The notes below the pieces were generated by a model. That model was not told the origin of the DNA and searched no databases. It worked only from the letters and a program-made list of their open reading frames with translations. This document shows positions 1 to 64,000 of a DNA stretch of 64,000 nt, piece after piece. This stretch comes from Spirochaetales bacterium. Lineage in GTDB: Bacteria; Spirochaetota; Spirochaetia; Sphaerochaetales; Sphaerochaetaceae. Position 1 is the first letter of the stretch, and every line of letters begins with the position of its first letter. The stretch covers positions 1-64,000 of the forward strand of contig JAQYHB010000022.1 in NCBI GenBank assembly GCA_028722305.1, written 5' to 3'. The translations under genes were made by a program, and so were the position numbers.

Positions 1-198
1 CCTCCGCAATCGGCCTTCCGCCCCCGATTATCGCCGATTCCCCCCATTCCGTACAGGGAGAAGATCCCTTCAGGGGTCGCGTTTACCCTCCACTGTTGCT
101 CTTGCCGTTGCACTGTCGCACTTACTCGTTCAATCAACGAATATCTGAACATACCTGAAATATTCCCCAAAAAACACACCAGGAAGACCCTTTCCCAT

Positions 199-227
199 TT
201 GACACAAAATATCCATTATGCTAAGGT
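199..227 (+). promoter_or_regulatory. Promoter of tRNA-Pro
   Basis: A consensus -35 TTGACA (199-204) is followed after 17 nt by TAAGGT (222-227), 15 bp before the tRNA. The same -10 sequence occurs in the likely lacI promoter at 47253. The 198 bases to the left hold no gene I recognise. Confidence 0.6.
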
Positions 228-242
228 ACTCAATCGTTACGA

Positions 243-316
243 CGGGCTGTAGCGCAGGGGTTTAGCGTACAAGTCTGGGGGACTTGGGGTCGTCGGTTCG
301 ATTCCGACCAGCCCGA
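243..316 (+). tRNA. tRNA-Pro (anticodon GGG)
   Basis: The cloverleaf folds fully: acceptor arms CGGGCTG/CAGCCCG, a D arm closed by GCGC/GCGT, anticodon stem CAAGT/ACTTG enclosing the loop CTGGGGG (anticodon GGG), and T stem GTCGG/CCGAC with loop TTCGATT. The discriminator base is A316 and no CCA is encoded. The gene is the integration target of the prophage. The 3' part (from 297) was supplied by the phage and regenerates an intact tRNA, while the displaced original 3' end lies at 24713-24732. Confidence 0.95.
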
Positions 317-414
317 ATACCGTATCTCTTGGCATACTGACAAGTTATCAGAGAGTCGGTGATGGTGGTGGCATCAGTTTTGGCATCAATTACCATCACT
401 GGCCCTTGTGCCAG
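297..414. repeat. attL, 118-bp direct repeat (left copy)
   Basis: This copy is identical to 24713-24830. The first 20 bp are the tRNA-Pro 3' end and the rest is the non-coding leader in front of the integrase. Similarity continues past 414 with one indel and one substitution to about 436, which is inside the integrase coding start. The copy also holds an inverted repeat GTGATGGT (359-366) / ACCATCAC (392-399). Confidence 0.92.
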
Positions 415-422
415 GAGAAACC

Positions 423-1532
423 ATGAGGCATCACGATCCGTTCACTATCATCAAGCGTGGGAAGGTCTATTACTACTATTGCTATGATTCTTATGGGGTG
501 CGGAGGCGGTTCTCTACCGGACAGACCAATCGTATCAAAGCTATCAAGATCTGTATGCAACTGGCAGACTCGGACAAGCTCATGCAAGAGTCAGCCAAGG
601 CATCGTCCTTGACGTTTGCCGATTATGCTAAAGGCTGGTGGACAACGGAATGTCGGTATGTGCGCGAGCAGTCACTGCTTGGCAGAAACCTCACATCGGG
701 CTACTGCCGCCGGTGCCGGTTCGTCCTGGACAAGTGGCTGCTCCCCTACTGGGGCAGGCGCTACCTGCACACCATCACATCCATACAGGTCGAGACATGG
801 CTCATCTGGCTCTCCGGGACAAAGGAGATGGCACCGAAGTCGGCGAACAATCTCAAGGGGATCCTGTCGGTGATGCTCGGCCAGGCGCAGCACGAAGGCC
901 TGATCACCAGTAATCCCTGCGCCGCGTCCCGCAACCTGTCAGGCAAGGTGAAAGAACGCGGAATCCTCACCATTGAGGAGGCGCGACAGTTGTTCTCGTC
1001 CCTGGACTACTGGAGAGGAAACCGGATTGCCATGGCTGCGAATCTCCTGGCGGCATGCACCGGGATGCGCAACCGTGAGGTCGCTGCACTCCAGCCGGAG
1101 GACCTGAGGGATGGATGGATCCATGTGCATAGCCAGTACGACAAGTTCGGGCTCCGGCCCACGAAGACGAAGGACGAGAGGAACCTTCCCCTTCCCCTCG
1201 AGGTCATGAACATCCTGCGCCAGCTGGCAGCTGTCGGTGGCGGCAAGTGGATCTTCACATATGACGGAGTGTTGCCAGCGACGCAGACATCATTCGTCCG
1301 CAACCTCCATTGGGCCTGCGAGCGGATCGGGGTCGACTGGAAGGAGCGCAACATCTGCTTCCACAGCTGGAGGCACTTCCTGAACTCGCTCCTGATCAAC
1401 AACAATATCTCGACGGAGATGACGCAGCACATGACCGGCCACACGACCATGGCGATGACTGAGAACTATCTGCACTTCGACCCGTCCAAGTACTCGCCGA
1501 TCGTTGAGCTGACCAGGAAGATTGTGGAGTGA
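423..1532 (+). CDS. int: Phage tyrosine recombinase (integrase)
   Basis: This is a site-specific recombinase of the phage integrase family, expected to catalyse insertion and excision at tRNA-Pro. The 369-aa protein has an N-terminal arm-binding/SAM-like part and a C-terminal catalytic domain. Visible catalytic residues are Arg in CTGMRNRE (about residue 216), Lys in KTKDERN, His-x-x-Arg in HSWRH (314-317), His in GHTT (340) and nucleophile Tyr in TENYLHF (349). I chose ATG 423 because AGGAGA at 413-418 lies 4-5 nt upstream; an in-frame GTG at 408 has no ribosome site. It starts right after attL, the usual position. No other recombinase is visible in the window, so it is also the only local candidate for driving the fibre inversions at 6053-7472. 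Confidence 0.93.
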   Translation: MRHHDPFTIIKRGKVYYYYCYDSYGVRRRFSTGQTNRIKAIKICMQLADSDKLMQESAKASSLTFADYAKGWWTTECRYVREQSLLGRNLTSGYCRRCRFVLDKWLLPYWGRRYLHTITSIQVETWLIWLSGTKEMAPKSANNLKGILSVMLGQAQHEGLITSNPCAASRNLSGKVKERGILTIEEARQLFSSLDYWRGNRIAMAANLLAACTGMRNREVAALQPEDLRDGWIHVHSQYDKFGLRPTKTKDERNLPLPLEVMNILRQLAAVGGGKWIFTYDGVLPATQTSFVRNLHWACERIGVDWKERNICFHSWRHFLNSLLINNNISTEMTQHMTGHTTMAMTENYLHFDPSKYSPIVELTRKIVE

Positions 1533-1563
1533 CCACATGATATAAACAAGTAAGGAGGATAAG

Positions 1564-1971
1564 ATGAGAAAACTTTTTTTGCTGTTGGTATTGGTTCCGG
1601 TGCTCTTGTCAGGGTGCGACATGGGGGATGAGGGAGGCTCCGATGACCCGGACATGTCCGTACTCACTCATGGAACATGGTCATCCTATGAATGGGATGA
1701 CGCGTATGATGATTCCGATTACAACAAGACAACCTACACGGAGATCGATATCTATGTCAGGTTCAGCAGCCAGGGCACATTGGAGACCCAGACTTATTAC
1801 TTCAAAGAAGGATGGAAAGAGCCTGCGATTTCCAGGCCGTCTGGAGACTGGAAGCATGTCCCATACTCGTTCAGTGGCAATGAGGTGATGAGCACCGCGT
1901 TCGACCGCTGCGTGTATGAGGATGGAGTGCTGACAATCCGACAGAGCGGGGTCGAGTTCAAATGTCGGTAG
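1564..1971 (+). CDS. Small prophage lipoprotein
   Basis: The gene encodes a 135-aa protein of unknown function, preceded by a strong AGGAGG ribosome site (1553-1558) and ATG. The N-terminus is a lipoprotein signal (MRKL, hydrophobic stretch, LLSGC) with lipidation expected at Cys18. The mature part is acidic at first (DMGDEGGSDDPD) and then rich in aromatic residues and Thr, as in small beta-sheet lipoproteins. It lies just downstream of the integrase on the lysogeny-side strand, away from the late operon, which is a typical position for a cargo gene expressed in the lysogen. A surface or superinfection-exclusion role is only a guess. It ends convergently 3 bp from the next gene. Confidence 0.75.
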   Translation: MRKLFLLLVLVPVLLSGCDMGDEGGSDDPDMSVLTHGTWSSYEWDDAYDDSDYNKTTYTEIDIYVRFSSQGTLETQTYYFKEGWKEPAISRPSGDWKHVPYSFSGNEVMSTAFDRCVYEDGVLTIRQSGVEFKCR

Positions 1972-1974
1972 AAG

Positions 1975-2607
1975 TCAGAATGTCCACATCACTCCGACAG
2001 AGACCGACGTGTTTCCGTCCAGGTCGATACCGGCCCCGCCGAGCACCTGCAGGTTGCCCCTGCCGACACCAAGCACCCCGGTGATGCCCGGGGTGAAGTC
2101 ATCGAATGGAACCGGATGGCTGACCATTCCTCCGACAGAGAGGTGCCAGCGGCGTTTGAGAGCCTGTTCCCAGGTCGCCACCTGCGCCAGAGCCTCGTCC
2201 CGCTCTGTCTCAGCGTCTTGCCTGTCTTGCTGGCTCTGCGCCACCTGCTCCGCCATCTCGTCAATCTCGTGACCCTTTCCGTCCAGCTGCGAGAGTAGCT
2301 CGTCTCTGGTCTGTCCTGCGTTGTCGAGCTCATTCTGCAGCTGCGTGATCGTCGCGTCTGACTGCGCGAGTTCGCGCTGGAGTTGCGTCATCTGGGACTT
2401 GTACTCTGCCGCTTCCCTTTTCGCCTTGCTTGCCTCTTCGGCGTACTCCTGCCTCCGCTCGATTGAGCTTATGGCTGCATCGACAACCTCCGGATTGCTC
2501 GTCACGTAGTGCAGCGCCCAGATCGTCACACACAGGCATGTGACAACAACCGCGATCTGGATCGCGAGGCGGAAGCCTTTGGTGCTATCGTCTCTCTGCG
2601 GTCTCAT
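1975..2607 (-). CDS. Membrane-anchored coiled-coil protein with C-terminal beta domain (spanin-like?)
   Basis: The 210-aa protein has an N-terminal transmembrane helix (AIQIAVVVTCLCVTIWAL), a long charged coiled coil of about 100 residues (QLQRELAQSDATITQLQNEL and onward), and a roughly 65-residue C-terminal domain of alternating hydrophobic residues ending in VGVMWTF. That domain resembles the C-terminus of the protein encoded at 2848-3450 (both have a W-H-L start, a Gly-rich middle and a terminal Phe). Inner-membrane anchor, periplasmic coiled coil and outer-membrane-like beta strands are what a lysis spanin would need, but no family is recognised. ATG 2607 is preferred over GTG 2643 because a 39-aa gene ends between them. 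Confidence 0.6.
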   Translation of the reverse strand: MRPQRDDSTKGFRLAIQIAVVVTCLCVTIWALHYVTSNPEVVDAAISSIERRQEYAEEASKAKREAAEYKSQMTQLQRELAQSDATITQLQNELDNAGQTRDELLSQLDGKGHEIDEMAEQVAQSQQDRQDAETERDEALAQVATWEQALKRRWHLSVGGMVSHPVPFDDFTPGITGVLGVGRGNLQVLGGAGIDLDGNTSVSVGVMWTF

Positions 2608-2621
2608 GTCGTCGTAGTCAA

Positions 2622-2741
2622 TCACAGGACAGACCCAATCCACTCGCCTATGCGGGTGGCGAGAGCAATCATGTCGTCACCATCCGTAAGCACGTTCAAC
2701 AGGAAGGACAGCAGGAGATAGAACAGTTTCTTCCGGTTCAT
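2622..2741 (-). CDS. 39-aa membrane peptide
   Basis: A short gene with a good ribosome site (GGAG, 6-7 nt before ATG 2741). The product begins MNRKKLFYLLLSFLLNVL, one hydrophobic helix after a basic start, followed by a short amphipathic tail ending in IGEWIGSVL. It lies between two envelope-type proteins in the leftward prophage operon and stops 14 nt before the next start. The size and position fit a holin-like or lysis-accessory peptide, but this is inference from topology alone. Confidence 0.5.
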   Translation of the reverse strand: MNRKKLFYLLLSFLLNVLTDGDDMIALATRIGEWIGSVL

Positions 2742-2847
2742 CGTCACTCCAAAGAAAGGCGGCAGGGTGCACAGTCCCCACCGCCAGGCTTACGCCTATC
2801 CACCATCAAAGGAGGTATCACACCGCCGCCTGTGCGCGGCAAAACTG

Positions 2848-3450
2848 CTAGAACTCGTATACGATTCCGACCTGGTAGTTGAACCGGTCCTTCTCGAAGT
2901 CCTTGTCCAGAGGGATGTAGCCGACGCCACCGAGCATGAGGAATGATCCTTTGCGCGCGGTCAGATACGCTGTAGCCCCGAAATCCATGTCCATGTTCGC
3001 CATCGCACCGAAGCCAAGCCCGAGATGCCAGCGGCCGATTTCCCTGTCCTGCCTCGCGATCTCGGCCGCCATGCGGTCGTTGTCTGCGGTGAGGAGCCCG
3101 ATGGTGTTGTCGGCGTAGGCGAGCGCCTGGTCGACGGCCTTGAGGTCGTCAGTCTTGACCTTGACCGTCGCCCTGCTGGTATCGGCCAATCCGCTCACGA
3201 GCGTCTTGGATTCCTCCACGGGTGATGTCTGCGTTGGCGCGTACTGCTCTTGAGAGGCTGTCCCGGCCACTGGTACGGCCGGAGCGGATTCCAAGGCCTG
3301 CTCCGATACGGGTACGGCCTTCGTCTCCTTCGGAAAGAGAGGATTCGACCAGGCTGCGAGCGGCAGCGATGCCGCCAGCAACAAGAGCGCGAGCGACACG
3401 ACGATTCTTCCAGCAAAACCGTAAGAGAGCCCAAAAGATCTTCCACACAT
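2848..3450 (-). CDS. Exported protein with C-terminal beta domain
   Basis: The 200-aa product starts with a basic segment and a clear signal sequence (IVVSLALLLLAASLPLAAWS), followed by a Pro/Thr/Glu-rich linker, a helical section (VDQALAYADNTIGLLTADNDRMAAEIARQDREI), and a C-terminal domain of beta-strand-like repeats ending NYQVGIVYEF. A terminal aromatic residue and alternating pattern are typical of outer-membrane strands. The last 60 residues resemble those of the 1975-2607 product. AAGGAG lies 7-8 nt before the ATG, and its A is shared with the TAA of the upstream gene (TAATG), so translation is coupled. It may act with that protein across the envelope; no family is recognised. Confidence 0.65.
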   Translation of the reverse strand: MCGRSFGLSYGFAGRIVVSLALLLLAASLPLAAWSNPLFPKETKAVPVSEQALESAPAVPVAGTASQEQYAPTQTSPVEESKTLVSGLADTSRATVKVKTDDLKAVDQALAYADNTIGLLTADNDRMAAEIARQDREIGRWHLGLGFGAMANMDMDFGATAYLTARKGSFLMLGGVGYIPLDKDFEKDRFNYQVGIVYEF

Positions 3451-4223
3451 TATTTAATCTCCTTGTTAAGTCCATTTTCTGCAAGCTGCTTGTCGGCAAG
3501 CGTAGCGACATATTTGCCTGCCATATCAATCTCCATGCGAAGCATCTCGACAGCGCTCAGTGCCTCCTGGCTCCTTGCCAAAACAGCCCTAATGCGCGCA
3601 AGCACCAGGGCAACCCTGAGCTCGGCAAGACTGCGGAGCTGATCGTCAAGCGGCTTGTCAAGGCAAGGGCCTTCATTGTAAGTGTCAGCCACATAGCGAA
3701 ACCTCACCACCTTTGAGAACAGTCTCTGCAACTTCTCCTTTGTCCTTGCCCTTTCAATTCTTGCCGCATAGCGCTGTGCCTCGTACTCCACCAAGGCCTT
3801 CGGGTTCGACTCCAGCACCGCATGGGTGTACGGGTAGTAGAACCACAGCGTCCCGGCCACAGCCCCAATTGCAAGCAGCGCGACTCCAGCAAAGAAGAAC
3901 ACCGGACTATCCGGGGTGTTGACCATCATCGCCCAGCCGACGGTGGCAGCATAATAGAACACGAGCCCGACGTACTCCTGCCAAATGCACAAGTCCCTGG
4001 CATTGTTCCATTTGCAGGACCAGTCGTCGCCAATCATCCAACAAGCGCCTACCGCCAAGGCATTGTATGTAGCCTTCAGCAGGAAGCGGGTGTCAAGATG
4101 GAATCCGTTGCCGATCCACACCGCAAGCAGATAAAGGGCACTGCCCAACAGAGCCGTCTCCATCACTTCGAAAGTTGACGCCTTGAATGATGTGACGGAT
4201 TTCTTTTTGGTCTTATCAGACAT
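3450..4223 (-). CDS. Four-helix membrane protein, phage, unknown function
   Basis: The 257-aa product has about four transmembrane helices in its first 150 residues (around TALLGSALYLLAVWIG, FLLKATYNALAVGACWMIG, LVFYYAATVGWAMM, FFFAGVALLAIGAVAGTLWF) and a long charged cytoplasmic tail. The start at 4223 is fixed by AGGAGG 7 nt upstream; a longer reading frame extends further but runs antisense-free through the next gene and is not needed. It sits in the late operon between a transcription-factor-like gene and two exported proteins. No homologous family is recognised. Confidence 0.6.
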   Translation of the reverse strand: MSDKTKKKSVTSFKASTFEVMETALLGSALYLLAVWIGNGFHLDTRFLLKATYNALAVGACWMIGDDWSCKWNNARDLCIWQEYVGLVFYYAATVGWAMMVNTPDSPVFFFAGVALLAIGAVAGTLWFYYPYTHAVLESNPKALVEYEAQRYAARIERARTKEKLQRLFSKVVRFRYVADTYNEGPCLDKPLDDQLRSLAELRVALVLARIRAVLARSQEALSAVEMLRMEIDMAGKYVATLADKQLAENGLNKEIK

Positions 4224-4281
4224 CTTCGTCCTCCTGCCATCATCATCACGAAGATTGCAGGACGAATCTTTCACATTTGTT

Positions 4282-4539
4282 TCATCGGATCGGAGAGTCG
4301 AAGTACCGCTGGATCTTCGCCGTGATCTCCATCGATTCCTTGCACGCGACGGAGTACGACACGTCAAGCTCGGCTGCGATGTCGTAGAGTTTCCAGCCAC
4401 GAAGCACACGCAAATCATAGATCTCGCGCTGCCTGTCGGTAAGGCCGAGTGCATCACGTACCGCCACTTTCGTCCGGTAGTCGTCGTGATGCATCAGTTC
4501 TGTCGCCCTCTTGGCTGTCCTTCCCTTCTTTTTGTGCAC
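4282..4539 (-). CDS. Sigma-70 region 4-like HTH protein (possible late regulator)
   Basis: The 85-aa product carries a helix-turn-helix of the sigma-70 region 4 / ArpU type: ALGLTDRQREIYDLRVLRGWKLYDIAAELDVSYS, where LTDRQREIYDLR is the typical lead-in and YDIAAELDVSYS the recognition helix pair. GTG 4539 was chosen because GGAGGGG lies 6-8 nt upstream; an alternative TTG at 4566 lacks one. Proteins of this type often switch on phage late genes, and its location in front of the leftward late segment fits that. Confidence 0.65.
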   Translation of the reverse strand: MHKKKGRTAKRATELMHHDDYRTKVAVRDALGLTDRQREIYDLRVLRGWKLYDIAAELDVSYSVACKESMEITAKIQRYFDSPIR

Positions 4540-4582
4540 GGCATCCCCTCCCCTACTATACCACAAGGCTAAATCTGGTAGG

Positions 4583-4666
4583 GTGTACCTCTACACGCAA
4601 CTAATGGAATCCAGGGTGTGCGCCACGGCATTTTTGTTTGACAATAAGTTTCATTTATGATACATT
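4583..4666 (+). promoter_or_regulatory. Promoter of the higBA pair with upstream inverted repeat
   Basis: A perfect -35 TTGACA (4638-4643), a 17-nt spacer and TACATT (4661-4666) lie only 6 nt before the ATG of the toxin gene, so the transcript should be leaderless. An inverted repeat GTGTA-N4-TACAC (4583-4596) lies about 40 bp upstream and could be an operator, although autoregulating antitoxins usually bind closer to the promoter. Confidence 0.65.
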
Positions 4667-4672
4667 CAAGGT

Positions 4673-4942
4673 ATGTACAAGGTGTTCTGGAAGAGGAAGG
4701 TAGACAAAGAAATCCTCAAGATGCCAAAAGCAGAACAAAAGCTTTTCATTATGCTTGTGGATGAAATCCGGGAATCCGGCCCGATTCGGACGGACTGGAG
4801 GAACTTCAGCAAGCTCACGAACACCAAGGACACCTATCATTGCCATCTTTCCTATCACTGGATAGCGGTATGGCGGTGGAACGGGATCTCTTTCGAAGTG
4901 GAGGTAACATATGCAGGTAGTAGAGAGAAATCACCATATTGA
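4673..4942 (+). CDS. higB: RelE/HigB-type toxin
   Basis: The 89-aa product has the size and pattern of the RelE/ParE superfamily of mRNA-cleaving or gyrase toxins: a basic N-terminus (MYKVFWKRKVDKEILKMP), a helical pair, then a beta segment with a DTYHCHLSYHWIAVWRW core resembling the phage-derived Gp49/HigB group. It precedes its antitoxin, the reverse of most TA operons but the rule in HigBA, and overlaps it by 32 nt. The -10 element is 6 nt from the start codon, and no ribosome site fits. It may stabilise the prophage or act as anti-phage cargo. Confidence 0.8.
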   Translation: MYKVFWKRKVDKEILKMPKAEQKLFIMLVDEIRESGPIRTDWRNFSKLTNTKDTYHCHLSYHWIAVWRWNGISFEVEVTYAGSREKSPY

Positions 4943-5270
4943 CATCACGGTGACCTCGGGAGCCGAGGTGCTCCTTCCGTATCTCCGCAAGCAGTGGCCG
5001 GATCTGAAGGTCGTTGACGATGACGAACTCATCGAGGCCACCGAATCCGAAGTCTACAGGCAGATCAAAGCAAAGATGACGAACACCCCGGACGAGAAGC
5101 TGCATCTCAACAGGCTCCGCACCGGCATGACCCAGGCACAGCTCGCACAGAAATGCGGAATCCGCAGGGAGAACATCAGCCTGATGGAGAGGGGCAAGCG
5201 CCCGATCGGGCTTGCCGCGGCCAAGAAGCTGGCATCGGCATTGGGAATGGACTATAAAGAGCTTGTCTGA
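4911..5270 (+). CDS. higA: XRE-family antitoxin
   Basis: The 119-aa product has an N-terminal extension of about 60 residues followed by a Cro/CI-type helix-turn-helix (LRTGMTQAQLAQKCGIRRENISLMERGKRPIG, then LAAAKKLASALGMDYKEL). It is expected to neutralise the upstream toxin and repress the shared promoter. GGAGG 6-8 nt before ATG 4911 lies inside the toxin gene, so the antitoxin has its own ribosome site while the toxin has none, which would favour antitoxin excess. A decayed copy of the last 37 bp of a similar gene is found at 24949-24985, outside the prophage. Confidence 0.8.
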   Translation: MQVVERNHHIDITVTSGAEVLLPYLRKQWPDLKVVDDDELIEATESEVYRQIKAKMTNTPDEKLHLNRLRTGMTQAQLAQKCGIRRENISLMERGKRPIGLAAAKKLASALGMDYKELV

Positions 5271-5274
5271 TTCC

Positions 5275-5322
5275 ATTTTTTTGATGGGCGCTTGAACGAT
5301 TGGATTCTGGCGCCCATCTTCT
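5275..5322. terminator. Bidirectional terminator between higA and tfa
   Basis: Stem GATGGGCGC (5283-5291) / GCGCCCATC (5310-5318). A T-run (5276-5282, read as A-run on the opposite strand) and TTCTTTATT after the stem give each convergent gene a terminator. Confidence 0.8.
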
Positions 5323-5799
5323 TTATTCCGACATTTCTGGCCACTCCACATCATCCGGGAATCCCGCTTGCTCTGGCACCTGCCTAAGCGCCTCTAGGTA
5401 CGCGAGTACTGCCTTGTACTGTGTCTCGGAGTCGGTCGGCGTGATGCCGAGGGCGAGCTGTGTCTGGTAGCGCTCGACGCGCCACATGATGTCGTCGATG
5501 AGTCCGTCCCGCTTTGCGCGTATTTCCTCTGCCTTCTGCTCGCTTGTGAGGCTTGCCCAGCGCTCCTCCTCGGTCGGGATGCGCGGAGTCTCTGGGACCG
5601 GGTCGGCGATGGTCTCCCATGCAGTTCCGGTCCAGTGGAGATGGTAGCCTTCTGGGCACTCCTGAGGCGCTACCTCGGTCATGTTGTCGTTGAGGCCGTC
5701 CCAGGTGCAGTGTCCAGCGTGGTCATAGATGCGGTTGGGGATGCTTTGGCTCCACAGATAGTTGCCGGTGTTCTTGTCATAAACATATACTGTTCTCAT
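5323..5799 (-). CDS. tfa: Tail fibre assembly protein (Tfa-like)
   Basis: The 158-aa product starts MRTVYVYDKNTGNYLWSQ, continues with the GYHLHWTGTAWE motif, and has a helical C-terminal half (KAEEIRAKRDGLIDDIMWRVERYQTQLALG followed by a D/E-rich end). This is the arrangement of phage Tfa / DUF4376-type chaperones, which help trimerise and attach fibre tips. It lies just beyond the invertible fibre cassettes, as tfa genes do next to the invertible fibres of Mu-like phages. A chaperone able to serve several tips would be needed by the switching system. Confidence 0.8.
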   Translation of the reverse strand: MRTVYVYDKNTGNYLWSQSIPNRIYDHAGHCTWDGLNDNMTEVAPQECPEGYHLHWTGTAWETIADPVPETPRIPTEEERWASLTSEQKAEEIRAKRDGLIDDIMWRVERYQTQLALGITPTDSETQYKAVLAYLEALRQVPEQAGFPDDVEWPEMSE

Positions 5800-6052
5800 G
5801 TCTTGATATTACCACGAATTGCTGGCTGAGTCAGCGAATGGCGAACTCTGATAAATCGCCATTTTTACAAGCAACAAGGTTAAATAAATGCAATTATGTG
5901 ATGTAAGACAATATAACATAATACTGCTTGTTGTATTTACAACATGAAAACGAAAGATTCCAGTACCAAAATCAGTCAAAAGCAAAAATTTTGAGTGGTT
6001 TATGCAAATAAATGGCGATTCATCTGATCATCATGAGCCTATACTGGCTGGG
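5800..6052. other. AT-rich non-coding segment beside the fibre cassettes
   Basis: No gene is seen. The octamer AATGGCGA occurs at 5837-5844 and 6011-6018, with an inverted copy TCGCCATT at 5856-5863; the first and the inverted copy form a stem followed by TTTTT. An 11-bp palindrome GCTGAGTCAGC lies at 5825-5835, and CAACAAG/CTTGTTG repeats lie in the centre. The segment may hold a tfa promoter or sites for a recombination enhancer. Confidence 0.4.
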
Positions 6053-6065
6053 TAAATAGGGATTT
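6053..6065 (+). repeat. Putative inversion site 1
   Basis: TAAATAGGGATTT in plus orientation opens cassette C. The codons read gta-aat-agg-gat-ttg (V-N-R-D-L). It is identical to the sites at 6364 and 7460. Confidence 0.75.
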
Positions 6066-6366
6066 GACAAACGCAACACTTGAGGCGGATGGCGGATGGA
6101 TCGATGTAGCGAACTCGAATAAAACGTATACTCCAACGAAGTGCGGATTGCTAGCAGTCTACGGCTCGGCGGCAGGTAGATCTTCTGCTATCAAAATCGT
6201 AGTAAACGGTACAATAATGACTTTCGCAAACAATCTTGGCAATGCTGGTTTGTACATGTATGTCAATTCTTTTGTCCCAGCTGGAGCAGTTGCATCATGG
6301 CGCTTCGATGGGGATGGTATCAACAACGCATCCGTTCTATTTCTGCCGTTGAGTGTCAAGATTTAA
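6053..6366 (+). CDS. Silent fibre-tip cassette C (promoterless 3' gene end)
   Basis: The reading frame is open through the repeat and encodes about 104 residues (NRDLTNATLEADGGWIDVAN and onward, ending VLFLPLSVKI). It has no ribosome site; the only starts are TTG or none. The product is a receptor-binding-type tip domain and is related to cassette D: both share Y-T-x-x-x-C-G, an SF-P-A segment and an LPL-K-I ending. Its frame at the repeat matches that of the fibre gene exactly, so inversion between this site and the one at 7460 would give an uninterrupted fibre with this end. Its stop TAA (6364-6366) overlaps the next repeat. Confidence 0.75.
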
Positions 6367-6376
6367 ATAGGGATTT
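6364..6376 (+). repeat. Putative inversion site 2
   Basis: TAAATAGGGATTT in plus orientation opens cassette D. Codons tta-aat-agg-gat-ttc (L-N-R-D-F). Confidence 0.75.
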
Positions 6377-6704
6377 CTTTAATCTTTCAATCGAAGTAGA
6401 TGGGAATTGGGTCTCCATCCCTGAAGTCGATGATAGTCAAGGAATACGCAGTTATACCACGGAAGAATGTGGATTCCTTTATTTCCAGGCATCGATGACG
6501 GGATATAGCTTCATCGATATCGAGATAAATGATGTACAAGTTGCTTGGGACTATTGTCGCTCAGTGTTTGGCAAAGGATCTTTTGATAGTCGTATAGCTT
6601 CTTTTATTCCCGCAAAGACTAAAGTGACCGCCAGATGGGGTGGACAGAATGTTTTCAATAGGATTGTTAGATTTCTTCCCCTAAAAATAAAAGTACAAAA
6701 ATGA
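6364..6704 (+). CDS. Silent fibre-tip cassette D (promoterless 3' gene end)
   Basis: An open frame from the repeat encodes about 113 residues (NRDFFNLSIEVDGNWVSIP and onward, ending FLPLKIKVQK). The sequence is a diverged relative of cassette C, with the same order of YTTEECG, a beta-rich centre, SFIPAKTKVTARW and the LPLKIK end. It lacks a start and ribosome site. An apparent ATG upstream (6297) lies inside cassette C in another frame and is not a credible start. It would be expressed only after inversion joins it to the fibre gene. Confidence 0.75.
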
Positions 6705-6724
6705 TCTCAAAAGACCATCAAGGT

Positions 6725-7173
6725 CTAATATGTACCGAAACATATTCCGCTCATGTTAATCGATGTCGAGAAAATGGATGTCGGCCATCCGCCGACTAGT
6801 GTAGACGGGTAATTCTGATAGACTCTTGCGAACTGCCAGTTGCCGTTAAGCGTCAACATCGTTCCGCCGTTACCATTCAGCTCGCCTGCAAGATTCGTTT
6901 TCCCCGAACCTTTGTATGAGTAGATGCATGTGCCTCCTGCAATTGGAGTGATTACTGGGATGGCCGAGTTTAGTCCTGACAGCTTCGCTGGACGGATGCC
7001 AAAAGTAAAATCGGACGTGCTGCTGCTCGTGACATCCTGCACATTGATTGCGAAACTCACAAGGGCAAGCCCATGCACTAGGAATACCGTAGCTCTGCCA
7101 TACGCATGTATGGTGTTGCCATCGTTCTCCGCTAGCAAGCCATCAACAAAGAACACAGAAAAATCCCTATAAA
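6725..7173 (-). CDS. Silent fibre-tip cassette B (3' gene end)
   Basis: Following the stop codon of the fibre gene on the same strand, the frame att-tat-agg-gat-ttt opens about 149 residues (YRDFSVFFVDGLLAENDG and onward, ending MSGICFGTY). The domain contains the Gly-rich, Asn-rich beta pattern of fibre tips (GELNGNGGTMLTLNGNWQFARVY). An ATG at 7201 lies inside the fibre gene in another frame and is not convincing. Because the repeat has the same orientation as the one in the fibre gene, direct recombination would delete the current tip rather than invert; two inversions could also bring it into use. Confidence 0.7.
7161..7173 (-). repeat. Putative inversion site 3 (variant)
   Basis: On the minus strand TTTATAGGGATTT, two mismatches from the other three copies but with the same codon phase (I-Y-R-D-F). 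It opens cassette B. Confidence 0.65.
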
Positions 7174-7179
7174 TGCTAG

Positions 7180-10100
7180 TCAGTATCCAATTGCAATCCA
7201 CACAACTTTCTCATCGTCGAAGCCCTTATAGTAGGTGAATCCTGTAACAGAGAAACTTTTCATTTTTGGTATCCATCCGCCAGACTTGTTCACGCCGTAC
7301 GTATTTGCAACTGGAATGCCATAAGTGCGGAAAGGAATTGGATATGTAACTCGCGCCGTTTGGCTGTTGTAGAATCCATAACCGAAATTGACAATGAGAC
7401 CGCTACGCAATTTGATTCCTGTCCCATAAGTGTTTGTTACAATTGTCCCGATATCGTCCAAATCCCTATTTATCTGGTTTATCGCTCCCACAATCGAGCC
7501 GCCGGAATTGAGCACCTGATTGTCCGAATCGGATACGGGAACATTGTTGATGTTCTGCGTCCAAGTGTTGGCAAAGGGCTTGGTATCGGTGCCAATCTGG
7601 CTAATACCTGTGCTCGCGTTCAAGTTTAGAGCTGTAATGCCTTTCAATTCGTAAACTGGATGGTATTCCAGTTGCGGAACGCCTTTGATGTATTCATTGG
7701 CGTTGTACCCATAATTTCCTTCTGTAGTCTTTACCGTAAAATCTATCGACGAAATAAGTACCGTTTTAAGTCCTGTTAACGAGACTGTTCCGTCATTGTA
7801 ATAGGAGTTGTACTTAGCATCGACTGATGCCGATCTGTATAACTCGAGCAATTCCAAGAAATCTTTGCATAATGTGTGCGTCGCAGAAGAAGAATGAGAC
7901 CCAATCACAAGTTGATTCTCTGTTGCTAGGTACCATTTCCCTAGAGGTATCTTTGCACCGACAGAATAATCGAAATTCAGAAGATACAGATAACCTTCCT
8001 CATGCACTGCCATTCCCGTGACAATGAATGTGTCCTGAGGCATCTCAAGAGCATATTTTTGATTGTCTGAACCTGCAACCACATATTTGTAGTATTGACT
8101 ACTATAAGTACAAGTTATCACTGCACCAGCCGGAACGTCAGTCAATGTGCGAGAGAATGTGTTGTCACCATAGATGTCTCCACTACTTTTTAATACTGTT
8201 ACAGTATTTCCTATTCTACACTTGAGTTCTTTTACGATTCTAATTGTCTGCTCATACGATCCGTCAGACTTTAATCTTTTGTAAGCATAAAACTGTTCAC
8301 ATATTATCGAGACAGAATCACAATGATTGTCGATTGTTACCGTGTATGTTATATCGGGTATCGGTATGTTTTGCCCGTAAACATTTTGACCTTGCGGAGA
8401 ATATGGGTTTGTGTAGTTCAATAATTGAACGTTGTGTGTTTTTGTGCTTCTGCAATATCTTTGATACGTTTTCCCTTTGAACATGCAGTTCGTTGAATTC
8501 TCTGTATTCTCAGCGACATTTGATGTATCAAGATAACTATTTATATTATAATATTTTAGCAATCCATTTGCAGATATTGATACAACATTTTCGTTATCGC
8601 CGCTTACAGTCTTGAATATGGAAGTATCGCCGTCGGTTATCTCCATGCTACCATCTTCAATACTGATTCCTCTGTACATACCTCCAACCGCCTTCATGCT
8701 TGCGGCCTTGATGACGTTGTTCGGCCCGTCGAGCTTGTAGCCCGTCACCGGGTTGCCGCTTGAGTCCTCCGAGTAGTTGGCGCTCTGGATGACTTGCGAC
8801 CGCAGACTCTCGATGAACCCGGTCTTGGCGGCAATCGCACCGAAGTATGCGTTGACGGCCACGCACGCGGACTGTACCCCGGAGCCTTGGGCGAGGATGT
8901 CTGATAGCACGGTGCCCATGATTAGCGCCGTGTTGGGATTTCCCGTCTGCATTGCGCTGTATGCGATGGTGCCGTTGCTTGCCACGGACGCAATCATCGG
9001 GGTATTCGTGCTGGTGTCGAGATAGTAGTCGCCAGACCAAATCGGGTCGTTATCCGGGGTGTAGGCGTTCGTCGTGTCCCAGTTTGTGCCAAGATAGACA
9101 GGCACATTGGCGTCTCCCGGCTCGGCCTTGACGTCGACGGAGAAAGTCTTCGTCAGCCCAATCCCGGTCACGGCGCATGAGATGCGGAACGGAAGCAGAG
9201 CCACGCGAGCTGCCACGCTGATGGTGCAGGTGGTCTTGTCAGATGACGGCGTGAGCGTGACCTGCGAAGACGTGGAGCTCCAAGTAATCGCAACCGCGCT
9301 CACTGCTACATGTATGAGCGTGCAGGTCGCCACGATGGTCTGTGCCGTCCTCGTGTATCCTCGCGGACTGACTGAGAACGCCTTGGCGGACAAGTCGACG
9401 TCGAAGTCCTTGATGCTGGCGCTGTCTCCCGTGTCTCCGTAGATGGCAATCAGCTCTACGCTGGTGTCTTGCGTCGAGTCGGTGTATGTGATGACGGTCT
9501 TGCGCCAGAGATATTTGGCGCTCTTGCTCATCGCCGGGATGGTAGTGCTGGTGATGGAGCTGGCGGCTGGCTGGCTTTGCGTTGTGGTAGTCGCATACCG
9601 GTAGGCGATTGAGGAGATGCCACGTCCCGAAGCCCCGGCCTTCCCATCGGAACCCTGACGTGCGATTCCGTAGGCGACCTTGCCGTCGCTGAACGTGGTC
9701 TTCGTCCAGAGGAACTGCCCTTGAGCCACGCTGACAGGATTATTCGACCACGTGCCCGTCGGCGCCGTCGTGGCGCTCGTGCCCGCTTGATACTGGATTG
9801 AGCTGATGGTCACGCTGGTACCCGCCGAGCCTGACTTGCCCTGTTTGGCGTAGGTGTAGGTCACCGTGTCGGCGACAGCATCGTTCGTGTAGTCAGTGAT
9901 GGTGCGGGTCCATAGGAACTGGTTCTCCGCCACTGCCGGGATTGTGCTGCTCCAGCTGGTCGGCTGGGTGGACGCGGACGAACTCACGCCGTAGGTGACT
10001 GTCACGCTCTTGATGCCGTTGCCGGTCGCTCCCGTAGCACCCGGATTGCCCTTAATGCTCTGTCCAATCATGGCAATGGTTGTGGTCGGGGACCCGGACG

Positions 10101-13100
10101 TGTACGTGACGACCGTCTTATTCCACAGATAGGGCTTCGCTTCCGTCGGGGTCTGTGCTGACGTGCTCCAGCCCGTATCAGACGCGGACGGAGCTGTTGG
10201 GGATGCGGAGGCAAGATAGTACTCCGTGATGCTAGAGATGCCACGACCGGTGGCGCCCGTTCCTCCAGTATCCCCCTTGTCGCCATATACACCGATTACG
10301 ACTGGCGTAGTGTATCCCGAGGCCGTCCCATTGGAGTACTGTGTCTTTGACCGGTTCCACAGATATCTGTTCGTCGGCGTCAGCGTAGGTACCGCCGTTC
10401 CCCACGTCCCAGTAACGGACGTGCTCGACGTGGATAGGGCGTACTCCTCTACGATGCCGGTGACAGAAGTTCCAGTAGCACCAGCCTCGCCCTTCTCTCC
10501 TTGCGGTCCGGTGGCGCCAGTCTCTCCCTTGATTTTCGTCCAGTGATATGATGCCGGACTGGAACTGTCTGCTTGCACGAAGTCCGTATACTGTCCGATA
10601 TAGAGCTTGCCAGCGCTTTCTGCGTCGTTTGTTGTGAATCCGGTACTTCCATCAGCGGAGTTGGCGTAGGCGATGTGCAGATAGCTTGTCTCCCCATTCG
10701 CCCCGTTTGTGCCCGGAATGCCTTGCTCGCCCTGCACGCCCTTGAATCTCGCCCATGTATATTTGGACGGGTCTGTGGAATCAGCTTCCGTATAGTCAAC
10801 GTATGTGCCGATATAATCCGATGGGGTCTCTGTCATCTGTGATGCGGCAGGAGATTGCACAGGGGCATACTTGATATGGAAGTACGACGTCTTGCCGTTC
10901 GTGCCATCCTTTCCCGGGATTCCCTGTTCGCCTTGCGGGCCTTGGATACCCTGAATGCCTTGAATCCCTTGTTCGCCTTGTGGCCCCTGCTCTCCGTCCT
11001 TGGCCATGATGGAGGGGGTGCTCCATTCGGATGGCTGGATGGTGTCCTCGTGCACGTTGCTCGAGCCGGTGACCGACGCAACCGCCGTGATTACCCACAG
11101 CGGGTTTCCGTCGCTTGCGGGCACGGTGTTGCTCCAAGAGCCGGTATTCGAGACCTGTCCGCTCAGAAAGTTATAGGTGACCACCCCGGTCGGCTTGGAC
11201 GGAGTTGACGCGCTCCGCTGGTAGAGCATGACGGTGGCGACGGTATCGCCGTTCTCGCCTCGCGTCCCGTTCTCGCTCAAGATTGCAGGCACAGTCCAGT
11301 CGCTGGGCTCCACGATGTCATTCTCGCCTTGTCCGAAGGCGGGCGCGTAGATGACGTACAGGGGGTCAGAACCCGAAGGAATCGTGATTGACCATGAGCC
11401 CTTGTTCCCGGCAAGTGTTGCCGTGGAAAACGTATATGTGAGAGCGGAACCGTCGTACTTGGCAGGCGCAGTTGCAGAGCGCTTGAACAGCTGGCACGTC
11501 GCGTTGCTCCAGCCGGACTGTCCGTCTGCCACTGCGACAATCGAGAATCCCGCCGACGTATAGGTGGTCGTGCCGATTGTGCATGAGACCGAAAAGACCG
11601 CATTGCCATCAACCAGGTCCGGGTCGGTGATGATGACAGACCTCTTGCCGATTGCTTTCGCTGAGGCGTTCCATGTCGCGTCCGCGACCGTATCGGTTGA
11701 GGTGCGTGTCCAGCGGAATACGGACTCGTTCGCAAGCGCGACATCGACGCCTGAGCGCATCAGCACGGCAGACAGCGTCGCATTCACCGATCCAGCCGGG
11801 AAGAGCGAACCGTCCCCGGTGAAGATTGCCAGCGTAGGTGCCGATAGAAGCTGGTCAATATCGTATGTCGCAGTGACTGTCTCGCCGTTGAGCGTCGCAG
11901 TACACGTGACCACGTTTCCGCTCAATGCAAGGTCTCTGACCGGGAACGTGACCGACGATCCGGTAGACGTCACGCTGGTACCGTTCAGATCCCACGCAGG
12001 CGTGAGACCGTAATAGTCGATTGCATCCCCCTCTGCCACCACTGTGACCACCCCGGTCGACTCGTCCAGATCGGCCGACAACTCCAGGAAGTCGCCGCCA
12101 TATACGGGATGGTCCTCGCTGGTCTCCGCCTTGGTTATGGCCTCCTTGAGGTCCAGGTCCCCTGCCCCTTCTGCTTTGTACTTGTAGATGCCGGTAAGCG
12201 GGTCCAGCGTCTGCTCGAGGATGCGCACTTTGGCGCTGATGCCGGTGACTGATGACTCTGACAACGTCACGATTGCCCCTGGCGCATATTCAGACAGGCT
12301 GCTGAATGTGTATGTCGTCGACGCCTTCCGCTTCATGGCCTCATAGTACATGGCATATTCGGTGGCTCCCTCGATGCCGTCGCTAGATGACAGCTGATGG
12401 TGATGGAGCAGCGTGAGAGACTCCTGTGTGGTACCTGGATTGCTGTACAGCTCCTTCGTCTTGTTGTACCTGATGACGATGTCTGCGGTGATCCGTGCCC
12501 TGATGTATCCTTTGGCGCAGGCTCCATGGCGCTCCATCACGATGTGGCAGCCTTCCAGGTCGTAGCTCGTAATCTTGGCTGACGCCCCGTCAATCCTCGG
12601 ATGCGTCACTCCCGTCTCCGTCCATGTGGAGCCGGGATTCAGGTTCTCGATAGACACGATTTCCCAGCCGTCAAGATTGGCCCCGTCGGGAAGCGACCAG
12701 GTGACATCCTGCCCGTACTCTACCGACCTGGAGTTGACGCTGTCCGATTTGTGATAGCCCTCCCCGATCTTCTCCCCGACGCGACGCTCGTACTTGCGCC
12801 ATGTGGCCTTGATGCTCTTCGGCTTGTACACGCTGCCGCTTCCTCTCAGGGAGTTGCGGAAGTCGGTGACGGTCGCCACCGGCTCCCCGTTGGAATCGGT
12901 GGAGATGATGCGGATGGAGTTGTCAGCGTCGAATATATAGTCGAGCCGAAATTCCGTTAGGAGCTGTTCTAGTTGTGTCTTCAGGTCGGGATTTTGTTCG
13001 AGCTGGAAGTAGTCGAGCCGGGTTGTACACGTGGCGTCGCATTTGACCGGAATCGTGATCCCAAGGAATCCAGCCGCAAGCTTCAGGATCTGGTGGACAA

Positions 13101-13536
13101 TGGAGGTGTCCTGTCTAGCGGGGTCGCAGACGGCATAGTTCTGCCATCTTTGCGGGCCTCTGACAAGCCTGGCATTCTCCGGCGCTACATCCTTCCCAAA
13201 CACTCCGATCTTGAGCTTGCCCGAGTAGTCCATGACCGTCAGGCTGACTGACTCGATCAGCCTGCCTTTCGCGTCGAAGTCCCAATCGGTATCGATCAGT
13301 CCGGTGAAGCGGATGGCGGTGCCCTCGTAAATCTCGGCCTTGGTCTGTTCCTTCCGTCCTACGAGTTTGAGTGACAGGCTGACAGTGGGCCCGGAAATGG
13401 AGACCGTCGCCTTCTGCTGTGCATGCGTACCGGCGGCACCGACACACCTGGGAATCGAGCATGACTTGAGCGGATATACAGCCGGATCGGCAGCATCGCC
13501 ATCGAAGAAAATCCTAATCGTCCACAAGTTGTCCAT
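7180..13536 (-). CDS. Giant tail tip/fibre protein with switchable C-terminus
   Basis: The 2118-aa protein is the tail-associated host-recognition protein. The first 500 residues look like the tail-tip/baseplate part (beta-rich, including a VSLTVMDYSGKLKIGVFG section). Immunoglobulin-like domains follow to about residue 700. From about 840 to 1320 collagen-like Gly-X-Y blocks (GPQGEQGIQGIQGIQGPQ) alternate with repeated modules of about 70-75 residues containing W-S-x-x-x-P and LW-x-KT motifs. The tail then has a Lys-Asn-Thr-rich shaft and ends in an IGY tip typical of siphovirus fibres. The last 97 residues begin at the 13-bp repeat. It starts 3 bp after the tape measure stop. Confidence 0.88.
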   Translation of the reverse strand: MDNLWTIRIFFDGDAADPAVYPLKSCSIPRCVGAAGTHAQQKATVSISGPTVSLSLKLVGRKEQTKAEIYEGTAIRFTGLIDTDWDFDAKGRLIESVSLTVMDYSGKLKIGVFGKDVAPENARLVRGPQRWQNYAVCDPARQDTSIVHQILKLAAGFLGITIPVKCDATCTTRLDYFQLEQNPDLKTQLEQLLTEFRLDYIFDADNSIRIISTDSNGEPVATVTDFRNSLRGSGSVYKPKSIKATWRKYERRVGEKIGEGYHKSDSVNSRSVEYGQDVTWSLPDGANLDGWEIVSIENLNPGSTWTETGVTHPRIDGASAKITSYDLEGCHIVMERHGACAKGYIRARITADIVIRYNKTKELYSNPGTTQESLTLLHHHQLSSSDGIEGATEYAMYYEAMKRKASTTYTFSSLSEYAPGAIVTLSESSVTGISAKVRILEQTLDPLTGIYKYKAEGAGDLDLKEAITKAETSEDHPVYGGDFLELSADLDESTGVVTVVAEGDAIDYYGLTPAWDLNGTSVTSTGSSVTFPVRDLALSGNVVTCTATLNGETVTATYDIDQLLSAPTLAIFTGDGSLFPAGSVNATLSAVLMRSGVDVALANESVFRWTRTSTDTVADATWNASAKAIGKRSVIITDPDLVDGNAVFSVSCTIGTTTYTSAGFSIVAVADGQSGWSNATCQLFKRSATAPAKYDGSALTYTFSTATLAGNKGSWSITIPSGSDPLYVIYAPAFGQGENDIVEPSDWTVPAILSENGTRGENGDTVATVMLYQRSASTPSKPTGVVTYNFLSGQVSNTGSWSNTVPASDGNPLWVITAVASVTGSSNVHEDTIQPSEWSTPSIMAKDGEQGPQGEQGIQGIQGIQGPQGEQGIPGKDGTNGKTSYFHIKYAPVQSPAASQMTETPSDYIGTYVDYTEADSTDPSKYTWARFKGVQGEQGIPGTNGANGETSYLHIAYANSADGSTGFTTNDAESAGKLYIGQYTDFVQADSSSPASYHWTKIKGETGATGPQGEKGEAGATGTSVTGIVEEYALSTSSTSVTGTWGTAVPTLTPTNRYLWNRSKTQYSNGTASGYTTPVVIGVYGDKGDTGGTGATGRGISSITEYYLASASPTAPSASDTGWSTSAQTPTEAKPYLWNKTVVTYTSGSPTTTIAMIGQSIKGNPGATGATGNGIKSVTVTYGVSSSASTQPTSWSSTIPAVAENQFLWTRTITDYTNDAVADTVTYTYAKQGKSGSAGTSVTISSIQYQAGTSATTAPTGTWSNNPVSVAQGQFLWTKTTFSDGKVAYGIARQGSDGKAGASGRGISSIAYRYATTTTQSQPAASSITSTTIPAMSKSAKYLWRKTVITYTDSTQDTSVELIAIYGDTGDSASIKDFDVDLSAKAFSVSPRGYTRTAQTIVATCTLIHVAVSAVAITWSSTSSQVTLTPSSDKTTCTISVAARVALLPFRISCAVTGIGLTKTFSVDVKAEPGDANVPVYLGTNWDTTNAYTPDNDPIWSGDYYLDTSTNTPMIASVASNGTIAYSAMQTGNPNTALIMGTVLSDILAQGSGVQSACVAVNAYFGAIAAKTGFIESLRSQVIQSANYSEDSSGNPVTGYKLDGPNNVIKAASMKAVGGMYRGISIEDGSMEITDGDTSIFKTVSGDNENVVSISANGLLKYYNINSYLDTSNVAENTENSTNCMFKGKTYQRYCRSTKTHNVQLLNYTNPYSPQGQNVYGQNIPIPDITYTVTIDNHCDSVSIICEQFYAYKRLKSDGSYEQTIRIVKELKCRIGNTVTVLKSSGDIYGDNTFSRTLTDVPAGAVITCTYSSQYYKYVVAGSDNQKYALEMPQDTFIVTGMAVHEEGYLYLLNFDYSVGAKIPLGKWYLATENQLVIGSHSSSATHTLCKDFLELLELYRSASVDAKYNSYYNDGTVSLTGLKTVLISSIDFTVKTTEGNYGYNANEYIKGVPQLEYHPVYELKGITALNLNASTGISQIGTDTKPFANTWTQNINNVPVSDSDNQVLNSGGSIVGAINQINRDLDDIGTIVTNTYGTGIKLRSGLIVNFGYGFYNSQTARVTYPIPFRTYGIPVANTYGVNKSGGWIPKMKSFSVTGFTYYKGFDDEKVVWIAIGY
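7460..7472 (-). repeat. Putative inversion site 4, inside the expressed fibre gene
   Basis: On the minus strand TAAATAGGGATTT, reading ata-aat-agg-gat-ttg (I-N-R-D-L) within the fibre gene. It separates the constant part (residues 1 to about 2021) from the variable tip (about 97 residues). Confidence 0.75.
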
Positions 13537-13539
13537 AGC

Positions 13540-15918
13540 TTACCTCACGCTCCATGCAGGCAGCACCCCACGCTCCTGCGCCCTATTGATTCCCTGATAC
13601 ACTTGCTCCGCTATCTGGTCAGGGTCGTACACGTCGCCCATGCTGATGCTGATGTTGATGACCCCACCTCCGGTGGCATCCATGCCCTTGCTGGAGAGCA
13701 TCCTTGACAGGTGTGAGAGCGGCATGACCGCTTCGGCCTCGGCGCCTTCGCCGATATAGGCGTGCGTCGGCTTTGAGACGATTCCGCCGACAGCCATCGG
13801 CGTATATTTCTGCGCCGCGATTGTGGCGACCTGCGCCGTGTTCATCGCACCCAGCATGACCGTCAGCGGGATGGCGGCAGGCCAACCAGGATTCGCCCAG
13901 ACTGCCGCAGTTGCCTGCGCTCCCTGGATGAGGACCTGCGCGATGCTGTTCAACTTGTTCGCATTGAACTGCTTCTCCTTCGCCTTGTTCGCCTCAGCCT
14001 CGAGAGCGTCCTCCTCGTCCTGGCGCTGCTTCTTCGCGTCCTCATACGAGTCGTCCAGGTCAGTCATCGCACTGATATAATCCTCGGCGCTAATCAGACC
14101 TTCGTCATACATGACGGCCAGAGAGGTCTTCTGTGTCTCCTGCCGTCTCTCGAGATTGTCAAAGTAATCGTCCCATGCCGACTTTGCATCATCGAGACGC
14201 TTTGTAAGCTCATCCACGTCGTTCTGCATCAGCTGGTTGCCAAGCTCCTGGAACGCACTCAACATCTGTGTCGCCTGACTGATGTACTTCGTCGACTCGG
14301 CATATGCCTCCGCATACTTCTCGGCGCTAGATTGTACCTGCTCGTTCGCATCGCTGATGCCAAGCAGCTCGTCCTTCTGTTTCTGCAGCTTGTCGATGAC
14401 TTCCTGGATGGAGTCGGCTTCCATGTCGGACATCCCGCCCTTCAGGCGAAGGGCCTTAGCCTGGGCGAGCTGGCTGTCGATGTCTGCGACCTGCATGGTC
14501 GTGCTCATGCCTGCATGAGATGATAGGAAGTCGCCAATGGCACTGGTGACATTCGGTGCGTCGCCACTCGCCACTGGTTTTAGCATATCGTCTATCTGCT
14601 TGCGGATTGCCGTCCTGATCTCGTTCCAGTATTGCTTTGTGACAGACCCGTCATCAGCCTTCGCCCACTCCAGTGTGGCGGCGACTAAGTCATGCTGCTT
14701 CTGCCGGAGCTGATACGATTGAGAAAGACTGCCATATTGTGTCAGCATTGTGTCAGATGACGCAGAGACTGCGCCACCGCCAGCGGCTGCAGGTACAGCG
14801 GATGACAGAGTAGATGCGGCATTGCGCGATGCGAGTTCCCTGGTTATCCGGGTCATCTCGTCATTGAGTGTTGTCCAAGACCGGTAGAGTTCCGATGCTG
14901 TCGGGTTGTTCGCGGCTCCGAGTGATGCCGGGTCAATGACGTTACCACTTGCGTCCAGAAGTCCCGACTGGGCGATATCGACAAGCAGGCTGCTTCGCTC
15001 CCTGCTTCTCTGTATGTATCGTTCGGTCAAGGCCGAAGTGTCGAAGTCAGCAAGACTTCCGCCGTTCTGCAACGCCATGCTCAGTGATGTTGCCGCGTTG
15101 TGCTCGTCAATCCAACTCTGAATCCTCACAATAGAATCATAGATATGATCAAGATATGGCGAGATGGCATTAACAAGAGCTCCTCCAAGCGACTCTCTGA
15201 GATCTCCCATGGCTCCGGTAATGCGATCCAGCTTGCCGACGTCAGTGTCTCCGACAGCCTTTGCCATGCCGCCATAAGTTTTCTCGACCTTCTCCAAAAT
15301 GATCTGCTGTGCATCCCAGAGCTTGCCTGACTTCTGTAGGGTCTTGATCTGATCCTCTTCCGCATCAGTGAACTGTATATTGGCCGAGCGCAACGCGCGT
15401 ATGTTGTCCGCTGGATCCGCAAGCGCGCGTGCAAGCGATGATGCCGCGCTCTTCGCGTCGGTGCCCATCGCAGTCGCCAAGTCTAGGGATGCTTTCGTTG
15501 CCTGCTTGAGGCCGTCCTTCGACAAGCTCTTCGTAGCGATAAGAAGCTGTTGTACTCCGATTAGTGTGTCGTTGTCGTATGTGGTGACCTGCTTCAGACT
15601 GGTTGCGAGCTCGAACACATCCTTAGTCGTGACGCCCATCTGTGTTCCCATCGTTTTGACTGCGGACTGCATGGTGATCGTCTGTTTTGCCCCAGCGGCG
15701 TACTCTGATACAAGCGCCTTGCCTGCATTCACCATGGTGCTGATGGTAGATGAGACCGTATGATACGCAACACCAAGTGCAGCAATTGTCTGAATAGATC
15801 CACGTAGCCCTACATGTGCTTTGGCAATCTGGTCGACCTTGCTCGAGACGTCACGCAACGCGGCGACTGCCTGTGTCGTCGTCGCGGTAATCGGAATCTT
15901 GATGCCTCCAACAGACAT
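13540..15918 (-). CDS. Tail tape measure protein
   Basis: The 792-aa product sets tail length. GGAGGAG precedes ATG 15918. The N-terminal region is helical and Ala/Ser-rich (QAVAALRDVSSKVDQIAKAHVGLRG), with the conserved early segment ATSLKQVTTYDNDTLIGVQQLLIATK seen in lambda-like tape measures. A central coiled coil (KRLDDAKSAWDDYFDNLERRQETQ) is followed by hydrophobic helices and a C-terminal MAVGGIVSKPTHAYIGEGAEAEAVMPL motif, which is a hallmark of this family. It lies between the chaperone pair and the fibre gene, as expected. Confidence 0.92.
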   Translation of the reverse strand: MSVGGIKIPITATTTQAVAALRDVSSKVDQIAKAHVGLRGSIQTIAALGVAYHTVSSTISTMVNAGKALVSEYAAGAKQTITMQSAVKTMGTQMGVTTKDVFELATSLKQVTTYDNDTLIGVQQLLIATKSLSKDGLKQATKASLDLATAMGTDAKSAASSLARALADPADNIRALRSANIQFTDAEEDQIKTLQKSGKLWDAQQIILEKVEKTYGGMAKAVGDTDVGKLDRITGAMGDLRESLGGALVNAISPYLDHIYDSIVRIQSWIDEHNAATSLSMALQNGGSLADFDTSALTERYIQRSRERSSLLVDIAQSGLLDASGNVIDPASLGAANNPTASELYRSWTTLNDEMTRITRELASRNAASTLSSAVPAAAGGGAVSASSDTMLTQYGSLSQSYQLRQKQHDLVAATLEWAKADDGSVTKQYWNEIRTAIRKQIDDMLKPVASGDAPNVTSAIGDFLSSHAGMSTTMQVADIDSQLAQAKALRLKGGMSDMEADSIQEVIDKLQKQKDELLGISDANEQVQSSAEKYAEAYAESTKYISQATQMLSAFQELGNQLMQNDVDELTKRLDDAKSAWDDYFDNLERRQETQKTSLAVMYDEGLISAEDYISAMTDLDDSYEDAKKQRQDEEDALEAEANKAKEKQFNANKLNSIAQVLIQGAQATAAVWANPGWPAAIPLTVMLGAMNTAQVATIAAQKYTPMAVGGIVSKPTHAYIGEGAEAEAVMPLSHLSRMLSSKGMDATGGGVINISISMGDVYDPDQIAEQVYQGINRAQERGVLPAWSVR

Positions 15919-15931
15919 AGCTCCTCCCTAG

Positions 15932-16120
15932 TCAGCCAAACAGAATATGAACCACGAACTTGTAGATGATGACGGATAGGCACCAGATGACGATGCCAAG
16001 CACCGGCTCGATGCCTAGTCCGATCAGTCCGACCAAGCCGCCGAACCCGCCAATGACGATGCCAAGCATCAGCTTGACGCCAAACTTTGTAGACCTGGAT
16101 TCGTCCGGAAACAACGCCAT
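15932..16120 (-). CDS. Small two-helix membrane protein
   Basis: The 62-aa product has a short charged start and then two hydrophobic stretches (LMLGIVIGGFGGLVGLIGLGI and LGIVIWCLSVIIYKFVVHILF). The ATG shares its A with the TAA of the upstream frame (TAATG), which indicates coupling to the tail chaperone fusion product. It is positioned between the chaperone genes and the tape measure, where small membrane proteins are occasionally seen. The function is unknown. Confidence 0.6.
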   Translation of the reverse strand: MALFPDESRSTKFGVKLMLGIVIGGFGGLVGLIGLGIEPVLGIVIWCLSVIIYKFVVHILFG

Positions 16121-16416
16121 TACAGCCAGTCCCTCTTCGGGTGATAGAGCCGGTCAAGAGGCTCCAAGACATCTACGATTTCCACAAGAATATTCGGGCA
16201 AGCCCCCCAGCCCGGATACGGTAGACCCATCTTTCTGTACCGGAGATAGAACCGGACAGCCGAATCCAGATACTCGTCGCGGAAGTAGGACGGGATGTCG
16301 TCAAACCTCACCGTCACGCCGCTTCTCAGGTCGACCGTTCGGTTCGCTCCACCATAGTGCCGCCTCGTATGCTCGTCGAAGCCTTCACACGCAAGCGAAT
16401 ACAAGGCGACTATTCG
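16120..16416 (-). CDS. Tail assembly chaperone, -1 frameshift extension (GT-like)
   Basis: This frame has no ATG and no ribosome site and opens in the -1 frame relative to the upstream gene exactly at the heptamer A AAA AAC. A ribosome slipping there would read on as RIVALYSLACEGFDEHTRRH, giving a fusion of about 195 aa that ends KRDWL. Tail chaperones of long-tailed phages are made this way (lambda G and GT), and the next gene but one is the tape measure, which such chaperones bind. A TTG at 16404 could in theory start it alone. Confidence 0.7.
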   Translation of the reverse strand, partial: RIVALYSLACEGFDEHTRRHYGGANRTVDLRSGVTVRFDDIPSYFRDEYLDSAVRFYLRYRKMGLPYPGWGACPNILVEIVDVLEPLDRLYHPKRDWL

Positions 16417-16706
16417 TTTTTTCCTGCGGTTCCTAATGTTGCTGACTCGACAATTCCCCGCGCCACCCCGGTCACAATCGCCCAGGTGCCTGGCAGCTGG
16501 ACGATGTCCTCCGGCTTGTACTCGGTGCCCTGCTCGTCAGTGACACCACTGATACCGGTGACGAATTGCTTGAAGAGATCGCAGTCGCTCGGCTTGTCCG
16601 TTACGATTCTCTCAAAGTCCTCGGCTGTCGGCACCTTGTACGCGACTTTCACCTCCGGGTGTCCTTCCATTGTCCAATTTTTCTGCCGCTCGATAGAGAT
16701 TATCAT
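16410..16706 (-). CDS. Tail assembly chaperone (G-like)
   Basis: The 98-aa product begins MIISIERQKNWTMEGHPEV and is rich in charged helical segments. AAGGAGG precedes the ATG. It lies between the tail tube gene and the tape measure, where gene G is found in lambda-like tails. The gene ends GGA AAA AAC GAA TAG, so a slippery heptamer lies two codons before the stop. Sequence similarity to a known family cannot be judged by eye; the call rests on position and the frameshift signal. Confidence 0.7.
   Translation of the reverse strand: MIISIERQKNWTMEGHPEVKVAYKVPTAEDFERIVTDKPSDCDLFKQFVTGISGVTDEQGTEYKPEDIVQLPGTWAIVTGVARGIVESATLGTAGKNE
16416..16422 (-). other. Programmed -1 frameshift site A AAA AAC
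   Basis: On the minus strand, in the zero frame, the codons are GGA-AAA-AAC. The heptamer fits X XXY YYZ exactly, lies six nucleotides before the stop, and leads into a 98-codon open frame. I did not identify a clear stimulatory stem. Confidence 0.7.
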
Positions 16707-16722
16707 ATCATCCTCCTTGCTC

Positions 16723-17118
16723 TCACGCCGCCGCAGACGACAGCTTGCCGGTACCCTGAAAATTGATGCTCAGTGTGATCTTGTCGCCATGACTCGCTCC
16801 GATGGCGACGCTGGTGATGATGATATTGCCACTCAGCGTGAGATCTGCATTCGCGACGAACGTAGCCGCCAACACCGTACCAACACCGTCACCAATCAGC
16901 TGGTCGATGACCGCCTTCTGTGCTGCGTCTGAATAATCGAATGAGCCGGAAAGCGACCCGCTCCAGTTGCGGTTGGTCGCAAGATACTCCTGATCTCTTT
17001 TTCCTAGTTGGCTCGTCTCTCCTGTGTTCTGCGTCCTTGTGATTGACCAGGTATCGATGTATCCGATCTGATTCGTCCCAAACTTGACGACTCCGTCAAC
17101 TCCTGCCATTACTGCCAT
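16723..17118 (-). CDS. Major tail tube protein
   Basis: The 131-aa product (MAVMAGVDGVVKFGTNQIGYIDTWSITRTQNTGETSQLG) has the pattern of siphovirus tail tube subunits: a short N-terminal arm, a W-S-x-x-x-x-x-x-x-GE-T segment, then SGSLSGSFDYSD and a beta-rich end with GDKITLSINFQGTGKL. GGAGG lies 7 nt before ATG 17118. It polymerises into the tail tube on the tape measure. It is flanked by a zinc-ribbon protein and the chaperone pair. Confidence 0.85.
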   Translation of the reverse strand: MAVMAGVDGVVKFGTNQIGYIDTWSITRTQNTGETSQLGKRDQEYLATNRNWSGSLSGSFDYSDAAQKAVIDQLIGDGVGTVLAATFVANADLTLSGNIIITSVAIGASHGDKITLSINFQGTGKLSSAAA

Positions 17119-17120
17119 AA

Positions 17121-17303
17121 TCAATCCTCCAATCTTTCAAGTTGCTTGGTCTCTTCTCCCGACTCAACAATCGGTACCATCTTGCTTCCGCAGACAGGGC
17201 AATTGCGCCTTGTCTCATCTCCCTCGGCCCTCGGAGCCTTGGTCCCGCAGCGCTCGCACTGCCACTCACGGATCAGAGTCTGCGCTGTACTCGTTCTCTG
17301 CAT
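17121..17303 (-). CDS. Small zinc-ribbon protein
   Basis: The 60-aa product has two Cys pairs, CERCGTKAP and CPVCGSKM, spaced as in a zinc ribbon, and an acidic tail. ATG 17303 was chosen because GGAGGA is 7 nt upstream; an ATG two codons earlier would be only 1 nt from it. The gene starts inside the end of the preceding gene (38-bp overlap) and stops 2 bp before the tube protein start. Similar small zinc ribbons occur in phage head-tail regions without a known role. Confidence 0.65.
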   Translation of the reverse strand: MQRTSTAQTLIREWQCERCGTKAPRAEGDETRRNCPVCGSKMVPIVESGEETKQLERLED

Positions 17304-17763
17304 AGACATATCCTCCACGGTCGACCGACACGTTACAGTCAAGCGTGATCAGGTACGTGCCGCTCGATAAATCCTTGTTCATCTCCTGGCCGTTCACGTC
17401 CAGTACCGCACCTCCGAGAGAGTGGTCAGAATCGACCACATCCTCCAGGATGTCCTCATACGCCTCGCCCCACCGCACCAGCGTCGCCGAGTCGTCGCAC
17501 TTGATGGCGATGCCGATCGTCATGTTGTAAGTGACGAAGAAGGCATCTCCGCTTTCCCGTCCCTGCACGATCAGGATCAGCGACGGATAGACCGTCAGCC
17601 CGTTCATAGGCTCGCAGTATCCATGGTGGCATTGAAGGATTGCAGGTAGGCCGAGCGTTTCGTCCTTGCCGTTCCACTCCTCGCACCCGGCGGCAAGTTC
17701 CTTCATCAGGAAACTTCCGACCGCGTCGAGCAGCTTCGACGTGCGGCTCACAAGCTTTCTCAT
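17266..17763 (-). CDS. Head-tail/tail terminator-type protein
   Basis: The 165-aa product has an N-terminal helix (KLLDAVGSFLMKELAAGC) followed by alternating strands containing YPSLILIVQGRE and a section TYNMTIGIAIKC, then a C-terminal strand with LDCNVSVDRGGY. Its position between the gp10-like connector and the tail tube is where the tail terminator (gpU-like) or a tail completion protein is found. It overlaps the upstream gene by 4 nt (ATGA). No family is named with certainty. Confidence 0.6.
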   Translation of the reverse strand: MRKLVSRTSKLLDAVGSFLMKELAAGCEEWNGKDETLGLPAILQCHHGYCEPMNGLTVYPSLILIVQGRESGDAFFVTYNMTIGIAIKCDDSATLVRWGEAYEDILEDVVDSDHSLGGAVLDVNGQEMNKDLSSGTYLITLDCNVSVDRGGYVYAENEYSADSDP

Positions 17764-18155
17764 CTCATCTCCTCCATCGTCTTCCGGATCACCTGTTCCA
17801 GCGTCTCGGTGATGTTATGGCTGCCGAAGTATGCTTCGAATCCAGGCCGGACGAACTCGTGCTTCGTGCCGACATAGCGGGCAAGATAGTTCTGATTGCC
17901 TCGGATCTTGTAGCCAGGTGCAAGAAGGAAGGACTTGTACCGCTTGCTCCACCTGACCCCAAAATGCCCGATGGTAGTTCCGGTAATCCGCTTCATCGCC
18001 TTCCCATGAAGATAAGTGGCGCTGATCCACGCCGCTGCTTCGTTGCCTGCCTTGCCGAGAAAGCCATTGATGTTGTACTGCAGGTGGGTTGAGACGTAGC
18101 GCCGCCACTTGTCGAAGTTCTCCCTCTCCAGCCTCACAATGAATCCGTCGGACAT
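17760..18155 (-). CDS. HK97 gp10-like head-tail component
   Basis: The 131-aa product (MSDGFIVRLERENFDKWRRYVSTH) has the length and layout of HK97 gp10-type head-tail joining proteins: an N-terminal helix, a KAGNEAAAWISATYLHGKAMKRITG basic segment, and a C-terminal helix (ITETLEQVIRKTMEEMR). ATG 18155 is fixed by a 1-nt overlap (TGATG) with the stop of the upstream connector gene. Confidence 0.7.
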   Translation of the reverse strand: MSDGFIVRLERENFDKWRRYVSTHLQYNINGFLGKAGNEAAAWISATYLHGKAMKRITGTTIGHFGVRWSKRYKSFLLAPGYKIRGNQNYLARYVGTKHEFVRPGFEAYFGSHNITETLEQVIRKTMEEMR

Positions 18156-18733
18156 CAGACAATCCTCCCCGTGCGGTAATAATCCAACGTCTTCATGACA
18201 GCCGCAGGAACCATCGACTGTTCGATGCTCTCCGTTCCGCCGTCGACGTTGGTCCGCTGTGAGATGCCGATCTGGTTCGAACCCGTCATCTTGGCGATGT
18301 ACTGAGCCGTCCACGCGATGGCCCTCTTGATGCCTGCGGGAATCGAATCAGCCGTCCAACCGTAGGTAAACTCGGCCTTCACCGCGTCACGCTCTTCAGG
18401 GATTGCGGGAGACCCGTACAGCACCACGATGCCAGTCTCCGGGTCGAGGCGGTAGCTTCCCGCGTCGAGCAGGCCTGGCCACGTACGGCTTCCGTCATCG
18501 AGCCAGACCCGCAACGCCAGCACAGGCGCCCGCCCGAGGGCGAGCAGTCCGTTCCGCACGTCTGCCGCGTCAAAGTATGCGGTCCTCTGGGCGCTCCAAT
18601 CCCCTCCGACATCGAGGACACGCCTACACTGGTCCTCCGCAGTGTCGATGCAGTCCTGCCAGACCGCATCGGCAGATGCAGGAAGGTTCATGTTGTACGT
18701 TTTGCGTAGATCGGAAGGGGCCAGCACGCTCAT
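18155..18733 (-). CDS. HK97 gp6-like head-tail connector
   Basis: The 192-aa product starts MSVLAPSDLRKTYNMNLPASADAVWQDCIDTAEDQC, an all-helical opening as in gp6/gp15-type adaptors that dock under the portal. The middle has a strand-rich insert with RAPVLALRVWLDDGSRTWPGLLDAG and DPETGIVVLYGSPAIPEERDAVKAEFTYGW, and the end returns to helices (IKRAIAWTAQYIAKMTGSN). The position directly after the capsid gene supports the assignment. Confidence 0.75.
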   Translation of the reverse strand: MSVLAPSDLRKTYNMNLPASADAVWQDCIDTAEDQCRRVLDVGGDWSAQRTAYFDAADVRNGLLALGRAPVLALRVWLDDGSRTWPGLLDAGSYRLDPETGIVVLYGSPAIPEERDAVKAEFTYGWTADSIPAGIKRAIAWTAQYIAKMTGSNQIGISQRTNVDGGTESIEQSMVPAAVMKTLDYYRTGRIV

Positions 18734-18747
18734 CGGATCACCTCGCC

Positions 18748-20379
18748 TCAGGCCATCTTGACGACGCAGAAAGCCTCAGGCAGCGCGCAGTTGCCGTCAA
18801 GCCTCTCCACCGCCTTGATGCCTACCTGGTCGTTGGCCGCATACAGCTCGTTCAGGACCTGAACATCGAGACCCTGTCGGTCGGCGATGTGGTAGTAGCT
18901 GAAGTCGCCTGCCACGATAACGCTTGCGCCGGTAGCGATCTTCGGCATGAACTTGCTCTCCAGGACGCGGTGCCCAAGCACCATGGAAAGCGGCTCGTTC
19001 TGCGGGAAGATGAAATGCCCGCCACCATCCTTCAGGAGCCGGATCGCGTTGGCGGTCGCCGGGTTCATGACCAGGGTTGCGTTCGGCGCGTAGGCCGAAA
19101 GAACGGCGTCGATCTGCGAGACGTCATCCCAAGTCAGCGCGGTCGCTGAAGCGGCTGTAATCACCTGGGCCTTGTTGGCCGTCAGCGCCAGCGTGGTCAG
19201 GATGCCGGTGATGTGGTTGTTGCTCGACCCGGTGCCGTTCAGGAACTCGTTCTCCTCAAACTCTGCCATCGCCTTGCCGATGGAGTCGACCAGATACTGC
19301 TGCACGTCGACAGCTGGATCGGTAAGGGACTCGCGGGAGGCTTTGACCAGAGCGGCGATCTTGTAGGCCGACAAGGTCAGCACGGACACGTCCGGAGTGC
19401 TGTCCCCAATCGCGGCACCCTCGCCAGTATAGGCGACCGTCACCCCGGTCGACTCAACCGCGATCTTGTAGTCTCCGCTTGCCTGATGCACGGTAGCGAT
19501 GCCGCGGATCTGTGCGAGAGTGTTGCGTTTCTTGACAATCTCGCTGGCGATCTCTGTCGGCACAGTTCCCGCAAAGGAAGTCCCGACCGTCACCGCCTCG
19601 ATGATGCGATTGACGAATTTCTTCGACTCGCTCATCGTCTGTGACGGCTTCTTCTCGCCGTCGACAATCCCGGATGCACCGGCAGCGTTCTTCTTCTGCT
19701 CGTCATCGAGATTCCGCTTCTGCTCATCCATGGCCTGCTCGGTAGAGGCCATGCCCTCTTTCTTCTTCTCTTCCATATGCTTCTCCTCAGAAGATTTTCC
19801 AGCCGTCGCCATAGCAGGCCCCTGGCTGTCAGTTTCCTTGTTCTCGCCTTGTCCCGCAGAACCCTGCGAAGCAGGCTTGTCGCCAGCCGGACTGGCGTAG
19901 GTACTGTTGGCCGGGTATTGCACGAAGTCGCAGTATCGGATCAGCTCATAGGTGAGCGGGTTGACTACTCCATCAGCATCCTGCTCGCCGTATCCTACGG
20001 AGCTTACGCCGATTCCTACACCCATAGCGCGGAGCTTGTCCAACTTCATTGCGTAGTCCTCGTCAACGAAATAGAGGTCGATGACAAGCTGCCCGTTATC
20101 GATCCTCGGATTCTTCGCAACCGCGACATAATTCGCATACTCATAGTGATAGTCAGGATCATGCCCGTCGCAGACGCCGGTCGCTTTGTTCTCTTTGCAG
20201 ACCCGCTCGGCAAGATCCTGCGTATACACACGCCCGTTGAGATTGATCTTACCGATGTTCCAGATCGGCGCGGTCCAGTGCGCGCTGTACTGCCCTGCCT
20301 CTTCTTCGGTCAGCTTTACCGGCTTGAAGTCGGACGCATCCAGCATCAGCGTATCCACCATCAATGTCTTCTTGCTCAT
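18748..20379 (-). CDS. Fused prohead protease and major capsid protein
   Basis: The 543-aa protein joins two usually separate head proteins. Residues 1 to about 170 look like an HK97-type prohead protease, with the likely catalytic His73 in CDGHDPDYH and Ser125/126 in GIGVSSVGYG. A Lys/Glu/Gln-rich linker (about 175-245) resembles a delta/scaffold domain. From about 250 the capsid protein follows (SKKFVNRIIEAVTVGTSFAGTV onward) with the EFEENEFLNGTG and LDVQVLNELYAANDQ segments of the HK97 fold. Self-cleavage should release the mature shell protein. It lies between portal and connector genes. Confidence 0.88.
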   Translation of the reverse strand: MSKKTLMVDTLMLDASDFKPVKLTEEEAGQYSAHWTAPIWNIGKINLNGRVYTQDLAERVCKENKATGVCDGHDPDYHYEYANYVAVAKNPRIDNGQLVIDLYFVDEDYAMKLDKLRAMGVGIGVSSVGYGEQDADGVVNPLTYELIRYCDFVQYPANSTYASPAGDKPASQGSAGQGENKETDSQGPAMATAGKSSEEKHMEEKKKEGMASTEQAMDEQKRNLDDEQKKNAAGASGIVDGEKKPSQTMSESKKFVNRIIEAVTVGTSFAGTVPTEIASEIVKKRNTLAQIRGIATVHQASGDYKIAVESTGVTVAYTGEGAAIGDSTPDVSVLTLSAYKIAALVKASRESLTDPAVDVQQYLVDSIGKAMAEFEENEFLNGTGSSNNHITGILTTLALTANKAQVITAASATALTWDDVSQIDAVLSAYAPNATLVMNPATANAIRLLKDGGGHFIFPQNEPLSMVLGHRVLESKFMPKIATGASVIVAGDFSYYHIADRQGLDVQVLNELYAANDQVGIKAVERLDGNCALPEAFCVVKMA

Positions 20380-20394
20380 ATCCTCTCCTCGTTG

Positions 20395-22335
20395 TTATTT
20401 GCCTGGAGCCACCACACATCTGCATCCCGTGTGCCACGGCGGATGCGCCAGGTCGCGATGGATGTGCATGACATTCCCCTGCGGATCTGTCAGGTCTGTC
20501 CCCTTCGCGATGACGTTGCCGTCAACGCTTGTCACCTTGCCGTCGAGCTGTCCGCAGAACTCGCATGCGTCCGGGCTTGCGACCACGTGCATGTACTGCA
20601 CGCCGAGTTGCTGGTATAGGAACACATCGAACGCTTGGCCTGCCCTGTGTGTCTCGTCTCCCGATTCTTGAGCCGGGACGTCCTGCGTCCAGTGCTCGTC
20701 AAGCTCGTCGATATCGTCCTCGATGTCGTCCTGCGATGCTCCAGCGAGCTTCGTCGAGACTTGCCTGACACGAGTGCTCACACAACGACTTGCCGCATCC
20801 ATACCACACTTGGCGGCAAACGCCTCCATGCTGTCTGCGCTGACTTGCGCGTCAGTGCCGACCTGCTTCTGCACGATTGGATAGAGACGCGCCATGATCT
20901 CCTTGTAGACTTCGGCATATGAAGAGCCCCACTCGGCAGCCTTGCCTTCCGCCCAATTCTGGAAGCCGGTGGCAATGGCGTCAGCGGTCTCTTCCTTGTG
21001 CTCGCGTAGCCAGTCGATCGCCTCCTTCATGTCCTTGCGGATGATTGCCTCGATTTTGCTCCTGGAGCTCTTGGTGACCGTCGTCACGTCCCTGTAAAAA
21101 GCCATGTCCCTCAGCACCTTGTCGGTGAGCTTGTTGTCGCCATGCGAAACGGCGTTCATGTCCCAGCCGTTGTTTGTCGTCTGCCCGACCTTGTCGATTG
21201 TCGTGTAGTTCATCGGGATGAAGTGCTGGTCACCGCCTTCGACTGGATTCATGTCCTCCAGCTCCCTGACCTCGTTGATGCTCATCCATCCATCGGCGAT
21301 GGCGTTGTGGTAGAATGCCGCGCGTGTGGCATGGTCTCCCCGAAGGAGCCCACGGAAGTTGAACTTGAACCGGTCGCCCGGCTTCTCGACAATCTTGAGC
21401 AGGGCAGTCTCCCAGCTTATGAAGCGAGGTTGCAGGGCATACGTCACGAGATACAGGCCCTGCTGCTCCGAGTTGCCTACGGTCGAGTTGGAGGTGTCTC
21501 CGATCCATGAAGCCGGGACGCCGAAGCGCCTTGCTACTTCCTTTACGCTCCAGGACTGGGCATCGATCAGGTTCTTTGTGTCCCCCTCGCTGAACCGGAA
21601 CGCCTCGTACTTCATCGAGTCCTCGATGACCATCGTCTTGAAGGCGTTCGCACTGCCACTATACCCAGCCTGGATAGCCCGGCTGATCTCTTCCTTGACC
21701 TCTTTCTTCGTCCCCTTTGGAACCGTGACCACACCGCCAAGGGAAGTCCCCTTGTCAAAGAAGCTCTTCTGGAGCTGCTTGTTCGCGGACGCGATCTCCA
21801 CGTCCTTGTCCGCGTAGAAGAGCGGCGCGAGATACTCGCGGTAGCCGATCGGCGTGTGGCTGACCTTCAGGATGTCCCGCTCGCCCAGGAGCTGTCCGGT
21901 CGGCCCATAGCAGTATCCAAGAGTCCCGTCAGAAAGTACGACACGAGAGATGTTGCGGGGTGATACCGGATAGAGCGCCACAATCCTTCCCTGGATGTCC
22001 CGCTCGATGATTGCGTATGCCACGCCGAAGAGCTCGTAGTTGAAGCCCATCGCCCAACGGAATTCGTAGGAGGTCATGTAGTAGTTCGGGTGGTCCATCA
22101 GGACTGCTATGCGCGAATCGTAGATCTCCTGCCAGCCTGAACCCGTGGGGCGATAAAGATGCAGAGGCATTGTCGCGTAGGTCATGCAAAGTTGTCTGAC
22201 GCAGTCCCAGAAGGCGCTATTTTCAAGCGCCTTATAGTCCCGCTGCGTAGCAAGCATACCAAGCGATGACCCACTTCCGATTGTCACCCCAGAAGTGGAT
22301 TCATTGACTTTGTTGCGCCTATTGAATAATCCCAT
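20395..22335 (-). CDS. Portal protein fused to a Mu gpF-like minor head domain
   Basis: The 646-aa product starts with an HK97-family portal (about residues 1-390): VRQLCMTYATMPLHLYRP, GFNYELFGVAYAIIERD, VKEVARRFGVPASWIGD and the late ALLKIVEKPGDRFKFNFRGLLRGD are typical. The remaining roughly 230 residues are not part of a portal. They end in the Cys/His cluster DACEFCGQLDGK ... HPPWHTGCRC found in Mu gpF / SPP1 gp7 minor head proteins. The fusion would tie the minor head protein to the portal ring. Confidence 0.88.
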   Translation of the reverse strand: MGLFNRRNKVNESTSGVTIGSGSSLGMLATQRDYKALENSAFWDCVRQLCMTYATMPLHLYRPTGSGWQEIYDSRIAVLMDHPNYYMTSYEFRWAMGFNYELFGVAYAIIERDIQGRIVALYPVSPRNISRVVLSDGTLGYCYGPTGQLLGERDILKVSHTPIGYREYLAPLFYADKDVEIASANKQLQKSFFDKGTSLGGVVTVPKGTKKEVKEEISRAIQAGYSGSANAFKTMVIEDSMKYEAFRFSEGDTKNLIDAQSWSVKEVARRFGVPASWIGDTSNSTVGNSEQQGLYLVTYALQPRFISWETALLKIVEKPGDRFKFNFRGLLRGDHATRAAFYHNAIADGWMSINEVRELEDMNPVEGGDQHFIPMNYTTIDKVGQTTNNGWDMNAVSHGDNKLTDKVLRDMAFYRDVTTVTKSSRSKIEAIIRKDMKEAIDWLREHKEETADAIATGFQNWAEGKAAEWGSSYAEVYKEIMARLYPIVQKQVGTDAQVSADSMEAFAAKCGMDAASRCVSTRVRQVSTKLAGASQDDIEDDIDELDEHWTQDVPAQESGDETHRAGQAFDVFLYQQLGVQYMHVVASPDACEFCGQLDGKVTSVDGNVIAKGTDLTDPQGNVMHIHRDLAHPPWHTGCRCVVAPGK

Positions 22336-22405
22336 CTCGGAATACCTCTATGGATATTGATACAATAAAACCGGAATATATGCTTGCGGACTCCGTAACT
22401 TCTCA

Positions 22406-24142
22406 TCAAGCGAAGAATATCGAGTCGCCTACCTCTTCCTCAGACAACCCGGTATCCCAGTGGGTCGACGAGGTATCGAACGCCATGATCGCGGTGATGA
22501 CGCCATCGATCCGGCTCGCACTCCTGCCCAAAGACGGTTTGACAAGCTTGATGTTTCCGTGCTCGTCCTGCTTGCTGTCCGCACAGCTCATCATCCACGT
22601 CTCGACCTCGTTGTTGTTGACAATATTCCCGAGCAGATAGTTCCGCTCGAACTCCTTGATGGACGGAGACATGCTCATCATTCCCTGACTGAAGATGATT
22701 GCCACATCCTCGAACCACGGCGGCATATTCCTTTGCAGGTTGTCGATCTTCCATTTGTCGCAAGCGATCAGCTGCAGGTCATAGCGCTTGTGCACTTCTT
22801 CGATATACTGGGCGACAATCGCATAGTCGACCACGTCTCCAGGAGTCGCCTGGACAAGTCCCTGTCTGACCCATTGTCGGAGTGGCACGCGAAGCTGTCT
22901 CTCAAGCATCGTAACTCGGTTCTCCGGAACCCAGAACATGTGCGTCTGGATATGGCGCACCCCATCATCCACATCCTCAGGAAAATCAAGAGTGAACGCG
23001 GTGAAGTCCGAGTTGCCTGACAAGTCCAATCCCGCGCAGCACCATCGACCTTCTAGAGATATGACGTCGATCGTGTGACAACACTTCTCTCTCCATACCG
23101 GCATGTTGGCCCACCTGGTATTAGAGTCGACCCACATGTTGAGATTCTTTGTCTTGAAGTCCACTCTGTCGCTCTCGCTGTCATGCACGTAGTCCCAACG
23201 CGCGCGGAACGAATCCACATCGACGCTGACACCCCAGTTCGGGTTGGCTTTCTCCCATGTGATCGGCGAGGAGATGTCGTCGCCGTCGTCCGGGCAGAAG
23301 ATCGCAACGAAATACCGGTCTGTCCGCACGACGCCTTGAATGATGCGCACGCATTTGTCATGTTCATGTTTGCAGACTCCTTGTAAGTTTGTCCCTGCAG
23401 TAGTGATGCGGATTGTGATGGATTCCGGGTCAGACACTGACCCTGACACTATCGAGTTGATCAACTCATTTGATACATGCTGATGGTACTCGTCGCATAT
23501 GAAACAATGGCTAAGCTTTCCATCTTTTGGCGCAGCACTGATTGCGGTGATCCTCTGTCTGCCATATACGATTTCCTTGTTGTTCTTCGAATCGCTGACT
23601 CGGAGCCCGTTGCCTTCCCACTTGCGCAGACACCCATATGCGCGCCTGAACGTGTCTCCCGCCTGATCGAGAGAGGTCGCGCCGATATAGCATGGGGAGC
23701 CTTTTCCCTCGGCGGAACTGAAAGCCATGTAGTCGATGAGCGCTCCAGCAAGAGTCGACTTGCCGTTCTTGCGCGGAACCTCGATGTAGGCGTCCATGAA
23801 GCGACGCACCCCGGTATTACCGTTTACCCAGCCGAACATTACCATGACGATGAATACCTGCCACGGTTCTAACCTGAGAACCTTGTCCATCATCACTCCG
23901 TCAGGGAAGCACAGGTTTGCAGCCATCCATATAAGAGGCGAGGTCGCTCGTTCCCAGCTGAACACCCAAGGCCAGTCGTCAGACCGCGCCCTGGCGAGAT
24001 CGTCCTGTTGCCGCTGGATCATGGACCTCTCCATCATTCCTGCACGGCGTTTGCCTGTGGTGACACTTGAGATGTACTTGTGATAGTCGGCGACGAAGAC
24101 CTGACACAGCACCTTCGTCGCCTTCGGACCAAGCTCCCTCAT
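22406..24142 (-). CDS. terL: Terminase large subunit
   Basis: The 578-aa DNA packaging motor has an ATPase domain with Walker A PRKNGKST (123-130), Walker B CFICDE (213-218) and the coupling motif TAGTN, followed by an RNase H-like nuclease with Asp in CAGLDLSGNSD and the terminal DGVITAIMAF motif. It belongs to the HK97-type terminase group. The start shares ATGA with an upstream leftward frame and has GGAGG in front. No convincing small subunit gene remains upstream, because the space is shared with an opposing BRCT reading frame. Confidence 0.95.
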   Translation of the reverse strand: MRELGPKATKVLCQVFVADYHKYISSVTTGKRRAGMMERSMIQRQQDDLARARSDDWPWVFSWERATSPLIWMAANLCFPDGVMMDKVLRLEPWQVFIVMVMFGWVNGNTGVRRFMDAYIEVPRKNGKSTLAGALIDYMAFSSAEGKGSPCYIGATSLDQAGDTFRRAYGCLRKWEGNGLRVSDSKNNKEIVYGRQRITAISAAPKDGKLSHCFICDEYHQHVSNELINSIVSGSVSDPESITIRITTAGTNLQGVCKHEHDKCVRIIQGVVRTDRYFVAIFCPDDGDDISSPITWEKANPNWGVSVDVDSFRARWDYVHDSESDRVDFKTKNLNMWVDSNTRWANMPVWREKCCHTIDVISLEGRWCCAGLDLSGNSDFTAFTLDFPEDVDDGVRHIQTHMFWVPENRVTMLERQLRVPLRQWVRQGLVQATPGDVVDYAIVAQYIEEVHKRYDLQLIACDKWKIDNLQRNMPPWFEDVAIIFSQGMMSMSPSIKEFERNYLLGNIVNNNEVETWMMSCADSKQDEHGNIKLVKPSLGRSASRIDGVITAIMAFDTSSTHWDTGLSEEEVGDSIFFA

Positions 24143-24249
24143 TCCTCCGAATCACCTGCCCCGAATGCCGAGAGGATGTCCTCGTCAGCATCTTTCGTCT
24201 TGTCCAGAAGATCAAGAAGCTGGCCGCACAGAACGGAATCCATCTCGAC

Positions 24250-24579
24250 ATGAGCCTCCTTAGGGTTCCAGAAGAGAAGTACTACAGGATCACTCTGAAG
24301 GATATCGTCCCTAGGAAAGAACCGGATCCAAGCAGCTTCTTCTACAAGACGCATGTCGTGTTCACAGGTAACCTCCCCATTCCGCGGATTATGGCGATGC
24401 AGGCTGTAGTGGACCAAGGTGGACTGGTAGGCAATACGGTGACCAAGCGGACCCGGTACCTTGTACGCGGGAAAAATTCCGGGGTCCTGAAGAACGACCA
24501 GGCAAACGAGGCCAAGGCCGCAGGGCAGGACATCACCATCCTATCGCCCGAAGATTTCATGACGAAGGTGTGCTTATAG
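24250..24579 (+). CDS. BRCT-domain protein (probably truncated)
   Basis: The last 80 residues form a BRCT domain: THVVFTGNLPIPRIMAMQAV, then VDQGGLVGNTVTKRTRYLVRG and the closing LSPEDFM. BRCT domains bind DNA ends or phosphopeptides and in phages are usually carried by exonuclease or ligase proteins. The upstream portion (RVPEEKYYRITLKDIV) has no ribosome site, the frame continues into terL antisense without a plausible start, and the gene opposes the late operon. I infer it is the surviving 3' end of an early-region gene left by a deletion. ATG 24250 is nominal. Confidence 0.6.
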   Translation: MSLLRVPEEKYYRITLKDIVPRKEPDPSSFFYKTHVVFTGNLPIPRIMAMQAVVDQGGLVGNTVTKRTRYLVRGKNSGVLKNDQANEAKAAGQDITILSPEDFMTKVCL

Positions 24580-24582
24580 CAT

Positions 24583-24617
24583 GTGGTGGCATCAGTTTTG
24601 GCATCAATTACCATCAC
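24583..24617. repeat. Third copy of a 35-bp att-flanking sequence
   Basis: Identical to 365-399 (attL) and 24781-24815 (attR). It begins 3 bp after the BRCT stop codon and 96 bp before attR. It is AT-rich to its right (24618-24712), where no gene is seen. It may be an integrase arm site or a scar of recombination. Confidence 0.7.
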
Positions 24618-24712
24618 ACCGCATGTAAATATTGATAAAGTACAGCAATAGATGTAAGATTAATTGTAATATATGTCATGAGTTGCGTATCCCTGCTACG
24701 GAAGGCCCGCTT

Positions 24713-24830
24713 TTCGATTCCGACCAGCCCGAATACCGTATCTCTTGGCATACTGACAAGTTATCAGAGAGTCGGTGATGGTGGTGGCATCAGTTTTGGC
24801 ATCAATTACCATCACTGGCCCTTGTGCCAG
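24713..24830. repeat. attR, 118-bp direct repeat (right copy)
   Basis: The first 20 bp are the displaced 3' end of tRNA-Pro, which marks the right end of the prophage. Similarity to the left end continues, with a 1-bp deletion, into an ATG that matches the integrase start. Confidence 0.92.
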
Positions 24831-24837
24831 AGAAGCC

Positions 24838-24985
24838 ATGAGGCATCACGAACCATCGTCATACCACACAGCAGGATGACATATCGCCTCAGCGACGGTG
24901 CTTACGAAATTCCAACAGGACAAACCAACCGCATCACGGCCATTTCACGGCAAAGAAGCTGGCATCAACCTTGGGACCTGACTCA
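24838..24985 (+). pseudogene. Scar of an older related element: integrase and HigA-like fragments
   Basis: ATG 24838 begins MRHHEP like the integrase. After a frame change, 24882-24941 encodes YRLSDGAYEIPTGQTNRITAI, which matches the integrase segment ending FSTGQTNRIKAI. It is joined directly to 24949-24985, which resembles the last codons of higA (AKKLASTLGPD against AKKLASALGMD). The DNA lies outside the present prophage, so it is left from an earlier insertion of a related element at the same tRNA. Confidence 0.7.
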
Positions 24986-25001
24986 AAAGCGATTTCTATT
25001 T

Positions 25002-25030
25002 TTGCATATTGGTTCCCTGTGCCATACTAT
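25002..25030 (+). promoter_or_regulatory. Promoter of the 27-aa peptide / HTH gene pair
   Basis: TTGCAT (25002-25007), a 17-nt spacer and TACTAT (25025-25030), followed closely by AGGAG (25035-25039) and the ATG at 25046. Confidence 0.6.
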
Positions 25031-25045
25031 ACATAGGAGCCAAAG

Positions 25046-25129
25046 ATGAAGGACAATCTGAAACTGATTCTTACCATAATCAACACGATTTTGACCGTTG
25101 CAATCCTTATTGTTGTTGTAAGGATGTAA
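25046..25129 (+). CDS. 27-aa hydrophobic peptide
   Basis: The small frame has an ideal ribosome site (AGGAG, 6 nt) and a promoter. The product MKDNLKLILTIINTILTVA continues ILIVVVRM: a short charged start and one transmembrane helix with nothing else. It stops 2 nt before the start of a small HTH gene, whose ribosome site is inside its last codons. The size and topology resemble type I toxin peptides or small membrane regulators. The function is unknown. Confidence 0.5.
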   Translation: MKDNLKLILTIINTILTVAILIVVVRM

Positions 25130-25131
25130 AG

Positions 25132-25329
25132 ATGAAGGATTTTTATACGGTCAACGAAGTTTCCGAGAAACTCGGAAGGGCGAAGAGCAGCATAACCCGA
25201 GCACTTGTGAAGCTCGACGTGCCAAAGACGGCTGGAGTATACCTGATCGACCAGCAGACTTTCGAGAAACTCGCGGCATCGAAAGGCCCCGGGCGCCCAA
25301 AAGGGGCAAAGAACAAGCCGAAAGTTTGA
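25132..25329 (+). CDS. Small HTH protein (excisionase/MerR-like fold)
   Basis: The 65-aa product has an N-terminal winged-helix or excisionase-type motif (YTVNEVSEKLGRAKSSITRALVKLDVPK) and ends in an AT-hook-like basic tail (GPGRPKGAKNKPK). AGGA about 8 nt before ATG 25132 is the ribosome site. Proteins of this size next to integrase remnants are usually excisionases or element regulators, so it probably belongs to the older element whose scar precedes it. It could also be an autoregulator of the 27-aa peptide. Confidence 0.6.
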   Translation: MKDFYTVNEVSEKLGRAKSSITRALVKLDVPKTAGVYLIDQQTFEKLAASKGPGRPKGAKNKPKV

Positions 25330-25481
25330 TGTTGCCCTAGCGGGCACTGCATGGAGACATTGGCTTCTTTTGTCCTACCCTGAAGACAAACCACCAAGTT
25401 CATTTGGACAAGAAATGTGTCAGGTTTTATAGAGCACGAACATCCCTAACACTATGCACGGCCCTACCCTCTCCGGCCGCC

Positions 25482-26027
25482 TCAGAGGAACACGGAGAGC
25501 ATGCGTCCGCAGAGTGTGACGCTGACATTGGTCAGGTTCTCCAGGAATTTCTCTGGGGTTGCCGGGTTAGGGTGTCCGATCCAGCGCCTGACCGCCGAAA
25601 GGCAGAAGTCCCCAATCACATCGCTGAGTTCCTCCAGGTCCAAGGAATCATCACTGGAGGCATGCAACGTCTTGTCGACGATCGGCTGGATTTGCCTGCA
25701 GAAGTAATCATGGAAGGAATGGGGGCCGGATACCTCCAACGCGTTCAGGTAAAAGGTGCGGTTCTCGAACAGGTACTGGCAGATCATCATCGCGATATCC
25801 TTGGTGGACATCGTCTTCAGGCACCCGTTGACCTTGTCGTTGATCTCGGTATCGTAAATCCAGTTGACCAGTTCGAACTTGTCGCGGAAATGATAGTAGA
25901 AACTTTTCCTGTTCAAGTCGCACTTCGCGCAAATCTCGCCAATCGAGATTTTCTCCAAGGGCTTTTCCGCCATACATTCCTTGAGCGAGCTCGCCAGAGC
26001 CCTCTTTGTTATCGTGGAGTTTGACAT
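25482..26027 (-). CDS. TetR-family regulator (DhaS-like)
   Basis: The 181-aa product has the TetR helix-turn-helix (ITKRALASSLKECMAEKPLEKISIGEICAKCDLNRKSFYYHFRDKFELVNWIYDTE) and a helical ligand-binding half. The KSFYYHFRDK motif and short length place it near the DhaS-type subgroup common in Firmicutes. GGAGGC abuts ATG 26027, unusually close, but no other start fits. The neighbour downstream on the strand (26098-26871) is upstream in transcription and could be its target. The ligand is unknown. The 150 bases between it and the small HTH gene hold nothing recognisable. Confidence 0.8.
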   Translation of the reverse strand: MSNSTITKRALASSLKECMAEKPLEKISIGEICAKCDLNRKSFYYHFRDKFELVNWIYDTEINDKVNGCLKTMSTKDIAMMICQYLFENRTFYLNALEVSGPHSFHDYFCRQIQPIVDKTLHASSDDSLDLEELSDVIGDFCLSAVRRWIGHPNPATPEKFLENLTNVSVTLCGRMLSVFL

Positions 26028-26097
26028 GCCTCCATAATGGACAGGGAAAGGGCAAGTTGTCAAGAAAGTGTCCAAAAACAGGACACTTTTCAGAAAA

Positions 26098-26871
26098 TCA
26101 GAGCGCTTTCCCGTCAATCGCGAGCACTTTGGCGCTGATCAGAGCCTCCCCGAACAGGTAGCAACCTTCATGCAGGGACGTCTTGACCTGTCCGGCACCG
26201 ATGACAACATCAAGGTTGCCAAGGGCGGTACGCACCGTCGCCACCTGGAAGGAAGAGGCATGCCACTGGTTGTCCTTCTTCTCCAGCGCCACCACCTCAC
26301 CCGCAAACAGGTTGAACTGGATCTTGTGGTTGAAGAACTCCTGTTCCTTCGGTTTCAGTCCCTCTTGCCTGCTCATCAGGTAATTGTATGGAATCACCTG
26401 TCCATCCTGCAGGCGGACCTTCTCGTCTGTGGCCGCCTCGTAGCTTTTCCGGTTGTCGAAGGCGTCAAGCCCGATCGGGAAGGCACTGACCGAAAGGTCG
26501 AGTCGTTGCTCGTTGGTAAAGGGAGGAATGGTGGCCGGTTTCAGGACGCTCGCTGCGAAACCGTTCCTGCCCGCCAGGTCTACCAGTACCAAATCAAGGG
26601 AAAGATATCCCCGCGTAGGAATGGTGACGGCAGGTTTCGCCTGCCACAAGCTGTGCCCTTCGTAAAACATGTCGCCATCGACGACAACATCGCCGCCCAT
26701 GCGGAATACCAGCTCGAGTCCGCTGGGAAACAGGTAGGTCAAATAGGCGGAACCATCAGTCCCCACCTTCTCCTCTTTGCCCAGCGCTTTCAGCTCTCCA
26801 ACCAGCTGTTCGTCCAGATGGTCGCCATCTCTCAGGCACTCAAGACCTGTATTGGCAAGAAACAAACCCAT
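26098..26871 (-). CDS. Conserved protein of unknown function
   Basis: The 257-aa product starts MGLFLANTGLECLRDGD, with AGGAG 6 nt before ATG 26871. It is beta-rich with no signal peptide or membrane helix. Segments such as GDVVVDGDMFYEGHSLWQAKP and DNQWHASSFQVATVRTALGNLDVVIGAGQV look like a two-domain beta fold. I do not recognise the family. It lies upstream of the TetR gene on the same strand (71-bp gap) and is transcribed divergently from azlC; a TATGAT -10 lies just before the ribosome site. Confidence 0.55.
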   Translation of the reverse strand: MGLFLANTGLECLRDGDHLDEQLVGELKALGKEEKVGTDGSAYLTYLFPSGLELVFRMGGDVVVDGDMFYEGHSLWQAKPAVTIPTRGYLSLDLVLVDLAGRNGFAASVLKPATIPPFTNEQRLDLSVSAFPIGLDAFDNRKSYEAATDEKVRLQDGQVIPYNYLMSRQEGLKPKEQEFFNHKIQFNLFAGEVVALEKKDNQWHASSFQVATVRTALGNLDVVIGAGQVKTSLHEGCYLFGEALISAKVLAIDGKAL

Positions 26872-26948
26872 GTGATGCTCCTGAGCCAGTATCATAGCAC
26901 AGGGACTCTTGAGCACGGAAGCATGAACCAGGTATTATCTTCAGCATC

Positions 26949-27644
26949 ATGAACCAGACTACTCTCACGGCGCGCGAAGGGATTGTGGACGGGACGCCTA
27001 TCTTCATCGGGTACTTTCCAACCGCGATCGCGTTCGGGCTCGTGTGTCGGAACGCAGGACTTTCCCTCTGGGAAGCAACTTTTTCCTCCATCGCGATTTA
27101 CGGCGGATCCAGCCAATTCCTTGGCGTCAACCTGCTTGTCAGCGGCGCGGCAATCTTTGAGATTGTGCTCTCTATAGCGTTGGTGAACCTGCGCTATGCC
27201 TTCGAAGGCGCGGCGGTAGCCCAAAAGCTGGACAACATCCATGGGCTCAAGCGGTTTGTCGTCGGCTTCTTCACCACGGACGAGGTATTCAGCGTCTCCG
27301 TCCTGAAGGGCAAGCCCCTTTGCTGGAAATACATGATCGCCCTTGAGCTTACCGCCTATTCGGGATGGGTCTCCGGCACCGTCGTCGGTTGCCTCGTGGG
27401 AGCATTGCTTTCCGCGGAGTGGCAACTGGCCGTCGGGGTGACCTTGTACGCCATGTTCAGCGCCATGTGGGCGGGCGAGGTACGCAAGGGCGGAGTCAGG
27501 ATCCTCCTCGTCTGCCTGTCCGCCGGCTTGGTCAACAGCGTACTCTCCCTTGGTTTGCATGTCGGGGCCGGCTGGTCGTTTGTCATCGCCATGCTGAGCG
27601 CCACCTTCGCCGGCGCGTTGTGCGACAGGAGGCCAGAGAAATGA
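26949..27644 (+). CDS. azlC: AzlC-family branched-chain amino acid exporter subunit
   Basis: The 231-aa inner membrane protein has the AzlC signature near the start (REGIVDGTPIFIGYFPTAIAFGLV, then SIAIYGGSSQFLGVNLL) and about six helices. With AzlD it exports branched-chain amino acids or analogues. A promoter TTGAGC (26909) - 18 nt - TATTAT (26933-26938) ends 10 nt before the ATG, so the mRNA leader is at most a few bases and no ribosome site is present. It overlaps azlD by 4 nt (ATGA). Confidence 0.88.
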   Translation: MNQTTLTAREGIVDGTPIFIGYFPTAIAFGLVCRNAGLSLWEATFSSIAIYGGSSQFLGVNLLVSGAAIFEIVLSIALVNLRYAFEGAAVAQKLDNIHGLKRFVVGFFTTDEVFSVSVLKGKPLCWKYMIALELTAYSGWVSGTVVGCLVGALLSAEWQLAVGVTLYAMFSAMWAGEVRKGGVRILLVCLSAGLVNSVLSLGLHVGAGWSFVIAMLSATFAGALCDRRPEK

Positions 27645-27958
27645 GTTTCTTCCATCAGATTCCGACCGTCGTCATCCTCTTCTGCGGCGCTCTTGCCACC
27701 ATGCTCGTGAAGGAAATCCCCTACTGGGTCAAAGGGATGGACCGGCTACCGCCTTTCCTGGTGAAGTGCATGCAGATCCTGCCGATCGCCGCCATGGGCG
27801 CGTTGATCTTCCCCGGCGCCTTCCATGATTATGGGCCGCAGTGGTACGCCGGTATCGGTGCCATCGCCATCGCCTTTGCCATCGGCTACGCGAAGCGTCC
27901 GACAATCGTCGGCATCGCGGCCGCCATCGTCATCTGCTACCTGCTGTTGCTGGTATGA
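27641..27958 (+). CDS. azlD: AzlD-family transporter subunit
   Basis: The 105-aa protein has four hydrophobic segments (VVILFCGALATML, PFLVKCMQILPIAAMGALIFP, GIGAIAIAFAIGY, VGIAAAIVICYLLLLV). This is the size and topology of AzlD, the small partner of AzlC. The ATGA overlaps on both sides (with azlC and with the TatD-like gene) indicate one tightly coupled operon. The conserved LPIAAMGALIFP segment supports the call. Confidence 0.85.
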   Translation: MSFFHQIPTVVILFCGALATMLVKEIPYWVKGMDRLPPFLVKCMQILPIAAMGALIFPGAFHDYGPQWYAGIGAIAIAFAIGYAKRPTIVGIAAAIVICYLLLLV

Positions 27959-28602
27959 CCATGCTTGACGCCCATTTTCATCTTCCTTTCCAGGAACCGG
28001 CAGAGGGCATTCTCTGTACCAGCCGCGAGGCTGAATGGGACGAGGCGCTACGGACCACCCATGGCCAGGTCATTCCGTCCCTCGGGTTGCTCCCTCCCTG
28101 TCTGGATGTCGATTTCGCGCGCCTTGAAGGGCTCCTAGCACAAAAGCAGGAGATGCAAATCGGCGAAGTGGGCCTGGACAGGCGCTTTCCTGACCGGGAA
28201 GGACAGCTGATGGTTCTGAGGAACTTCCTCTCGATCGCGCGGAACACGCACCGCATGGTTTCGCTGCATGTGGTAGGAGCTGATGGGCTTATGCTCGGAA
28301 TTCTGGACGGAACGGTGGCGGCCCTCTGGCACGGCTTTACCGGTAGCGTCGAGACCGCCAAGGCAATAACCGGCAAGGGCGCGGTCATATCTCTCGGTCC
28401 CCGCGTCGAGCGGACAAACCTCTGGAACCGGCTGGAAGAAATCAAAGGACTCCCCTTTACGGTGGAAAGCGACCTTTCCGCCTCCGACAGGTACCGCCAG
28501 GCACTCGAGGCCTGGTACCGGAAGCTTGCCACCAGGCTCGGATGGAGCGTGGAGCAGCTCGAGGCCCATGCCCGGGCCTCGCTGGAAACCTTGCTCACAT
28601 GA
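27955..28602 (+). CDS. TatD-like metal-dependent hydrolase
   Basis: The 215-aa product is a short member of the TatD/YcfH superfamily: HFH metal ligands in LDAHFHL, Glu in IGEVGLDRR, then His in SLHVVG and WHGFTGS, and Asp in VESDL. Family members act as 3'-5' DNases or deacylases. It is shorter than typical TatD (about 260 aa) because the loops are reduced. It starts at the azlD stop (ATGA), either at 27955 or at the ATG two codons later, so it is cotranscribed with the transporter for no obvious metabolic reason. Confidence 0.82.
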   Translation: MTMLDAHFHLPFQEPAEGILCTSREAEWDEALRTTHGQVIPSLGLLPPCLDVDFARLEGLLAQKQEMQIGEVGLDRRFPDREGQLMVLRNFLSIARNTHRMVSLHVVGADGLMLGILDGTVAALWHGFTGSVETAKAITGKGAVISLGPRVERTNLWNRLEEIKGLPFTVESDLSASDRYRQALEAWYRKLATRLGWSVEQLEAHARASLETLLT

Positions 28603-29185
28603 AGAGCAAGTCACCGAAGCAATCGGGACGATGGAAATCGGGTTTCAGGCTGTCGACCTGGTTCCAGAGTAGCCAGATTGGCTTTTTGAGCTTGTCTCCG
28701 CAGGTATAGAAGTTTCCTTTCAGACGCAATCCCTTCAGGTCGGTTCCTTTGGGCACGATGCCCAACATGGCTAGGTCAAGATCCTCCTTCAAGACCCAGA
28801 CAGCCCTGCGGTCGCTCCACTCCTTAATCGTCACCTCGATAGGAATTCTTTCCAGGATGGACTCGTCCAGGAAACGGCGGTGGCGCCGGTCTGGGCCGAC
28901 AGCCCCGTGTACGGCGCCGCTGGCGCTCGTCTCGATATTGACGTAGTCGTCGCTGTCCGCAACTTTCAAAAAGACCTCGGCACAGCTGTCCTCGCAGACC
29001 TGCTGATTGCAACCGGTCACCATGCGCCGCAACTCCGGCTCGCAGATGGTGAAGGTCGCCAACAGGTGGCTCTCCCGATAGCTGAGATCCACCCTTGCAG
29101 AGACATCCTCGTATGATTCCCAGCCCCCCACGAGAAACAAGTGGGAGATTCCGACGTGACCCTCTGGATAGATTGTTACCTGCAT
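28595..29185 (-). CDS. CBM9-like (carbohydrate-binding) protein
   Basis: The 196-aa product has the layout of the carbohydrate-binding family 9-like / DOMON-type domain: YRESHLLATFTICEPELRRM, then CNQQVCEDSCAEVFLKVADSDDYVNIETSASGAVHGAVGPDRRHRR and a late GNFYTCGDKLKKPIWLLWNQ. There is no signal peptide, so it may be cytoplasmic. The start is uncertain: ATG 29185 follows GGAGGC with almost no spacer, and ATG 29200 or 29212 are in frame. It converges with the TatD-like gene, overlapping by 8 bp. Confidence 0.7.
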   Translation of the reverse strand: MQVTIYPEGHVGISHLFLVGGWESYEDVSARVDLSYRESHLLATFTICEPELRRMVTGCNQQVCEDSCAEVFLKVADSDDYVNIETSASGAVHGAVGPDRRHRRFLDESILERIPIEVTIKEWSDRRAVWVLKEDLDLAMLGIVPKGTDLKGLRLKGNFYTCGDKLKKPIWLLWNQVDSLKPDFHRPDCFGDLLFM

Positions 29186-29252
29186 GCCTCCACGATACAT
29201 GGTTTGCATCACAACGGCAAGGAATCCCGTTCAATAGGATAGGAGGTCGCAC

Positions 29253-30272
29253 CTGAAACGACTGATGATTCTCTACGGGATGATCGCCCTTCTGGCGCTC
29301 ATCGGCTGTGACGACAAGGCGCTACGGACGGAACCCGAGCAGACCGAAGCAGAGGTGAAGCTCTGTCTTTCCTGTGACGCTTTTCAGGAAAAATCCATCC
29401 TGCCCGCAGGCCAGACACTGGCCATCGCCACCTACGACATCTCCGCTACCGGTCCTGGAGGAGCAACACTCACGCTTTCCGGAGAAGAGGAAAACGGGAG
29501 CCACACCATCAATCTGGGCCATCTAGCCATCGGAGGCTGGCATCTCGAAGCGACAGCACGAAACGCGGAGGGTACGGCCCTCGCGCAGGGTTCGACCGAT
29601 GTGGTGTTCACCAGCAAGACCAAGGTCGCGGAGCTTCCGCTTAACCGGATGGCCGGAGCCGGGAACCTCTCGGTCCGTGTCACTTGGGCGAAGGACCAGG
29701 TAAACAAGGCGGATTTCCAGCTGGTCGCGACTCTGAAAAACCAAGAGGGAGGGACCATTGCCATCACCCCTGAGGTGAAGGAGGGAGAGGCGACGATCAC
29801 AAAGGATGGGCTTCCCAGCGGAAGCTATGTGCTTGCCCTCGAGCTGTTGACCGAAGGCACCCACGCGAGCGGCGCCACTAGCGCGATCCGCATTGTCGAC
29901 GGGGCACTCTCTGGCGGAGAGATCGCTTTGGAAATCGGGGACAGGTCCAACGTCTTCAGCCTGACCATCAAAAACGATACCTCGCTGCCGATCCTGGCGA
30001 AGGTGCGTAGCGCCCCAGAGGTGGTGACGGCCCAGAGTCCGCAGGTGACCCTGACAGCCGAGCCGACCAACCTGGCCTCGCTTGGATTGCGGAAAGAAGA
30101 CCTTTCCTATCAGTGGTATCACGAGGGAACCCTGATTGCGGGAGCGAACACCGCTTCCCTCCTCCTGAAGGATAAGAAACTGGGCAGCCACCGCTATGAT
30201 GTGGTGATCACTTCCGGCAAGCCCGGCTCGATCGGAAGCGTTTCCGTCACGGTGAACTACCCGGTGGATTAA
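29253..30272 (+). CDS. Ig-like lipoprotein with probable CTG start
   Basis: The 339-aa product is a surface or periplasmic lipoprotein. AGGAGG (29241-29246) lies 6 nt before CTG 29253, and starting there adds K-R to the N-terminus, giving KRLMILYGMIALLALIGC with lipidation at Cys19. The ATG at 29265 lacks both the basic residues and the spacing. The mature part is all beta: a carbohydrate-like N-terminal section and an Ig-like C-terminal domain (LSYQWYHEGTLIAGANTASLLLKDKKLGSHRYDVVITS). It resembles the C-termini of the lipoproteins at 37596 and 40554. The function is unknown. Confidence 0.78.
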   Translation: MKRLMILYGMIALLALIGCDDKALRTEPEQTEAEVKLCLSCDAFQEKSILPAGQTLAIATYDISATGPGGATLTLSGEEENGSHTINLGHLAIGGWHLEATARNAEGTALAQGSTDVVFTSKTKVAELPLNRMAGAGNLSVRVTWAKDQVNKADFQLVATLKNQEGGTIAITPEVKEGEATITKDGLPSGSYVLALELLTEGTHASGATSAIRIVDGALSGGEIALEIGDRSNVFSLTIKNDTSLPILAKVRSAPEVVTAQSPQVTLTAEPTNLASLGLRKEDLSYQWYHEGTLIAGANTASLLLKDKKLGSHRYDVVITSGKPGSIGSVSVTVNYPVD

Positions 30273-30661
30273 AGGGCCATGATCGCATCGACGACGCCCC
30301 GCTTGAGAGGGGCAGGGCGTTTCGTCCCGACACTGACGCTGGCGATCTTGACGGACAGGAGCGCCAGCACCTCGTCACCACGCTTGATTGTCTGCCGCAG
30401 CACCAGGGAAAAGACCTTGGAGCTCTCCACCTCGGTCTCGACCGTCAAAAGGTCGTCCAGATAACCGGGACGCTTGAAATCAATCGTGATCGAGGAAACG
30501 ACCAGCATGGTGCCTGCCTTCTGGCTGGCGCTCTGCTGGACTCCGACCTGCCTCAGCATCTCGGTGCGGGCATGCTCGGCAAAATCAAGGTAACGGGCGT
30601 GGTAGACAACGCCCTCCGCATCGGTATCACTGTAATAGACGCGAACAGGAAACTTGTACAT
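30269..30661 (-). CDS. ybgC: Acyl-CoA thioesterase, YbgC/4-HBT type
   Basis: The 130-aa hotdog-fold protein carries the YbgC motif VYYSDTDAEGVVYHARYLDFAEHARTE, with catalytic Asp in DTDAEG. It hydrolyses short acyl-CoA thioesters and in many bacteria associates with envelope or lipid functions. AAGGA lies 7 nt before ATG 30661, and the gap to the lysA stop is 2 bp, so it is the last gene of the lysine operon. The functional link is not obvious. Confidence 0.87.
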   Translation of the reverse strand: MYKFPVRVYYSDTDAEGVVYHARYLDFAEHARTEMLRQVGVQQSASQKAGTMLVVSSITIDFKRPGYLDDLLTVETEVESSKVFSLVLRQTIKRGDEVLALLSVKIASVSVGTKRPAPLKRGVVDAIMAL

Positions 30662-30663
30662 CC

Positions 30664-31920
30664 TCAAATCCTTACCGGCGCTCCAGGAAAACGGAGTGTG
30701 GCGAAATAGTCGTCCATCGTCTCCGCCCTGCGGATCATCGTCACCGTGCCATCGGCGTGCAGCAGATACTCGGCATGGCGAAGCTTTCCATTGTAGTTGA
30801 ATCCCATGCTGTGGCCATGGGCGCCAGCGTCATGGATCACCACGATATCCCCCTCCTCGATTTCCGGAAGCGGGCGGTCGATGGCGAACTTGTCGTTGTT
30901 CTCGCACAAGGAGCCGGTCACGTCATAGACATGGTCGTGCGGGGCCTTTTCCTTGCCCAGCACCGTCAGGTGGTGGTACGCGCCATACATGCCAGGGCGC
31001 ATCAAGTCAGCCATGGTGGCGTCAAGGCCGACATACTCCTTGTACTTGTGGGCGACATGGCGGACAGTGGAGACCAGATATCCGTAGGGACCGGTGATAT
31101 AGCGGCCACACTCGAAGGAGATGCCAAGCGGGTCAAGATGCCTTTCGACAATCATCGCATCATACAGCTTGTGGATCTCCGTGGAGATATGGTGGATATC
31201 GATAGGCTCCTGCTCGGGACGATAGGGGATGCCCACACCCCCACCTAGGTCGACCAGTTCAATCCTCACCCCGGCCTCGTCGTGGATCTTCGCCACCAGC
31301 GTGAAGAGCATGCGCGCGGTCTCGACAATATACCGGGCGTCCAGCTCGTTGCTGGCAACCATGGTATGCAGGGCGAAGTGCTTCACACCCTTCTCCTTCA
31401 TGATCCGGTAGCACTCGACGATCTTGTCCTTCGGTACTCCGTACTTCGCCTCGACCGGGTTGCCGATGATGGCGTTGCCGGTGCGCTCCGGACCCGGGTT
31501 GTAGCGGAACGAGACCATCTCGGGAAGCGACGGGAGAAAGTCGATGTGTGAGATGTCGTCAAGGTTGATGATCGCCCCCAGCTCGAGAGCCTTGGCGAAC
31601 TCATCAACAGGGGTGTCGTTGCTGGTCAGCATGATGCCCCGTCCCTTTACACCGCTCGCCTCGGCGATGACGAGCTCGGGCAGGCTGGAACAGTCGCAAC
31701 CGAAGCCCACCTTGTCGGCCAAGAGCTTGACGATGGCCGGGTTGGGCAGCGCCTTGACGGCAAAGTAGTCACGAAAGCTGGGAGCCCAGGAGAACTCCTT
31801 GCAAAAAGCCTCGGCGTTCTCCAGGATCGCCTTCTCGTCATACAGGTAGAACGGAGTGGGAAGCTTTCTGGCAAGCTCCAGCAGCTTCCCCTCCTCCATT
31901 GGCAGATGCTTTGTGCTCAT
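30664..31920 (-). CDS. lysA: Diaminopimelate decarboxylase
   Basis: The 418-aa fold-III PLP enzyme converts meso-DAP to lysine. Visible features are the PLP lysine in DYFAVKALPNP (about residue 54), the HTMVASNEL segment, the phosphate loop DLGGGVGIPY, ECGRYITGPYG and the C-terminal tyrosine-rich end. ATG 31920 overlaps the dapL stop as ATGA; a much longer open frame upstream is a shadow of dapL. It completes the set dapB-dapA-dapL-lysA. The sequence VASNELDARY resembles the subset of carboxynorspermidine/DAP decarboxylases, but the context favours DAP. Confidence 0.92.
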   Translation of the reverse strand: MSTKHLPMEEGKLLELARKLPTPFYLYDEKAILENAEAFCKEFSWAPSFRDYFAVKALPNPAIVKLLADKVGFGCDCSSLPELVIAEASGVKGRGIMLTSNDTPVDEFAKALELGAIINLDDISHIDFLPSLPEMVSFRYNPGPERTGNAIIGNPVEAKYGVPKDKIVECYRIMKEKGVKHFALHTMVASNELDARYIVETARMLFTLVAKIHDEAGVRIELVDLGGGVGIPYRPEQEPIDIHHISTEIHKLYDAMIVERHLDPLGISFECGRYITGPYGYLVSTVRHVAHKYKEYVGLDATMADLMRPGMYGAYHHLTVLGKEKAPHDHVYDVTGSLCENNDKFAIDRPLPEIEEGDIVVIHDAGAHGHSMGFNYNGKLRHAEYLLHADGTVTMIRRAETMDDYFATLRFPGAPVRI

Positions 31921-33137
31921 ACGCGGATATTCCTCTCTATCGATCCAACGGCCTCGAGCACATCCTCGCGGTGGCCGTAGGCCGAGACCCTTACGTAGTG
32001 TTCGCCCGCGGGACCGAAACCGGAGCCCGGAGTGACGACGACATGCGCCTTCTCCAACAGCATGTCGAAGAAGTCCCAGCTCGTCATGTCGTGGGGAGCC
32101 TTGGCCCAGACGTACGGGCTGTTCACCCCTCCATGACAAGCCAATCCGATGGATGCAAGCCCCTCTCGGATGATGCGGGCATTCCCAAGATAGTATCCTA
32201 CCAATTCCCGGCATTGTCTCCAACCCTCTCCCGAAAGGGCGGCCAAACCGCCCGCCTGGCTGATGTTGCTCGCGCCGTTGGAAAAGGTGCACTGGCGGCG
32301 GTTCCACAGCTTGTTCAAGAGTCCGGGCCCTCCGATATCGATTGCCTTCGGGACAATCGTCCAGCCCAGCCGCACCCCGGTGAAACCGGCGAACTTGCTG
32401 AAGCTGTTGATCTCGATGGCGCAACCGGTTGCCCCTTCGACTTCGTAGATCGAGTGGGGATAGCCGCTTTCGGTGATGTACTCGCAGTAGGAGGCGTCAT
32501 AGATGAGGACCGCGTTCTCATGGACGCAGTAGTCGACGAAGGCTTGCAACTGCTTTTTGGTCGCCATCGATCCTGTCGGGTTGTTGGGGAAGCAGAGATA
32601 GACCAGATCCACGTGCTCCTTCGGGGGAACGGGGATGAATCCGTTCTCGTCAGTGCTCTCCAGGTAGACGAAGCGTTGGTAGCTCTCGCCGGTCCATTCC
32701 CCGCTCCTTCCGCCGACGACGTTGGTGTCGACGTAGACCGGATAGGCCGGATCCTGGATGGCGACGATGTCACCGCTAGCAAAGAGCTGCTGCAGATTCG
32801 CCACGTCGCTCTTGGCGCCATCGCTGACAAAAAACTCCATGGGGTCGAGAGAGACGCCCCACAAACGGCGGTAGTAATCCGCTAGGCCCTCGCGGAGAAC
32901 GTTATCTCCCTGCTCGTCACCGTATCCGGTATAGGTACGGCGGTCCAGCAACAGGTCGATCTTGTGCTTCATCGCGTCGGCCACCGCCTGGCTGAGTGCC
33001 TCGGTCGTGTTGCCGATACCCAGCCGCAATACCTTGGCGTCGGGGTTCTTCTCCTGCCAGAGCCTGGTGCGCCTGGTAATTTCAGGGAACAGGTAGCCCC
33101 CAGCCAGTCTCAGGAAATTCGGATTTGCGTGTGCCAT
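31917..33137 (-). CDS. dapL: LL-diaminopimelate aminotransferase
   Basis: The 406-aa class I PLP aminotransferase makes LL-DAP from tetrahydrodipicolinate in one step, which replaces dapD-dapC-dapE. Signature segments are NFLRLAGGYLFPEITRR, LRLGIGNTTEALS, GYGDEQGDNVLREGLADYY, CFPNNPTGS and the Schiff-base lysine in INSFSKFAGFTGVRLGW. GGAGG lies 8 nt before ATG 33137. The gene is 2 bp after the dapA stop and overlaps lysA. A diaminopimelate epimerase (dapF) is still needed and is not in the window. Confidence 0.94.
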   Translation of the reverse strand: MAHANPNFLRLAGGYLFPEITRRTRLWQEKNPDAKVLRLGIGNTTEALSQAVADAMKHKIDLLLDRRTYTGYGDEQGDNVLREGLADYYRRLWGVSLDPMEFFVSDGAKSDVANLQQLFASGDIVAIQDPAYPVYVDTNVVGGRSGEWTGESYQRFVYLESTDENGFIPVPPKEHVDLVYLCFPNNPTGSMATKKQLQAFVDYCVHENAVLIYDASYCEYITESGYPHSIYEVEGATGCAIEINSFSKFAGFTGVRLGWTIVPKAIDIGGPGLLNKLWNRRQCTFSNGASNISQAGGLAALSGEGWRQCRELVGYYLGNARIIREGLASIGLACHGGVNSPYVWAKAPHDMTSWDFFDMLLEKAHVVVTPGSGFGPAGEHYVRVSAYGHREDVLEAVGSIERNIRV

Positions 33138-33139
33138 GC

Positions 33140-34054
33140 TCAAGCCCTCCTTTCAATCCAACCCGCGGCGTCCAACGCGTCCAAAGCCTGGTAGAGCGTC
33201 GAACGATGCTCCTCGCCGTCCAAGGTGCATAGCGGAAGGCGGAAGCTTTCCCTGCACCACCCATACCGGGCCATGGCGGTCTTGATCGGAATCGGATTGG
33301 TCTCGATGAAACACGCCTTGAAGAACGGCTCCAGAAGGTCGTTCAACGCAGTCGCCTCTTCGAGCTTGCCACTCTGGAAGAGCGAGACCATCGTGCTCAT
33401 CATCCTCGGAACGATGTTGCTGGCGACCAAGACGACTCCGTCCCCGCCCTTGCCCAAGAGGTCCAGGGTCAGGTTGTCGTCTCCGGAGAGGACGGAGAAG
33501 GAATCCCCGCTGCGTTTGACCACATCCTCCATCTGCACCAGGTTGCCGCTCGCCTCCTTGACACCGACGATGTTCGGGCAATCGTTGGCAAGCTTGATCA
33601 GGGTGTCGGTCTCAAGGTTGACTCCGGTGCGTCCTTTGATGTTGTACAGGATGCAGGGGATGTCGACCGAGTCGGCAACCGCCTTGAAGTGCAGATAAAG
33701 GCCCTTCTGGGTCGGTTTGTTGTAATACGGGTTGACCAATAGGCAGGCATCGGCACCGTTGGCCTGCGCGTGTCTGGAAAGCTGGATGGCCTCGCTGGTG
33801 GCGTTGCTGCCGGTACCGGCGATGACCGGAAGCCTCCCGGCAGCGTAGTGGACGGTCAGCCAGATCACCCGGTCATGCTCGATATGGCTCAGCGTGGGGC
33901 ATTCGCCAGTGGTACCACAGGGCACTAGGCCAGCGGTGCCCCCGCGTACCTGCGCGTCGATCATCGCCTTCAACGCTTCCTCGTCAATATTGTCTTTTTC
34001 GGTAAACGGGGTCACCATCGCGGTGTAGACACCCCGGAACAATACTCTCTGCAT
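33140..34054 (-). CDS. dapA: 4-hydroxy-tetrahydrodipicolinate synthase
   Basis: The 304-aa TIM-barrel aldolase condenses pyruvate with aspartate semialdehyde. Catalytic residues are visible: Lys in VGVKEASGN (Schiff base), Tyr in CILYNIKGRTG and Thr-Thr in PCGTTGECPTL. GAGGAG lies about 7 nt before ATG 34054; a TTG-type extension from 34075 is less likely. It is 24 bp downstream of dapB. Confidence 0.95.
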   Translation of the reverse strand: MQRVLFRGVYTAMVTPFTEKDNIDEEALKAMIDAQVRGGTAGLVPCGTTGECPTLSHIEHDRVIWLTVHYAAGRLPVIAGTGSNATSEAIQLSRHAQANGADACLLVNPYYNKPTQKGLYLHFKAVADSVDIPCILYNIKGRTGVNLETDTLIKLANDCPNIVGVKEASGNLVQMEDVVKRSGDSFSVLSGDDNLTLDLLGKGGDGVVLVASNIVPRMMSTMVSLFQSGKLEEATALNDLLEPFFKACFIETNPIPIKTAMARYGWCRESFRLPLCTLDGEEHRSTLYQALDALDAAGWIERRA

Positions 34055-34078
34055 CTCGATTCTCCTCGAAGTCACATT

Positions 34079-34834
34079 TCAATCAGTCAGTAGCCTGCCG
34101 ACCAGATCATCGATTGTGTACAGCCCTGGCTTCTGGTCCATGAGCCAGCCGGCAGCCAGGAGCGCACCCTTGGCGAACCCGCCACGGGTTCGGGCTCGAT
34201 GGGTCAGCTCGATCGTGTCCGCCTCGCTGTCGAAGATTGCGGTGTGGGTTCCTGCCAAACTTCCGACCCGCAGCGAAGCGACCTGGACCTCGTCCTGCCT
34301 TCGCTGGGAGGGAAGGTTTCCTGTGACGATCCTCGTCTGGCCGGTGGAGGTGGCAATCTCCCCCGCCACCATCAGTGCGGTGCCGCTGGGTGCGTCCGCC
34401 TTGCCCCTGTGGTGCATCTCCAGCACCCCCGCATCGTATCCGCCGACGGAATCCAACAGCCGGGATGCCTGTCTGACCAGCCGCAGGAAAACCGCGACTC
34501 CTAGGGAATAGTTTCCGCTGTAGATGATGGAGGAAAGCGAATGGGCCATCAGCTTCTCCACCTCGGGCAGGTTGTCGTACCAGCCAGTCGTCCCCACCAC
34601 CGCGCGGCAAGGATGTGCGGCGTACCATCGCAGGTGCTCCATGATGGCATGCGGGCTGCTGAACTCGATGAGCACATCGCATCGCGTAAGCAACCGCCCT
34701 TCCAACACCCTGTCCGTCACCTCCGCGTCGTGTGCCAAGGGGTCGACCACGAGGGTCACCTCATGGCCTTCGCCCAAGGCGATGTTCCTGACCAAATGCC
34801 CCATCTTGCCATAGCCCACAATACCGATTCGCAT
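34079..34834 (-). CDS. dapB: 4-hydroxy-tetrahydrodipicolinate reductase
   Basis: The 251-aa NAD(P)H enzyme has the N-terminal dinucleotide fold MRIGIVGYGKMGHLV and the family motif EMHHRGKADAPSGTALM, in which the His-His and Lys line the active site. The first gene of the operon dapB-dapA-dapL-lysA-ybgC, it has GAGGAG 7 nt before ATG and a promoter 25-50 bp upstream with palindromes. Confidence 0.94.
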   Translation of the reverse strand: MRIGIVGYGKMGHLVRNIALGEGHEVTLVVDPLAHDAEVTDRVLEGRLLTRCDVLIEFSSPHAIMEHLRWYAAHPCRAVVGTTGWYDNLPEVEKLMAHSLSSIIYSGNYSLGVAVFLRLVRQASRLLDSVGGYDAGVLEMHHRGKADAPSGTALMVAGEIATSTGQTRIVTGNLPSQRRQDEVQVASLRVGSLAGTHTAIFDSEADTIELTHRARTRGGFAKGALLAAGWLMDQKPGLYTIDDLVGRLLTD

Positions 34835-34858
34835 GCGCGTTCTCCTCAGTGTTGGCCT

Positions 34859-34887
34859 AGCATAGCAAAATGTTACATTTGTGTCTA
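34859..34887 (-). promoter_or_regulatory. Promoter of the dapB operon
   Basis: On the minus strand, TAGACA (34887-34882), 17 nt, TATGCT (34864-34859). The palindrome AAATGTTACATTT (34868-34880) fills the spacer, which would suit a repressor. Confidence 0.65.
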
Positions 34888-34899
34888 TATAATAACTTT

Positions 34900-34917
34900 A
34901 TGTTATTATTTTAACAT
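34900..34917. promoter_or_regulatory. Upstream palindrome of the dapB promoter
   Basis: ATGTTA-N6-TAACAT lies 13 bp upstream of the -35. It shares the half-site TGTTA with the palindrome in the spacer, so the same regulator may bind both. The surrounding 100 bp are very AT-rich. Confidence 0.45.
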
Positions 34918-34964
34918 TTAATATTTTTTATTACATTCATTCTCGATAGAATCGGGGAAAATAG

Positions 34965-34998
34965 ACAAAAAAGGAGGAAGGCGTTTCACCTTCCTCCC
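34965..34998 (-). terminator. Terminator of topB
   Basis: On the minus strand, stem GGAGGAAGG / CCTTCCTCC (34997-34989 and 34981-34973), loop TGAAACG, then TTTTTTG. It lies 18 bp after the topB stop. Confidence 0.9.
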
Positions 34999-35015
34999 CA
35001 CACGCATACCTCAGT

Positions 35016-37343
35016 TTATTTGCGCTTCTTGTTCTTGTCGTTGCGGTAGCGCTCCTGGCTCGCTTTAATCAGGTCGGCGAAGGTTCCTCCCCCGCCGATG
35101 GAGCTCCCGGAGGAGACCATGTGAGGATCGGAAAGCGGAGCGCGGTCAAACTGGCGTGGATGGTCGTCCCTACGGGAACTCTTCTTGCTCGGGCGGACCA
35201 CCTCGACCTCATCCTTGTACTGGTAGGTGAAACCTACCTCCTCGTCACTGCCAGCCGAGTAGCTGGCAAGGGCGGGCTTCTTCTTCAGCACCACCCGTCT
35301 CAGACCAGTGGGGGAAGCCGACGCCGAGACCGGCACCTTCTTGACCACCACGACCTTCTTCACCGGGACGGCAGGCGTCGCTTCGGGTGCTTTTGGCACC
35401 TTAACGCGGTGGCACACGATCATCTCCTCGTAGCTGCAGGAAAGGCGCTGGCAGACATAATGGGTACGGCCAATCTCATCGACCACCTTCATCATCGGTC
35501 CGTGGCAGTAGGGGCACTCCTTGCTGTCGGAAAAGTGAGGGCTGAAGGAGTCGCGCGTCTTGGCGATCTGGTCGACCAGCTCGCGGGCGTTCTGCTTGAT
35601 GTCGCGCACGAACTTGGCTGGATCCTCCTTGCCCTCGGCAATGGCCGAGAGCCGCTCCTCCCACGCTCCGGTCAGTTCCGGAGAACGGAGCTGGAGCGGG
35701 GCCAGACGGACCACTTCCCTTCCCTTCGGGGTCGGGACGAACTCCTTGCCGACACGGTCGACGTAGTGGTATTGGACCAGCTTCTCGATCATGTCGGCGC
35801 GGGTGGCCGGGGTTCCCAGTCCGCCACCAAGGTGCTTCTTCAGCTCGGCGTCGTCGACGAAGCGCCCGGCATGTTCCATCGCGGAAAGCAGCGTGGCGTC
35901 GGTATATCGCTCCGGGGCCGGGGTCGCATAGCGTCTGCTCCTGACCTTGGTCACCTTGACGGTGTCCCCCATCTTCAGAGTGGAAAGCCCGACCTCGAAA
36001 TCATCCAGCCCTGCAAAGGGGTCCTGGCGGCCGGCGCTTTTCGCGATTTCCTTCCAACCCTGCTGGGTCGGGGTCGAGAGACGGGACTGGAAGAACTCGT
36101 CTCCCACCTGGATCCTCACCGTCGTGGTGTCGTACTCGTAGTCCGGGGAAAGCACCTCGAGGAAGCGGATGGCGATCAGCTGCCACAGCGCCTTCTCCTC
36201 CGGCTTCAGCGCGGACAGGTCGACATGCTGCTCGGTGGGGATGATGGCATGGTGGTCGGTCACCCCCATGTCCTTGACGAACCGCTCCTCGTCGACGCGG
36301 AAACCACCGGCAGCGTAGCTGATGGCACGGGGACCGAAGGGGGTGTCGCCCAAGGCCCGAAGCCTGTCGGGCAGTGTGGCCACCACGTCATGGGTGATGT
36401 AGCGGCTGTCGGTACGGGGATAGGTCGCGATCTTGTAGACCTCGTAGAGCTTCTGCAGGGTGTCCAGCGTCTGTTTGGCCGAGAAGCCGAGGTAGATGTT
36501 GGCATCCTGCTGCAGGGCGGTCAGGTCGTAGGCGAGCGGCGGTTTCTCGCTCATGTGGACCTTCTCCACAGAGACGACCTTCCCTTCCCTGCCCACCAGC
36601 GAATCCGTCAGGCTCTTGAGCTTCTCCTCGCTGGTGATGTGGCTGTTGCCATCCGCGTCCTGCCAGGTGGCGCTGAAGGTCAAAAAATCTGCCTTCAGGG
36701 TGTAGTAGAAGGTACCGGTGAAGGCGTCCCGTTCGTCCTCCCTCTTGGTCATCAGCGCGAGAGTCGGCGTCTGGACGCGTCCGGCCGAGAGCTTGGCGTC
36801 GTAGTGGCAGGTCAGCGCGCGGGTGACGTTCATGCCGACATACCAGTCCGCGGCGGCGCGGCTCTCCGCCGCATGGTAGAGATTCTCGTACAGGCTGGCG
36901 GGCTTCAGAGAGGCGAAACCTTCACGGATGGCCTGGTCGGTCTGGCTGCTGATCCACAGCCGTTCCGCCTCTCCCTTGTAGCCAGCCATCTTCATGATCC
37001 ATCGGGCGACCAGCTCACCTTCGCGCCCGGCGTCGGTAGCGATCACCAAGCCGGAGATATCGTTACGGGCAAAGAGGTCCTTGATCACCTGGAACTGCTC
37101 CTTGCTCTCCTCGATGACCACCTGCTTCAAGGGATCGGGAAGCATGGGCAGGGAGCCCATCGACCAGCGCTTCCACGCCTCGTCGTAATCTGCCGGTGGC
37201 GCCAGCTCCACCAGATGGCCCAAGGCCCAGGTGACCACATAGTCGGGACCTTCCAGATACCCCTTGCCGCGCAGGGGGCAGCCCATCACACGAGCGATTT
37301 CACGGGCGACGCTCGGTTTTTCCGCAAGAACCAGTTTTTTCAT
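35016..37343 (-). CDS. topB: DNA topoisomerase III (type IA)
   Basis: The 775-aa enzyme relaxes or decatenates DNA by single-strand passage. It has an N-terminal Toprim domain (MKKLVLAEKPSVAREIARVMG, with ATDAGREGELVARWI), the type IA core with catalytic Tyr in IATYPRTDSRYIT, and LGTPATRADMIEKL. The C-terminal section carries one four-Cys zinc motif (CPYCHGP ... CQRLSCSYEE), then a basic, Lys/Arg/Ser-rich tail likely to bind DNA. Start 37343 matches the family; longer frames upstream lack similarity. Confidence 0.93.
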   Translation of the reverse strand: MKKLVLAEKPSVAREIARVMGCPLRGKGYLEGPDYVVTWALGHLVELAPPADYDEAWKRWSMGSLPMLPDPLKQVVIEESKEQFQVIKDLFARNDISGLVIATDAGREGELVARWIMKMAGYKGEAERLWISSQTDQAIREGFASLKPASLYENLYHAAESRAAADWYVGMNVTRALTCHYDAKLSAGRVQTPTLALMTKREDERDAFTGTFYYTLKADFLTFSATWQDADGNSHITSEEKLKSLTDSLVGREGKVVSVEKVHMSEKPPLAYDLTALQQDANIYLGFSAKQTLDTLQKLYEVYKIATYPRTDSRYITHDVVATLPDRLRALGDTPFGPRAISYAAGGFRVDEERFVKDMGVTDHHAIIPTEQHVDLSALKPEEKALWQLIAIRFLEVLSPDYEYDTTTVRIQVGDEFFQSRLSTPTQQGWKEIAKSAGRQDPFAGLDDFEVGLSTLKMGDTVKVTKVRSRRYATPAPERYTDATLLSAMEHAGRFVDDAELKKHLGGGLGTPATRADMIEKLVQYHYVDRVGKEFVPTPKGREVVRLAPLQLRSPELTGAWEERLSAIAEGKEDPAKFVRDIKQNARELVDQIAKTRDSFSPHFSDSKECPYCHGPMMKVVDEIGRTHYVCQRLSCSYEEMIVCHRVKVPKAPEATPAVPVKKVVVVKKVPVSASASPTGLRRVVLKKKPALASYSAGSDEEVGFTYQYKDEVEVVRPSKKSSRRDDHPRQFDRAPLSDPHMVSSGSSIGGGGTFADLIKASQERYRNDKNKKRK

Positions 37344-37595
37344 GTCCCCCAGCATACCCAAAACGGAAGTTCCCGTACAAGTCGAAACTCGTGTCAAAAG
37401 CGCCTCACATGTCACAACACGCTGTCGACCATTTTTCAAATTACAAAACACACTGTTGCGAAATCCAACAAATTGCCACATTTCTGTCGACAAACCCTTT
37501 ACCAAACACAGATATACAGATATATTGCGCACTTGTTGCACGAGAAACAGATACCTACGAAGAACGCCACTTATGACACAAAAGGAGCGCACAAG

Positions 37596-40544
37596 ATGAT
37601 AAAATCGTTGAGAAAAGCCTTTGGATTGGTGTGCATGGCCCTGCTGTGCACCCTTGTCGCCTGCACCTCGGACATAGACACTTCCTCCATCGAGACCAAA
37701 CCTGGCGAGCGGACCAGCGGAGTCAGCGCCACCGTCATCCTGCCGAAACAGGCGACAGCCAAGACAATCGACATCGTCATGAAGGACACCGCCGTCCAGT
37801 ACACGGTCTCTCTTGGGAACCAGAATTCACAGACAGTCCCGGCTGACGAGGGCAGCGTCACCTTCACCAATCTTCCCGTCGGAGCCAGCACACTGACAGT
37901 CACCGCATGGGCCGATACCGCAATGACAAAGCCAATCGAATACCAGAGCAAGACGGTTGAGATCCTGGCAAACAGTACCAACCAGTTCACCGCCGAGCTG
38001 GACTTCATCTATGCAGACACCGCCGACGAAGTCTTTAACGATCTCAAAGGAACTGTCTCCATCACCATCGACTGGAGCTCCACAAAAAACAAAAAGGTCT
38101 CGGAAATCCAGCTGATTGACGACTCGGCCGCAGAGGGAAGCAACGTGCTGGCCACGCAGAAGGTCGAAGGCGAGGCCACCAAGGTAGATTTCATCCAGGA
38201 AGTCCCCTTCACCAAGCGAAAGGGACAGTTCGTCCATTTCCGCTTCCTCGATTCTTCCGGCAAGGAGCTGGGCACCTCCGGCATGGAAGTGCTGCGTGCC
38301 GCAGCCAACCAGACCTCAAATCTGGTCGACCCGTTCAATCAGGGAACGGTTTCCACCCTTACCCTTCCAGCCGGCGCATTGAACGAGTCCAAGCCCGTTA
38401 CCAGCGCATCGCTTGACTACACAGGCAAATCCGGCGAGCTCAGGCTCTCCTGGACGATGCCAAGCTCCTACAGCGGCGTGACCATCACCTTCTATGCGGA
38501 AAACAACGCGCAGAACGCGACGACGGAAACCCTTTCGAAGGCGGAAATGTCCGGCATGTTCGCCGAAGGAGTATTCACCAAAACATTCACGGGCCTGAGT
38601 GAAGGGACCGTGTACTATGCGACATTGGCCGCATTGCATAATGATGATGGCGTCGACTATGCAAGCGCCACTGTCACAGTCAACAAGCTCTCTCCGATTG
38701 TTCTGACAGGGCTTTCCATCAACGACTTGGGCAGCGGCCAAATCCTGCAGAAAGGACGCGCGGTAACCTTTACGGCAAGCACGACACCCGGAAACGCCAC
38801 CGATCTCGGCTACACCTGGAGCAGCTCGAATGAAAGCATTTTCGCCGTCGAGGACGCAAAGGCAGGAGTCTTCCGAGTGAAGGGTTTCGGCAAAGCAACA
38901 ATCACCGTGAAGTCTGATGCGTATGACGCTGTCTCCACGGAAAAGGATTTCACCGTCACCCTTGACCAGGTGAAGAACGTGGCCGCACGTCCGAATACCG
39001 GCAACCTTGGGGTTTCCTGGACCGCGGTGACGGGAGCCACTTCCTATACGCTGACCAAGTATGCCGATGGCACCGAAACCAAAACCGTCAAAGACATCAC
39101 CGAAACCAGCTGGACAGATACCGAACTCAAGACCGGCGTTTCCTACCAGTATACGGTCCAGGCAAATGCGGAAATCGACGGTGTGGATATTTCGGGAACC
39201 ACCAGCGCGAAATCCGAAGCGGTCACGGTGCCGAACCCGACGGTCACCATCGCCGGCGCGACGACCTCCCAGGTTATAGCCAACGCTTCCCTGACCGGCA
39301 GCACCGAACTGGTGAAAGGCCAGTCCTTCACCATCAGTCTGCAGAATGACGTAGAGGGCGTCACGAAGTACCTATGGTACCTGAACGGCACCTCGATCGA
39401 CAATGGAACAGTCCATACCTCTGGTCTGGATGTCATCACCATCGGCGACGAGACACCGGGATTGCTCACCTCGAAGGTGGGTCAGGTCCAATACCTGACT
39501 CTGGTCATGAACGACGGGACGAAGGATTACTCCGCCACCTACCAGTTCACCTACGTCAGCACGCCGGTCGTGGCTATCGTGCTTGACAACGTGCCGGAAA
39601 ACCTGACGGTCGTCAGAGGGACCAAGACCCAGCTTGCCGCCCACGTCATGCCGCTTGACGCCGATGTGCAGACATTCACCTGGAGCTCCTCCAATCCGGA
39701 ACTTGCCACCATCGCCACTGACGGCACCATCACGGTCGCCAGCGACCTCTCCAAATTCAGCGACGAGGAACGCAAGGTCACCTTCACCGCGACTTCCACC
39801 TCCAACGACAACGTCAAGGTGGAAACCGACGAAATCACCCTTGTCGCCCCGGTGGAGAGCATCAGTATCACCAATGCCACGCGCACGCTCTTCGTTGGTG
39901 GAAAGAACGGCTACGGGACCGAACAGCTTGCAGTCACCTACCTGCCCGCTGACGCCAACGAGAGCGAAAAGGTCGTCACTGGCGCCTATTCCAGCGACGA
40001 TGGCATCGCCACTATCGATGACAGCCTGTCGGTCACCGCCATAAACGGAGGTCATCCCACTATCACTATTGAAGGTAAAAACGACACGAAAGCGACATGG
40101 CAACCGACAATCCTCAAGGGCCACATCTGGGAATACAAGAAAATTATCAGAAATGCAAATATACTGAATCAAAAATCAACTACCACTGAACTTAATTCCT
40201 ACGTGGAAGGAAGTACGGTTGATACCACAGGACAGGCTGCTAACGGGAACGAATACTTCTTCCGCGTCATTTACACGGACTCCGCATCCAGCACTCCGGA
40301 CAGCAGCACCTTCCAAGACCTTTCCGCCCTCGGCATATCGATTTCGTACAAGTTTACCGACGGGTCAGAGACACACGGTGCGGCAGGAACAAGATACAAT
40401 CTGGTTGCGGTAGACGGAAATGCCTACGCGTTCGAAGTCCTGAGGCAAATGGAGGGTATTTATAATAATGACCTTGGCGTCAACGTCACCGTCAAGCTGA
40501 ACGATACCGAACTGCAGACGCTGAGCTTCTCGACCAGTCACTAA
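37596..40544 (+). CDS. Large Ig-like/fibronectin-type lipoprotein
   Basis: The 982-aa lipoprotein has AAAGGAG 8 nt before ATG 37596 and lipidation expected at Cys23 (LCTLVAC). The mature protein is a string of beta domains: two related N-terminal domains (to about 260), a fibronectin-like section, Big-type Ig domains with the TWSSSNESIFAV and TWSSSNPELATI motifs typical of BID2 repeats, another fibronectin-like domain (NLGVSWTAVTGATSYTL) and a unique C-terminus. It is presumably displayed on the cell surface. It is followed 9 bp later by a paralogue and probably cotranscribed. Confidence 0.8.
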   Translation: MIKSLRKAFGLVCMALLCTLVACTSDIDTSSIETKPGERTSGVSATVILPKQATAKTIDIVMKDTAVQYTVSLGNQNSQTVPADEGSVTFTNLPVGASTLTVTAWADTAMTKPIEYQSKTVEILANSTNQFTAELDFIYADTADEVFNDLKGTVSITIDWSSTKNKKVSEIQLIDDSAAEGSNVLATQKVEGEATKVDFIQEVPFTKRKGQFVHFRFLDSSGKELGTSGMEVLRAAANQTSNLVDPFNQGTVSTLTLPAGALNESKPVTSASLDYTGKSGELRLSWTMPSSYSGVTITFYAENNAQNATTETLSKAEMSGMFAEGVFTKTFTGLSEGTVYYATLAALHNDDGVDYASATVTVNKLSPIVLTGLSINDLGSGQILQKGRAVTFTASTTPGNATDLGYTWSSSNESIFAVEDAKAGVFRVKGFGKATITVKSDAYDAVSTEKDFTVTLDQVKNVAARPNTGNLGVSWTAVTGATSYTLTKYADGTETKTVKDITETSWTDTELKTGVSYQYTVQANAEIDGVDISGTTSAKSEAVTVPNPTVTIAGATTSQVIANASLTGSTELVKGQSFTISLQNDVEGVTKYLWYLNGTSIDNGTVHTSGLDVITIGDETPGLLTSKVGQVQYLTLVMNDGTKDYSATYQFTYVSTPVVAIVLDNVPENLTVVRGTKTQLAAHVMPLDADVQTFTWSSSNPELATIATDGTITVASDLSKFSDEERKVTFTATSTSNDNVKVETDEITLVAPVESISITNATRTLFVGGKNGYGTEQLAVTYLPADANESEKVVTGAYSSDDGIATIDDSLSVTAINGGHPTITIEGKNDTKATWQPTILKGHIWEYKKIIRNANILNQKSTTTELNSYVEGSTVDTTGQAANGNEYFFRVIYTDSASSTPDSSTFQDLSALGISISYKFTDGSETHGAAGTRYNLVAVDGNAYAFEVLRQMEGIYNNDLGVNVTVKLNDTELQTLSFSTSH

Positions 40545-40553
40545 GGAATGCCC

Positions 40554-42068
40554 GTGCCGCGTTGTCCTGCGTACCTCGGCCTCGCTCTCCTCGCCACCAC
40601 TCTGGTGGCGGGGTGCAGTGAGTCGACTTGGTCGGATGAACCATCTCAATCCTATGTCGGGACGGTGACCATCTCCAAGCAATTGGATGCTGGTCCCACC
40701 GACTTGGCATGGGAGACCATCGACCGTTTCGAGGTCAGCTTCGGAAGCGGGTCGCAAAGTTTCCACAGGGTCGCGCTTGAACGGAACGGGAACCAAATCT
40801 CGGTAGCGACATCGTCGGCTTCCGACAACGAGTTCATGATCAAGGGTTACGACCGCCAGGGGAACCTGGTCGTCTCCACCGTGCAGGCGCTTGACGTGGA
40901 ACATGCGAATTCCTTCATCATCCCCCTCTCCCCCGTCTACAGCGGGACCTACAAGGGTTCCGCCTCCCTGCTCGTCTCCTGGAAGGGGCTTGCGGTCTCC
41001 AAGATCGAACTGATAAATGATGACGACGATTCGGTGATTGTCTCGAAGGATCTTGCCTCCGAGACGGATGCCACCTACCTTTCCGTCGACGGCGCCGAGG
41101 TCACGGGCGGCTCTCCTGTCCATGTCAAGTTGTATGGCTCCGATGGCTCCCAGGTGGGATACACGACAAGCCAGACCATCAGGGTCGCCGCCAACCTTAC
41201 CAGCAGATACACATGTCCTATCGCAAATGCGGGGACGGAACCGGCCTATGTGCCCGCCCCGGCGAGCGGACTTGTCCTTGTCGAGGCGAGCGCCACAAGC
41301 CTCACCTATCGGTTCACCATGCCGGAAACCTATGACGCGCTGGAGGTCGTCTTCGACGGCGTCTCCTCCAGCTACGCCTTCGGGGACGTGCCTCCCGAAC
41401 TGACCTTCGACGGTCTGGAGGCGGACACGGAGCATACCATCACCCTGACGGTGCTCCACACCCACAAGCGTGCGTCCGTGCACAGCGAGGAAGTCTCCCT
41501 GACCAGCAGGACCCTGCTTCTGCCGCTTGAGCTTTCCATCAACGAAGAATACGCCGCCCTCGCCGATGGACTCGTCCAGTTCACGGCAAGCACCAACCGG
41601 GAAGCCGCTCTGACCTGGAGTTCCAGCGACAACCAGGTCCTTTCGGTGGTTGACCCCACGCAGGGCATCTTCCGGGTTGTCGATGGCGGTACGGTCACCA
41701 TCACCGCGCAAGAAGGCGACGTGAAGGATTGCCGGGATTTCGAGTTCGCGAAGCCTCCCAAGAGCGACGCGTCGGTGGCAATCAAGGGAGCCGAAGCCGG
41801 AAAGCTGTCCATCACCCTCGAGCCAAACGGTCCGTACACCCTGGCCGGCAGCCTTCATTTCACCATCTCCAACCTCGATGACACCTATGGCGCATCATGG
41901 TACCTGAACAGTACCGGCAACCTGGTGGGAACCGGAAACTCGGTCACCATCACCTCTTCTACTCCCGGCATCGTCCAAAACCGGGAAGGACAGGCGCAAC
42001 ACCTGATCCTCGTGCTGGACGACGGAAACCATTCTTACTCCGCAGGCATTACGATCGATCTCCCGTAA
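40554..42068 (+). CDS. Ig-like lipoprotein, paralogue of the upstream gene
   Basis: The 504-aa product has a lipoprotein signal with Cys21 (TTLVAGC). AAGGA (40543-40547) lies 6 nt before GTG 40554, while the ATG at 40548 touches it, so GTG is preferred. The domain order echoes the preceding protein: N-terminal beta domains, a TWSSSDNQVLSVVDP Ig domain, and a C-terminal WYLNSTGNLVGTG ... GQAQHLILVLDDGNHSYSA segment matching WYLNGTSIDNGT ... GQVQYLTLVMNDGTKDYSA upstream. A duplication is likely. Convergent overlap of 20 bp with the next gene. Confidence 0.78.
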   Translation: MPRCPAYLGLALLATTLVAGCSESTWSDEPSQSYVGTVTISKQLDAGPTDLAWETIDRFEVSFGSGSQSFHRVALERNGNQISVATSSASDNEFMIKGYDRQGNLVVSTVQALDVEHANSFIIPLSPVYSGTYKGSASLLVSWKGLAVSKIELINDDDDSVIVSKDLASETDATYLSVDGAEVTGGSPVHVKLYGSDGSQVGYTTSQTIRVAANLTSRYTCPIANAGTEPAYVPAPASGLVLVEASATSLTYRFTMPETYDALEVVFDGVSSSYAFGDVPPELTFDGLEADTEHTITLTVLHTHKRASVHSEEVSLTSRTLLLPLELSINEEYAALADGLVQFTASTNREAALTWSSSDNQVLSVVDPTQGIFRVVDGGTVTITAQEGDVKDCRDFEFAKPPKSDASVAIKGAEAGKLSITLEPNGPYTLAGSLHFTISNLDDTYGASWYLNSTGNLVGTGNSVTITSSTPGIVQNREGQAQHLILVLDDGNHSYSAGITIDLP

Positions 42069-42738
42069 ATCCGCGCTTCTTCAGAACCCTGACACACCGG
42101 TCCATCTCTTCGGGAGCGACAAAGCAATCAAGTTCCTGATAGGCTTTTCCCATCGCCTTGAGGCGTGGGGCGACCAGATCCTTCTTGTTTGAGCCTGCAA
42201 TCGAAACCAAAAAGGAACTGAACTGCCTCCACCGTTTGTCTTCCCGCTCACATTGGATCTGCAGCAACTGATGCACCAAGGCATCGGCGACGTCGAAGCG
42301 CGAGCTTGGTTCCAGGCTGACGTTGCCGGCAAAGGAAACCAGTTCCATCGCGAAGGAAAGCACACCGGCCAGCCGGCGTTTCAGCCATTTCCTGCCCTTC
42401 TCCTGCTCCTCTTTCCAGAGTTCGGGGTGGCGGAGCACATGGACACAGGCCTCGTGTGCGCCGGCAGGCACCCGCGAATCTGCATAGCTCCTGAACCTGC
42501 AGCCTCGGGGCGAATTTCCTTCGATATACGCCATGACGACCTCGACCCGGAAGTACAAGGCCCACAGGAGAAGATGCTCGACCATCGTCTCCTCGTCGAA
42601 CTGGGCGCATACATGGCCGACTTCCCTTTCGTCGACATACCACCATTCGACTTTTTCCAACGCGCAAAGGCGATCCAACGCCAAAACCAACTGCTCACAA
42701 TCTCCGTAGATATGGATGAGACACTGTTGTTTCCGCAT
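42049..42738 (-). CDS. Unknown cytosolic protein
   Basis: The 229-aa product begins MRKQQCLIHIYGDCEQLVLALDRLC, with AGGAGG 6 nt before the ATG. It is helical and acidic with many Trp and Cys residues and no signal or membrane helix. I do not recognise a family. It overlaps the lipoprotein gene at its 3' end, and its 5' end is 59 bp from the HAD gene on the same strand, so the two may be cotranscribed. Confidence 0.55.
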   Translation of the reverse strand: MRKQQCLIHIYGDCEQLVLALDRLCALEKVEWWYVDEREVGHVCAQFDEETMVEHLLLWALYFRVEVVMAYIEGNSPRGCRFRSYADSRVPAGAHEACVHVLRHPELWKEEQEKGRKWLKRRLAGVLSFAMELVSFAGNVSLEPSSRFDVADALVHQLLQIQCEREDKRWRQFSSFLVSIAGSNKKDLVAPRLKAMGKAYQELDCFVAPEEMDRCVRVLKKRGFTGDRS

Positions 42739-42797
42739 GCAATACCTCCTACAGAGTAATACCGGCGTTCTGCGCGTTGCGTGCGGAAAAATCTTTT

Positions 42798-43469
42798 TTA
42801 CGAAAAATGGGCCCAGATCAGGCCAGGCAGTTCAGAGACATTGCCGATCTCCCACGGGGTGCGCTCCACCTCCGGGTAATCCCAGGGCATGGTGCGGATC
42901 CACACCGGAACATAGCCGGCATCCCGGGAACCCTGGATGTCGTTGACCGGGTGGTCCCCTACGTAGAGCAGCTCCCCGGGCTTGGCGCCGAGCTTTCCCG
43001 CCATGTCCAGGAATACCCGCTTCTCCGGCTTTCCTCCGATGGTGATGGCGTCACAGACGGTGTCGAATCCGAAGTGGCGGATTTTCTGTTGCTGCAGGAC
43101 CGGGTTGCCGTTGGTGATCAGGGCCACGCTCAGCCCCATCCCATGGAGTTCCTCCAGCGTCGCCATCGTCTCCGGGTAGGGCACGCCGACACGGGCGAAT
43201 CCTTCTTGGAAAAACGTATATATCTCATGGACGTCTGGCCTTTGGGCACAGACTCCCTCGTCGACCAGCAGGTCGATAATCCGTTCCCAGCCGAAATGGC
43301 CGCCGGCACGGTCGCTCTTCTGCATGGCCCGCACGGCATCCTCCTTTGTGCAGGCCGCCGTGAACAGCGAGCGATGCGCGTCATAGTAGGCACCCATGAC
43401 CACCGCGTCCGAGGCATCCCGGTCGTACAAGGTCTGGTCCATATCGAACACCACGCCCCGAATGTGCAT
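42798..43469 (-). CDS. HAD-superfamily hydrolase (phosphatase)
   Basis: The 223-aa protein has the HAD motifs: I in VVFDMDQTLYD (nucleophile and acid Asp), II in ALITNGNP, III Lys in GGKPEKRVFLDM and IV in LLYVGDHPVNDIQGSRDAG. The helical cap after motif I puts it in the subfamily I group with PGP/YjjG-type phosphatases. The substrate cannot be told. Upstream, a LacI-type operator half (43485-43496) lies 16 bp before the start, so it may be co-regulated with the divergent sugar locus. Confidence 0.85.
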   Translation of the reverse strand: MHIRGVVFDMDQTLYDRDASDAVVMGAYYDAHRSLFTAACTKEDAVRAMQKSDRAGGHFGWERIIDLLVDEGVCAQRPDVHEIYTFFQEGFARVGVPYPETMATLEELHGMGLSVALITNGNPVLQQQKIRHFGFDTVCDAITIGGKPEKRVFLDMAGKLGAKPGELLYVGDHPVNDIQGSRDAGYVPVWIRTMPWDYPEVERTPWEIGNVSELPGLIWAHFS

Positions 43470-43484
43470 ACATCTCCCCTTAGA

Positions 43485-43496
43485 TAAAACGATTTA
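43485..43496. promoter_or_regulatory. LacI-type operator (imperfect)
   Basis: TAAAACGATTTA, one base from the perfect site at 43596, between the divergent HAD and isomerase genes. Confidence 0.55.
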
Positions 43497-43564
43497 TATA
43501 TTTTTGACAGTCATCTAAATTTCTAATAACTCAAGGTTATTAATCATATTTTACGCTTTTTTCA

Positions 43565-43609
43565 TTGACGGTTCAAGAAAATGTGATATCAATAAATAAA
43601 ACGTTTTAT
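43565..43609 (+). promoter_or_regulatory. Promoter and LacI-type operator of the isomerase gene
   Basis: ATAAAACGTTTTAT (43596-43609) is a perfect 14-bp palindrome with the central CG of LacI/GalR sites, followed by GAAGGA and the ATG at 43624. A -35 TTGACG (43565-43570) lies upstream with a weak -10 (TATCAA, 43587-43592), so a bound repressor would block the start site. Confidence 0.7.
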
Positions 43610-43623
43610 CTAAGAAGGAACAT

Positions 43624-44493
43624 ATGAGACTTTCCACTACCTTGAATCTGTACACCTTGCGGGGGTCCGTCAACCGCACGGATCTCGCCCCCAAAGCGGT
43701 TGGCATTTGCAAGGCAGCGGGATTCGACGCGATCGACGTGATGCTGAAGGAGGTGGTCGCCACCGGCAATCCCGGCGAGGCCGAGGCGTGGGCCGACTCG
43801 CTTCTCGAGGCTATGGACCGAGAGGGGATGCAGGCAAGCCAATGCCACGGGTTTTTCGAAAATACCAGACAGATGGATGACACGGCCCTGATGGGTCCCT
43901 ACCGTGACAAGATCCTCCAGAGCATTTCCCTCGCCTCGCGGCTTGGCATATCCGAGATGGTGATCCATCCGCTTCCCCTGATGGAAAGCCGCGGCATCAC
44001 CTTCGAGCAAAGCCTGGCGGTCAACGCCACCTTCTTCCAATCCCTGGACAAAGCGCTCGCCACATGCAAAGTCCATGCCTGCCTGGAGAATATCTTCTCC
44101 AGCGAATATGACGGTGCGGAAAGCCTGATCAGGCTGCGTGAGCGCGTCGACGCCCCCGAGCTCTACTATTTCTGCTGGGACACAGGTCACGCCAACCTGG
44201 TCGAGAAAGTCAGGGACTCGCAGGACAAGCAAATCCGCCAGCTCGGTTCCCTGCTTCACGCCACCCATATCCAGGACAACCATGGCGCGAAGGACGAGCA
44301 TCTGTTGCCGATGATGGGGACGATCGACTGGCTGCCTGTGGTCAAGGCTCTGGACGAGAGCGGCTACCAGGGGGATTTCACCTACGAGACGGCCCAGAAC
44401 GTCAACCACCTGCCCGATGACGACATCCTCAGGCTGGAGATGATCCGTTACAGCGTCCATCTCGGCCGATATCTGTTGGAGTCTGCACGATGA
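43624..44493 (+). CDS. Sugar phosphate isomerase/epimerase family protein (TIM barrel)
   Basis: The 289-aa product belongs to the xylose isomerase-like / AP endonuclease 2 barrel family used for sugar and inositol epimerisation or isomerisation. Metal-ligand positions are visible: His in MVIHPLPLMES, Glu in CLENIFSSEYD, Asp-His in FCWDTGHANL, His in HATHIQDNHG and Glu in FTYETAQNV. It leads the LacI-controlled locus and overlaps the next gene by 4 nt (ATGA). Confidence 0.87.
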   Translation: MRLSTTLNLYTLRGSVNRTDLAPKAVGICKAAGFDAIDVMLKEVVATGNPGEAEAWADSLLEAMDREGMQASQCHGFFENTRQMDDTALMGPYRDKILQSISLASRLGISEMVIHPLPLMESRGITFEQSLAVNATFFQSLDKALATCKVHACLENIFSSEYDGAESLIRLRERVDAPELYYFCWDTGHANLVEKVRDSQDKQIRQLGSLLHATHIQDNHGAKDEHLLPMMGTIDWLPVVKALDESGYQGDFTYETAQNVNHLPDDDILRLEMIRYSVHLGRYLLESAR

Positions 44494-45560
44494 GGAAAAG
44501 CGTGATGATGCTGGCAAGCTGCATGATGACAACCGCACTGGGAGCGAAGCCGGTCTACGTCAACGACACCGCCACGGCGAGGCCCCGCATGGAGGTCGTA
44601 TTCCTCAAGCAACCGCAGGCCGACAACAAGTCCGACGCGGCCCTTCTTGTCAATTTCGCCCTGAAGGGGGTGGAGGTTTTCCTGGTCGACGGCGGCATGC
44701 CCAACTGTACCGCGCTGAAGGCCTTGCTCGACCTGCGCAGGTCGCTCTTGGTCCAGATGGGCAAGCAGGATGAGGAGAAAAACCCGGACTACAAGCTCCG
44801 CTTCACCAGCCTGGTCACCCACTGCCACCCCGACCATATCGGCGAGCTGGTGAACAACGTCCTGCGCAACCCGTTCTTCGAGCTGGAGGACCTGTACCTG
44901 CCAGAAGCGACAGCTCTTCCCACCGGCGGGGACTACCTGGACAGCCATAACTCCGACGTGAACGAGCGCGTCGCCCTCCTCCGGCAGGTCGGGCAGTTCC
45001 AAAAGCATGCGAGCATCCACACGGTGCCCTTCGCAGCGAAAAGGGAGATTCCCCTCGACGGAGGGAAAATCGAGCTGTACGGACCGGTGGCCGACTGGGG
45101 TAGCGGAGAGGCTTTGCGGTACATCATCGACACCTATTACGCGCAGGCCAGTCCGGAAAAGAGGAAGAGCGACGTGCCGACGGCCGTCATCAACTCCAAC
45201 TGCCTCTGGTACCGCTTCGTCTTCCAGGGAAAGAGCATCCTCTTCACTGGCGATGTGATGAAGAAGGTACGGCGGGATGACGAACCCTTTGACCGGATGA
45301 TTGACTTCTACGGCCCCCAAAGCCTGAGGTCGGATATCGTCAAGTACCCGCACCATGGCATCCTCCGCAACCCCGCCGCACCCAGGCTGGTCACAGAACT
45401 GCTGCTTGACGCGAGCCGTTCCTTCGTGGTCGTCACCGCCATGACCGCCTGGCGCGAGTCGATACCCGTGCTCGAGCCCTACCATGTCCAGGTCAGGGAC
45501 TCAAGCAAGAAGGATGTCCGGTTCTCCATCTCGGAATCGGAACTCATCGAACTGCCATAA
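44490..45560 (+). CDS. Metallo-beta-lactamase-fold hydrolase
   Basis: The 356-aa product has the MBL metal site VTHCHPDHIGE (near residue 110), a following SILFTGDVM motif, and KYPHHGILRNP, the pattern of ComEC-like / YtnP-type MBL proteins. The N-terminus (MRKSVMMLASCMMTTALGA) could be a weak signal peptide, so it might act outside the cytoplasm. In this locus a lactone or ester hydrolase for a sugar derivative would make sense, but the substrate is unknown. A CGTTCC-AAA-GGAACG-type hairpin follows the stop. Confidence 0.8.
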   Translation: MRKSVMMLASCMMTTALGAKPVYVNDTATARPRMEVVFLKQPQADNKSDAALLVNFALKGVEVFLVDGGMPNCTALKALLDLRRSLLVQMGKQDEEKNPDYKLRFTSLVTHCHPDHIGELVNNVLRNPFFELEDLYLPEATALPTGGDYLDSHNSDVNERVALLRQVGQFQKHASIHTVPFAAKREIPLDGGKIELYGPVADWGSGEALRYIIDTYYAQASPEKRKSDVPTAVINSNCLWYRFVFQGKSILFTGDVMKKVRRDDEPFDRMIDFYGPQSLRSDIVKYPHHGILRNPAAPRLVTELLLDASRSFVVVTAMTAWRESIPVLEPYHVQVRDSSKKDVRFSISESELIELP

Positions 45561-45599
45561 CGTTCCAAACGGAACGCGGAGCAAGGCTGCAAGCAGAAA

Positions 45600-45613
45600 G
45601 TAAAACGTTTTCT
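45600..45613 (+). promoter_or_regulatory. LacI-type operator before the permease
   Basis: GTAAAACGTTTTCT, 11 of 12 core bases as at 43596, five bases before the AAGGAG of the permease gene. Confidence 0.6.
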
Positions 45614-45629
45614 CAACAAGGAGCGACGA

Positions 45630-46562
45630 GTGAGTCAACTGCAATAAGTCAACCACCGAGGGTTCAAGGCGACGCTCAAGCGTTTCTGGCCCCTGTATGC
45701 CATGATGATACCAGGAGCGATCTACTTCATCGTCTACAAGTATGTGCCGATGGGTGGCCTGGTCATCGCCTTCGAGAACTATCTTCCCCGCAAAGGCATC
45801 TTCCACAGCGATTTCGTGAAACCGCTGTATCATTGGTTCGAGTTCTTCTTCCGCAGCCCTGCCGCCAAGCAGGTTATCGCCAACACGATCATCATCAGCC
45901 TGCTGAAGCTGCTTTTCTGCATGATTCCGCCGCTATTGTTCGCCATCGCGGTCGGCGAGGCGAGGATGAAGCGCTTCTGCAAGTTCGTCCAGTCGATCAG
46001 CTACCTTCCCCACTTCCTTTCCTGGGTCATCATCTACGGCATCTGCGTGGCCATGCTCTCCGAGTCGACCGGCATCGTCAACCAGGTGATCAGGAATCTT
46101 GGCGGCAAACCGATTCCTTTTTTGACCAGCAACAGCTATTTCCGCGGGGTGATCGTCGGGACCGACCTGTGGCGCAGTCTTGGCTGGAGCTCGATCGTCT
46201 ACTTCGCCGCCATCATGGGCATCGACACCGAAATCTTCGATTCGGCGACAATCGACGGCTGTGGAAGGCTGAGGAAAATCTGGTGTATCACCCTTCCCTC
46301 GCTGCGCAAGATATTCGTCGTGCTGCTGATCCTGCAGGTCGGCAAGGTGCTGGACGCCGGCTCCAACCAGATTTTCGTCTTCATCAACGACCAGGTAAGA
46401 CCGTCATCCGAAATCATCGATACCTGGGTCTACTCCCAAGGTCTCGGGCAAGCCCGCTACAGTCTGGCGACCGCGGTGGGATTCTTGAAATCCATCCTTT
46501 CCCAGGTGATGGTGGTCGCGACAAACGCTCTCGCGAAAAGGTGGGACAACGCGCTATGGTAA
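45630..46562 (+). pseudogene. ABC sugar permease (LplB-like) with nonsense codon 6
   Basis: The natural start is GTG 45630, 6 nt after AAGGAG, but the sixth codon is TAA (45645-45647): V-S-Q-L-Q-stop-V-N-H-R-G-F-K. The same frame then encodes a complete permease (RFWPLYAMMIPGAIYFIVYKYVPM onward), of the LplB/polysaccharide ABC class, with the EAA loop GCGRLRKIWCITLP and five to six helices to NALAKRWDNALW. The nonsense codon could come from CAA. Restart at ATG 45702/45705 would lose most of the first cytoplasmic segment. A sequencing error cannot be excluded, but the neighbour is also broken. Confidence 0.8.
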
Positions 46563-47167
46563 TCAAATCCAAAAACGACACGGTATTCGAGGTTTTCGTA
46601 TTTCTGTTGGTCCTGCTGGTCGGCGCCCAGCCTGCCTTGGAACCGATTGACGTCACCTCCTCGAACAACTTCCTCTGCGTGAAGAGCGACATCTCCCCGG
46701 AGAAGCTGGCGGCCATCTTCAAGCTCGCCGACTACCTGGTGACCGAAGAGGGCTCCATGCTGGTCGATTTCGGAAAAGAAGGCGTCCACTGGGAGTACGG
46801 CGCCGACGGCCAGCCGCAGATGACCAAGAAAGCGGCAGAGGCCAACTACGTGGCCACCTACCAGCTGTTCGGCCGCGAGGACAAGAGCTACCTGAACGTC
46901 AAGTTCAAGGAGGCCAAGGACCAGATTCTCTACGCCCAGCAGATGCCGCACATCATCACCTACAACAGCCTGGTGCAGGAACCGGAGGATTTCTACCTGA
47001 CCGATTGCAACAACTACGTCTCCAGCCAGCTGATCGCGTTCATCTATGGCCAGAGGCCGATCAGCGAGTACGACGACTTCCTGAAGGAGCTGGAGACCAC
47101 CTACGGTTTCAGCAAGTACATGCAGGCGTGCGAAAACCAGCTTCGTGCCGCAGGCTATGTCAAATAA
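46556..47167 (+). pseudogene. Deletion fusion: second permease N-terminus joined to solute-binding protein C-terminus
   Basis: The frame opens at ATG 46556 overlapping the permease stop, as an LplC-type permease should (MVIKSKNDTVFEVFVFLLVLLV, basic start and first half-helix). After 22 residues it changes to the C-terminal third of an extracellular sugar-binding lipoprotein (NNFLCVKSDISPEKLAAIFKLADYLVTEEGSMLVDFGKEGVHWEYG, then DNYV.. to AAGYVK). About 250 permease codons and the front of the binding protein are missing. The junction is in frame, giving 203 aa with no likely function. Together with the upstream nonsense codon this inactivates the importer. Confidence 0.85.
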
Positions 47168-47190
47168 AGGTGGACGGACCGCGTTCCATC

Positions 47191-47217
47191 CTTGCGCCGG
47201 GTTTTCTCCGGCGCAAG
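47191..47217 (+). terminator. Hairpin after the transporter remnant
   Basis: A perfect 10-bp stem CTTGCGCCGG / CCGGCGCAAG with the loop GTTTTCT. There is no strong T-run, so it may be a weak terminator or mRNA-stabilising end. Confidence 0.6.
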
Positions 47218-47229
47218 CATCTTGAAGTG

Positions 47230-47258
47230 TTGAGCATTCACTGCGCGCGGTGTAAGGT
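47230..47258 (+). promoter_or_regulatory. Promoter of the LacI-family regulator
   Basis: TTGAGC (47230-47235), 17 nt, TAAGGT (47253-47258). No AAAACGTTTT operator overlaps it, so I see no sign of autoregulation. Confidence 0.5.
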
Positions 47259-47275
47259 TGGGAAAGAGGTTCCGC

Positions 47276-48286
47276 ATGGTCACAATCAAGGATGTCGCGA
47301 AACTCGCAGGGGTTTCCATCAGTACCGTATCGATCGTCCTGAACGGGACGCGAAAGCTCAGTCCGGCGACTGAAGAGAAGGTGCATAAGGCCATAGAGAC
47401 CTTGCAGTACCGTCCCAACCTGTACGCCCGTTCCCTGGTGACCAAGCACAAGAAGGTCGTCGGCGTCATCCGCATCGTCGACGAGGGACGCGACGACCAT
47501 AGCCAGGACCTCTACGCCTCCACCGTGGACACCTACCTGCAGGACATGCTCTGGAACATCGAGGAGGTGATCCGGCTCCACGGCTCCAGCATGGTCCTGG
47601 GCTGGTATGACGCCATGGAGCCGGAACAGATTCCTTCGATCCTCGACCCCAGCAGGGTCGACGGAATCGTCTGTGTCGGCAGCTTCGTCAGCGCCCAGTT
47701 GATCGCCGCCATCAAGCGCAGCGGACTGGCCGCCGTCCTGGTCGGGGCACGGGATGCGGCCTTCGACTCTGTCGACGCCGACGTCGAGCGGGCCTTCCGC
47801 CTTTCGGCATCCAGCATGCTCCAGCGGGGCCACAGGCGGCTGCTGTTGCTCAACGGTCCGAGCAACTCCCAGTCCAGCCAGCGGCGCGAGGCGGGATTCC
47901 TTCAGGCGGTCGCCAAGGCGGGAGCCGAAGGCAGGACCTGCAACTGCCAGTTCTCCGGCAAGTCGGCCGAAGAAGTCTGCCTCGGCATGATTCCCACCTT
48001 CAAGCCCGACGCCATCATCGCCGGCGCCGACTGCATGGCTGTCGGAGCCCTGAACGCCATGCACAGGCTCCATCTGTCCTGTCCGGAGGATATCTCTGTC
48101 ATGGGATACGAGGATGGCCTTCTGGCGCAGTACAGCGTCCCGCCACTTTCGACGGTGCGCATCCACAAGGGACGGATCGGCACCGAGGGGGCGATGTTGC
48201 TCTTCGACCGCATCGCCAACCCCTCCGCGGCCCCCATCCAGAAAATCGTGGAGCCGGAATTGCTCTTCCGCGGCTCGACCGATTGA
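47276..48286 (+). CDS. LacI-family transcriptional regulator
   Basis: The 336-aa protein has the LacI DNA-binding head (MVTIKDVAKLAGVSISTVSIVLNGTRKLSPATEEKVHKAIETLQYRPN), hinge helix residues ARSLVTKHKKVVG, and a periplasmic-binding-type effector domain (CVGSFVSAQLI, DCMAVGALNAMHRL, MGYEDGLLAQYSVPPLSTV). It is the obvious candidate to bind the AAAACGTTTT-like sites at 43485, 43596, 45600 and 48341. The start at ATG 47276 follows AGAGG. The effector is unknown. Confidence 0.92.
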   Translation: MVTIKDVAKLAGVSISTVSIVLNGTRKLSPATEEKVHKAIETLQYRPNLYARSLVTKHKKVVGVIRIVDEGRDDHSQDLYASTVDTYLQDMLWNIEEVIRLHGSSMVLGWYDAMEPEQIPSILDPSRVDGIVCVGSFVSAQLIAAIKRSGLAAVLVGARDAAFDSVDADVERAFRLSASSMLQRGHRRLLLLNGPSNSQSSQRREAGFLQAVAKAGAEGRTCNCQFSGKSAEEVCLGMIPTFKPDAIIAGADCMAVGALNAMHRLHLSCPEDISVMGYEDGLLAQYSVPPLSTVRIHKGRIGTEGAMLLFDRIANPSAAPIQKIVEPELLFRGSTD

Positions 48287-48309
48287 CCGGTCCGCTTGCA
48301 TGTTTTTTC

Positions 48310-48354
48310 TTGTCAAGACCATGCGTCTGGCACATAATCAGTAAAAGGTTTTAC
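48310..48354 (+). promoter_or_regulatory. Promoter and operator of the FAD oxidoreductase gene
   Basis: TTGTCA (48310-48315), 17 nt, CATAAT (48333-48338); the palindrome GTAAAAGGTTTTAC (48341-48354) covers the transcription start. It is the fourth member of the operator set, with GG in place of the central CG. Confidence 0.75.
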
Positions 48355-48369
48355 AACGAGGATAGCACT

Positions 48370-50271
48370 ATGAAACAATTTGTCCATGAAACTCCTCTCC
48401 CCTCCGAGAATCCGGCAAAAAGGGAGCACTTTGACGTCGTGGTGGTCGGCGGCGGCATGAGCGGACTGTGTGCCGCGATGGCAAGCGCGCGCCATGGCGC
48501 GAAGACCGCGCTGGTCCACGACCGCTCCGTCTTCGGAGGAAACGCCAGCAGCGAGACGAGGATGCACATCTCCGGCGCCAGCTGCCACTGGGGAAAGAAG
48601 AACGCCGCCGAGACCGGCATCCTGATGGAGCTGCAGCTGGAGAACAAGCGGATCAACGATTCCTACAACTTCTCCCTCTGGGACGGCGTGCTCTGGTCCA
48701 GCGCCCTCCAGACAAAGAACCTGACCCTGTTCATGAACACGACGATGGACAAGGTCCACTCCGACGGAAAGGAAATCCAGAGCATCGAATGCTACCAGAT
48801 GACGACGGAAACCCGCTATGAGCTGACAGCCGACGTCTTCATCGACAGTACCGGCAACGGCACGCTGGGCTATTTCGCCGGCAACGAGTACGCCATCGGC
48901 CGCGAGGATGGAAAGACCTATGGCGAGAAGGACGCGCCGGAAAAGCCTGACGGGGAGACGATGGGAAACACCATCTACTTTGTCGCGCACGACACCGGCC
49001 ATCCGGTCACGTTCATCAAGCCCTCCTGGGCAAACACCTACCCCGACGAGAGCATGTTCAAGCATCGCTACCATGGCAACATCGTCGTCTACCACGACGC
49101 GGACGACGTCGTCGTGCTGAAACCCGGGGACAGCTACGAGAACCATCGCGACCAGCTGGTGGAGAAATACGACGTGAAGAGCGGCTACTGGTGGATCGAG
49201 CTCGGCGGCGACTGGGATGACATCATCAAGCAGTCCGAGGATATCCGCTGGGAGCTGTACAAAATCGTCTACGGCGTGTGGGACCATATCAAGAACCACG
49301 GAGACCACGGAGCCGAGAACTACGAGCTCGACTGGGTCGGCACCGTCAGCGGCATGCGCGAGAGCAGGAGGATGATGGGCGACTATATCCTGACCGAGAA
49401 CGACATCCTCTCCAACAACGAACGTGACGACGGCGTGGCCTACGGCGGCTGGCCGATGGACGAGCATGTGGCGGGCGGCTTCTGGGCCAAAGGCGGCATT
49501 CCCTCCCGGGTCCGGAGCTTCCCCGGCCTCTACGCCATCCCCTATGGCTGCTACTGCGCCAAGACCATCAAGAACCTGATGATCACCGGGCGCGTCATCT
49601 CCGCCTCGAAGCTTGCCATGGGCTCGAGCAGGGTGATGGGCACCTGCGCCATCGGAGGCCAGGCCGCCGGGACCGCGGCCGCCATGGCCAGTCGCGCCCA
49701 TCTGGAGCCCAGCGAGTTCGGCAAGCGGCACATCCAGGAGCTCAGGCAGGAGCTGCTGAAGGATGACTGCTACATCCTCGGGGCGAAAAACGAGGATCCG
49801 CTGGATATCGCCCGTACCGCCACGGTGAGCGCCACCAGCGAGAAGCCCGGCTGCGAGGCGGCAAAGGTAATCAACGGCGTCTCACGCGCCGTCGGTGGCG
49901 AGAGCAACATGTGGTCGTCGGACGGCATCCGTCCCGATGGCGAGGAGCTTTCCCTCTCTTTCCTGCCGCACCGGGTCTCCCAGATCCGCCTGACCTTCGA
50001 TCCGAACCTCAGCGAGGAACGCTGCATTTCCGTCAGCAAGGCCTTTCTGGAAAAGGAGCCCAAAGGCGTCGCCAAGGAACTGGTGAAGGACTACACCCTC
50101 ACCCTCTATCGCGAGGGTAGACCGGTTTACGCAAAGACCCTGTCGGACAACTACCAGCGTCTGTGCGTCACCAATCTGGAAGCTCCGGTCGAGGCGGACA
50201 AGCTGGTGGTGAAGGTCCTCTCGACCAACGGCATCGCCGACGCACGCATCTTCGAGGTGAGGCTCTACTGA
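48370..50271 (+). CDS. FAD-dependent oxidoreductase, sugar-locus type
   Basis: The 633-aa flavoprotein has the Rossmann motif DVVVVGGGMSGLCAAMASARHG (22-43), then SVFGGNASSETRMHISGA, FIDSTGNGTLGYFAG and the late GRVISASKLAMGSSRVMGTCAIGGQAAGTAAAMA, which identify the FAD_oxidored (PF12831-like) family. From about residue 480 there is a beta-rich discoidin-like domain (ATVSATSEKPGCEAAKVINGV). Members occur in polysaccharide and glycoside catabolic clusters, probably oxidising a sugar ring, but the substrate is not established. AGGA precedes the ATG. Confidence 0.85.
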   Translation: MKQFVHETPLPSENPAKREHFDVVVVGGGMSGLCAAMASARHGAKTALVHDRSVFGGNASSETRMHISGASCHWGKKNAAETGILMELQLENKRINDSYNFSLWDGVLWSSALQTKNLTLFMNTTMDKVHSDGKEIQSIECYQMTTETRYELTADVFIDSTGNGTLGYFAGNEYAIGREDGKTYGEKDAPEKPDGETMGNTIYFVAHDTGHPVTFIKPSWANTYPDESMFKHRYHGNIVVYHDADDVVVLKPGDSYENHRDQLVEKYDVKSGYWWIELGGDWDDIIKQSEDIRWELYKIVYGVWDHIKNHGDHGAENYELDWVGTVSGMRESRRMMGDYILTENDILSNNERDDGVAYGGWPMDEHVAGGFWAKGGIPSRVRSFPGLYAIPYGCYCAKTIKNLMITGRVISASKLAMGSSRVMGTCAIGGQAAGTAAAMASRAHLEPSEFGKRHIQELRQELLKDDCYILGAKNEDPLDIARTATVSATSEKPGCEAAKVINGVSRAVGGESNMWSSDGIRPDGEELSLSFLPHRVSQIRLTFDPNLSEERCISVSKAFLEKEPKGVAKELVKDYTLTLYREGRPVYAKTLSDNYQRLCVTNLEAPVEADKLVVKVLSTNGIADARIFEVRLY

Positions 50272-50290
50272 CCGATGTTCCCTTTCCGTC

Positions 50291-50321
50291 GGATTCTCCG
50301 GGGAACAACCCCGGGGAATCC
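50291..50321 (+). terminator. Hairpin downstream of the FAD oxidoreductase
   Basis: Stem GGATTCTCCGGGG / CCCCGGGGAATCC with a 5-base loop (one G-T pair). No T-run, so termination strength is unclear. Confidence 0.6.
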
Positions 50322-50407
50322 CACCCAGAGGCTTGCTTCCGCCCCCATGCGTACGCCTTCCGGGTTTGCGCGCTATACTCTTTAGGCATATCAAATTCCT
50401 AGCAAAA

Positions 50408-50425
50408 GGTTAGGATGTGCTAACC
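50408..50425. promoter_or_regulatory. Inverted repeat GGTTAG-N6-CTAACC upstream of ferredoxin
   Basis: The same GTTAG-N6-CTAAC half-sites and spacing occur at the feoAB promoter (62599-62615). It lies 52 bp upstream of the ferredoxin -35. Confidence 0.5.
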
Positions 50426-50476
50426 ATAACTGCTTACAGCGTATATGTTTGTGTGGGCGAACTCTCTCCAAATCCC

Positions 50477-50505
50477 TTGACGTCGGGAAGGCCTGAGGGT
50501 ATCAT
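50477..50505 (+). promoter_or_regulatory. Promoter of the ferredoxin gene
   Basis: TTGACG (50477-50482), 17 nt, TATCAT (50500-50505), followed by AAGGAG at 50523 and the ATG at 50535. Confidence 0.75.
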
Positions 50506-50534
50506 GAGGGCAAATCGTGAACAAGGAGTTCAAC

Positions 50535-50705
50535 ATGGCTTACAGAATTAAAGATACGTGTGTTGCTTGTGGTACCTGCCAGTCCGAGTGCCCCTCCGGC
50601 GCTATCAGCGAGGGCGATATCTACAAGATTGATCCGAACGTGTGCGTCGACTGCGGCACTTGCGCCGATGTCTGCCCCACCGGTTCCATCGAGCACATCG
50701 ACTGA
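50535..50705 (+). CDS. 2[4Fe-4S] ferredoxin
   Basis: The 56-aa clostridial-type ferredoxin has two cluster motifs, CVACGTCQSECP and CVDCGTCADVCP, each CxxCxxCxxxCP. It carries electrons between anaerobic redox enzymes. ATG 50535 follows AAGGAG by 6 nt; a GTG at 50517 is in frame but unsupported. It is monocistronic, with its own promoter and a strong terminator. Confidence 0.95.
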   Translation: MAYRIKDTCVACGTCQSECPSGAISEGDIYKIDPNVCVDCGTCADVCPTGSIEHID

Positions 50706-50730
50706 TTGCTTCGCGAGAGAAGCGTATACA

Positions 50731-50766
50731 AAAGAGCGTACCAGATGGTGCGCTCTTTCTTTTTTT
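50731..50766 (+). terminator. Terminator of the ferredoxin gene
   Basis: Stem AAAGAGCGTACC / GGTGCGCTCTTT (one G-T pair), loop AGAT, then CTTTTTTT. It ends 5 bp before the xseA -10. Confidence 0.93.
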
Positions 50767-50783
50767 CCGCTATACTGGGTTCC

Positions 50784-52118
50784 ATGCAGTCTGATGCGTT
50801 CCAAATGGAGATGACGGTCACCCAGCTGACCAACCTGATCAAGACTACGCTCGAAGAGGGTTTCTATGGCCTGAAGGTGACGGGAGAGGTCAGTGACTGG
50901 AGGCCATCATCCTCCGGACACTGGTTCTTCAGCCTGAAGGACCGAGACTCCCTGATCGGCTGCGTCATGTTCAAGAGCAAGTCATGGAGGGTACCTTTCA
51001 TCCCGAAGAACGGGGACCAGGTGGTGGTATCCGGACATTTGGATGTCTGGGCACAGCGGGGTTCCTACCAGATTGTCTGCGATTCAATCACTCTTGCCGG
51101 GACAGGCAACCTGCTGGCGCTCATCGAGGAACGCAAGCAGAAATACAATGCGCTGGGCTATTTCGATTCCGCCCACAAGGTCCCTCTTCCCCGTTATCCG
51201 AAGAAGGTAGGGGTCGTCACCAGTCCCACCGGAGCGGCCCTGCAGGACGTCCTGCAGATACTCGGGCGCAGGGCTCCCGGGCTGGACGTAATCGTCCTTC
51301 CCTGCGCCGTGCAGGGAGAGGGAGCCGCCGAGCAGGTCGCCGCCAGAATCCAGGAGGCAAATCTCCTGGGGCTTTGCGACGTCCTGATTGTCGGTCGTGG
51401 CGGAGGTTCGGTCGAGGACCTGGCTCCATTCAGCGAGGACTGTGTCATCCAGGCGATCTACGACAGCGAGATTCCCGTCGTCAGCGGTGTCGGACATGAA
51501 ATCGACTGGGCCATCAGCGACTTTGTCGCCGACATGCGCGCCCCTACCCCGTCGGCGGCCGCCGAGTTGGTCAGCCAAGGCTACTATGACCTGGTCGAGC
51601 AGGCGCGCACGGCGGGCAACCTGCTTGCAGCCTCGATCGCGAAGCGCCTCTCCCAAGCCGAAGCGCAGCTCCGGCTCGCGAGCCGGAAGCTGATGAGGCA
51701 GAACGTCGAACGGAAGATCAGCGAACGGGAGTACCGGCTGGCTACCAGCGAGGAATCGCTCCGGCAGGCAATCCAGCGGCTGCTGGCGGACAAGGAACAT
51801 GGACTTGCCCTGCTTGCGGGCCTTCTTTCCCAGTCCAGGCCGTTGGACAAGGTCCGGAAACTGGAAACATCCCTGCATGGACAGAAACAGCTGCTTTCCC
51901 TGGCAATCGGGCACAAGGTCGAACGGACCTCCTCTACCCTGCATGCCATCGAGGCTCAGCTCGAAGCCCTTTCCCCGCTTGCCATATTGAAGAGGGGCTA
52001 CAGCGTCGTCACAGACGCGGATGGAAAGCTCATAGCGCATATCCGTGACGCATCAAAAGGCGACACAATCGATATTCGACTGCAGGACGGCCATCTGGCC
52101 GCTGTGGTCAAGGAGTGA
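50784..52118 (+). CDS. xseA: Exodeoxyribonuclease VII large subunit
   Basis: The 444-aa subunit degrades single-stranded DNA with XseB. The N-terminal OB fold contains VTQLTNLIKTTLEEGFYGLKVTGEVSDWRP and SGHWFFSLKDRDS; the catalytic core has PKKVGVVTSPTGAALQDVL, LIVGRGGGSVEDLAPF and VGHEIDWAISDFVADMRAPTPSAAAE; a long coiled coil ends in AILKRGYSVVTD. TATACT (50771-50776) lies 7 nt before ATG 50784, so the mRNA is probably leaderless. It overlaps nothing; xseB starts 2 bp after the stop. Confidence 0.95.
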   Translation: MQSDAFQMEMTVTQLTNLIKTTLEEGFYGLKVTGEVSDWRPSSSGHWFFSLKDRDSLIGCVMFKSKSWRVPFIPKNGDQVVVSGHLDVWAQRGSYQIVCDSITLAGTGNLLALIEERKQKYNALGYFDSAHKVPLPRYPKKVGVVTSPTGAALQDVLQILGRRAPGLDVIVLPCAVQGEGAAEQVAARIQEANLLGLCDVLIVGRGGGSVEDLAPFSEDCVIQAIYDSEIPVVSGVGHEIDWAISDFVADMRAPTPSAAAELVSQGYYDLVEQARTAGNLLAASIAKRLSQAEAQLRLASRKLMRQNVERKISEREYRLATSEESLRQAIQRLLADKEHGLALLAGLLSQSRPLDKVRKLETSLHGQKQLLSLAIGHKVERTSSTLHAIEAQLEALSPLAILKRGYSVVTDADGKLIAHIRDASKGDTIDIRLQDGHLAAVVKE

Positions 52119-52120
52119 CT

Positions 52121-52348
52121 ATGGCATTCGCACAAGACCTGAAAAAAGTGCAGGAAATCACCGAGAAGCTCGGAGCGGAAGACACGGACCTCGAAACCAG
52201 CATCAAGCTGTACGAAGAGGGAATCGCCTTGGTCAAGAAACTGGAGAAACAGCTTTCCGAGGCCAAACGGAAGGTCGAGATTGTCAGTGGCAGCGCCGCG
52301 GACGGGCTTTCCGTGGAACCCCTCGAGGAGGACAAGGCAAATGGATAA
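52121..52348 (+). CDS. xseB: Exodeoxyribonuclease VII small subunit
   Basis: The 75-aa helical protein has the XseB consensus: a LEKL-like helix (VQEITEKLGAEDTDLETSIKLYEEGIALVKKLEKQLSEAKRKVEIV). AAGGAG sits 6 nt before ATG 52121, at the end of xseA. It ends inside the purU start (overlap 8 bp). Confidence 0.92.
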   Translation: MAFAQDLKKVQEITEKLGAEDTDLETSIKLYEEGIALVKKLEKQLSEAKRKVEIVSGSAADGLSVEPLEEDKANG

Positions 52349-53207
52349 CAAGAAGATCGTCATCCTGATCCAGAGCGCCGACCAGCGGGGCATCCTTGCC
52401 AAAGTCACCTCGTGGTTCTACGGACAGGGCTTCAACGTCCTGCACTGCCAGCAGCATACCGACGACTACGAACACGTCTTTTTCATGCGCCTGGAACTGG
52501 ACATGAACGACATGAAAGGCTCCCGGAAGGAACTATCCGACGCCTTCGGCGCCTTCGCGGAGGAACAGAGGCTCAACTGGTCGATCCACTACTCCGACTA
52601 CCGGAGCCGGGTGGCCCTGATGGTGAGCAAGACCAGCCACTGCCTGTACGACCTGCTCTCCCGCAAAGCCGAAGGAGACCTGCGCTGCGAGATTCCCCTC
52701 ATCATCAGCAACCATCCCGACCTGGAGTATATCGCCAACCAGTTCCGCATCCCTTTCTACTGCTTCCCTGTGGAGAAAGGCCACAAGGAGGAACAGGAGG
52801 CGAAAGTGCGCGACCTGCTTGGGCGCTTCGATATCGACCTGGTCGTCCTTGCCAGGTACATGCAGATCCTCTCCGGGGATTTCATCAACGAATGGCAGGG
52901 CAGGATCATCAACATCCACCATGGGTTCCTTCCCGCATTCCAGGGCGCCAATCCCTACCAGCAGGCCTATGACCGGGGCGTGAAGCTGATCGGCGCGACC
53001 GCCCACTATGCCTCATGCGACCTGGACCAGGGCCCGATCATCGAGCAGGACGTGGTGCGGGTCAATCACGAGTTCACAGCCGCAGGGCTCAGGGAGGTCG
53101 GAAAGGATGTGGAAAAACGGGTGCTTGCCCGCGCGGTGCAGGCGCATCTGGAAAGCCGCATCATCATCTGGAAGAACCGCACCATCGTCTTCGGGCTTGA
53201 ACGGTAA
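52341..53207 (+). CDS. purU: Formyltetrahydrofolate deformylase
   Basis: The 288-aa enzyme releases formate from 10-formyl-THF. An N-terminal ACT-type domain (VILIQSADQRGILAKVTSWFYGQGFNV) is followed by the formyltransferase fold with HHGFLPAFQGANPYQQAYDRGVKLIGATAHY and DLDQGPIIEQDVV, which holds the catalytic Asn/His/Asp set. The ATG overlaps the xseB stop, so it is the last gene of the xseA-xseB-purU unit. The functional connection is not known. Confidence 0.94.
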   Translation: MDNKKIVILIQSADQRGILAKVTSWFYGQGFNVLHCQQHTDDYEHVFFMRLELDMNDMKGSRKELSDAFGAFAEEQRLNWSIHYSDYRSRVALMVSKTSHCLYDLLSRKAEGDLRCEIPLIISNHPDLEYIANQFRIPFYCFPVEKGHKEEQEAKVRDLLGRFDIDLVVLARYMQILSGDFINEWQGRIINIHHGFLPAFQGANPYQQAYDRGVKLIGATAHYASCDLDQGPIIEQDVVRVNHEFTAAGLREVGKDVEKRVLARAVQAHLESRIIIWKNRTIVFGLER

Positions 53208-53232
53208 AAAGAGCGTTGCCCTGGAAAGAGAG

Positions 53233-53277
53233 GGACGGACACCTCTGGACAGAGGGTTTTTGACGTCCGTCCTTTCT
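53233..53277 (+). terminator. Terminator of purU
   Basis: Outer stem GGACGGAC (53233-53240) / GTCCGTCC (53265-53272) with an inner stem CCTCT / AGAGG, then TTTCTTT. It separates purU from the convergent pseudouridine synthase gene. Confidence 0.75.
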
Positions 53278-53296
53278 TTATACTGGTCTCTTCCTG

Positions 53297-54010
53297 TTAC
53301 CGCAACGAATAATGAACCGGCTTCCGGGTGACCGGATGGAGGAAGGAAATGCCCACGGCACTCAAACCGAAGGACTTGTCCTTCATGCCCCGGTAGCTGG
53401 CGTCCCCGTCCAAAGGATAGCCTGCCCAAGCGAGGTGGCAACGGATCTGGTGGCGGAAACCGCTTGCCAGCTGGCAGGCGAAGGAACGCGTCCCTTCCCG
53501 CTCGTCGATCAGCTTGACCCGGGTCTCATACCATACCCCGCTCGTCTTGCTCTTCCACTGCTTCGGGGCATCCTTGTCCACAGGCCGGACCACGCTCCCT
53601 TTCTCCCCATAGGCGCGAAACCAGGAGCCGACAAGATGCTCCTTTCCGTCAGCGATATCCCCGTAGGGAAACGGGGGAAAGCCGACAGGAAGCTGTTCAC
53701 GCCTGACACTGCTGACAGCCAGATAGTCCTTGATGATCAGGCCGGATTCCTGCTGCTTGCAAAGCATGGCATAGGAATTCTGGTCTCGGGCGACAAGCAC
53801 CAGCCCGCGGGTGAGGGTATCCAGACGATGGAGCACACCCCCCTCCCAGGGATTCTTGCCGAACTGCATGATTTCGGGATAGGTCCGCCTTAGACGGCCC
53901 AACAGGGTGTCCTTGGTTTCCGGATCATTCTTCAAAGGCACTGTGGGAAGCCCGCTTGGCTTGTCGACGACAAGGTAGTAGGGCGTTTGCGCGATGATTT
54001 GCATGTCCAT
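53297..54010 (-). CDS. RluA-family pseudouridine synthase
   Basis: The 237-aa product isomerises uridine to pseudouridine in rRNA or tRNA. The RluA signature is visible: VVDKPSGLPTVP, then GGVLHRLDTLTRGLVLVARD, where RLD carries the catalytic Asp, followed by RHQIRCHLAWAGYPLDGDASY. The specific target cannot be assigned. TATGAT (54022-54017) is 6 nt before ATG 54010, so the mRNA is predicted leaderless; longer open frames upstream are not real. Confidence 0.9.
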   Translation of the reverse strand: MDMQIIAQTPYYLVVDKPSGLPTVPLKNDPETKDTLLGRLRRTYPEIMQFGKNPWEGGVLHRLDTLTRGLVLVARDQNSYAMLCKQQESGLIIKDYLAVSSVRREQLPVGFPPFPYGDIADGKEHLVGSWFRAYGEKGSVVRPVDKDAPKQWKSKTSGVWYETRVKLIDEREGTRSFACQLASGFRHQIRCHLAWAGYPLDGDASYRGMKDKSFGLSAVGISFLHPVTRKPVHYSLR

Positions 54011-54079
54011 GCACCCATCATAGCCCAGCCGCCGAATTTTTCCTATAGCGGCACGAAGCAAAGATACTATACTGGAACC

Positions 54080-54400
54080 ATGACACCACGACATATCGCC
54101 AGATACGGAACCGTATGGAATCTGGAAGAGGAAGACCAGGAATTTACCGGCTGCTACGTGGGAGACCTGTTGAGCGACGTGCTCGCCCACGCGAAGCGGG
54201 GCTCCTTGCTCGTGACCACGCAGAACCAGCGGAACACGCTGGCGGTGGCTGCGGCCTGCCATCTTCCCGCCATCGTCCTGACCGGATGCGATCGCCCGGA
54301 AGAAGGACTTGTCCAGCTTGCCAAGGAGCACCACCTGAGTCTGTTCTCAACCCGCCTTGACAACTACTCCTTCCTCAAGCAGGTCGGCGTCTGGATATGA
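54080..54400 (+). CDS. DRTGG-domain protein
   Basis: The 106-aa product resembles a stand-alone DRTGG domain: a core GCYVGDLLSDVLAHAKRGSLLVTTQNQRNTLAVAAACHLPAIVLTGCDRPEEGLVQLAKEHHLSLFST, as in the N-terminal parts of pyrophosphatase/phosphotransacetylase regulators and in small proteins near iron-hydrogenase genes. Its role is probably regulatory ligand binding; the partner is unknown. TATACT (54068-54073) is 6 nt before the ATG. It is divergent from the pseudouridine synthase gene, with 69 bp between the starts. Confidence 0.75.
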   Translation: MTPRHIARYGTVWNLEEEDQEFTGCYVGDLLSDVLAHAKRGSLLVTTQNQRNTLAVAAACHLPAIVLTGCDRPEEGLVQLAKEHHLSLFSTRLDNYSFLKQVGVWI

Positions 54401-54404
54401 GAAA

Positions 54405-54422
54405 GGCTCCCCGAAGGGAGCC
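54405..54422. terminator. Hairpin between convergent genes
   Basis: Stem GGCTCCC / GGGAGCC with a CGAA tetraloop lies 4 bp after the DRTGG gene and 21 bp from the BI-1 gene stop. No T-run. Confidence 0.6.
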
Positions 54423-54443
54423 CTGGCCGACATTGCGAACGGC

Positions 54444-55157
54444 TTAGTTGCGGCGGCTACCGTTGCTGAAGAACCGTAGCAGGTACAGGAAGATGTTCAG
54501 GAAATCCAGATACAGGTTCAGCGCGAAAATCACGCCAAGCTTGGAGAAGGTCTCCTCGTCCATGTCCCATGCGTATTGGTTGTTCACCTGCACCACTTTC
54601 TGGGTATCCCACGCGGTCAAGCCCATGAAAATGACCACTCCAAGGAAGGAAAGGATGTAGTCCATGCCCGAAGAGCGGAAGAACATGTTCATCAGGGTCG
54701 CAATCACCAGCCCCCACAGGGAAACCATCAGGTAGTAGCCCCAGGAATTCAGATCCCTCTTGGTCGTGGTGGCATACATGCTCATGCCGAGAAACATCAC
54801 CGCCGCGACGCTGAAGGCCTTGAAAATGGCGCCCAGATCGAAGACGTAGAAGATCGTGCTGAACATGATTCCGTTCAAGACCGAATAGGCTATGAACGAA
54901 CCGATGGCGGCGCCCTTGCTCATCGTCTGAAGCCGGGCGCCCAGGAAGAATACAAGCGCGAACTCGGCGACCACCAGCAAAAGCATGGTCATTGGATTTC
55001 CATAGAAAACCCGCATCAAGCTCGGGTTGACGGCTACTCCGTAGGCGACAATGGCGGTCACCGCGAGCGCGAGAGTCATCCACAGGTATACGTTTCTCAA
55101 AAGGCTCTGCTCTCGGACTCTCACATCCCGGAGCATCTCCGCTTTCTGTTCAATCAT
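54444..55157 (-). CDS. BI-1 (Bax inhibitor-1/YccA) family membrane protein
   Basis: The 237-aa protein has seven hydrophobic helices and the family features YLWMTLALAVTAIVAYGVA, IAYSVLNGIMFSTIF, TAWDTQKV (conserved Asp) and LNLYLDFLNIFLYLLRFFSNGSR. Bacterial relatives modulate FtsH proteolysis or calcium leak. AAGGAGAG precedes ATG 55157. It converges on the DRTGG gene and is divergent from the lipoprotein gene at 55299. Confidence 0.9.
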   Translation of the reverse strand: MIEQKAEMLRDVRVREQSLLRNVYLWMTLALAVTAIVAYGVAVNPSLMRVFYGNPMTMLLLVVAEFALVFFLGARLQTMSKGAAIGSFIAYSVLNGIMFSTIFYVFDLGAIFKAFSVAAVMFLGMSMYATTTKRDLNSWGYYLMVSLWGLVIATLMNMFFRSSGMDYILSFLGVVIFMGLTAWDTQKVVQVNNQYAWDMDEETFSKLGVIFALNLYLDFLNIFLYLLRFFSNGSRRN

Positions 55158-55298
55158 GGCGTTCTCTCCTTATTTGTAAAGATAGGAAGGTTTTTCCCTC
55201 TCGTCAATGCGGGACTTGGCAGGTTCACCAATCTCCACACGGCGGCAACCCACCAGGTAAGCTAGGCAAGAGAAAGCAGGGGATGCTATACTTTTTCC

Positions 55299-55985
55299 AT
55301 GCGCTCCATCATCGCCCTCCTCCTTGCCCTTCTTTGCGTCTGTTGCTCCACCAGCAGCAAGGCCAAGGCTTCGTACAGCCAGCAGCAGGAGGAGGCCGCG
55401 CTCCGTTCCGCCCTTGTAGTGGCGTGCGAGCAGGTCGATCCGGACCTGTTTACCCGAATTCCGTTGGAAAGCTACTTGGGCGACCAGGCCAAGGCGATGG
55501 CTGAGCATTCAGAAATCCCGCTGATTCGTGACCGGCTGGAAAGTTGGAAAACCTCGATGGCCGAACTGTTCAGGCAGATGGCGGAGCAAAGCAAGATACT
55601 GGTGGAGGGGTATGCCTCCAGCCTGGTCATCGATGATCCGGGCAAGCTGATGGAACAGGACGACGGCATGTCGTCCTTGCTGGAAGAGCAAGCCGGAGCG
55701 CAGTGGCAGGCAAAAATCAGCCAAGAGCTGGAACCGGGGTTGACCGTGCTCCTCCACACCCTTTCCACCATCGCCACCGACTACGAGATCTGGGCGCGGG
55801 GCAAGCAGGCGACCAACAGCGGTTCCTACCCTGCCATCACCCTCCCCTCCATCGAGGACTTCGGCGTCTTCTTCCACGACCAGTTCCTCGCAGAACTGAA
55901 AAAGGAAGAGATCGACGTGCGCACCACCCCGAGGCCGCTGGGCACGGGAAGCCTGTATGAGTTTTTCAGCGGGAGGGAACACTGA
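55299..55985 (+). CDS. Lipoprotein of unknown function
   Basis: The 228-aa product has a lipoprotein signal (MRSIIALLLALLCVCC; Cys15 or Cys16) and a helical, Gln/Glu-rich mature part with no recognised family. TATACT (55287-55292) is 6 nt before the ATG and no ribosome site is present, so a leaderless mRNA is likely. The stop overlaps the rarA start (TGATGG), so the two are cotranscribed. Confidence 0.75.
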   Translation: MRSIIALLLALLCVCCSTSSKAKASYSQQQEEAALRSALVVACEQVDPDLFTRIPLESYLGDQAKAMAEHSEIPLIRDRLESWKTSMAELFRQMAEQSKILVEGYASSLVIDDPGKLMEQDDGMSSLLEEQAGAQWQAKISQELEPGLTVLLHTLSTIATDYEIWARGKQATNSGSYPAITLPSIEDFGVFFHDQFLAELKKEEIDVRTTPRPLGTGSLYEFFSGREH

Positions 55986-58246
55986 TGGCGGACAAGCAGG
56001 ATAGCGCGACATCCAGCCTTTTTTCCCTGGCTGCCCAGCGTGACGTGAAAAGCCAGCCCCTGGCCTACCGCATGCGGCCCCGGACGCTCGATGAGTACAT
56101 CGGGCAGGACCATATCGTCGGGAAGGGACGACTGCTCAGGCGTGCCATCCAGGCGGACCAGCTCTCCAGCGTCATCTTCTACGGTCCCCCGGGAACCGGG
56201 AAGACCACACTTGCCCGGGTAATCGCCAACACCACCAAGCGCCATTTCACCACGTTGAACGCCGTTCTCACCGGGGTAAAGGAACTCCGCGAGGAAATCC
56301 AGCTGGCAAAGCAACGCATGGAGAACTACGGCCAAGGGACGATCCTGTTCGTCGACGAGGTGCACCGCTGGAACAAGAGCCAGCAGGACGCCCTGCTCCC
56401 CTGGGTGGAGAACGGCACGGTCATCTTCATCGGCGCAACCACGGAGAATCCCTTCTTCGAGGTCAATGCCGCGCTCGTCAGCCGCTCAAGAATCTTCCAG
56501 CTCAAGGCGCTGACCACCGACGACCTTCTCAAAATTGCCCAACAGGCGCTTCATGATCCGGAGCGGGGATACGGGAAGTATCACATCTCGTTCGAGAAAG
56601 GAGCCCTGGATCATCTGGTCGAGGTGGCGGGTGGCGACGCCAGAAGCCTGCTCAACGCCCTTCAGCTGGCCGTCGAGACATCGGTCGAGCCCTTTCCTCC
56701 CGCCGACCCGGAACAGGAAATCCTGATCACCAAAGCGGCGGCCGAGGAGTCCATCCAGCGCAAGGTCGTCCTCTACGACAAGGAGGGCGACTACCACTTC
56801 GATGTGATCAGCGCCTTCATCAAGTCCCTGCGCGGCTCGGATCCCGATGCGGCGCTTTATTGGCTGGCGAAGATGGTGGCCGCGGGCGAGGATCCCCGCT
56901 TCATCTTCCGGCGCATGCTGATCAGCGCCTGCGAGGACATCGGACTGGCGGACCCGCAGGCGATTGTCGTCGTGCAAGCGGACGCGGACGCCTTCGACCG
57001 GATCGGGCTCCCCGAAGGACGATTCCACCTGACCCACGCCGCGCTCTATCTGGCGACCGCCCCGAAAAGCAATTCCGCCCTCGCCTTCTTCGACGCGCTG
57101 AAAACGGTCGAAGAAGAAAACGCCCAGACGGAAGTCCCCAACCACCTACGTGATGCCAGCCGGGATTCCAACGGATTCGGTCATGGGGAAGGATACCTCT
57201 ACCCCCACTCCTACAAGGACCACTGGGTCGCCCAGCAATACCTGCCCACCAGCCTGCAGGGGAAAGTCTTCTACCAGCCTGGCGACCTCGGCTACGAGAG
57301 GCAGATCCGCGAGCAGGTGTTGGAACGTCGCGAGGAACAGATCGAGAATGCGGCCATCGACGCCTACCAGGAAAACCTTTCCTACTCTCCCGGGGACAAG
57401 CAGCGGGAGATGTGGGTCAACCGGACAATCAGCGAGCGGGGGACGATGCTCCGGAAACTGAAGGAAACGCTGTACGGGCAACTCGACCTGCGGCGGAGCG
57501 ACCGCGTGCTGGTGCTCAACGCCGGTTTCGGCATGTTGCTTTGGCCCGCCTACCGTCTCGTCCCCGAGGGCTTGGTGGTGGCGCAGGTGGAGAACCAGGA
57601 CCAGGCCAGCTATATCGGCCAGTACGCCCAGACCCTTCCCGAACTTTCCCGACCGGAAATCCACTGCCAGAGCGTCGAGCGATTCTTCGGTTCCCTTGAC
57701 CAAGGCCTGCTCTTCGAGGCCGTGGTAGGGAGGAACATCCTGAGCAAGCTCAGGGACGCGAAGGAGAGGATTTCCCTTCTTGCCGGCCACTTGGCCAAAG
57801 GGGGCGTCATCTCCCTCGCACAGGCAGTTCCCTCGGAAAGCAGCCGTTTGTCGGATTTCGTCACCGACAGCGATGCGAAAGCCAAGATGGTTGATTGCGA
57901 GAAAGCGCTTTTCAACGCTACGGGTCCGGCGCTCTCTTCCTGGACAGGGAGAGATCTGGAGCAGCTCCTCGCGGAAAGCGGGCTGTATGTCCATACCACC
58001 TACCAGGACCTGACGGAGGCGCGCGTGGTATCCTCGGAGAATCTCACCCGTTGGCTCGCCTCAAGCTACCAAGGATGCGAGCGTCTGGCAGGAAAATTGA
58101 TTTCCCTGACGAAGGAACCGCTTTGCTGGCACACCAAGGTCGCCATCATCAAGGCAAGCAACGTCCCTCTGAAAGATGGACACAAGAACCCGAAACACGA
58201 CGAGAACTGGCTGCAGATTGAATCCTCAGGATTAAAGAGTTGTTAA
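55985..58246 (+). CDS. rarA: RarA/MgsA AAA ATPase fused to a C-terminal methyltransferase-like domain
   Basis: The 753-aa protein begins with the replication-recombination factor RarA: FYGPPGTGKTTLARVIA (Walker A, about 65-80), LFVDEVHRWNKSQQDALLPWVE (Walker B), VSRSRIFQLKAL and the tetramerisation domain ending HGEGYLYPHSYKDHWVAQQYLP. From about residue 440 a further 310 residues follow with DLRRSDRVLVLNAGFGMLLWPAYRL and a HTKVAIIKASN end, which resembles a SAM-binding fold. The same kind of RarA/unknown domain fusion is known from cyanobacteria and spirochaetes; its role is not established. Confidence 0.88.
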   Translation: MADKQDSATSSLFSLAAQRDVKSQPLAYRMRPRTLDEYIGQDHIVGKGRLLRRAIQADQLSSVIFYGPPGTGKTTLARVIANTTKRHFTTLNAVLTGVKELREEIQLAKQRMENYGQGTILFVDEVHRWNKSQQDALLPWVENGTVIFIGATTENPFFEVNAALVSRSRIFQLKALTTDDLLKIAQQALHDPERGYGKYHISFEKGALDHLVEVAGGDARSLLNALQLAVETSVEPFPPADPEQEILITKAAAEESIQRKVVLYDKEGDYHFDVISAFIKSLRGSDPDAALYWLAKMVAAGEDPRFIFRRMLISACEDIGLADPQAIVVVQADADAFDRIGLPEGRFHLTHAALYLATAPKSNSALAFFDALKTVEEENAQTEVPNHLRDASRDSNGFGHGEGYLYPHSYKDHWVAQQYLPTSLQGKVFYQPGDLGYERQIREQVLERREEQIENAAIDAYQENLSYSPGDKQREMWVNRTISERGTMLRKLKETLYGQLDLRRSDRVLVLNAGFGMLLWPAYRLVPEGLVVAQVENQDQASYIGQYAQTLPELSRPEIHCQSVERFFGSLDQGLLFEAVVGRNILSKLRDAKERISLLAGHLAKGGVISLAQAVPSESSRLSDFVTDSDAKAKMVDCEKALFNATGPALSSWTGRDLEQLLAESGLYVHTTYQDLTEARVVSSENLTRWLASSYQGCERLAGKLISLTKEPLCWHTKVAIIKASNVPLKDGHKNPKHDENWLQIESSGLKSC

Positions 58247-58292
58247 ACCGTAGGTAGAACTGCTTTTTTATTGAATAAAAGAGTTTTTCAAT

Positions 58293-58321
58293 TTGTCTTT
58301 TTCGTATGATTGTGGTATACA
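58293..58321 (+). promoter_or_regulatory. Promoter of the XRE regulator gene
   Basis: TTGTCT (58293-58298), 17 nt, TATACA (58316-58321), 8 nt before ATG 58330. It includes the repeated TATAC, which may bind the gene's own product. Confidence 0.65.
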
Positions 58322-58329
58322 CTATACGC

Positions 58330-58608
58330 ATGCGAACCATTGAAGAAAGTCAAAAATTGGTCATTGCACGGCTCAAGCATATGCGAGAGGAACGCAAGCT
58401 GTCCCAGATGGACCTGGCCCGCGCGGCCGGTATCTCCCAGAACATGATCACCTATATCGAGACCGGGAAGAGAACCCCGACATTGTCCACGTTGCTCAAA
58501 CTCTGCGATGCGCTGAACATCAATCCGTCGGTATTGTTTACCGAGGAGAACGACGCGCACAAGGACGCGAAACGCGAAGTCCTCAACTTGATCGAGCGGT
58601 ATTTCTGA
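58330..58608 (+). CDS. XRE-family transcriptional regulator
   Basis: The 92-aa product is essentially one Cro/CI helix-turn-helix: LKHMREERKLSQMDLARAAGISQNMITYIETGKRTPTLSTLLKLCDALNINPSVLF, followed by a short acidic tail. The start at ATG 58330 is 8 nt from the -10; the longer frame from 58306 is inside the promoter. It is monocistronic with a strong terminator, and its targets are unknown. Confidence 0.88.
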   Translation: MRTIEESQKLVIARLKHMREERKLSQMDLARAAGISQNMITYIETGKRTPTLSTLLKLCDALNINPSVLFTEENDAHKDAKREVLNLIERYF

Positions 58609-58637
58609 TTTCCCGTCTCTTGCTTGCCTTGCACTGC

Positions 58638-58669
58638 ATGCCATCCGAACCGGATGGCATGTTTCTTTC
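58638..58669 (+). terminator. Terminator of the XRE regulator gene
   Basis: A 10-bp perfect stem ATGCCATCCG / CGGATGGCAT with a 3-base loop, then GTTTCTTTCG. Confidence 0.8.
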
Positions 58670-58680
58670 GCCATTTCCCG

Positions 58681-59238
58681 TCATTTCTGGGTCTCTGGCA
58701 GCATCCCCCCCATCAGGGATGCCGCGGTCAGGGTGCTGACCATCACCCGGCTGTCCACGCTTTTGAGGATTCCGATGACCTGCTTGGCCCGTTTCCGGGG
58801 AATCAGCAGCATCAACAGGGGCCGGGCCTCTCCCTCTCTGCCACAGGCTTGGAGGCGGGACAGACCGTATCCGGCGCTCCGGAGCGCCTGCTCCGCGCTG
58901 TCTGCCAGGTGCGGCTCCATGTAGATGGCCTGGATCATGACGGTACCGAGGGCAAGATGCTCCTCGATGATGCTCCCCATCACTTGACCGAGGGCGAAAG
59001 CGATTGCAAGCAGGGAAAGACGGGTCAAGGTCACATTTCCGGTCAGGACGTTCGCAGCAATCAGGAACCAGCACAGGTACTCGACCACGGCAACGCCAGC
59101 GCTCTGCCAACGCTGGCCCTTGACCACAAGTTGACTACGCAGGCAGGCAAGGGTCACTTCCAACAGCTTGCCGAAAAAGACGGCGAGAAGGGAAAGCGGT
59201 CCGCTTCCCTGCAGAAACGTATTGAGAGCATCCAGCAT
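58681..59238 (-). CDS. UPF0316/DUF2179-type membrane protein
   Basis: The 185-aa product has three hydrophobic helices (LSLLAVFFGKLLEVTLACL, AGVAVVEYLCWFLIAANVL, LSLLAIAFALGQVMGSIIEE) and a C-terminal cytoplasmic domain of the YitT/DUF2179 kind (VMIQAIYMEPHLADSAEQALR ... VSTLTAASLMGGMLP). AAGGAG precedes ATG 59238. It is the last gene of a unit with thiN. The function of the family is unclear. Confidence 0.8.
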   Translation of the reverse strand: MLDALNTFLQGSGPLSLLAVFFGKLLEVTLACLRSQLVVKGQRWQSAGVAVVEYLCWFLIAANVLTGNVTLTRLSLLAIAFALGQVMGSIIEEHLALGTVMIQAIYMEPHLADSAEQALRSAGYGLSRLQACGREGEARPLLMLLIPRKRAKQVIGILKSVDSRVMVSTLTAASLMGGMLPETQK

Positions 59239-59299
59239 AGGGCACTCCTTGGAGATGATGGCCCCTACCATAGCATGGATGTGCCTTTTTTGCAAATCC

Positions 59300-59923
59300 T
59301 CACAATGAAAGGATTTTCGCGCTCTTCGTCGGATAGACGCAAAGCAGGAACCCTTCCTTCAGGACAACGCTCGCTTCCTTGCCGACAAACGCGTTGCTGA
59401 CCCCCATCGGATAGGTGCTTGAGAGCTCCCCGTCATACGGATAATCAAGGTCCCGCAGGACCACTTTCGCCGTTCCATCCAAGGCGAACAGGCTGAGGAT
59501 GCCGGAGCTTGCGGCGTCGAAGCGGAGCACGTCGCCATCTTTGGCCACCAGCATCGACTGTTCGTCTCCCACAAGCATCCCCCGGGCACCTTGGGTGGCC
59601 AACCAGTGCAGGCATTGGATGTTGGCTATGCTGTGGTCCATCCTGCCCCCAAGGCCGCCGTAGATGACAAAACGGCTACATCCCGCCTTCAGCCCGGCCC
59701 GCAGCGCGCTCAACATGTCGGTATCGGCCTTGCGGACGGGAAGCTTGACGACATGCTCTCCCTCCGGCACATATCCGAGAGAATCAAAATCCCCAATCAC
59801 CAGATTGGGGACGATATCACCGAGCTGGGCCTTCCCTCCATCGGCTGCGACAACATAATCCTGCGGAGATACCGACGGCCTCAGGGAGGTAGCCGCCGCC
59901 CCGAAAATCACGCACCGGCGCAT
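59300..59923 (-). CDS. thiN: Thiamine pyrophosphokinase
   Basis: The 207-aa enzyme transfers pyrophosphate from ATP to thiamine. Family motifs are present in order: VVAADGGKAQL, VIGDFDSLG, KADTDMLSAL and GGLGGRMDHSIAN, which hold the Asp ligands. The start is 4 bp after the stop of the small upstream gene, so they are cotranscribed. The C-terminal part matches the thiamine-binding beta-domain (SNAFVGKEASVVLKEGFLLCVY). Confidence 0.92.
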   Translation of the reverse strand: MRRCVIFGAAATSLRPSVSPQDYVVAADGGKAQLGDIVPNLVIGDFDSLGYVPEGEHVVKLPVRKADTDMLSALRAGLKAGCSRFVIYGGLGGRMDHSIANIQCLHWLATQGARGMLVGDEQSMLVAKDGDVLRFDAASSGILSLFALDGTAKVVLRDLDYPYDGELSSTYPMGVSNAFVGKEASVVLKEGFLLCVYPTKSAKILSL

Positions 59924-59926
59924 GTG

Positions 59927-60136
59927 TCAGCTCTGGCGGATGACGACTTCGGCTCTCTTCAGGGATACGTGCACCGACGTGCTCTCGTTGTTTGACTCGA
60001 CAAGGTCATCCTTGGAGGTGATGCGCACCGGCATCTCCCCGGCAAGGTGAATCATCGCTACCTGCTGTCCTCCGTGAACCTCGTCAAGTTCGGAATCGCT
60101 CAACCTTCGGGCAACTCCTGATTTCGTGCTCTTCAT
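59927..60136 (-). CDS. Small unknown protein upstream of thiN
   Basis: The 69-aa product (MKSTKSGVARRLSDSELDEVHGGQQVAMIHLAGEMPVRITSKDD onward) has no recognised family. The SELDEVHGG segment resembles the leader boundary of double-Gly-type peptides, but the neighbours do not support a peptide exporter. TATAAT (60148-60143) is 6 nt before the ATG with TAGGCA 17 nt further upstream, so the mRNA should be leaderless. It stands first in the unit with thiN and the UPF0316 gene. Confidence 0.6.
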   Translation of the reverse strand: MKSTKSGVARRLSDSELDEVHGGQQVAMIHLAGEMPVRITSKDDLVESNNESTSVHVSLKRAEVVIRQS

Positions 60137-60235
60137 ATCTTGATTATACGCGGGTTGTGCCTATTTGCCTAGTTCTTTTCCTCTTCGCTCCATTTCGGAA
60201 CACCTACGCTCCGGGATTGCCTGGAAGGGTTCCGG

Positions 60236-62581
60236 TTAGGAAAAAAGCAACGCGATATGATAGACCGCGAAGGAAGCAACCCAAGCAATCAGGCACTGTT
60301 GGACAACCACGAACAGGGCCCATCGCCCGCCAAGCTCGCGCTTGATGGCGCTTACCGCGGCGACACAGGGCGTATAGAGCAGGCTGAACACCAGCAGGCT
60401 CAAAGCGGTAACCGGTCCGAGGACCATCTCCAGGCTTGAGGGGCTGCCAAACAGGACGTTCAACGTGGCGACCACGCTCTCCTTGGCCATGAAGCCGGTG
60501 ATCAGGCTGCTGACGATGCGCCAATCGCCGAAGCCCAGCGGCCGGAAGATCGGCGTGATACAACGGGCTATGGAGGCAAGCAGGCTCTCCGACGAGTCGG
60601 CAACCGTCTGGAAATGCAGGCCAAAGGCCTGGAGGAACCAGATGACGATGGTGGCGACAAAGATGATCGTGAAGGCTCGGACCAAGAAATCCTTGGCCTT
60701 CTCCCACATCAGCTGAAGGACGCTCTTTGCGCTTGGCATCCGGTAGTTCGGAAGTTCCATGACGAAAGGAACCGGCTCCCCCTTGAAGCTGGTGCGGCGC
60801 ATGACCAGAGCGCTGAGGACAGCGAAAAGGATACCGAACAGGTAGAGTCCGACCATCACCAGGGCGCCATGGCGGGGGAAGAAGGTCGAGGCGAAGAAGG
60901 CGTAGATGGGAAGCTTGGCGGTGCAGCTCATGAAGGGTGTCAGGAGAATCGTCATGCGTCTGTCCCGCTCGCTGGAAAGGGTCCGGCTCGCCATGACCGC
61001 GGGAACCGTGCAACCGAATCCGATGAGCATCGGCACGACCGAGCGCCCCGACAAGCCGATCTTGCGGAGCAGCGAGTCCATCACGAAAGCCACACGCGCC
61101 ATATAGCCGGAATCCTCGAGCAGCGAAAGGAAGAAGAACAGGGTGACGATAATCGGCAGGAAGCTCAACACGCTGCCCACGCCATTGAAGACGCCGTCGA
61201 TGACCAAGGAGTGCAGGACCGGGTTCACGCCTGCGCGGGCCATGCCTTGGTCGCAGAGCTGGGTGACAGCGTCCACCCCCCGCGCCATCAAATCCTGCAG
61301 GAAGGCCCCGATCACGTTGAACGTCAGGAAAAAGACCAATGCCATGATGCCGATGAAAGCGGGAATGGCGGTCCGTCTGCCGGTCAAGAAGCGGTCAATC
61401 TTCTCGCTCCGCTGGCGGCTCTTGCTGGCATGGGTGCGCACGACGGTCTCGCTGCAGATGCCACGGATGAAGTCATAGCGCATGTCGGCCATGGCCGCGG
61501 CGCGGTCGAGGCCACGCTCGTCCTCCATCTGCTTGATGATATGCTCGATCATCTCCTTCTCGTTCTGGTCCAGGCCAAGGGCGTTGATGACCAAATGGTC
61601 ACCCTCGACCACCTTGCTGGCGGCGAAACGGACGGGTATGTCGGCCCGTTGGGCGTGGTCCTCGATCAGGTGCATGATGGCGTGCAGGCATCGGTGGACC
61701 GCTCCACCATCCTCGTCCGGACTACAGAAGTCGGTACGCCCCGGCTTCTCCTGGTAGCGGGCGACGTGGATGGCATGGTCGATCAGCTCGTCGACACCTT
61801 CGTTCTTCGCGGCGGAAATGGGGATGACCGGGATGCCAAGCAGGGACTCCAACGCGTTGATATGGATGGTGCCCCCGCTCTCGCGGACCTCGTCCATCAT
61901 GTTCAAGGCAAGCACCATCGGAACATCCAGCTCCATCAGCTGCATGGTCAGGTAGAGGTTGCGTTCGATGGCGGTGGCGTCGACGATGTTGATGATCGCC
62001 TTGGGATGGTTCTGAAGTATGAAGCGACGGGTCACCAGCTCCTCATCCGAATAGGGACTCATCGAATAGATGCCCGGAAGGTCGGTCACTCGGGTGTTCC
62101 CGTGCCCGCGGATCACTCCATCCTTGCGGTCAACAGTGACGCCAGGAAAGTTTCCCACGTGCTGGTTGCTGCCGGTCAACTGGTTGAACAACGTCGTCTT
62201 GCCGCAGTTCTGGTTGCCAGCCAGAGCGAAGGTCAACAGCTCGTTCTCAGGAAGCGGGGTCTTCGTCCCCCTTGGCGCGTAGGGAGAATCCTCTCCGAGT
62301 CCCGGGTGGTCAATGTATCGATGGGGCTGTTTGGCCAGGTCTCCATCCGGGTCAGTGTGCACCCCGGTAATCGAGATCTGGGCGGCATCCGCCTTGCGCA
62401 AGGAGAGCTCGTAGCTCTGTACCCGGATTTCCATCGGGTCACCCGAAGGGGCGTACTTGACCAATTGGACCTCGGCGCCAGGAAGCAATCCCATGTCCAG
62501 GAAGTGCTGCCTCAGCGCCCCTTCCCCTCCAACCTTCGTGATTGACGCGCTTTTCCCAAGCGGAAGTTCGTCCAGTTGCAT
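60236..62581 (-). CDS. feoAB: Ferrous iron transporter FeoA-FeoB fusion
   Basis: The 781-aa protein fuses a FeoA SH3-like domain (MQLDELPLGKSASITKVGG ... MGLLPGAEVQLVKYAPSGDPMEIRV) to FeoB. FeoB has a GTPase domain with G1 GNQNCGKTTLFNQL (about 122-135), G3 DLPGIYS and G4 NMMDE, a helical GDI region, and a membrane core with two Gate motifs (SVVPMLIGFGCTVPAVMASRTL and ESVVATLNVLFG). It takes up Fe2+ through the inner membrane. GGGGGG precedes ATG 62581. An inverted repeat in the promoter fits iron-responsive control. Confidence 0.95.
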   Translation of the reverse strand: MQLDELPLGKSASITKVGGEGALRQHFLDMGLLPGAEVQLVKYAPSGDPMEIRVQSYELSLRKADAAQISITGVHTDPDGDLAKQPHRYIDHPGLGEDSPYAPRGTKTPLPENELLTFALAGNQNCGKTTLFNQLTGSNQHVGNFPGVTVDRKDGVIRGHGNTRVTDLPGIYSMSPYSDEELVTRRFILQNHPKAIINIVDATAIERNLYLTMQLMELDVPMVLALNMMDEVRESGGTIHINALESLLGIPVIPISAAKNEGVDELIDHAIHVARYQEKPGRTDFCSPDEDGGAVHRCLHAIMHLIEDHAQRADIPVRFAASKVVEGDHLVINALGLDQNEKEMIEHIIKQMEDERGLDRAAAMADMRYDFIRGICSETVVRTHASKSRQRSEKIDRFLTGRRTAIPAFIGIMALVFFLTFNVIGAFLQDLMARGVDAVTQLCDQGMARAGVNPVLHSLVIDGVFNGVGSVLSFLPIIVTLFFFLSLLEDSGYMARVAFVMDSLLRKIGLSGRSVVPMLIGFGCTVPAVMASRTLSSERDRRMTILLTPFMSCTAKLPIYAFFASTFFPRHGALVMVGLYLFGILFAVLSALVMRRTSFKGEPVPFVMELPNYRMPSAKSVLQLMWEKAKDFLVRAFTIIFVATIVIWFLQAFGLHFQTVADSSESLLASIARCITPIFRPLGFGDWRIVSSLITGFMAKESVVATLNVLFGSPSSLEMVLGPVTALSLLVFSLLYTPCVAAVSAIKRELGGRWALFVVVQQCLIAWVASFAVYHIALLFS

Positions 62582-62597
62582 GCAATACCCCCCAAAA

Positions 62598-62651
62598 AAG
62601 TTAGCTATCACTAACTTCTGATATTTTCCGTATCTCCCTCAGCAGTGTCAA
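62598..62651 (-). promoter_or_regulatory. Promoter and operator of feoAB
   Basis: On the minus strand TTGACA (62651-62646), 17 nt, GAAAAT (62628-62623). Just downstream lies AAGTTAG-N6-CTAACTT (62598-62617), placed to block initiation; its GTTAG-N6-CTAAC core recurs near the ferredoxin gene. Confidence 0.65.
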
Positions 62652-62665
62652 GAGGATGCGGACGC

Positions 62666-62693
62666 AACAAAAGGGGCGCCAGGAAGGCGCCCC
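62666..62693 (-). terminator. Terminator of the BMP lipoprotein gene
   Basis: On the minus strand, stem GGGGCGCC / GGCGCCCC (62693-62686 and 62680-62673), loop TTCCT, then TTTTGTT. Confidence 0.88.
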
Positions 62694-62715
62694 CGAGCAA
62701 GCAAACGAAGGTCAA

Positions 62716-63951
62716 TCAATACGCGGCGTTGAGCCACTCGATTCCGTCAATCTGGATGGCGAAATAGGGCGCGCTCTGGAACTTCGACTCGTGGAAAGCT
62801 CCATCGTAGACGGCCTCTTCCTTATCAGGAACGAAATCCCCGTCGGTGTCCAGCGCGAAGGCGTGGGTCAGCTTCTCGCCCTTGACGGTGAAGGTGCTGG
62901 TATCGAAGACCTGGAGCTTGCCGCTCTTCAGGGCATCCTCGACCTGAGCGATCTTCTCGGCGGTGCCAGGAGCGGCGATGGCGGTGTTCAGGTCCGTCAC
63001 GGTGACAGCGTCATCAGCCATGGTGCCGGTGTAGTCGGAGGGGTTCTCCACTCCATCGATGTAGTTCTTGATGAAGGTGTAGAAGTACGGCTCCCAATTG
63101 ATGCGGCAAGAAAGCAGAGACGCCTGCGGGGCTGCCTTGGTCATATCGGTATTGTAACCGGTATGGAACACGCCGGCCTTCTGGGCGGCGAGGGCGGGAC
63201 TCGTCGTGTCGGAGTGCTGGCTGATCATCACGCAGCCGGAGTCAATCAGGCTCTTCGCGGCGGCCTCTTCGAGGGTGGCGTCACCCCATGTGCCGACAAA
63301 GTACACCTTCATCGTGGCGCTCGGGCAGACAGAGCGGACACCAAGGAAATAACTGGTCATACCGGAAATAACCTCGGCGAAGGAATAGGCGCCGACATAG
63401 CCGACGACCGCCTGTTCCTTGGTGATCTTTCCCTCGTCGATCAGCTGGTTCAGCTTCATGCCAGCGGCGACACCCGCGACATAGCGGCCTTCGTAGATCG
63501 AGGCGAACGCGTTGTAGGTATTCGGGTTGCCATCGGACTGGGACCCGCAGTTGGTCATGCCGATGAACTTGACATCCGGATATTCGCGGGCGGCTTCCAG
63601 CATGAAGGGCTCGAATCCGTAACTGTTGTTGAAAATCACCTCACAGCCATCTTCGGCCAACTCAAGGTTGTTGTCCTTGCAGATAGCGCTCTCGGTGGTG
63701 TTTCTCTTTACAAGGAGCTCGACGTTGTACCCGTCAGCCTTGAGCTTGTCGATGGCCGCGTTCATGCCGTTCATGAAGTTCCAGGTATAACCCTGGTCGG
63801 ACTCATCGTTGATGACCACAAAGCCAATCTTCGTAGCTTTCTTTGCCGCCGTCTCTGCTTTTTTCGCAGGAGCTTGTTCCTGTCCGCCATTGGCGAAAAC
63901 AGCCGATGCTGCCAGAAGCAGTGCCATACTGATAGCCGTGAGTTTTCTCAT
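62716..63951 (-). CDS. BMP-family substrate-binding protein
   Basis: The 411-aa secreted protein belongs to the BMP/PnrA-like family that binds nucleosides or related ligands for ABC importers. It has an N-terminal signal (AISMALLLAASAVFA, then NGGQEQ) without a lipobox Cys, a form often seen in Sphaerochaeta binding proteins. The mature part shows KIGFVVINDESDQGYTWNFMNGM, FNNSYGFEPFMLEAAREYPDVKFIGM, YEGRYVAGVAAGMKL and MISQHSDTTSPALAAQKAG. AAGGAGAG precedes the ATG. The ABC genes would lie past the downstream terminator or elsewhere; they are not seen here. Confidence 0.88.
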   Translation of the reverse strand: MRKLTAISMALLLAASAVFANGGQEQAPAKKAETAAKKATKIGFVVINDESDQGYTWNFMNGMNAAIDKLKADGYNVELLVKRNTTESAICKDNNLELAEDGCEVIFNNSYGFEPFMLEAAREYPDVKFIGMTNCGSQSDGNPNTYNAFASIYEGRYVAGVAAGMKLNQLIDEGKITKEQAVVGYVGAYSFAEVISGMTSYFLGVRSVCPSATMKVYFVGTWGDATLEEAAAKSLIDSGCVMISQHSDTTSPALAAQKAGVFHTGYNTDMTKAAPQASLLSCRINWEPYFYTFIKNYIDGVENPSDYTGTMADDAVTVTDLNTAIAAPGTAEKIAQVEDALKSGKLQVFDTSTFTVKGEKLTHAFALDTDGDFVPDKEEAVYDGAFHESKFQSAPYFAIQIDGIEWLNAAY

Positions 63952-64000
63952 AGACTCTCCTTATATCGTATCAGGTACTTTCGTACCCAATTGTGATTCT

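Follow-up and report, generated by a model that had tools for sequence, protein, structure and literature searches.

A possible DNA inversion switch for the host-gripping fibre tip in a prophage of a rumen spirochaete

The fibre gene, its alternative tips and the shared repeat

The window, by which we mean the whole analysed stretch of 64,000 nucleotides, carries a prophage at a tRNA-Pro gene, where the att sequence is present as two identical 118-bp copies that start at 297 and 24713. On the minus strand of this prophage lies a tail-fibre gene of 2,118 aa (7180-13536), an open reading frame that matches phage tail fibre/host specificity families, contains collagen-like repeats, and is made up of a constant part (7473-13536) and an active tip, tip A. 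This tip (7180-7470, minus strand; 96 aa) opens with N-R-D-L and has a Gp53-like C-terminal domain (PF21882, E 1e-7). Three silent tips lie beyond it: tip B (6725-7171, minus strand; 148 aa), which opens with Y-R-D-F and is without a family match; tip C (6055-6366, plus strand; 103 aa), which opens with N-R-D-L and has a predicted C1q/TNF-like head in its structure model; and tip D (6366-6704, plus strand; 112 aa), which opens with N-R-D-F. The layout C> D> <B <A given in the initial annotation is right, with B on the fibre strand and C and D opposite. A tail-fibre assembly chaperone (5323-5799, minus strand; PF16778, PF02413, phrog_188) is encoded nearby.

All four frames are stop-free over their full lengths, and the chance of such an open frame by composition is 0.007 for A, 0.0015 for B, 0.0075 for C and 0.001 for D. 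The initial annotation also held that the silent ends have no start or ribosome site, which was overstated, since formal start codons exist at 6064 (TTG, tip C), 6297 (ATG, tip D) and 7201 (GTG, tip B); by their positions, none of them looks convincing, as the ATG has GGAG upstream but lies inside C, and the GTG overlaps the fibre end.

Judged by sequence comparison, tips C and D are homologous (32% identity), while no similarity is detectable between tips B and C. The model of tip C is a beta sandwich (pLDDT 84, pTM 0.74), whose matches among solved structures, influenza haemagglutinin and C1q/TNF-like heads, are weak, with none at an E value below 0.001; comparison with viral models gave a match (E 1.4e-4; TM score over the query, 0.69) to a putative tail-fibre protein from Edwardsiella phage MSW-3. 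The tips behind this one junction are thus predicted to belong to different fold families, with A being Gp53-like and C and D C1q-like.

The four tips share a 13-bp repeat, TAAATAGGGATTT, and its positions are as first described: three exact copies, comprising site C (6053-6065, plus strand), site D (6364-6376, plus strand), which overlaps the stop codon of tip C, and site A (7460-7472, minus strand), which lies within the fibre reading frame, plus a near copy, site B (TTTATAGGGATTT, 7161-7173, minus strand), which has two mismatches and directly follows the fibre stop. Two copies therefore lie on each strand. The claim of a common codon phase also held, with a codon starting at the third base of the site in all four copies and each frame open from that base. 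Resemblance among the four sites ends at about 13 bp. The three exact copies are identical at wobble positions and at the two bases 5' of the first shared codon, and these two bases are untranslated in the silent copies.

Across all 2.7 Mb of the genome, the three window copies are the only exact matches to the 13-mer. In 2,000 dinucleotide shuffles of the 1.8-kb region, no 13-mer ever occurred three times, as one does here. Two one-mismatch copies, each single, are present on other contigs of the same genome, with nothing cassette-like in the 140 bases read around them. There are also two possible degenerate sites, X2 (AAATGGCGATTC, 6010-6027, plus strand) and X1 (AAATGGCGATTT, 5847-5864, minus strand), which face each other in inverted orientation across 145 AT-rich bases. 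Both, X1 over 5853-5864 and X2 over 6010-6021, fit the consensus AAATRGSGATTY, which was itself drawn from X1, X2 and the three exact sites. The frame from X2 opens with N-G-D-S and runs to the stop codon inside site C, and X1 doubles as half of a terminator-like hairpin; X1 and X2 are tentatively regarded as extra degenerate sites.

The proposed switch and related loci

The four sites delimit three segments, one with the single frame of A, one with the frames of D and B tail to tail, and one with the single frame of C. When the constant part of the fibre is joined in silico to each tip at the site, every product is open, with lengths of 2,118 (A), 2,170 (B), 2,125 (C) and 2,134 aa (D). In the proposed mechanism, a 13-bp crossover site within the fibre frame would mark the end of the constant part, and a site-specific recombinase would join inverted sites, so that a flip sets a silent tip in frame and silences the previous one. 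Inversion between sites C and A or between sites D and A would place C or D behind the fibre in one flip, while tip B would need two, because of the order of the sites. The neighbouring chaperone would help fold the chosen tip. Such inversion, if it takes place as we infer, would change host range, and the enzyme may be a tyrosine recombinase, whether the integrase of the prophage or another that acts in trans.

The general layout of phage tail-fibre multiple inversion, namely a constant part, alternative ends, a shared repeat, one phase and both orientations, is found here in full. We therefore consider it quite probable that the locus is, or was, a site-specific inversion switch of a receptor-binding fibre tip, and it is best read as a well-formed inversion cassette, functional or recently so. 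Against a switch stand the shortness of a 13-bp site and the two mismatches in site B.

Viral contigs, genome contigs and named phages were searched for relatives of the integrase, the assembly gene, the fibre and its tips, and in these sets no second copy of the locus and no inverted form was found. The genome-contig search returned a single locus, at 5775-9013 of OMYY01000025.1 in RUG023, a same-genus genome from an uncultured rumen member of the Spirochaetaceae, whose prophage integrase is 53% identical to that of the window. This locus comprises a fibre gene, a single spare tip in inverted orientation and the same assembly gene as in the window, and a 16-bp inverted repeat, ATAACGGCGATTCTGG, stands at both tips in the same codon phase; it is the only inverted repeat of at least 12 bp, 150-2,500 bp apart, in 14 kb of RUG023. 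No local invertase was found at this two-tip locus.

Another such locus is present in the window's own genome, on contig C20 (5992-8257), where a fibre end is accompanied by two silent tips on the other strand, starting from sites at 6856 and 7599. The locus has four sites of the AACGGTTTGAT type, its segment encloses an assembly gene, and a serine invertase is encoded at 7571-8257, between the tips and a sigma-like gene; from these features it appears to be a multiple inversion system of the Min/Gin-like kind, sharing its host with the window locus. In the window, a RelE/YafQ-like toxin and an HTH antitoxin-like partner are found at 4673-5270 (plus strand), the place that the invertase has in the C20 prophage.

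No cluster of the exact 13-mer was present among 295 other genomes. The same geometry recurs in RUG023 and on C20. Among the other prophages with homologues of the assembly gene (L116, L117 and L125-L128), there is no exact inverted repeat of at least 12 bp around the fibre end, and a wider scan gave some inverted repeats elsewhere in these loci, most at about chance level. In L116, L117 and L128 the fibre end passes straight into the assembly gene, and these are clearly without cassettes.

Candidate recombinases and comparison with known systems

A single recombinase was found in the prophage, its tyrosine integrase (408-1532, plus strand; PF00589), which lies 4.5 kb from the cassettes and is a candidate for the switch enzyme. 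No dedicated recombinase beside the cassettes and no second one elsewhere in the prophage was found among the prophage proteins scanned. Elsewhere in the genome, tyrosine recombinases include XerC/XerD-like proteins on contig C55 and others on C30, C42 and C50, and serine recombinases (PF00239) are found only on C20 and C50. The C55 proteins were set aside as housekeeping-like, being encoded beside ftsZ and hslVU, and the C50 serine recombinase has no fibre gene nearby in the 15 kb read. With a completeness of about 95%, the assembled genome may lack an enzyme that acts in trans.

Flanking the att sites are identical 35-bp repeats (365-399, 24583-24617 and 24781-24815), each with two TGGCATCA motifs, which are likely arm-type binding sites of the integrase; these putative arm repeats cluster at the att sites alone, with none near the cassettes. 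After the att duplication, at 24713-24960, there is a seemingly decayed start of a second integrase gene copy, such as a former tandem prophage at this tRNA might have left. Relatives of the integrase in other genomes (L112-L115) have no fibre locus nearby.

The sole near-identical record for this phage, IMGVR_UViG_3300026549_000279, ends short of the fibre region. Its attP is joined, in keeping with a free or excised phage, and the record carries about 10 kb of early genes that are absent from the window prophage (at 24205-24407). With these genes missing, the window prophage may be defective, and the window copy may be a deletion derivative. No second recombinase was recognised in the early region of the near-identical phage, where the open reading frames were read by eye. 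Both this gap of about 10 kb and the absent recombinase were missed in the initial annotation, whose description of a shufflon-like fibre switch is partly supported: the anatomy agrees with it very well and two further loci have the same geometry, but no inverted form was seen and no shufflon-type recombinase was found beside the cassettes or elsewhere in the prophage.

The R64 pilV shufflon acts on a pilus adhesin and has 19-bp sites with rci adjacent. Like it, the window locus combines a single constant N-terminal part with several silent ends, and one of its segments holds two opposed reading frames between inverted sites, but there is no Rci recombinase beside its segments. The Min system of p15B and the Gin and Cin systems of Mu and P1 likewise exchange tail-fibre C-terminal ends near an assembly gene, with several tips in Min (PMC6109161); these have an adjacent serine invertase and dyad sites of roughly 26 bp related to the Din consensus, whereas the window locus has neither, and the C20 locus fits them much better.

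Another example has been described in Bifidobacterium prophages, where the Rin shufflon swaps receptor-binding tips at an 11-bp site, TTCCCTAACCC, and where an adjacent XerD-like tyrosine recombinase, separate from the integrase, is predicted to carry out the exchange (PMC6109161). A Rin-like system with an 8-bp site, ttccgtat, is found in Eggerthella lenta prophages (PMC8778435). As in Rin, the window locus has silent receptor-binding tips behind short asymmetric repeats in a temperate phage, while differing in its host phylum and in lacking an adjacent XerD-like recombinase; its site, read as AAATCCCTATTTA, has TCCCTA in common with the Bifidobacterium site, a likeness that is suggestive only. 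A second two-ended locus, in tRNA-Met Bifidobacterium prophages, has an 8-bp repeat and no recombinase beside it, for which the authors propose an enzyme acting in trans, and two prophages carry it in opposite orientations (PMC6109161). The window locus resembles this one in having a gene end at a very short repeat with no adjoining recombinase, but has four ends rather than two and is known in one order, as opposed to both orientations. Taken by its sequence features, the locus looks to work like the R64/Rci, Min or Rin systems, though its membership of any of them is not demonstrated.

We tentatively propose, with somewhat less than even confidence, that this is a recombinase-less fibre shufflon on a 13-bp site, which may be run by the integrase of the prophage or by a recombinase that the host or a different prophage provides, and that neighbouring prophages of the same genus carry parallel switches with different sites, one with a different enzyme class.

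Alternative readings and biological meaning

A switch that once inverted may instead have become frozen, its recombinase having disappeared along with the early genes or given way to the toxin-antitoxin pair, leaving the order now fixed; we regard this as possible but rather unlikely, and it is a sub-case of the inversion-switch reading and not an alternative to it. The missing local recombinase and the gap of about 10 kb in the early genes agree with such a loss, as does the C20 invertase, which occupies the place of the window's toxin-antitoxin pair between the tips and the sigma-like gene. The silent tips nevertheless remain fully open, the early region of the near-identical phage, read by eye from its frames, shows no second recombinase, and RUG023 is likewise without a local invertase.

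The locus could also be a fossil of horizontal tip acquisition, in which tips were captured by short homology at conserved N-R-D-L codons with no programmed switching. The repeat is indeed short and mostly coding, and an N-G-D-like codon motif is common to X1, X2 and the RUG023 sites. This reading is nonetheless improbable, as it does not sit well with three copies that are identical at wobble positions and in the bases before the first shared codon, with silent tips that are open on both strands, with site orientations that are those inversion requires, or with the same geometry at two related loci, one of which has an invertase. A diversity-generating retroelement was rejected, with no reverse transcriptase in the prophage proteins scanned, which did not include every small reading frame, and with no extended near-copy of the fibre end detected in the 4-9 kb interval. 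That the silent frames are separate small genes, as the formal starts at 6297 (with GGAG upstream), 7201 and 6064 might allow, or that a frameshift at the fibre stop links B to A, is very improbable, as the starts are badly placed, C and D lie on the other strand beyond the reach of frameshifting or readthrough, and the 13-bp junction in one codon phase is left unexplained.

Under the preferred reading of an inversion switch, the phage could exchange its host-gripping part through flips of the DNA. No description of such a switch in spirochaete phages was found in the open-access literature, a weak negative as most subscription papers lie outside that scope. With four tips, a 13-bp site and no local recombinase, such a switch would add the phages of spirochaetes to those with tail switching, and it raises the question of whether a plain phage integrase or an enzyme acting in trans can run a shufflon. 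Gut and rumen phages need ways to track changing host surfaces, and the presence of three putative switch loci across two genomes from a single genus points to tip switching as a common trait of these phages.
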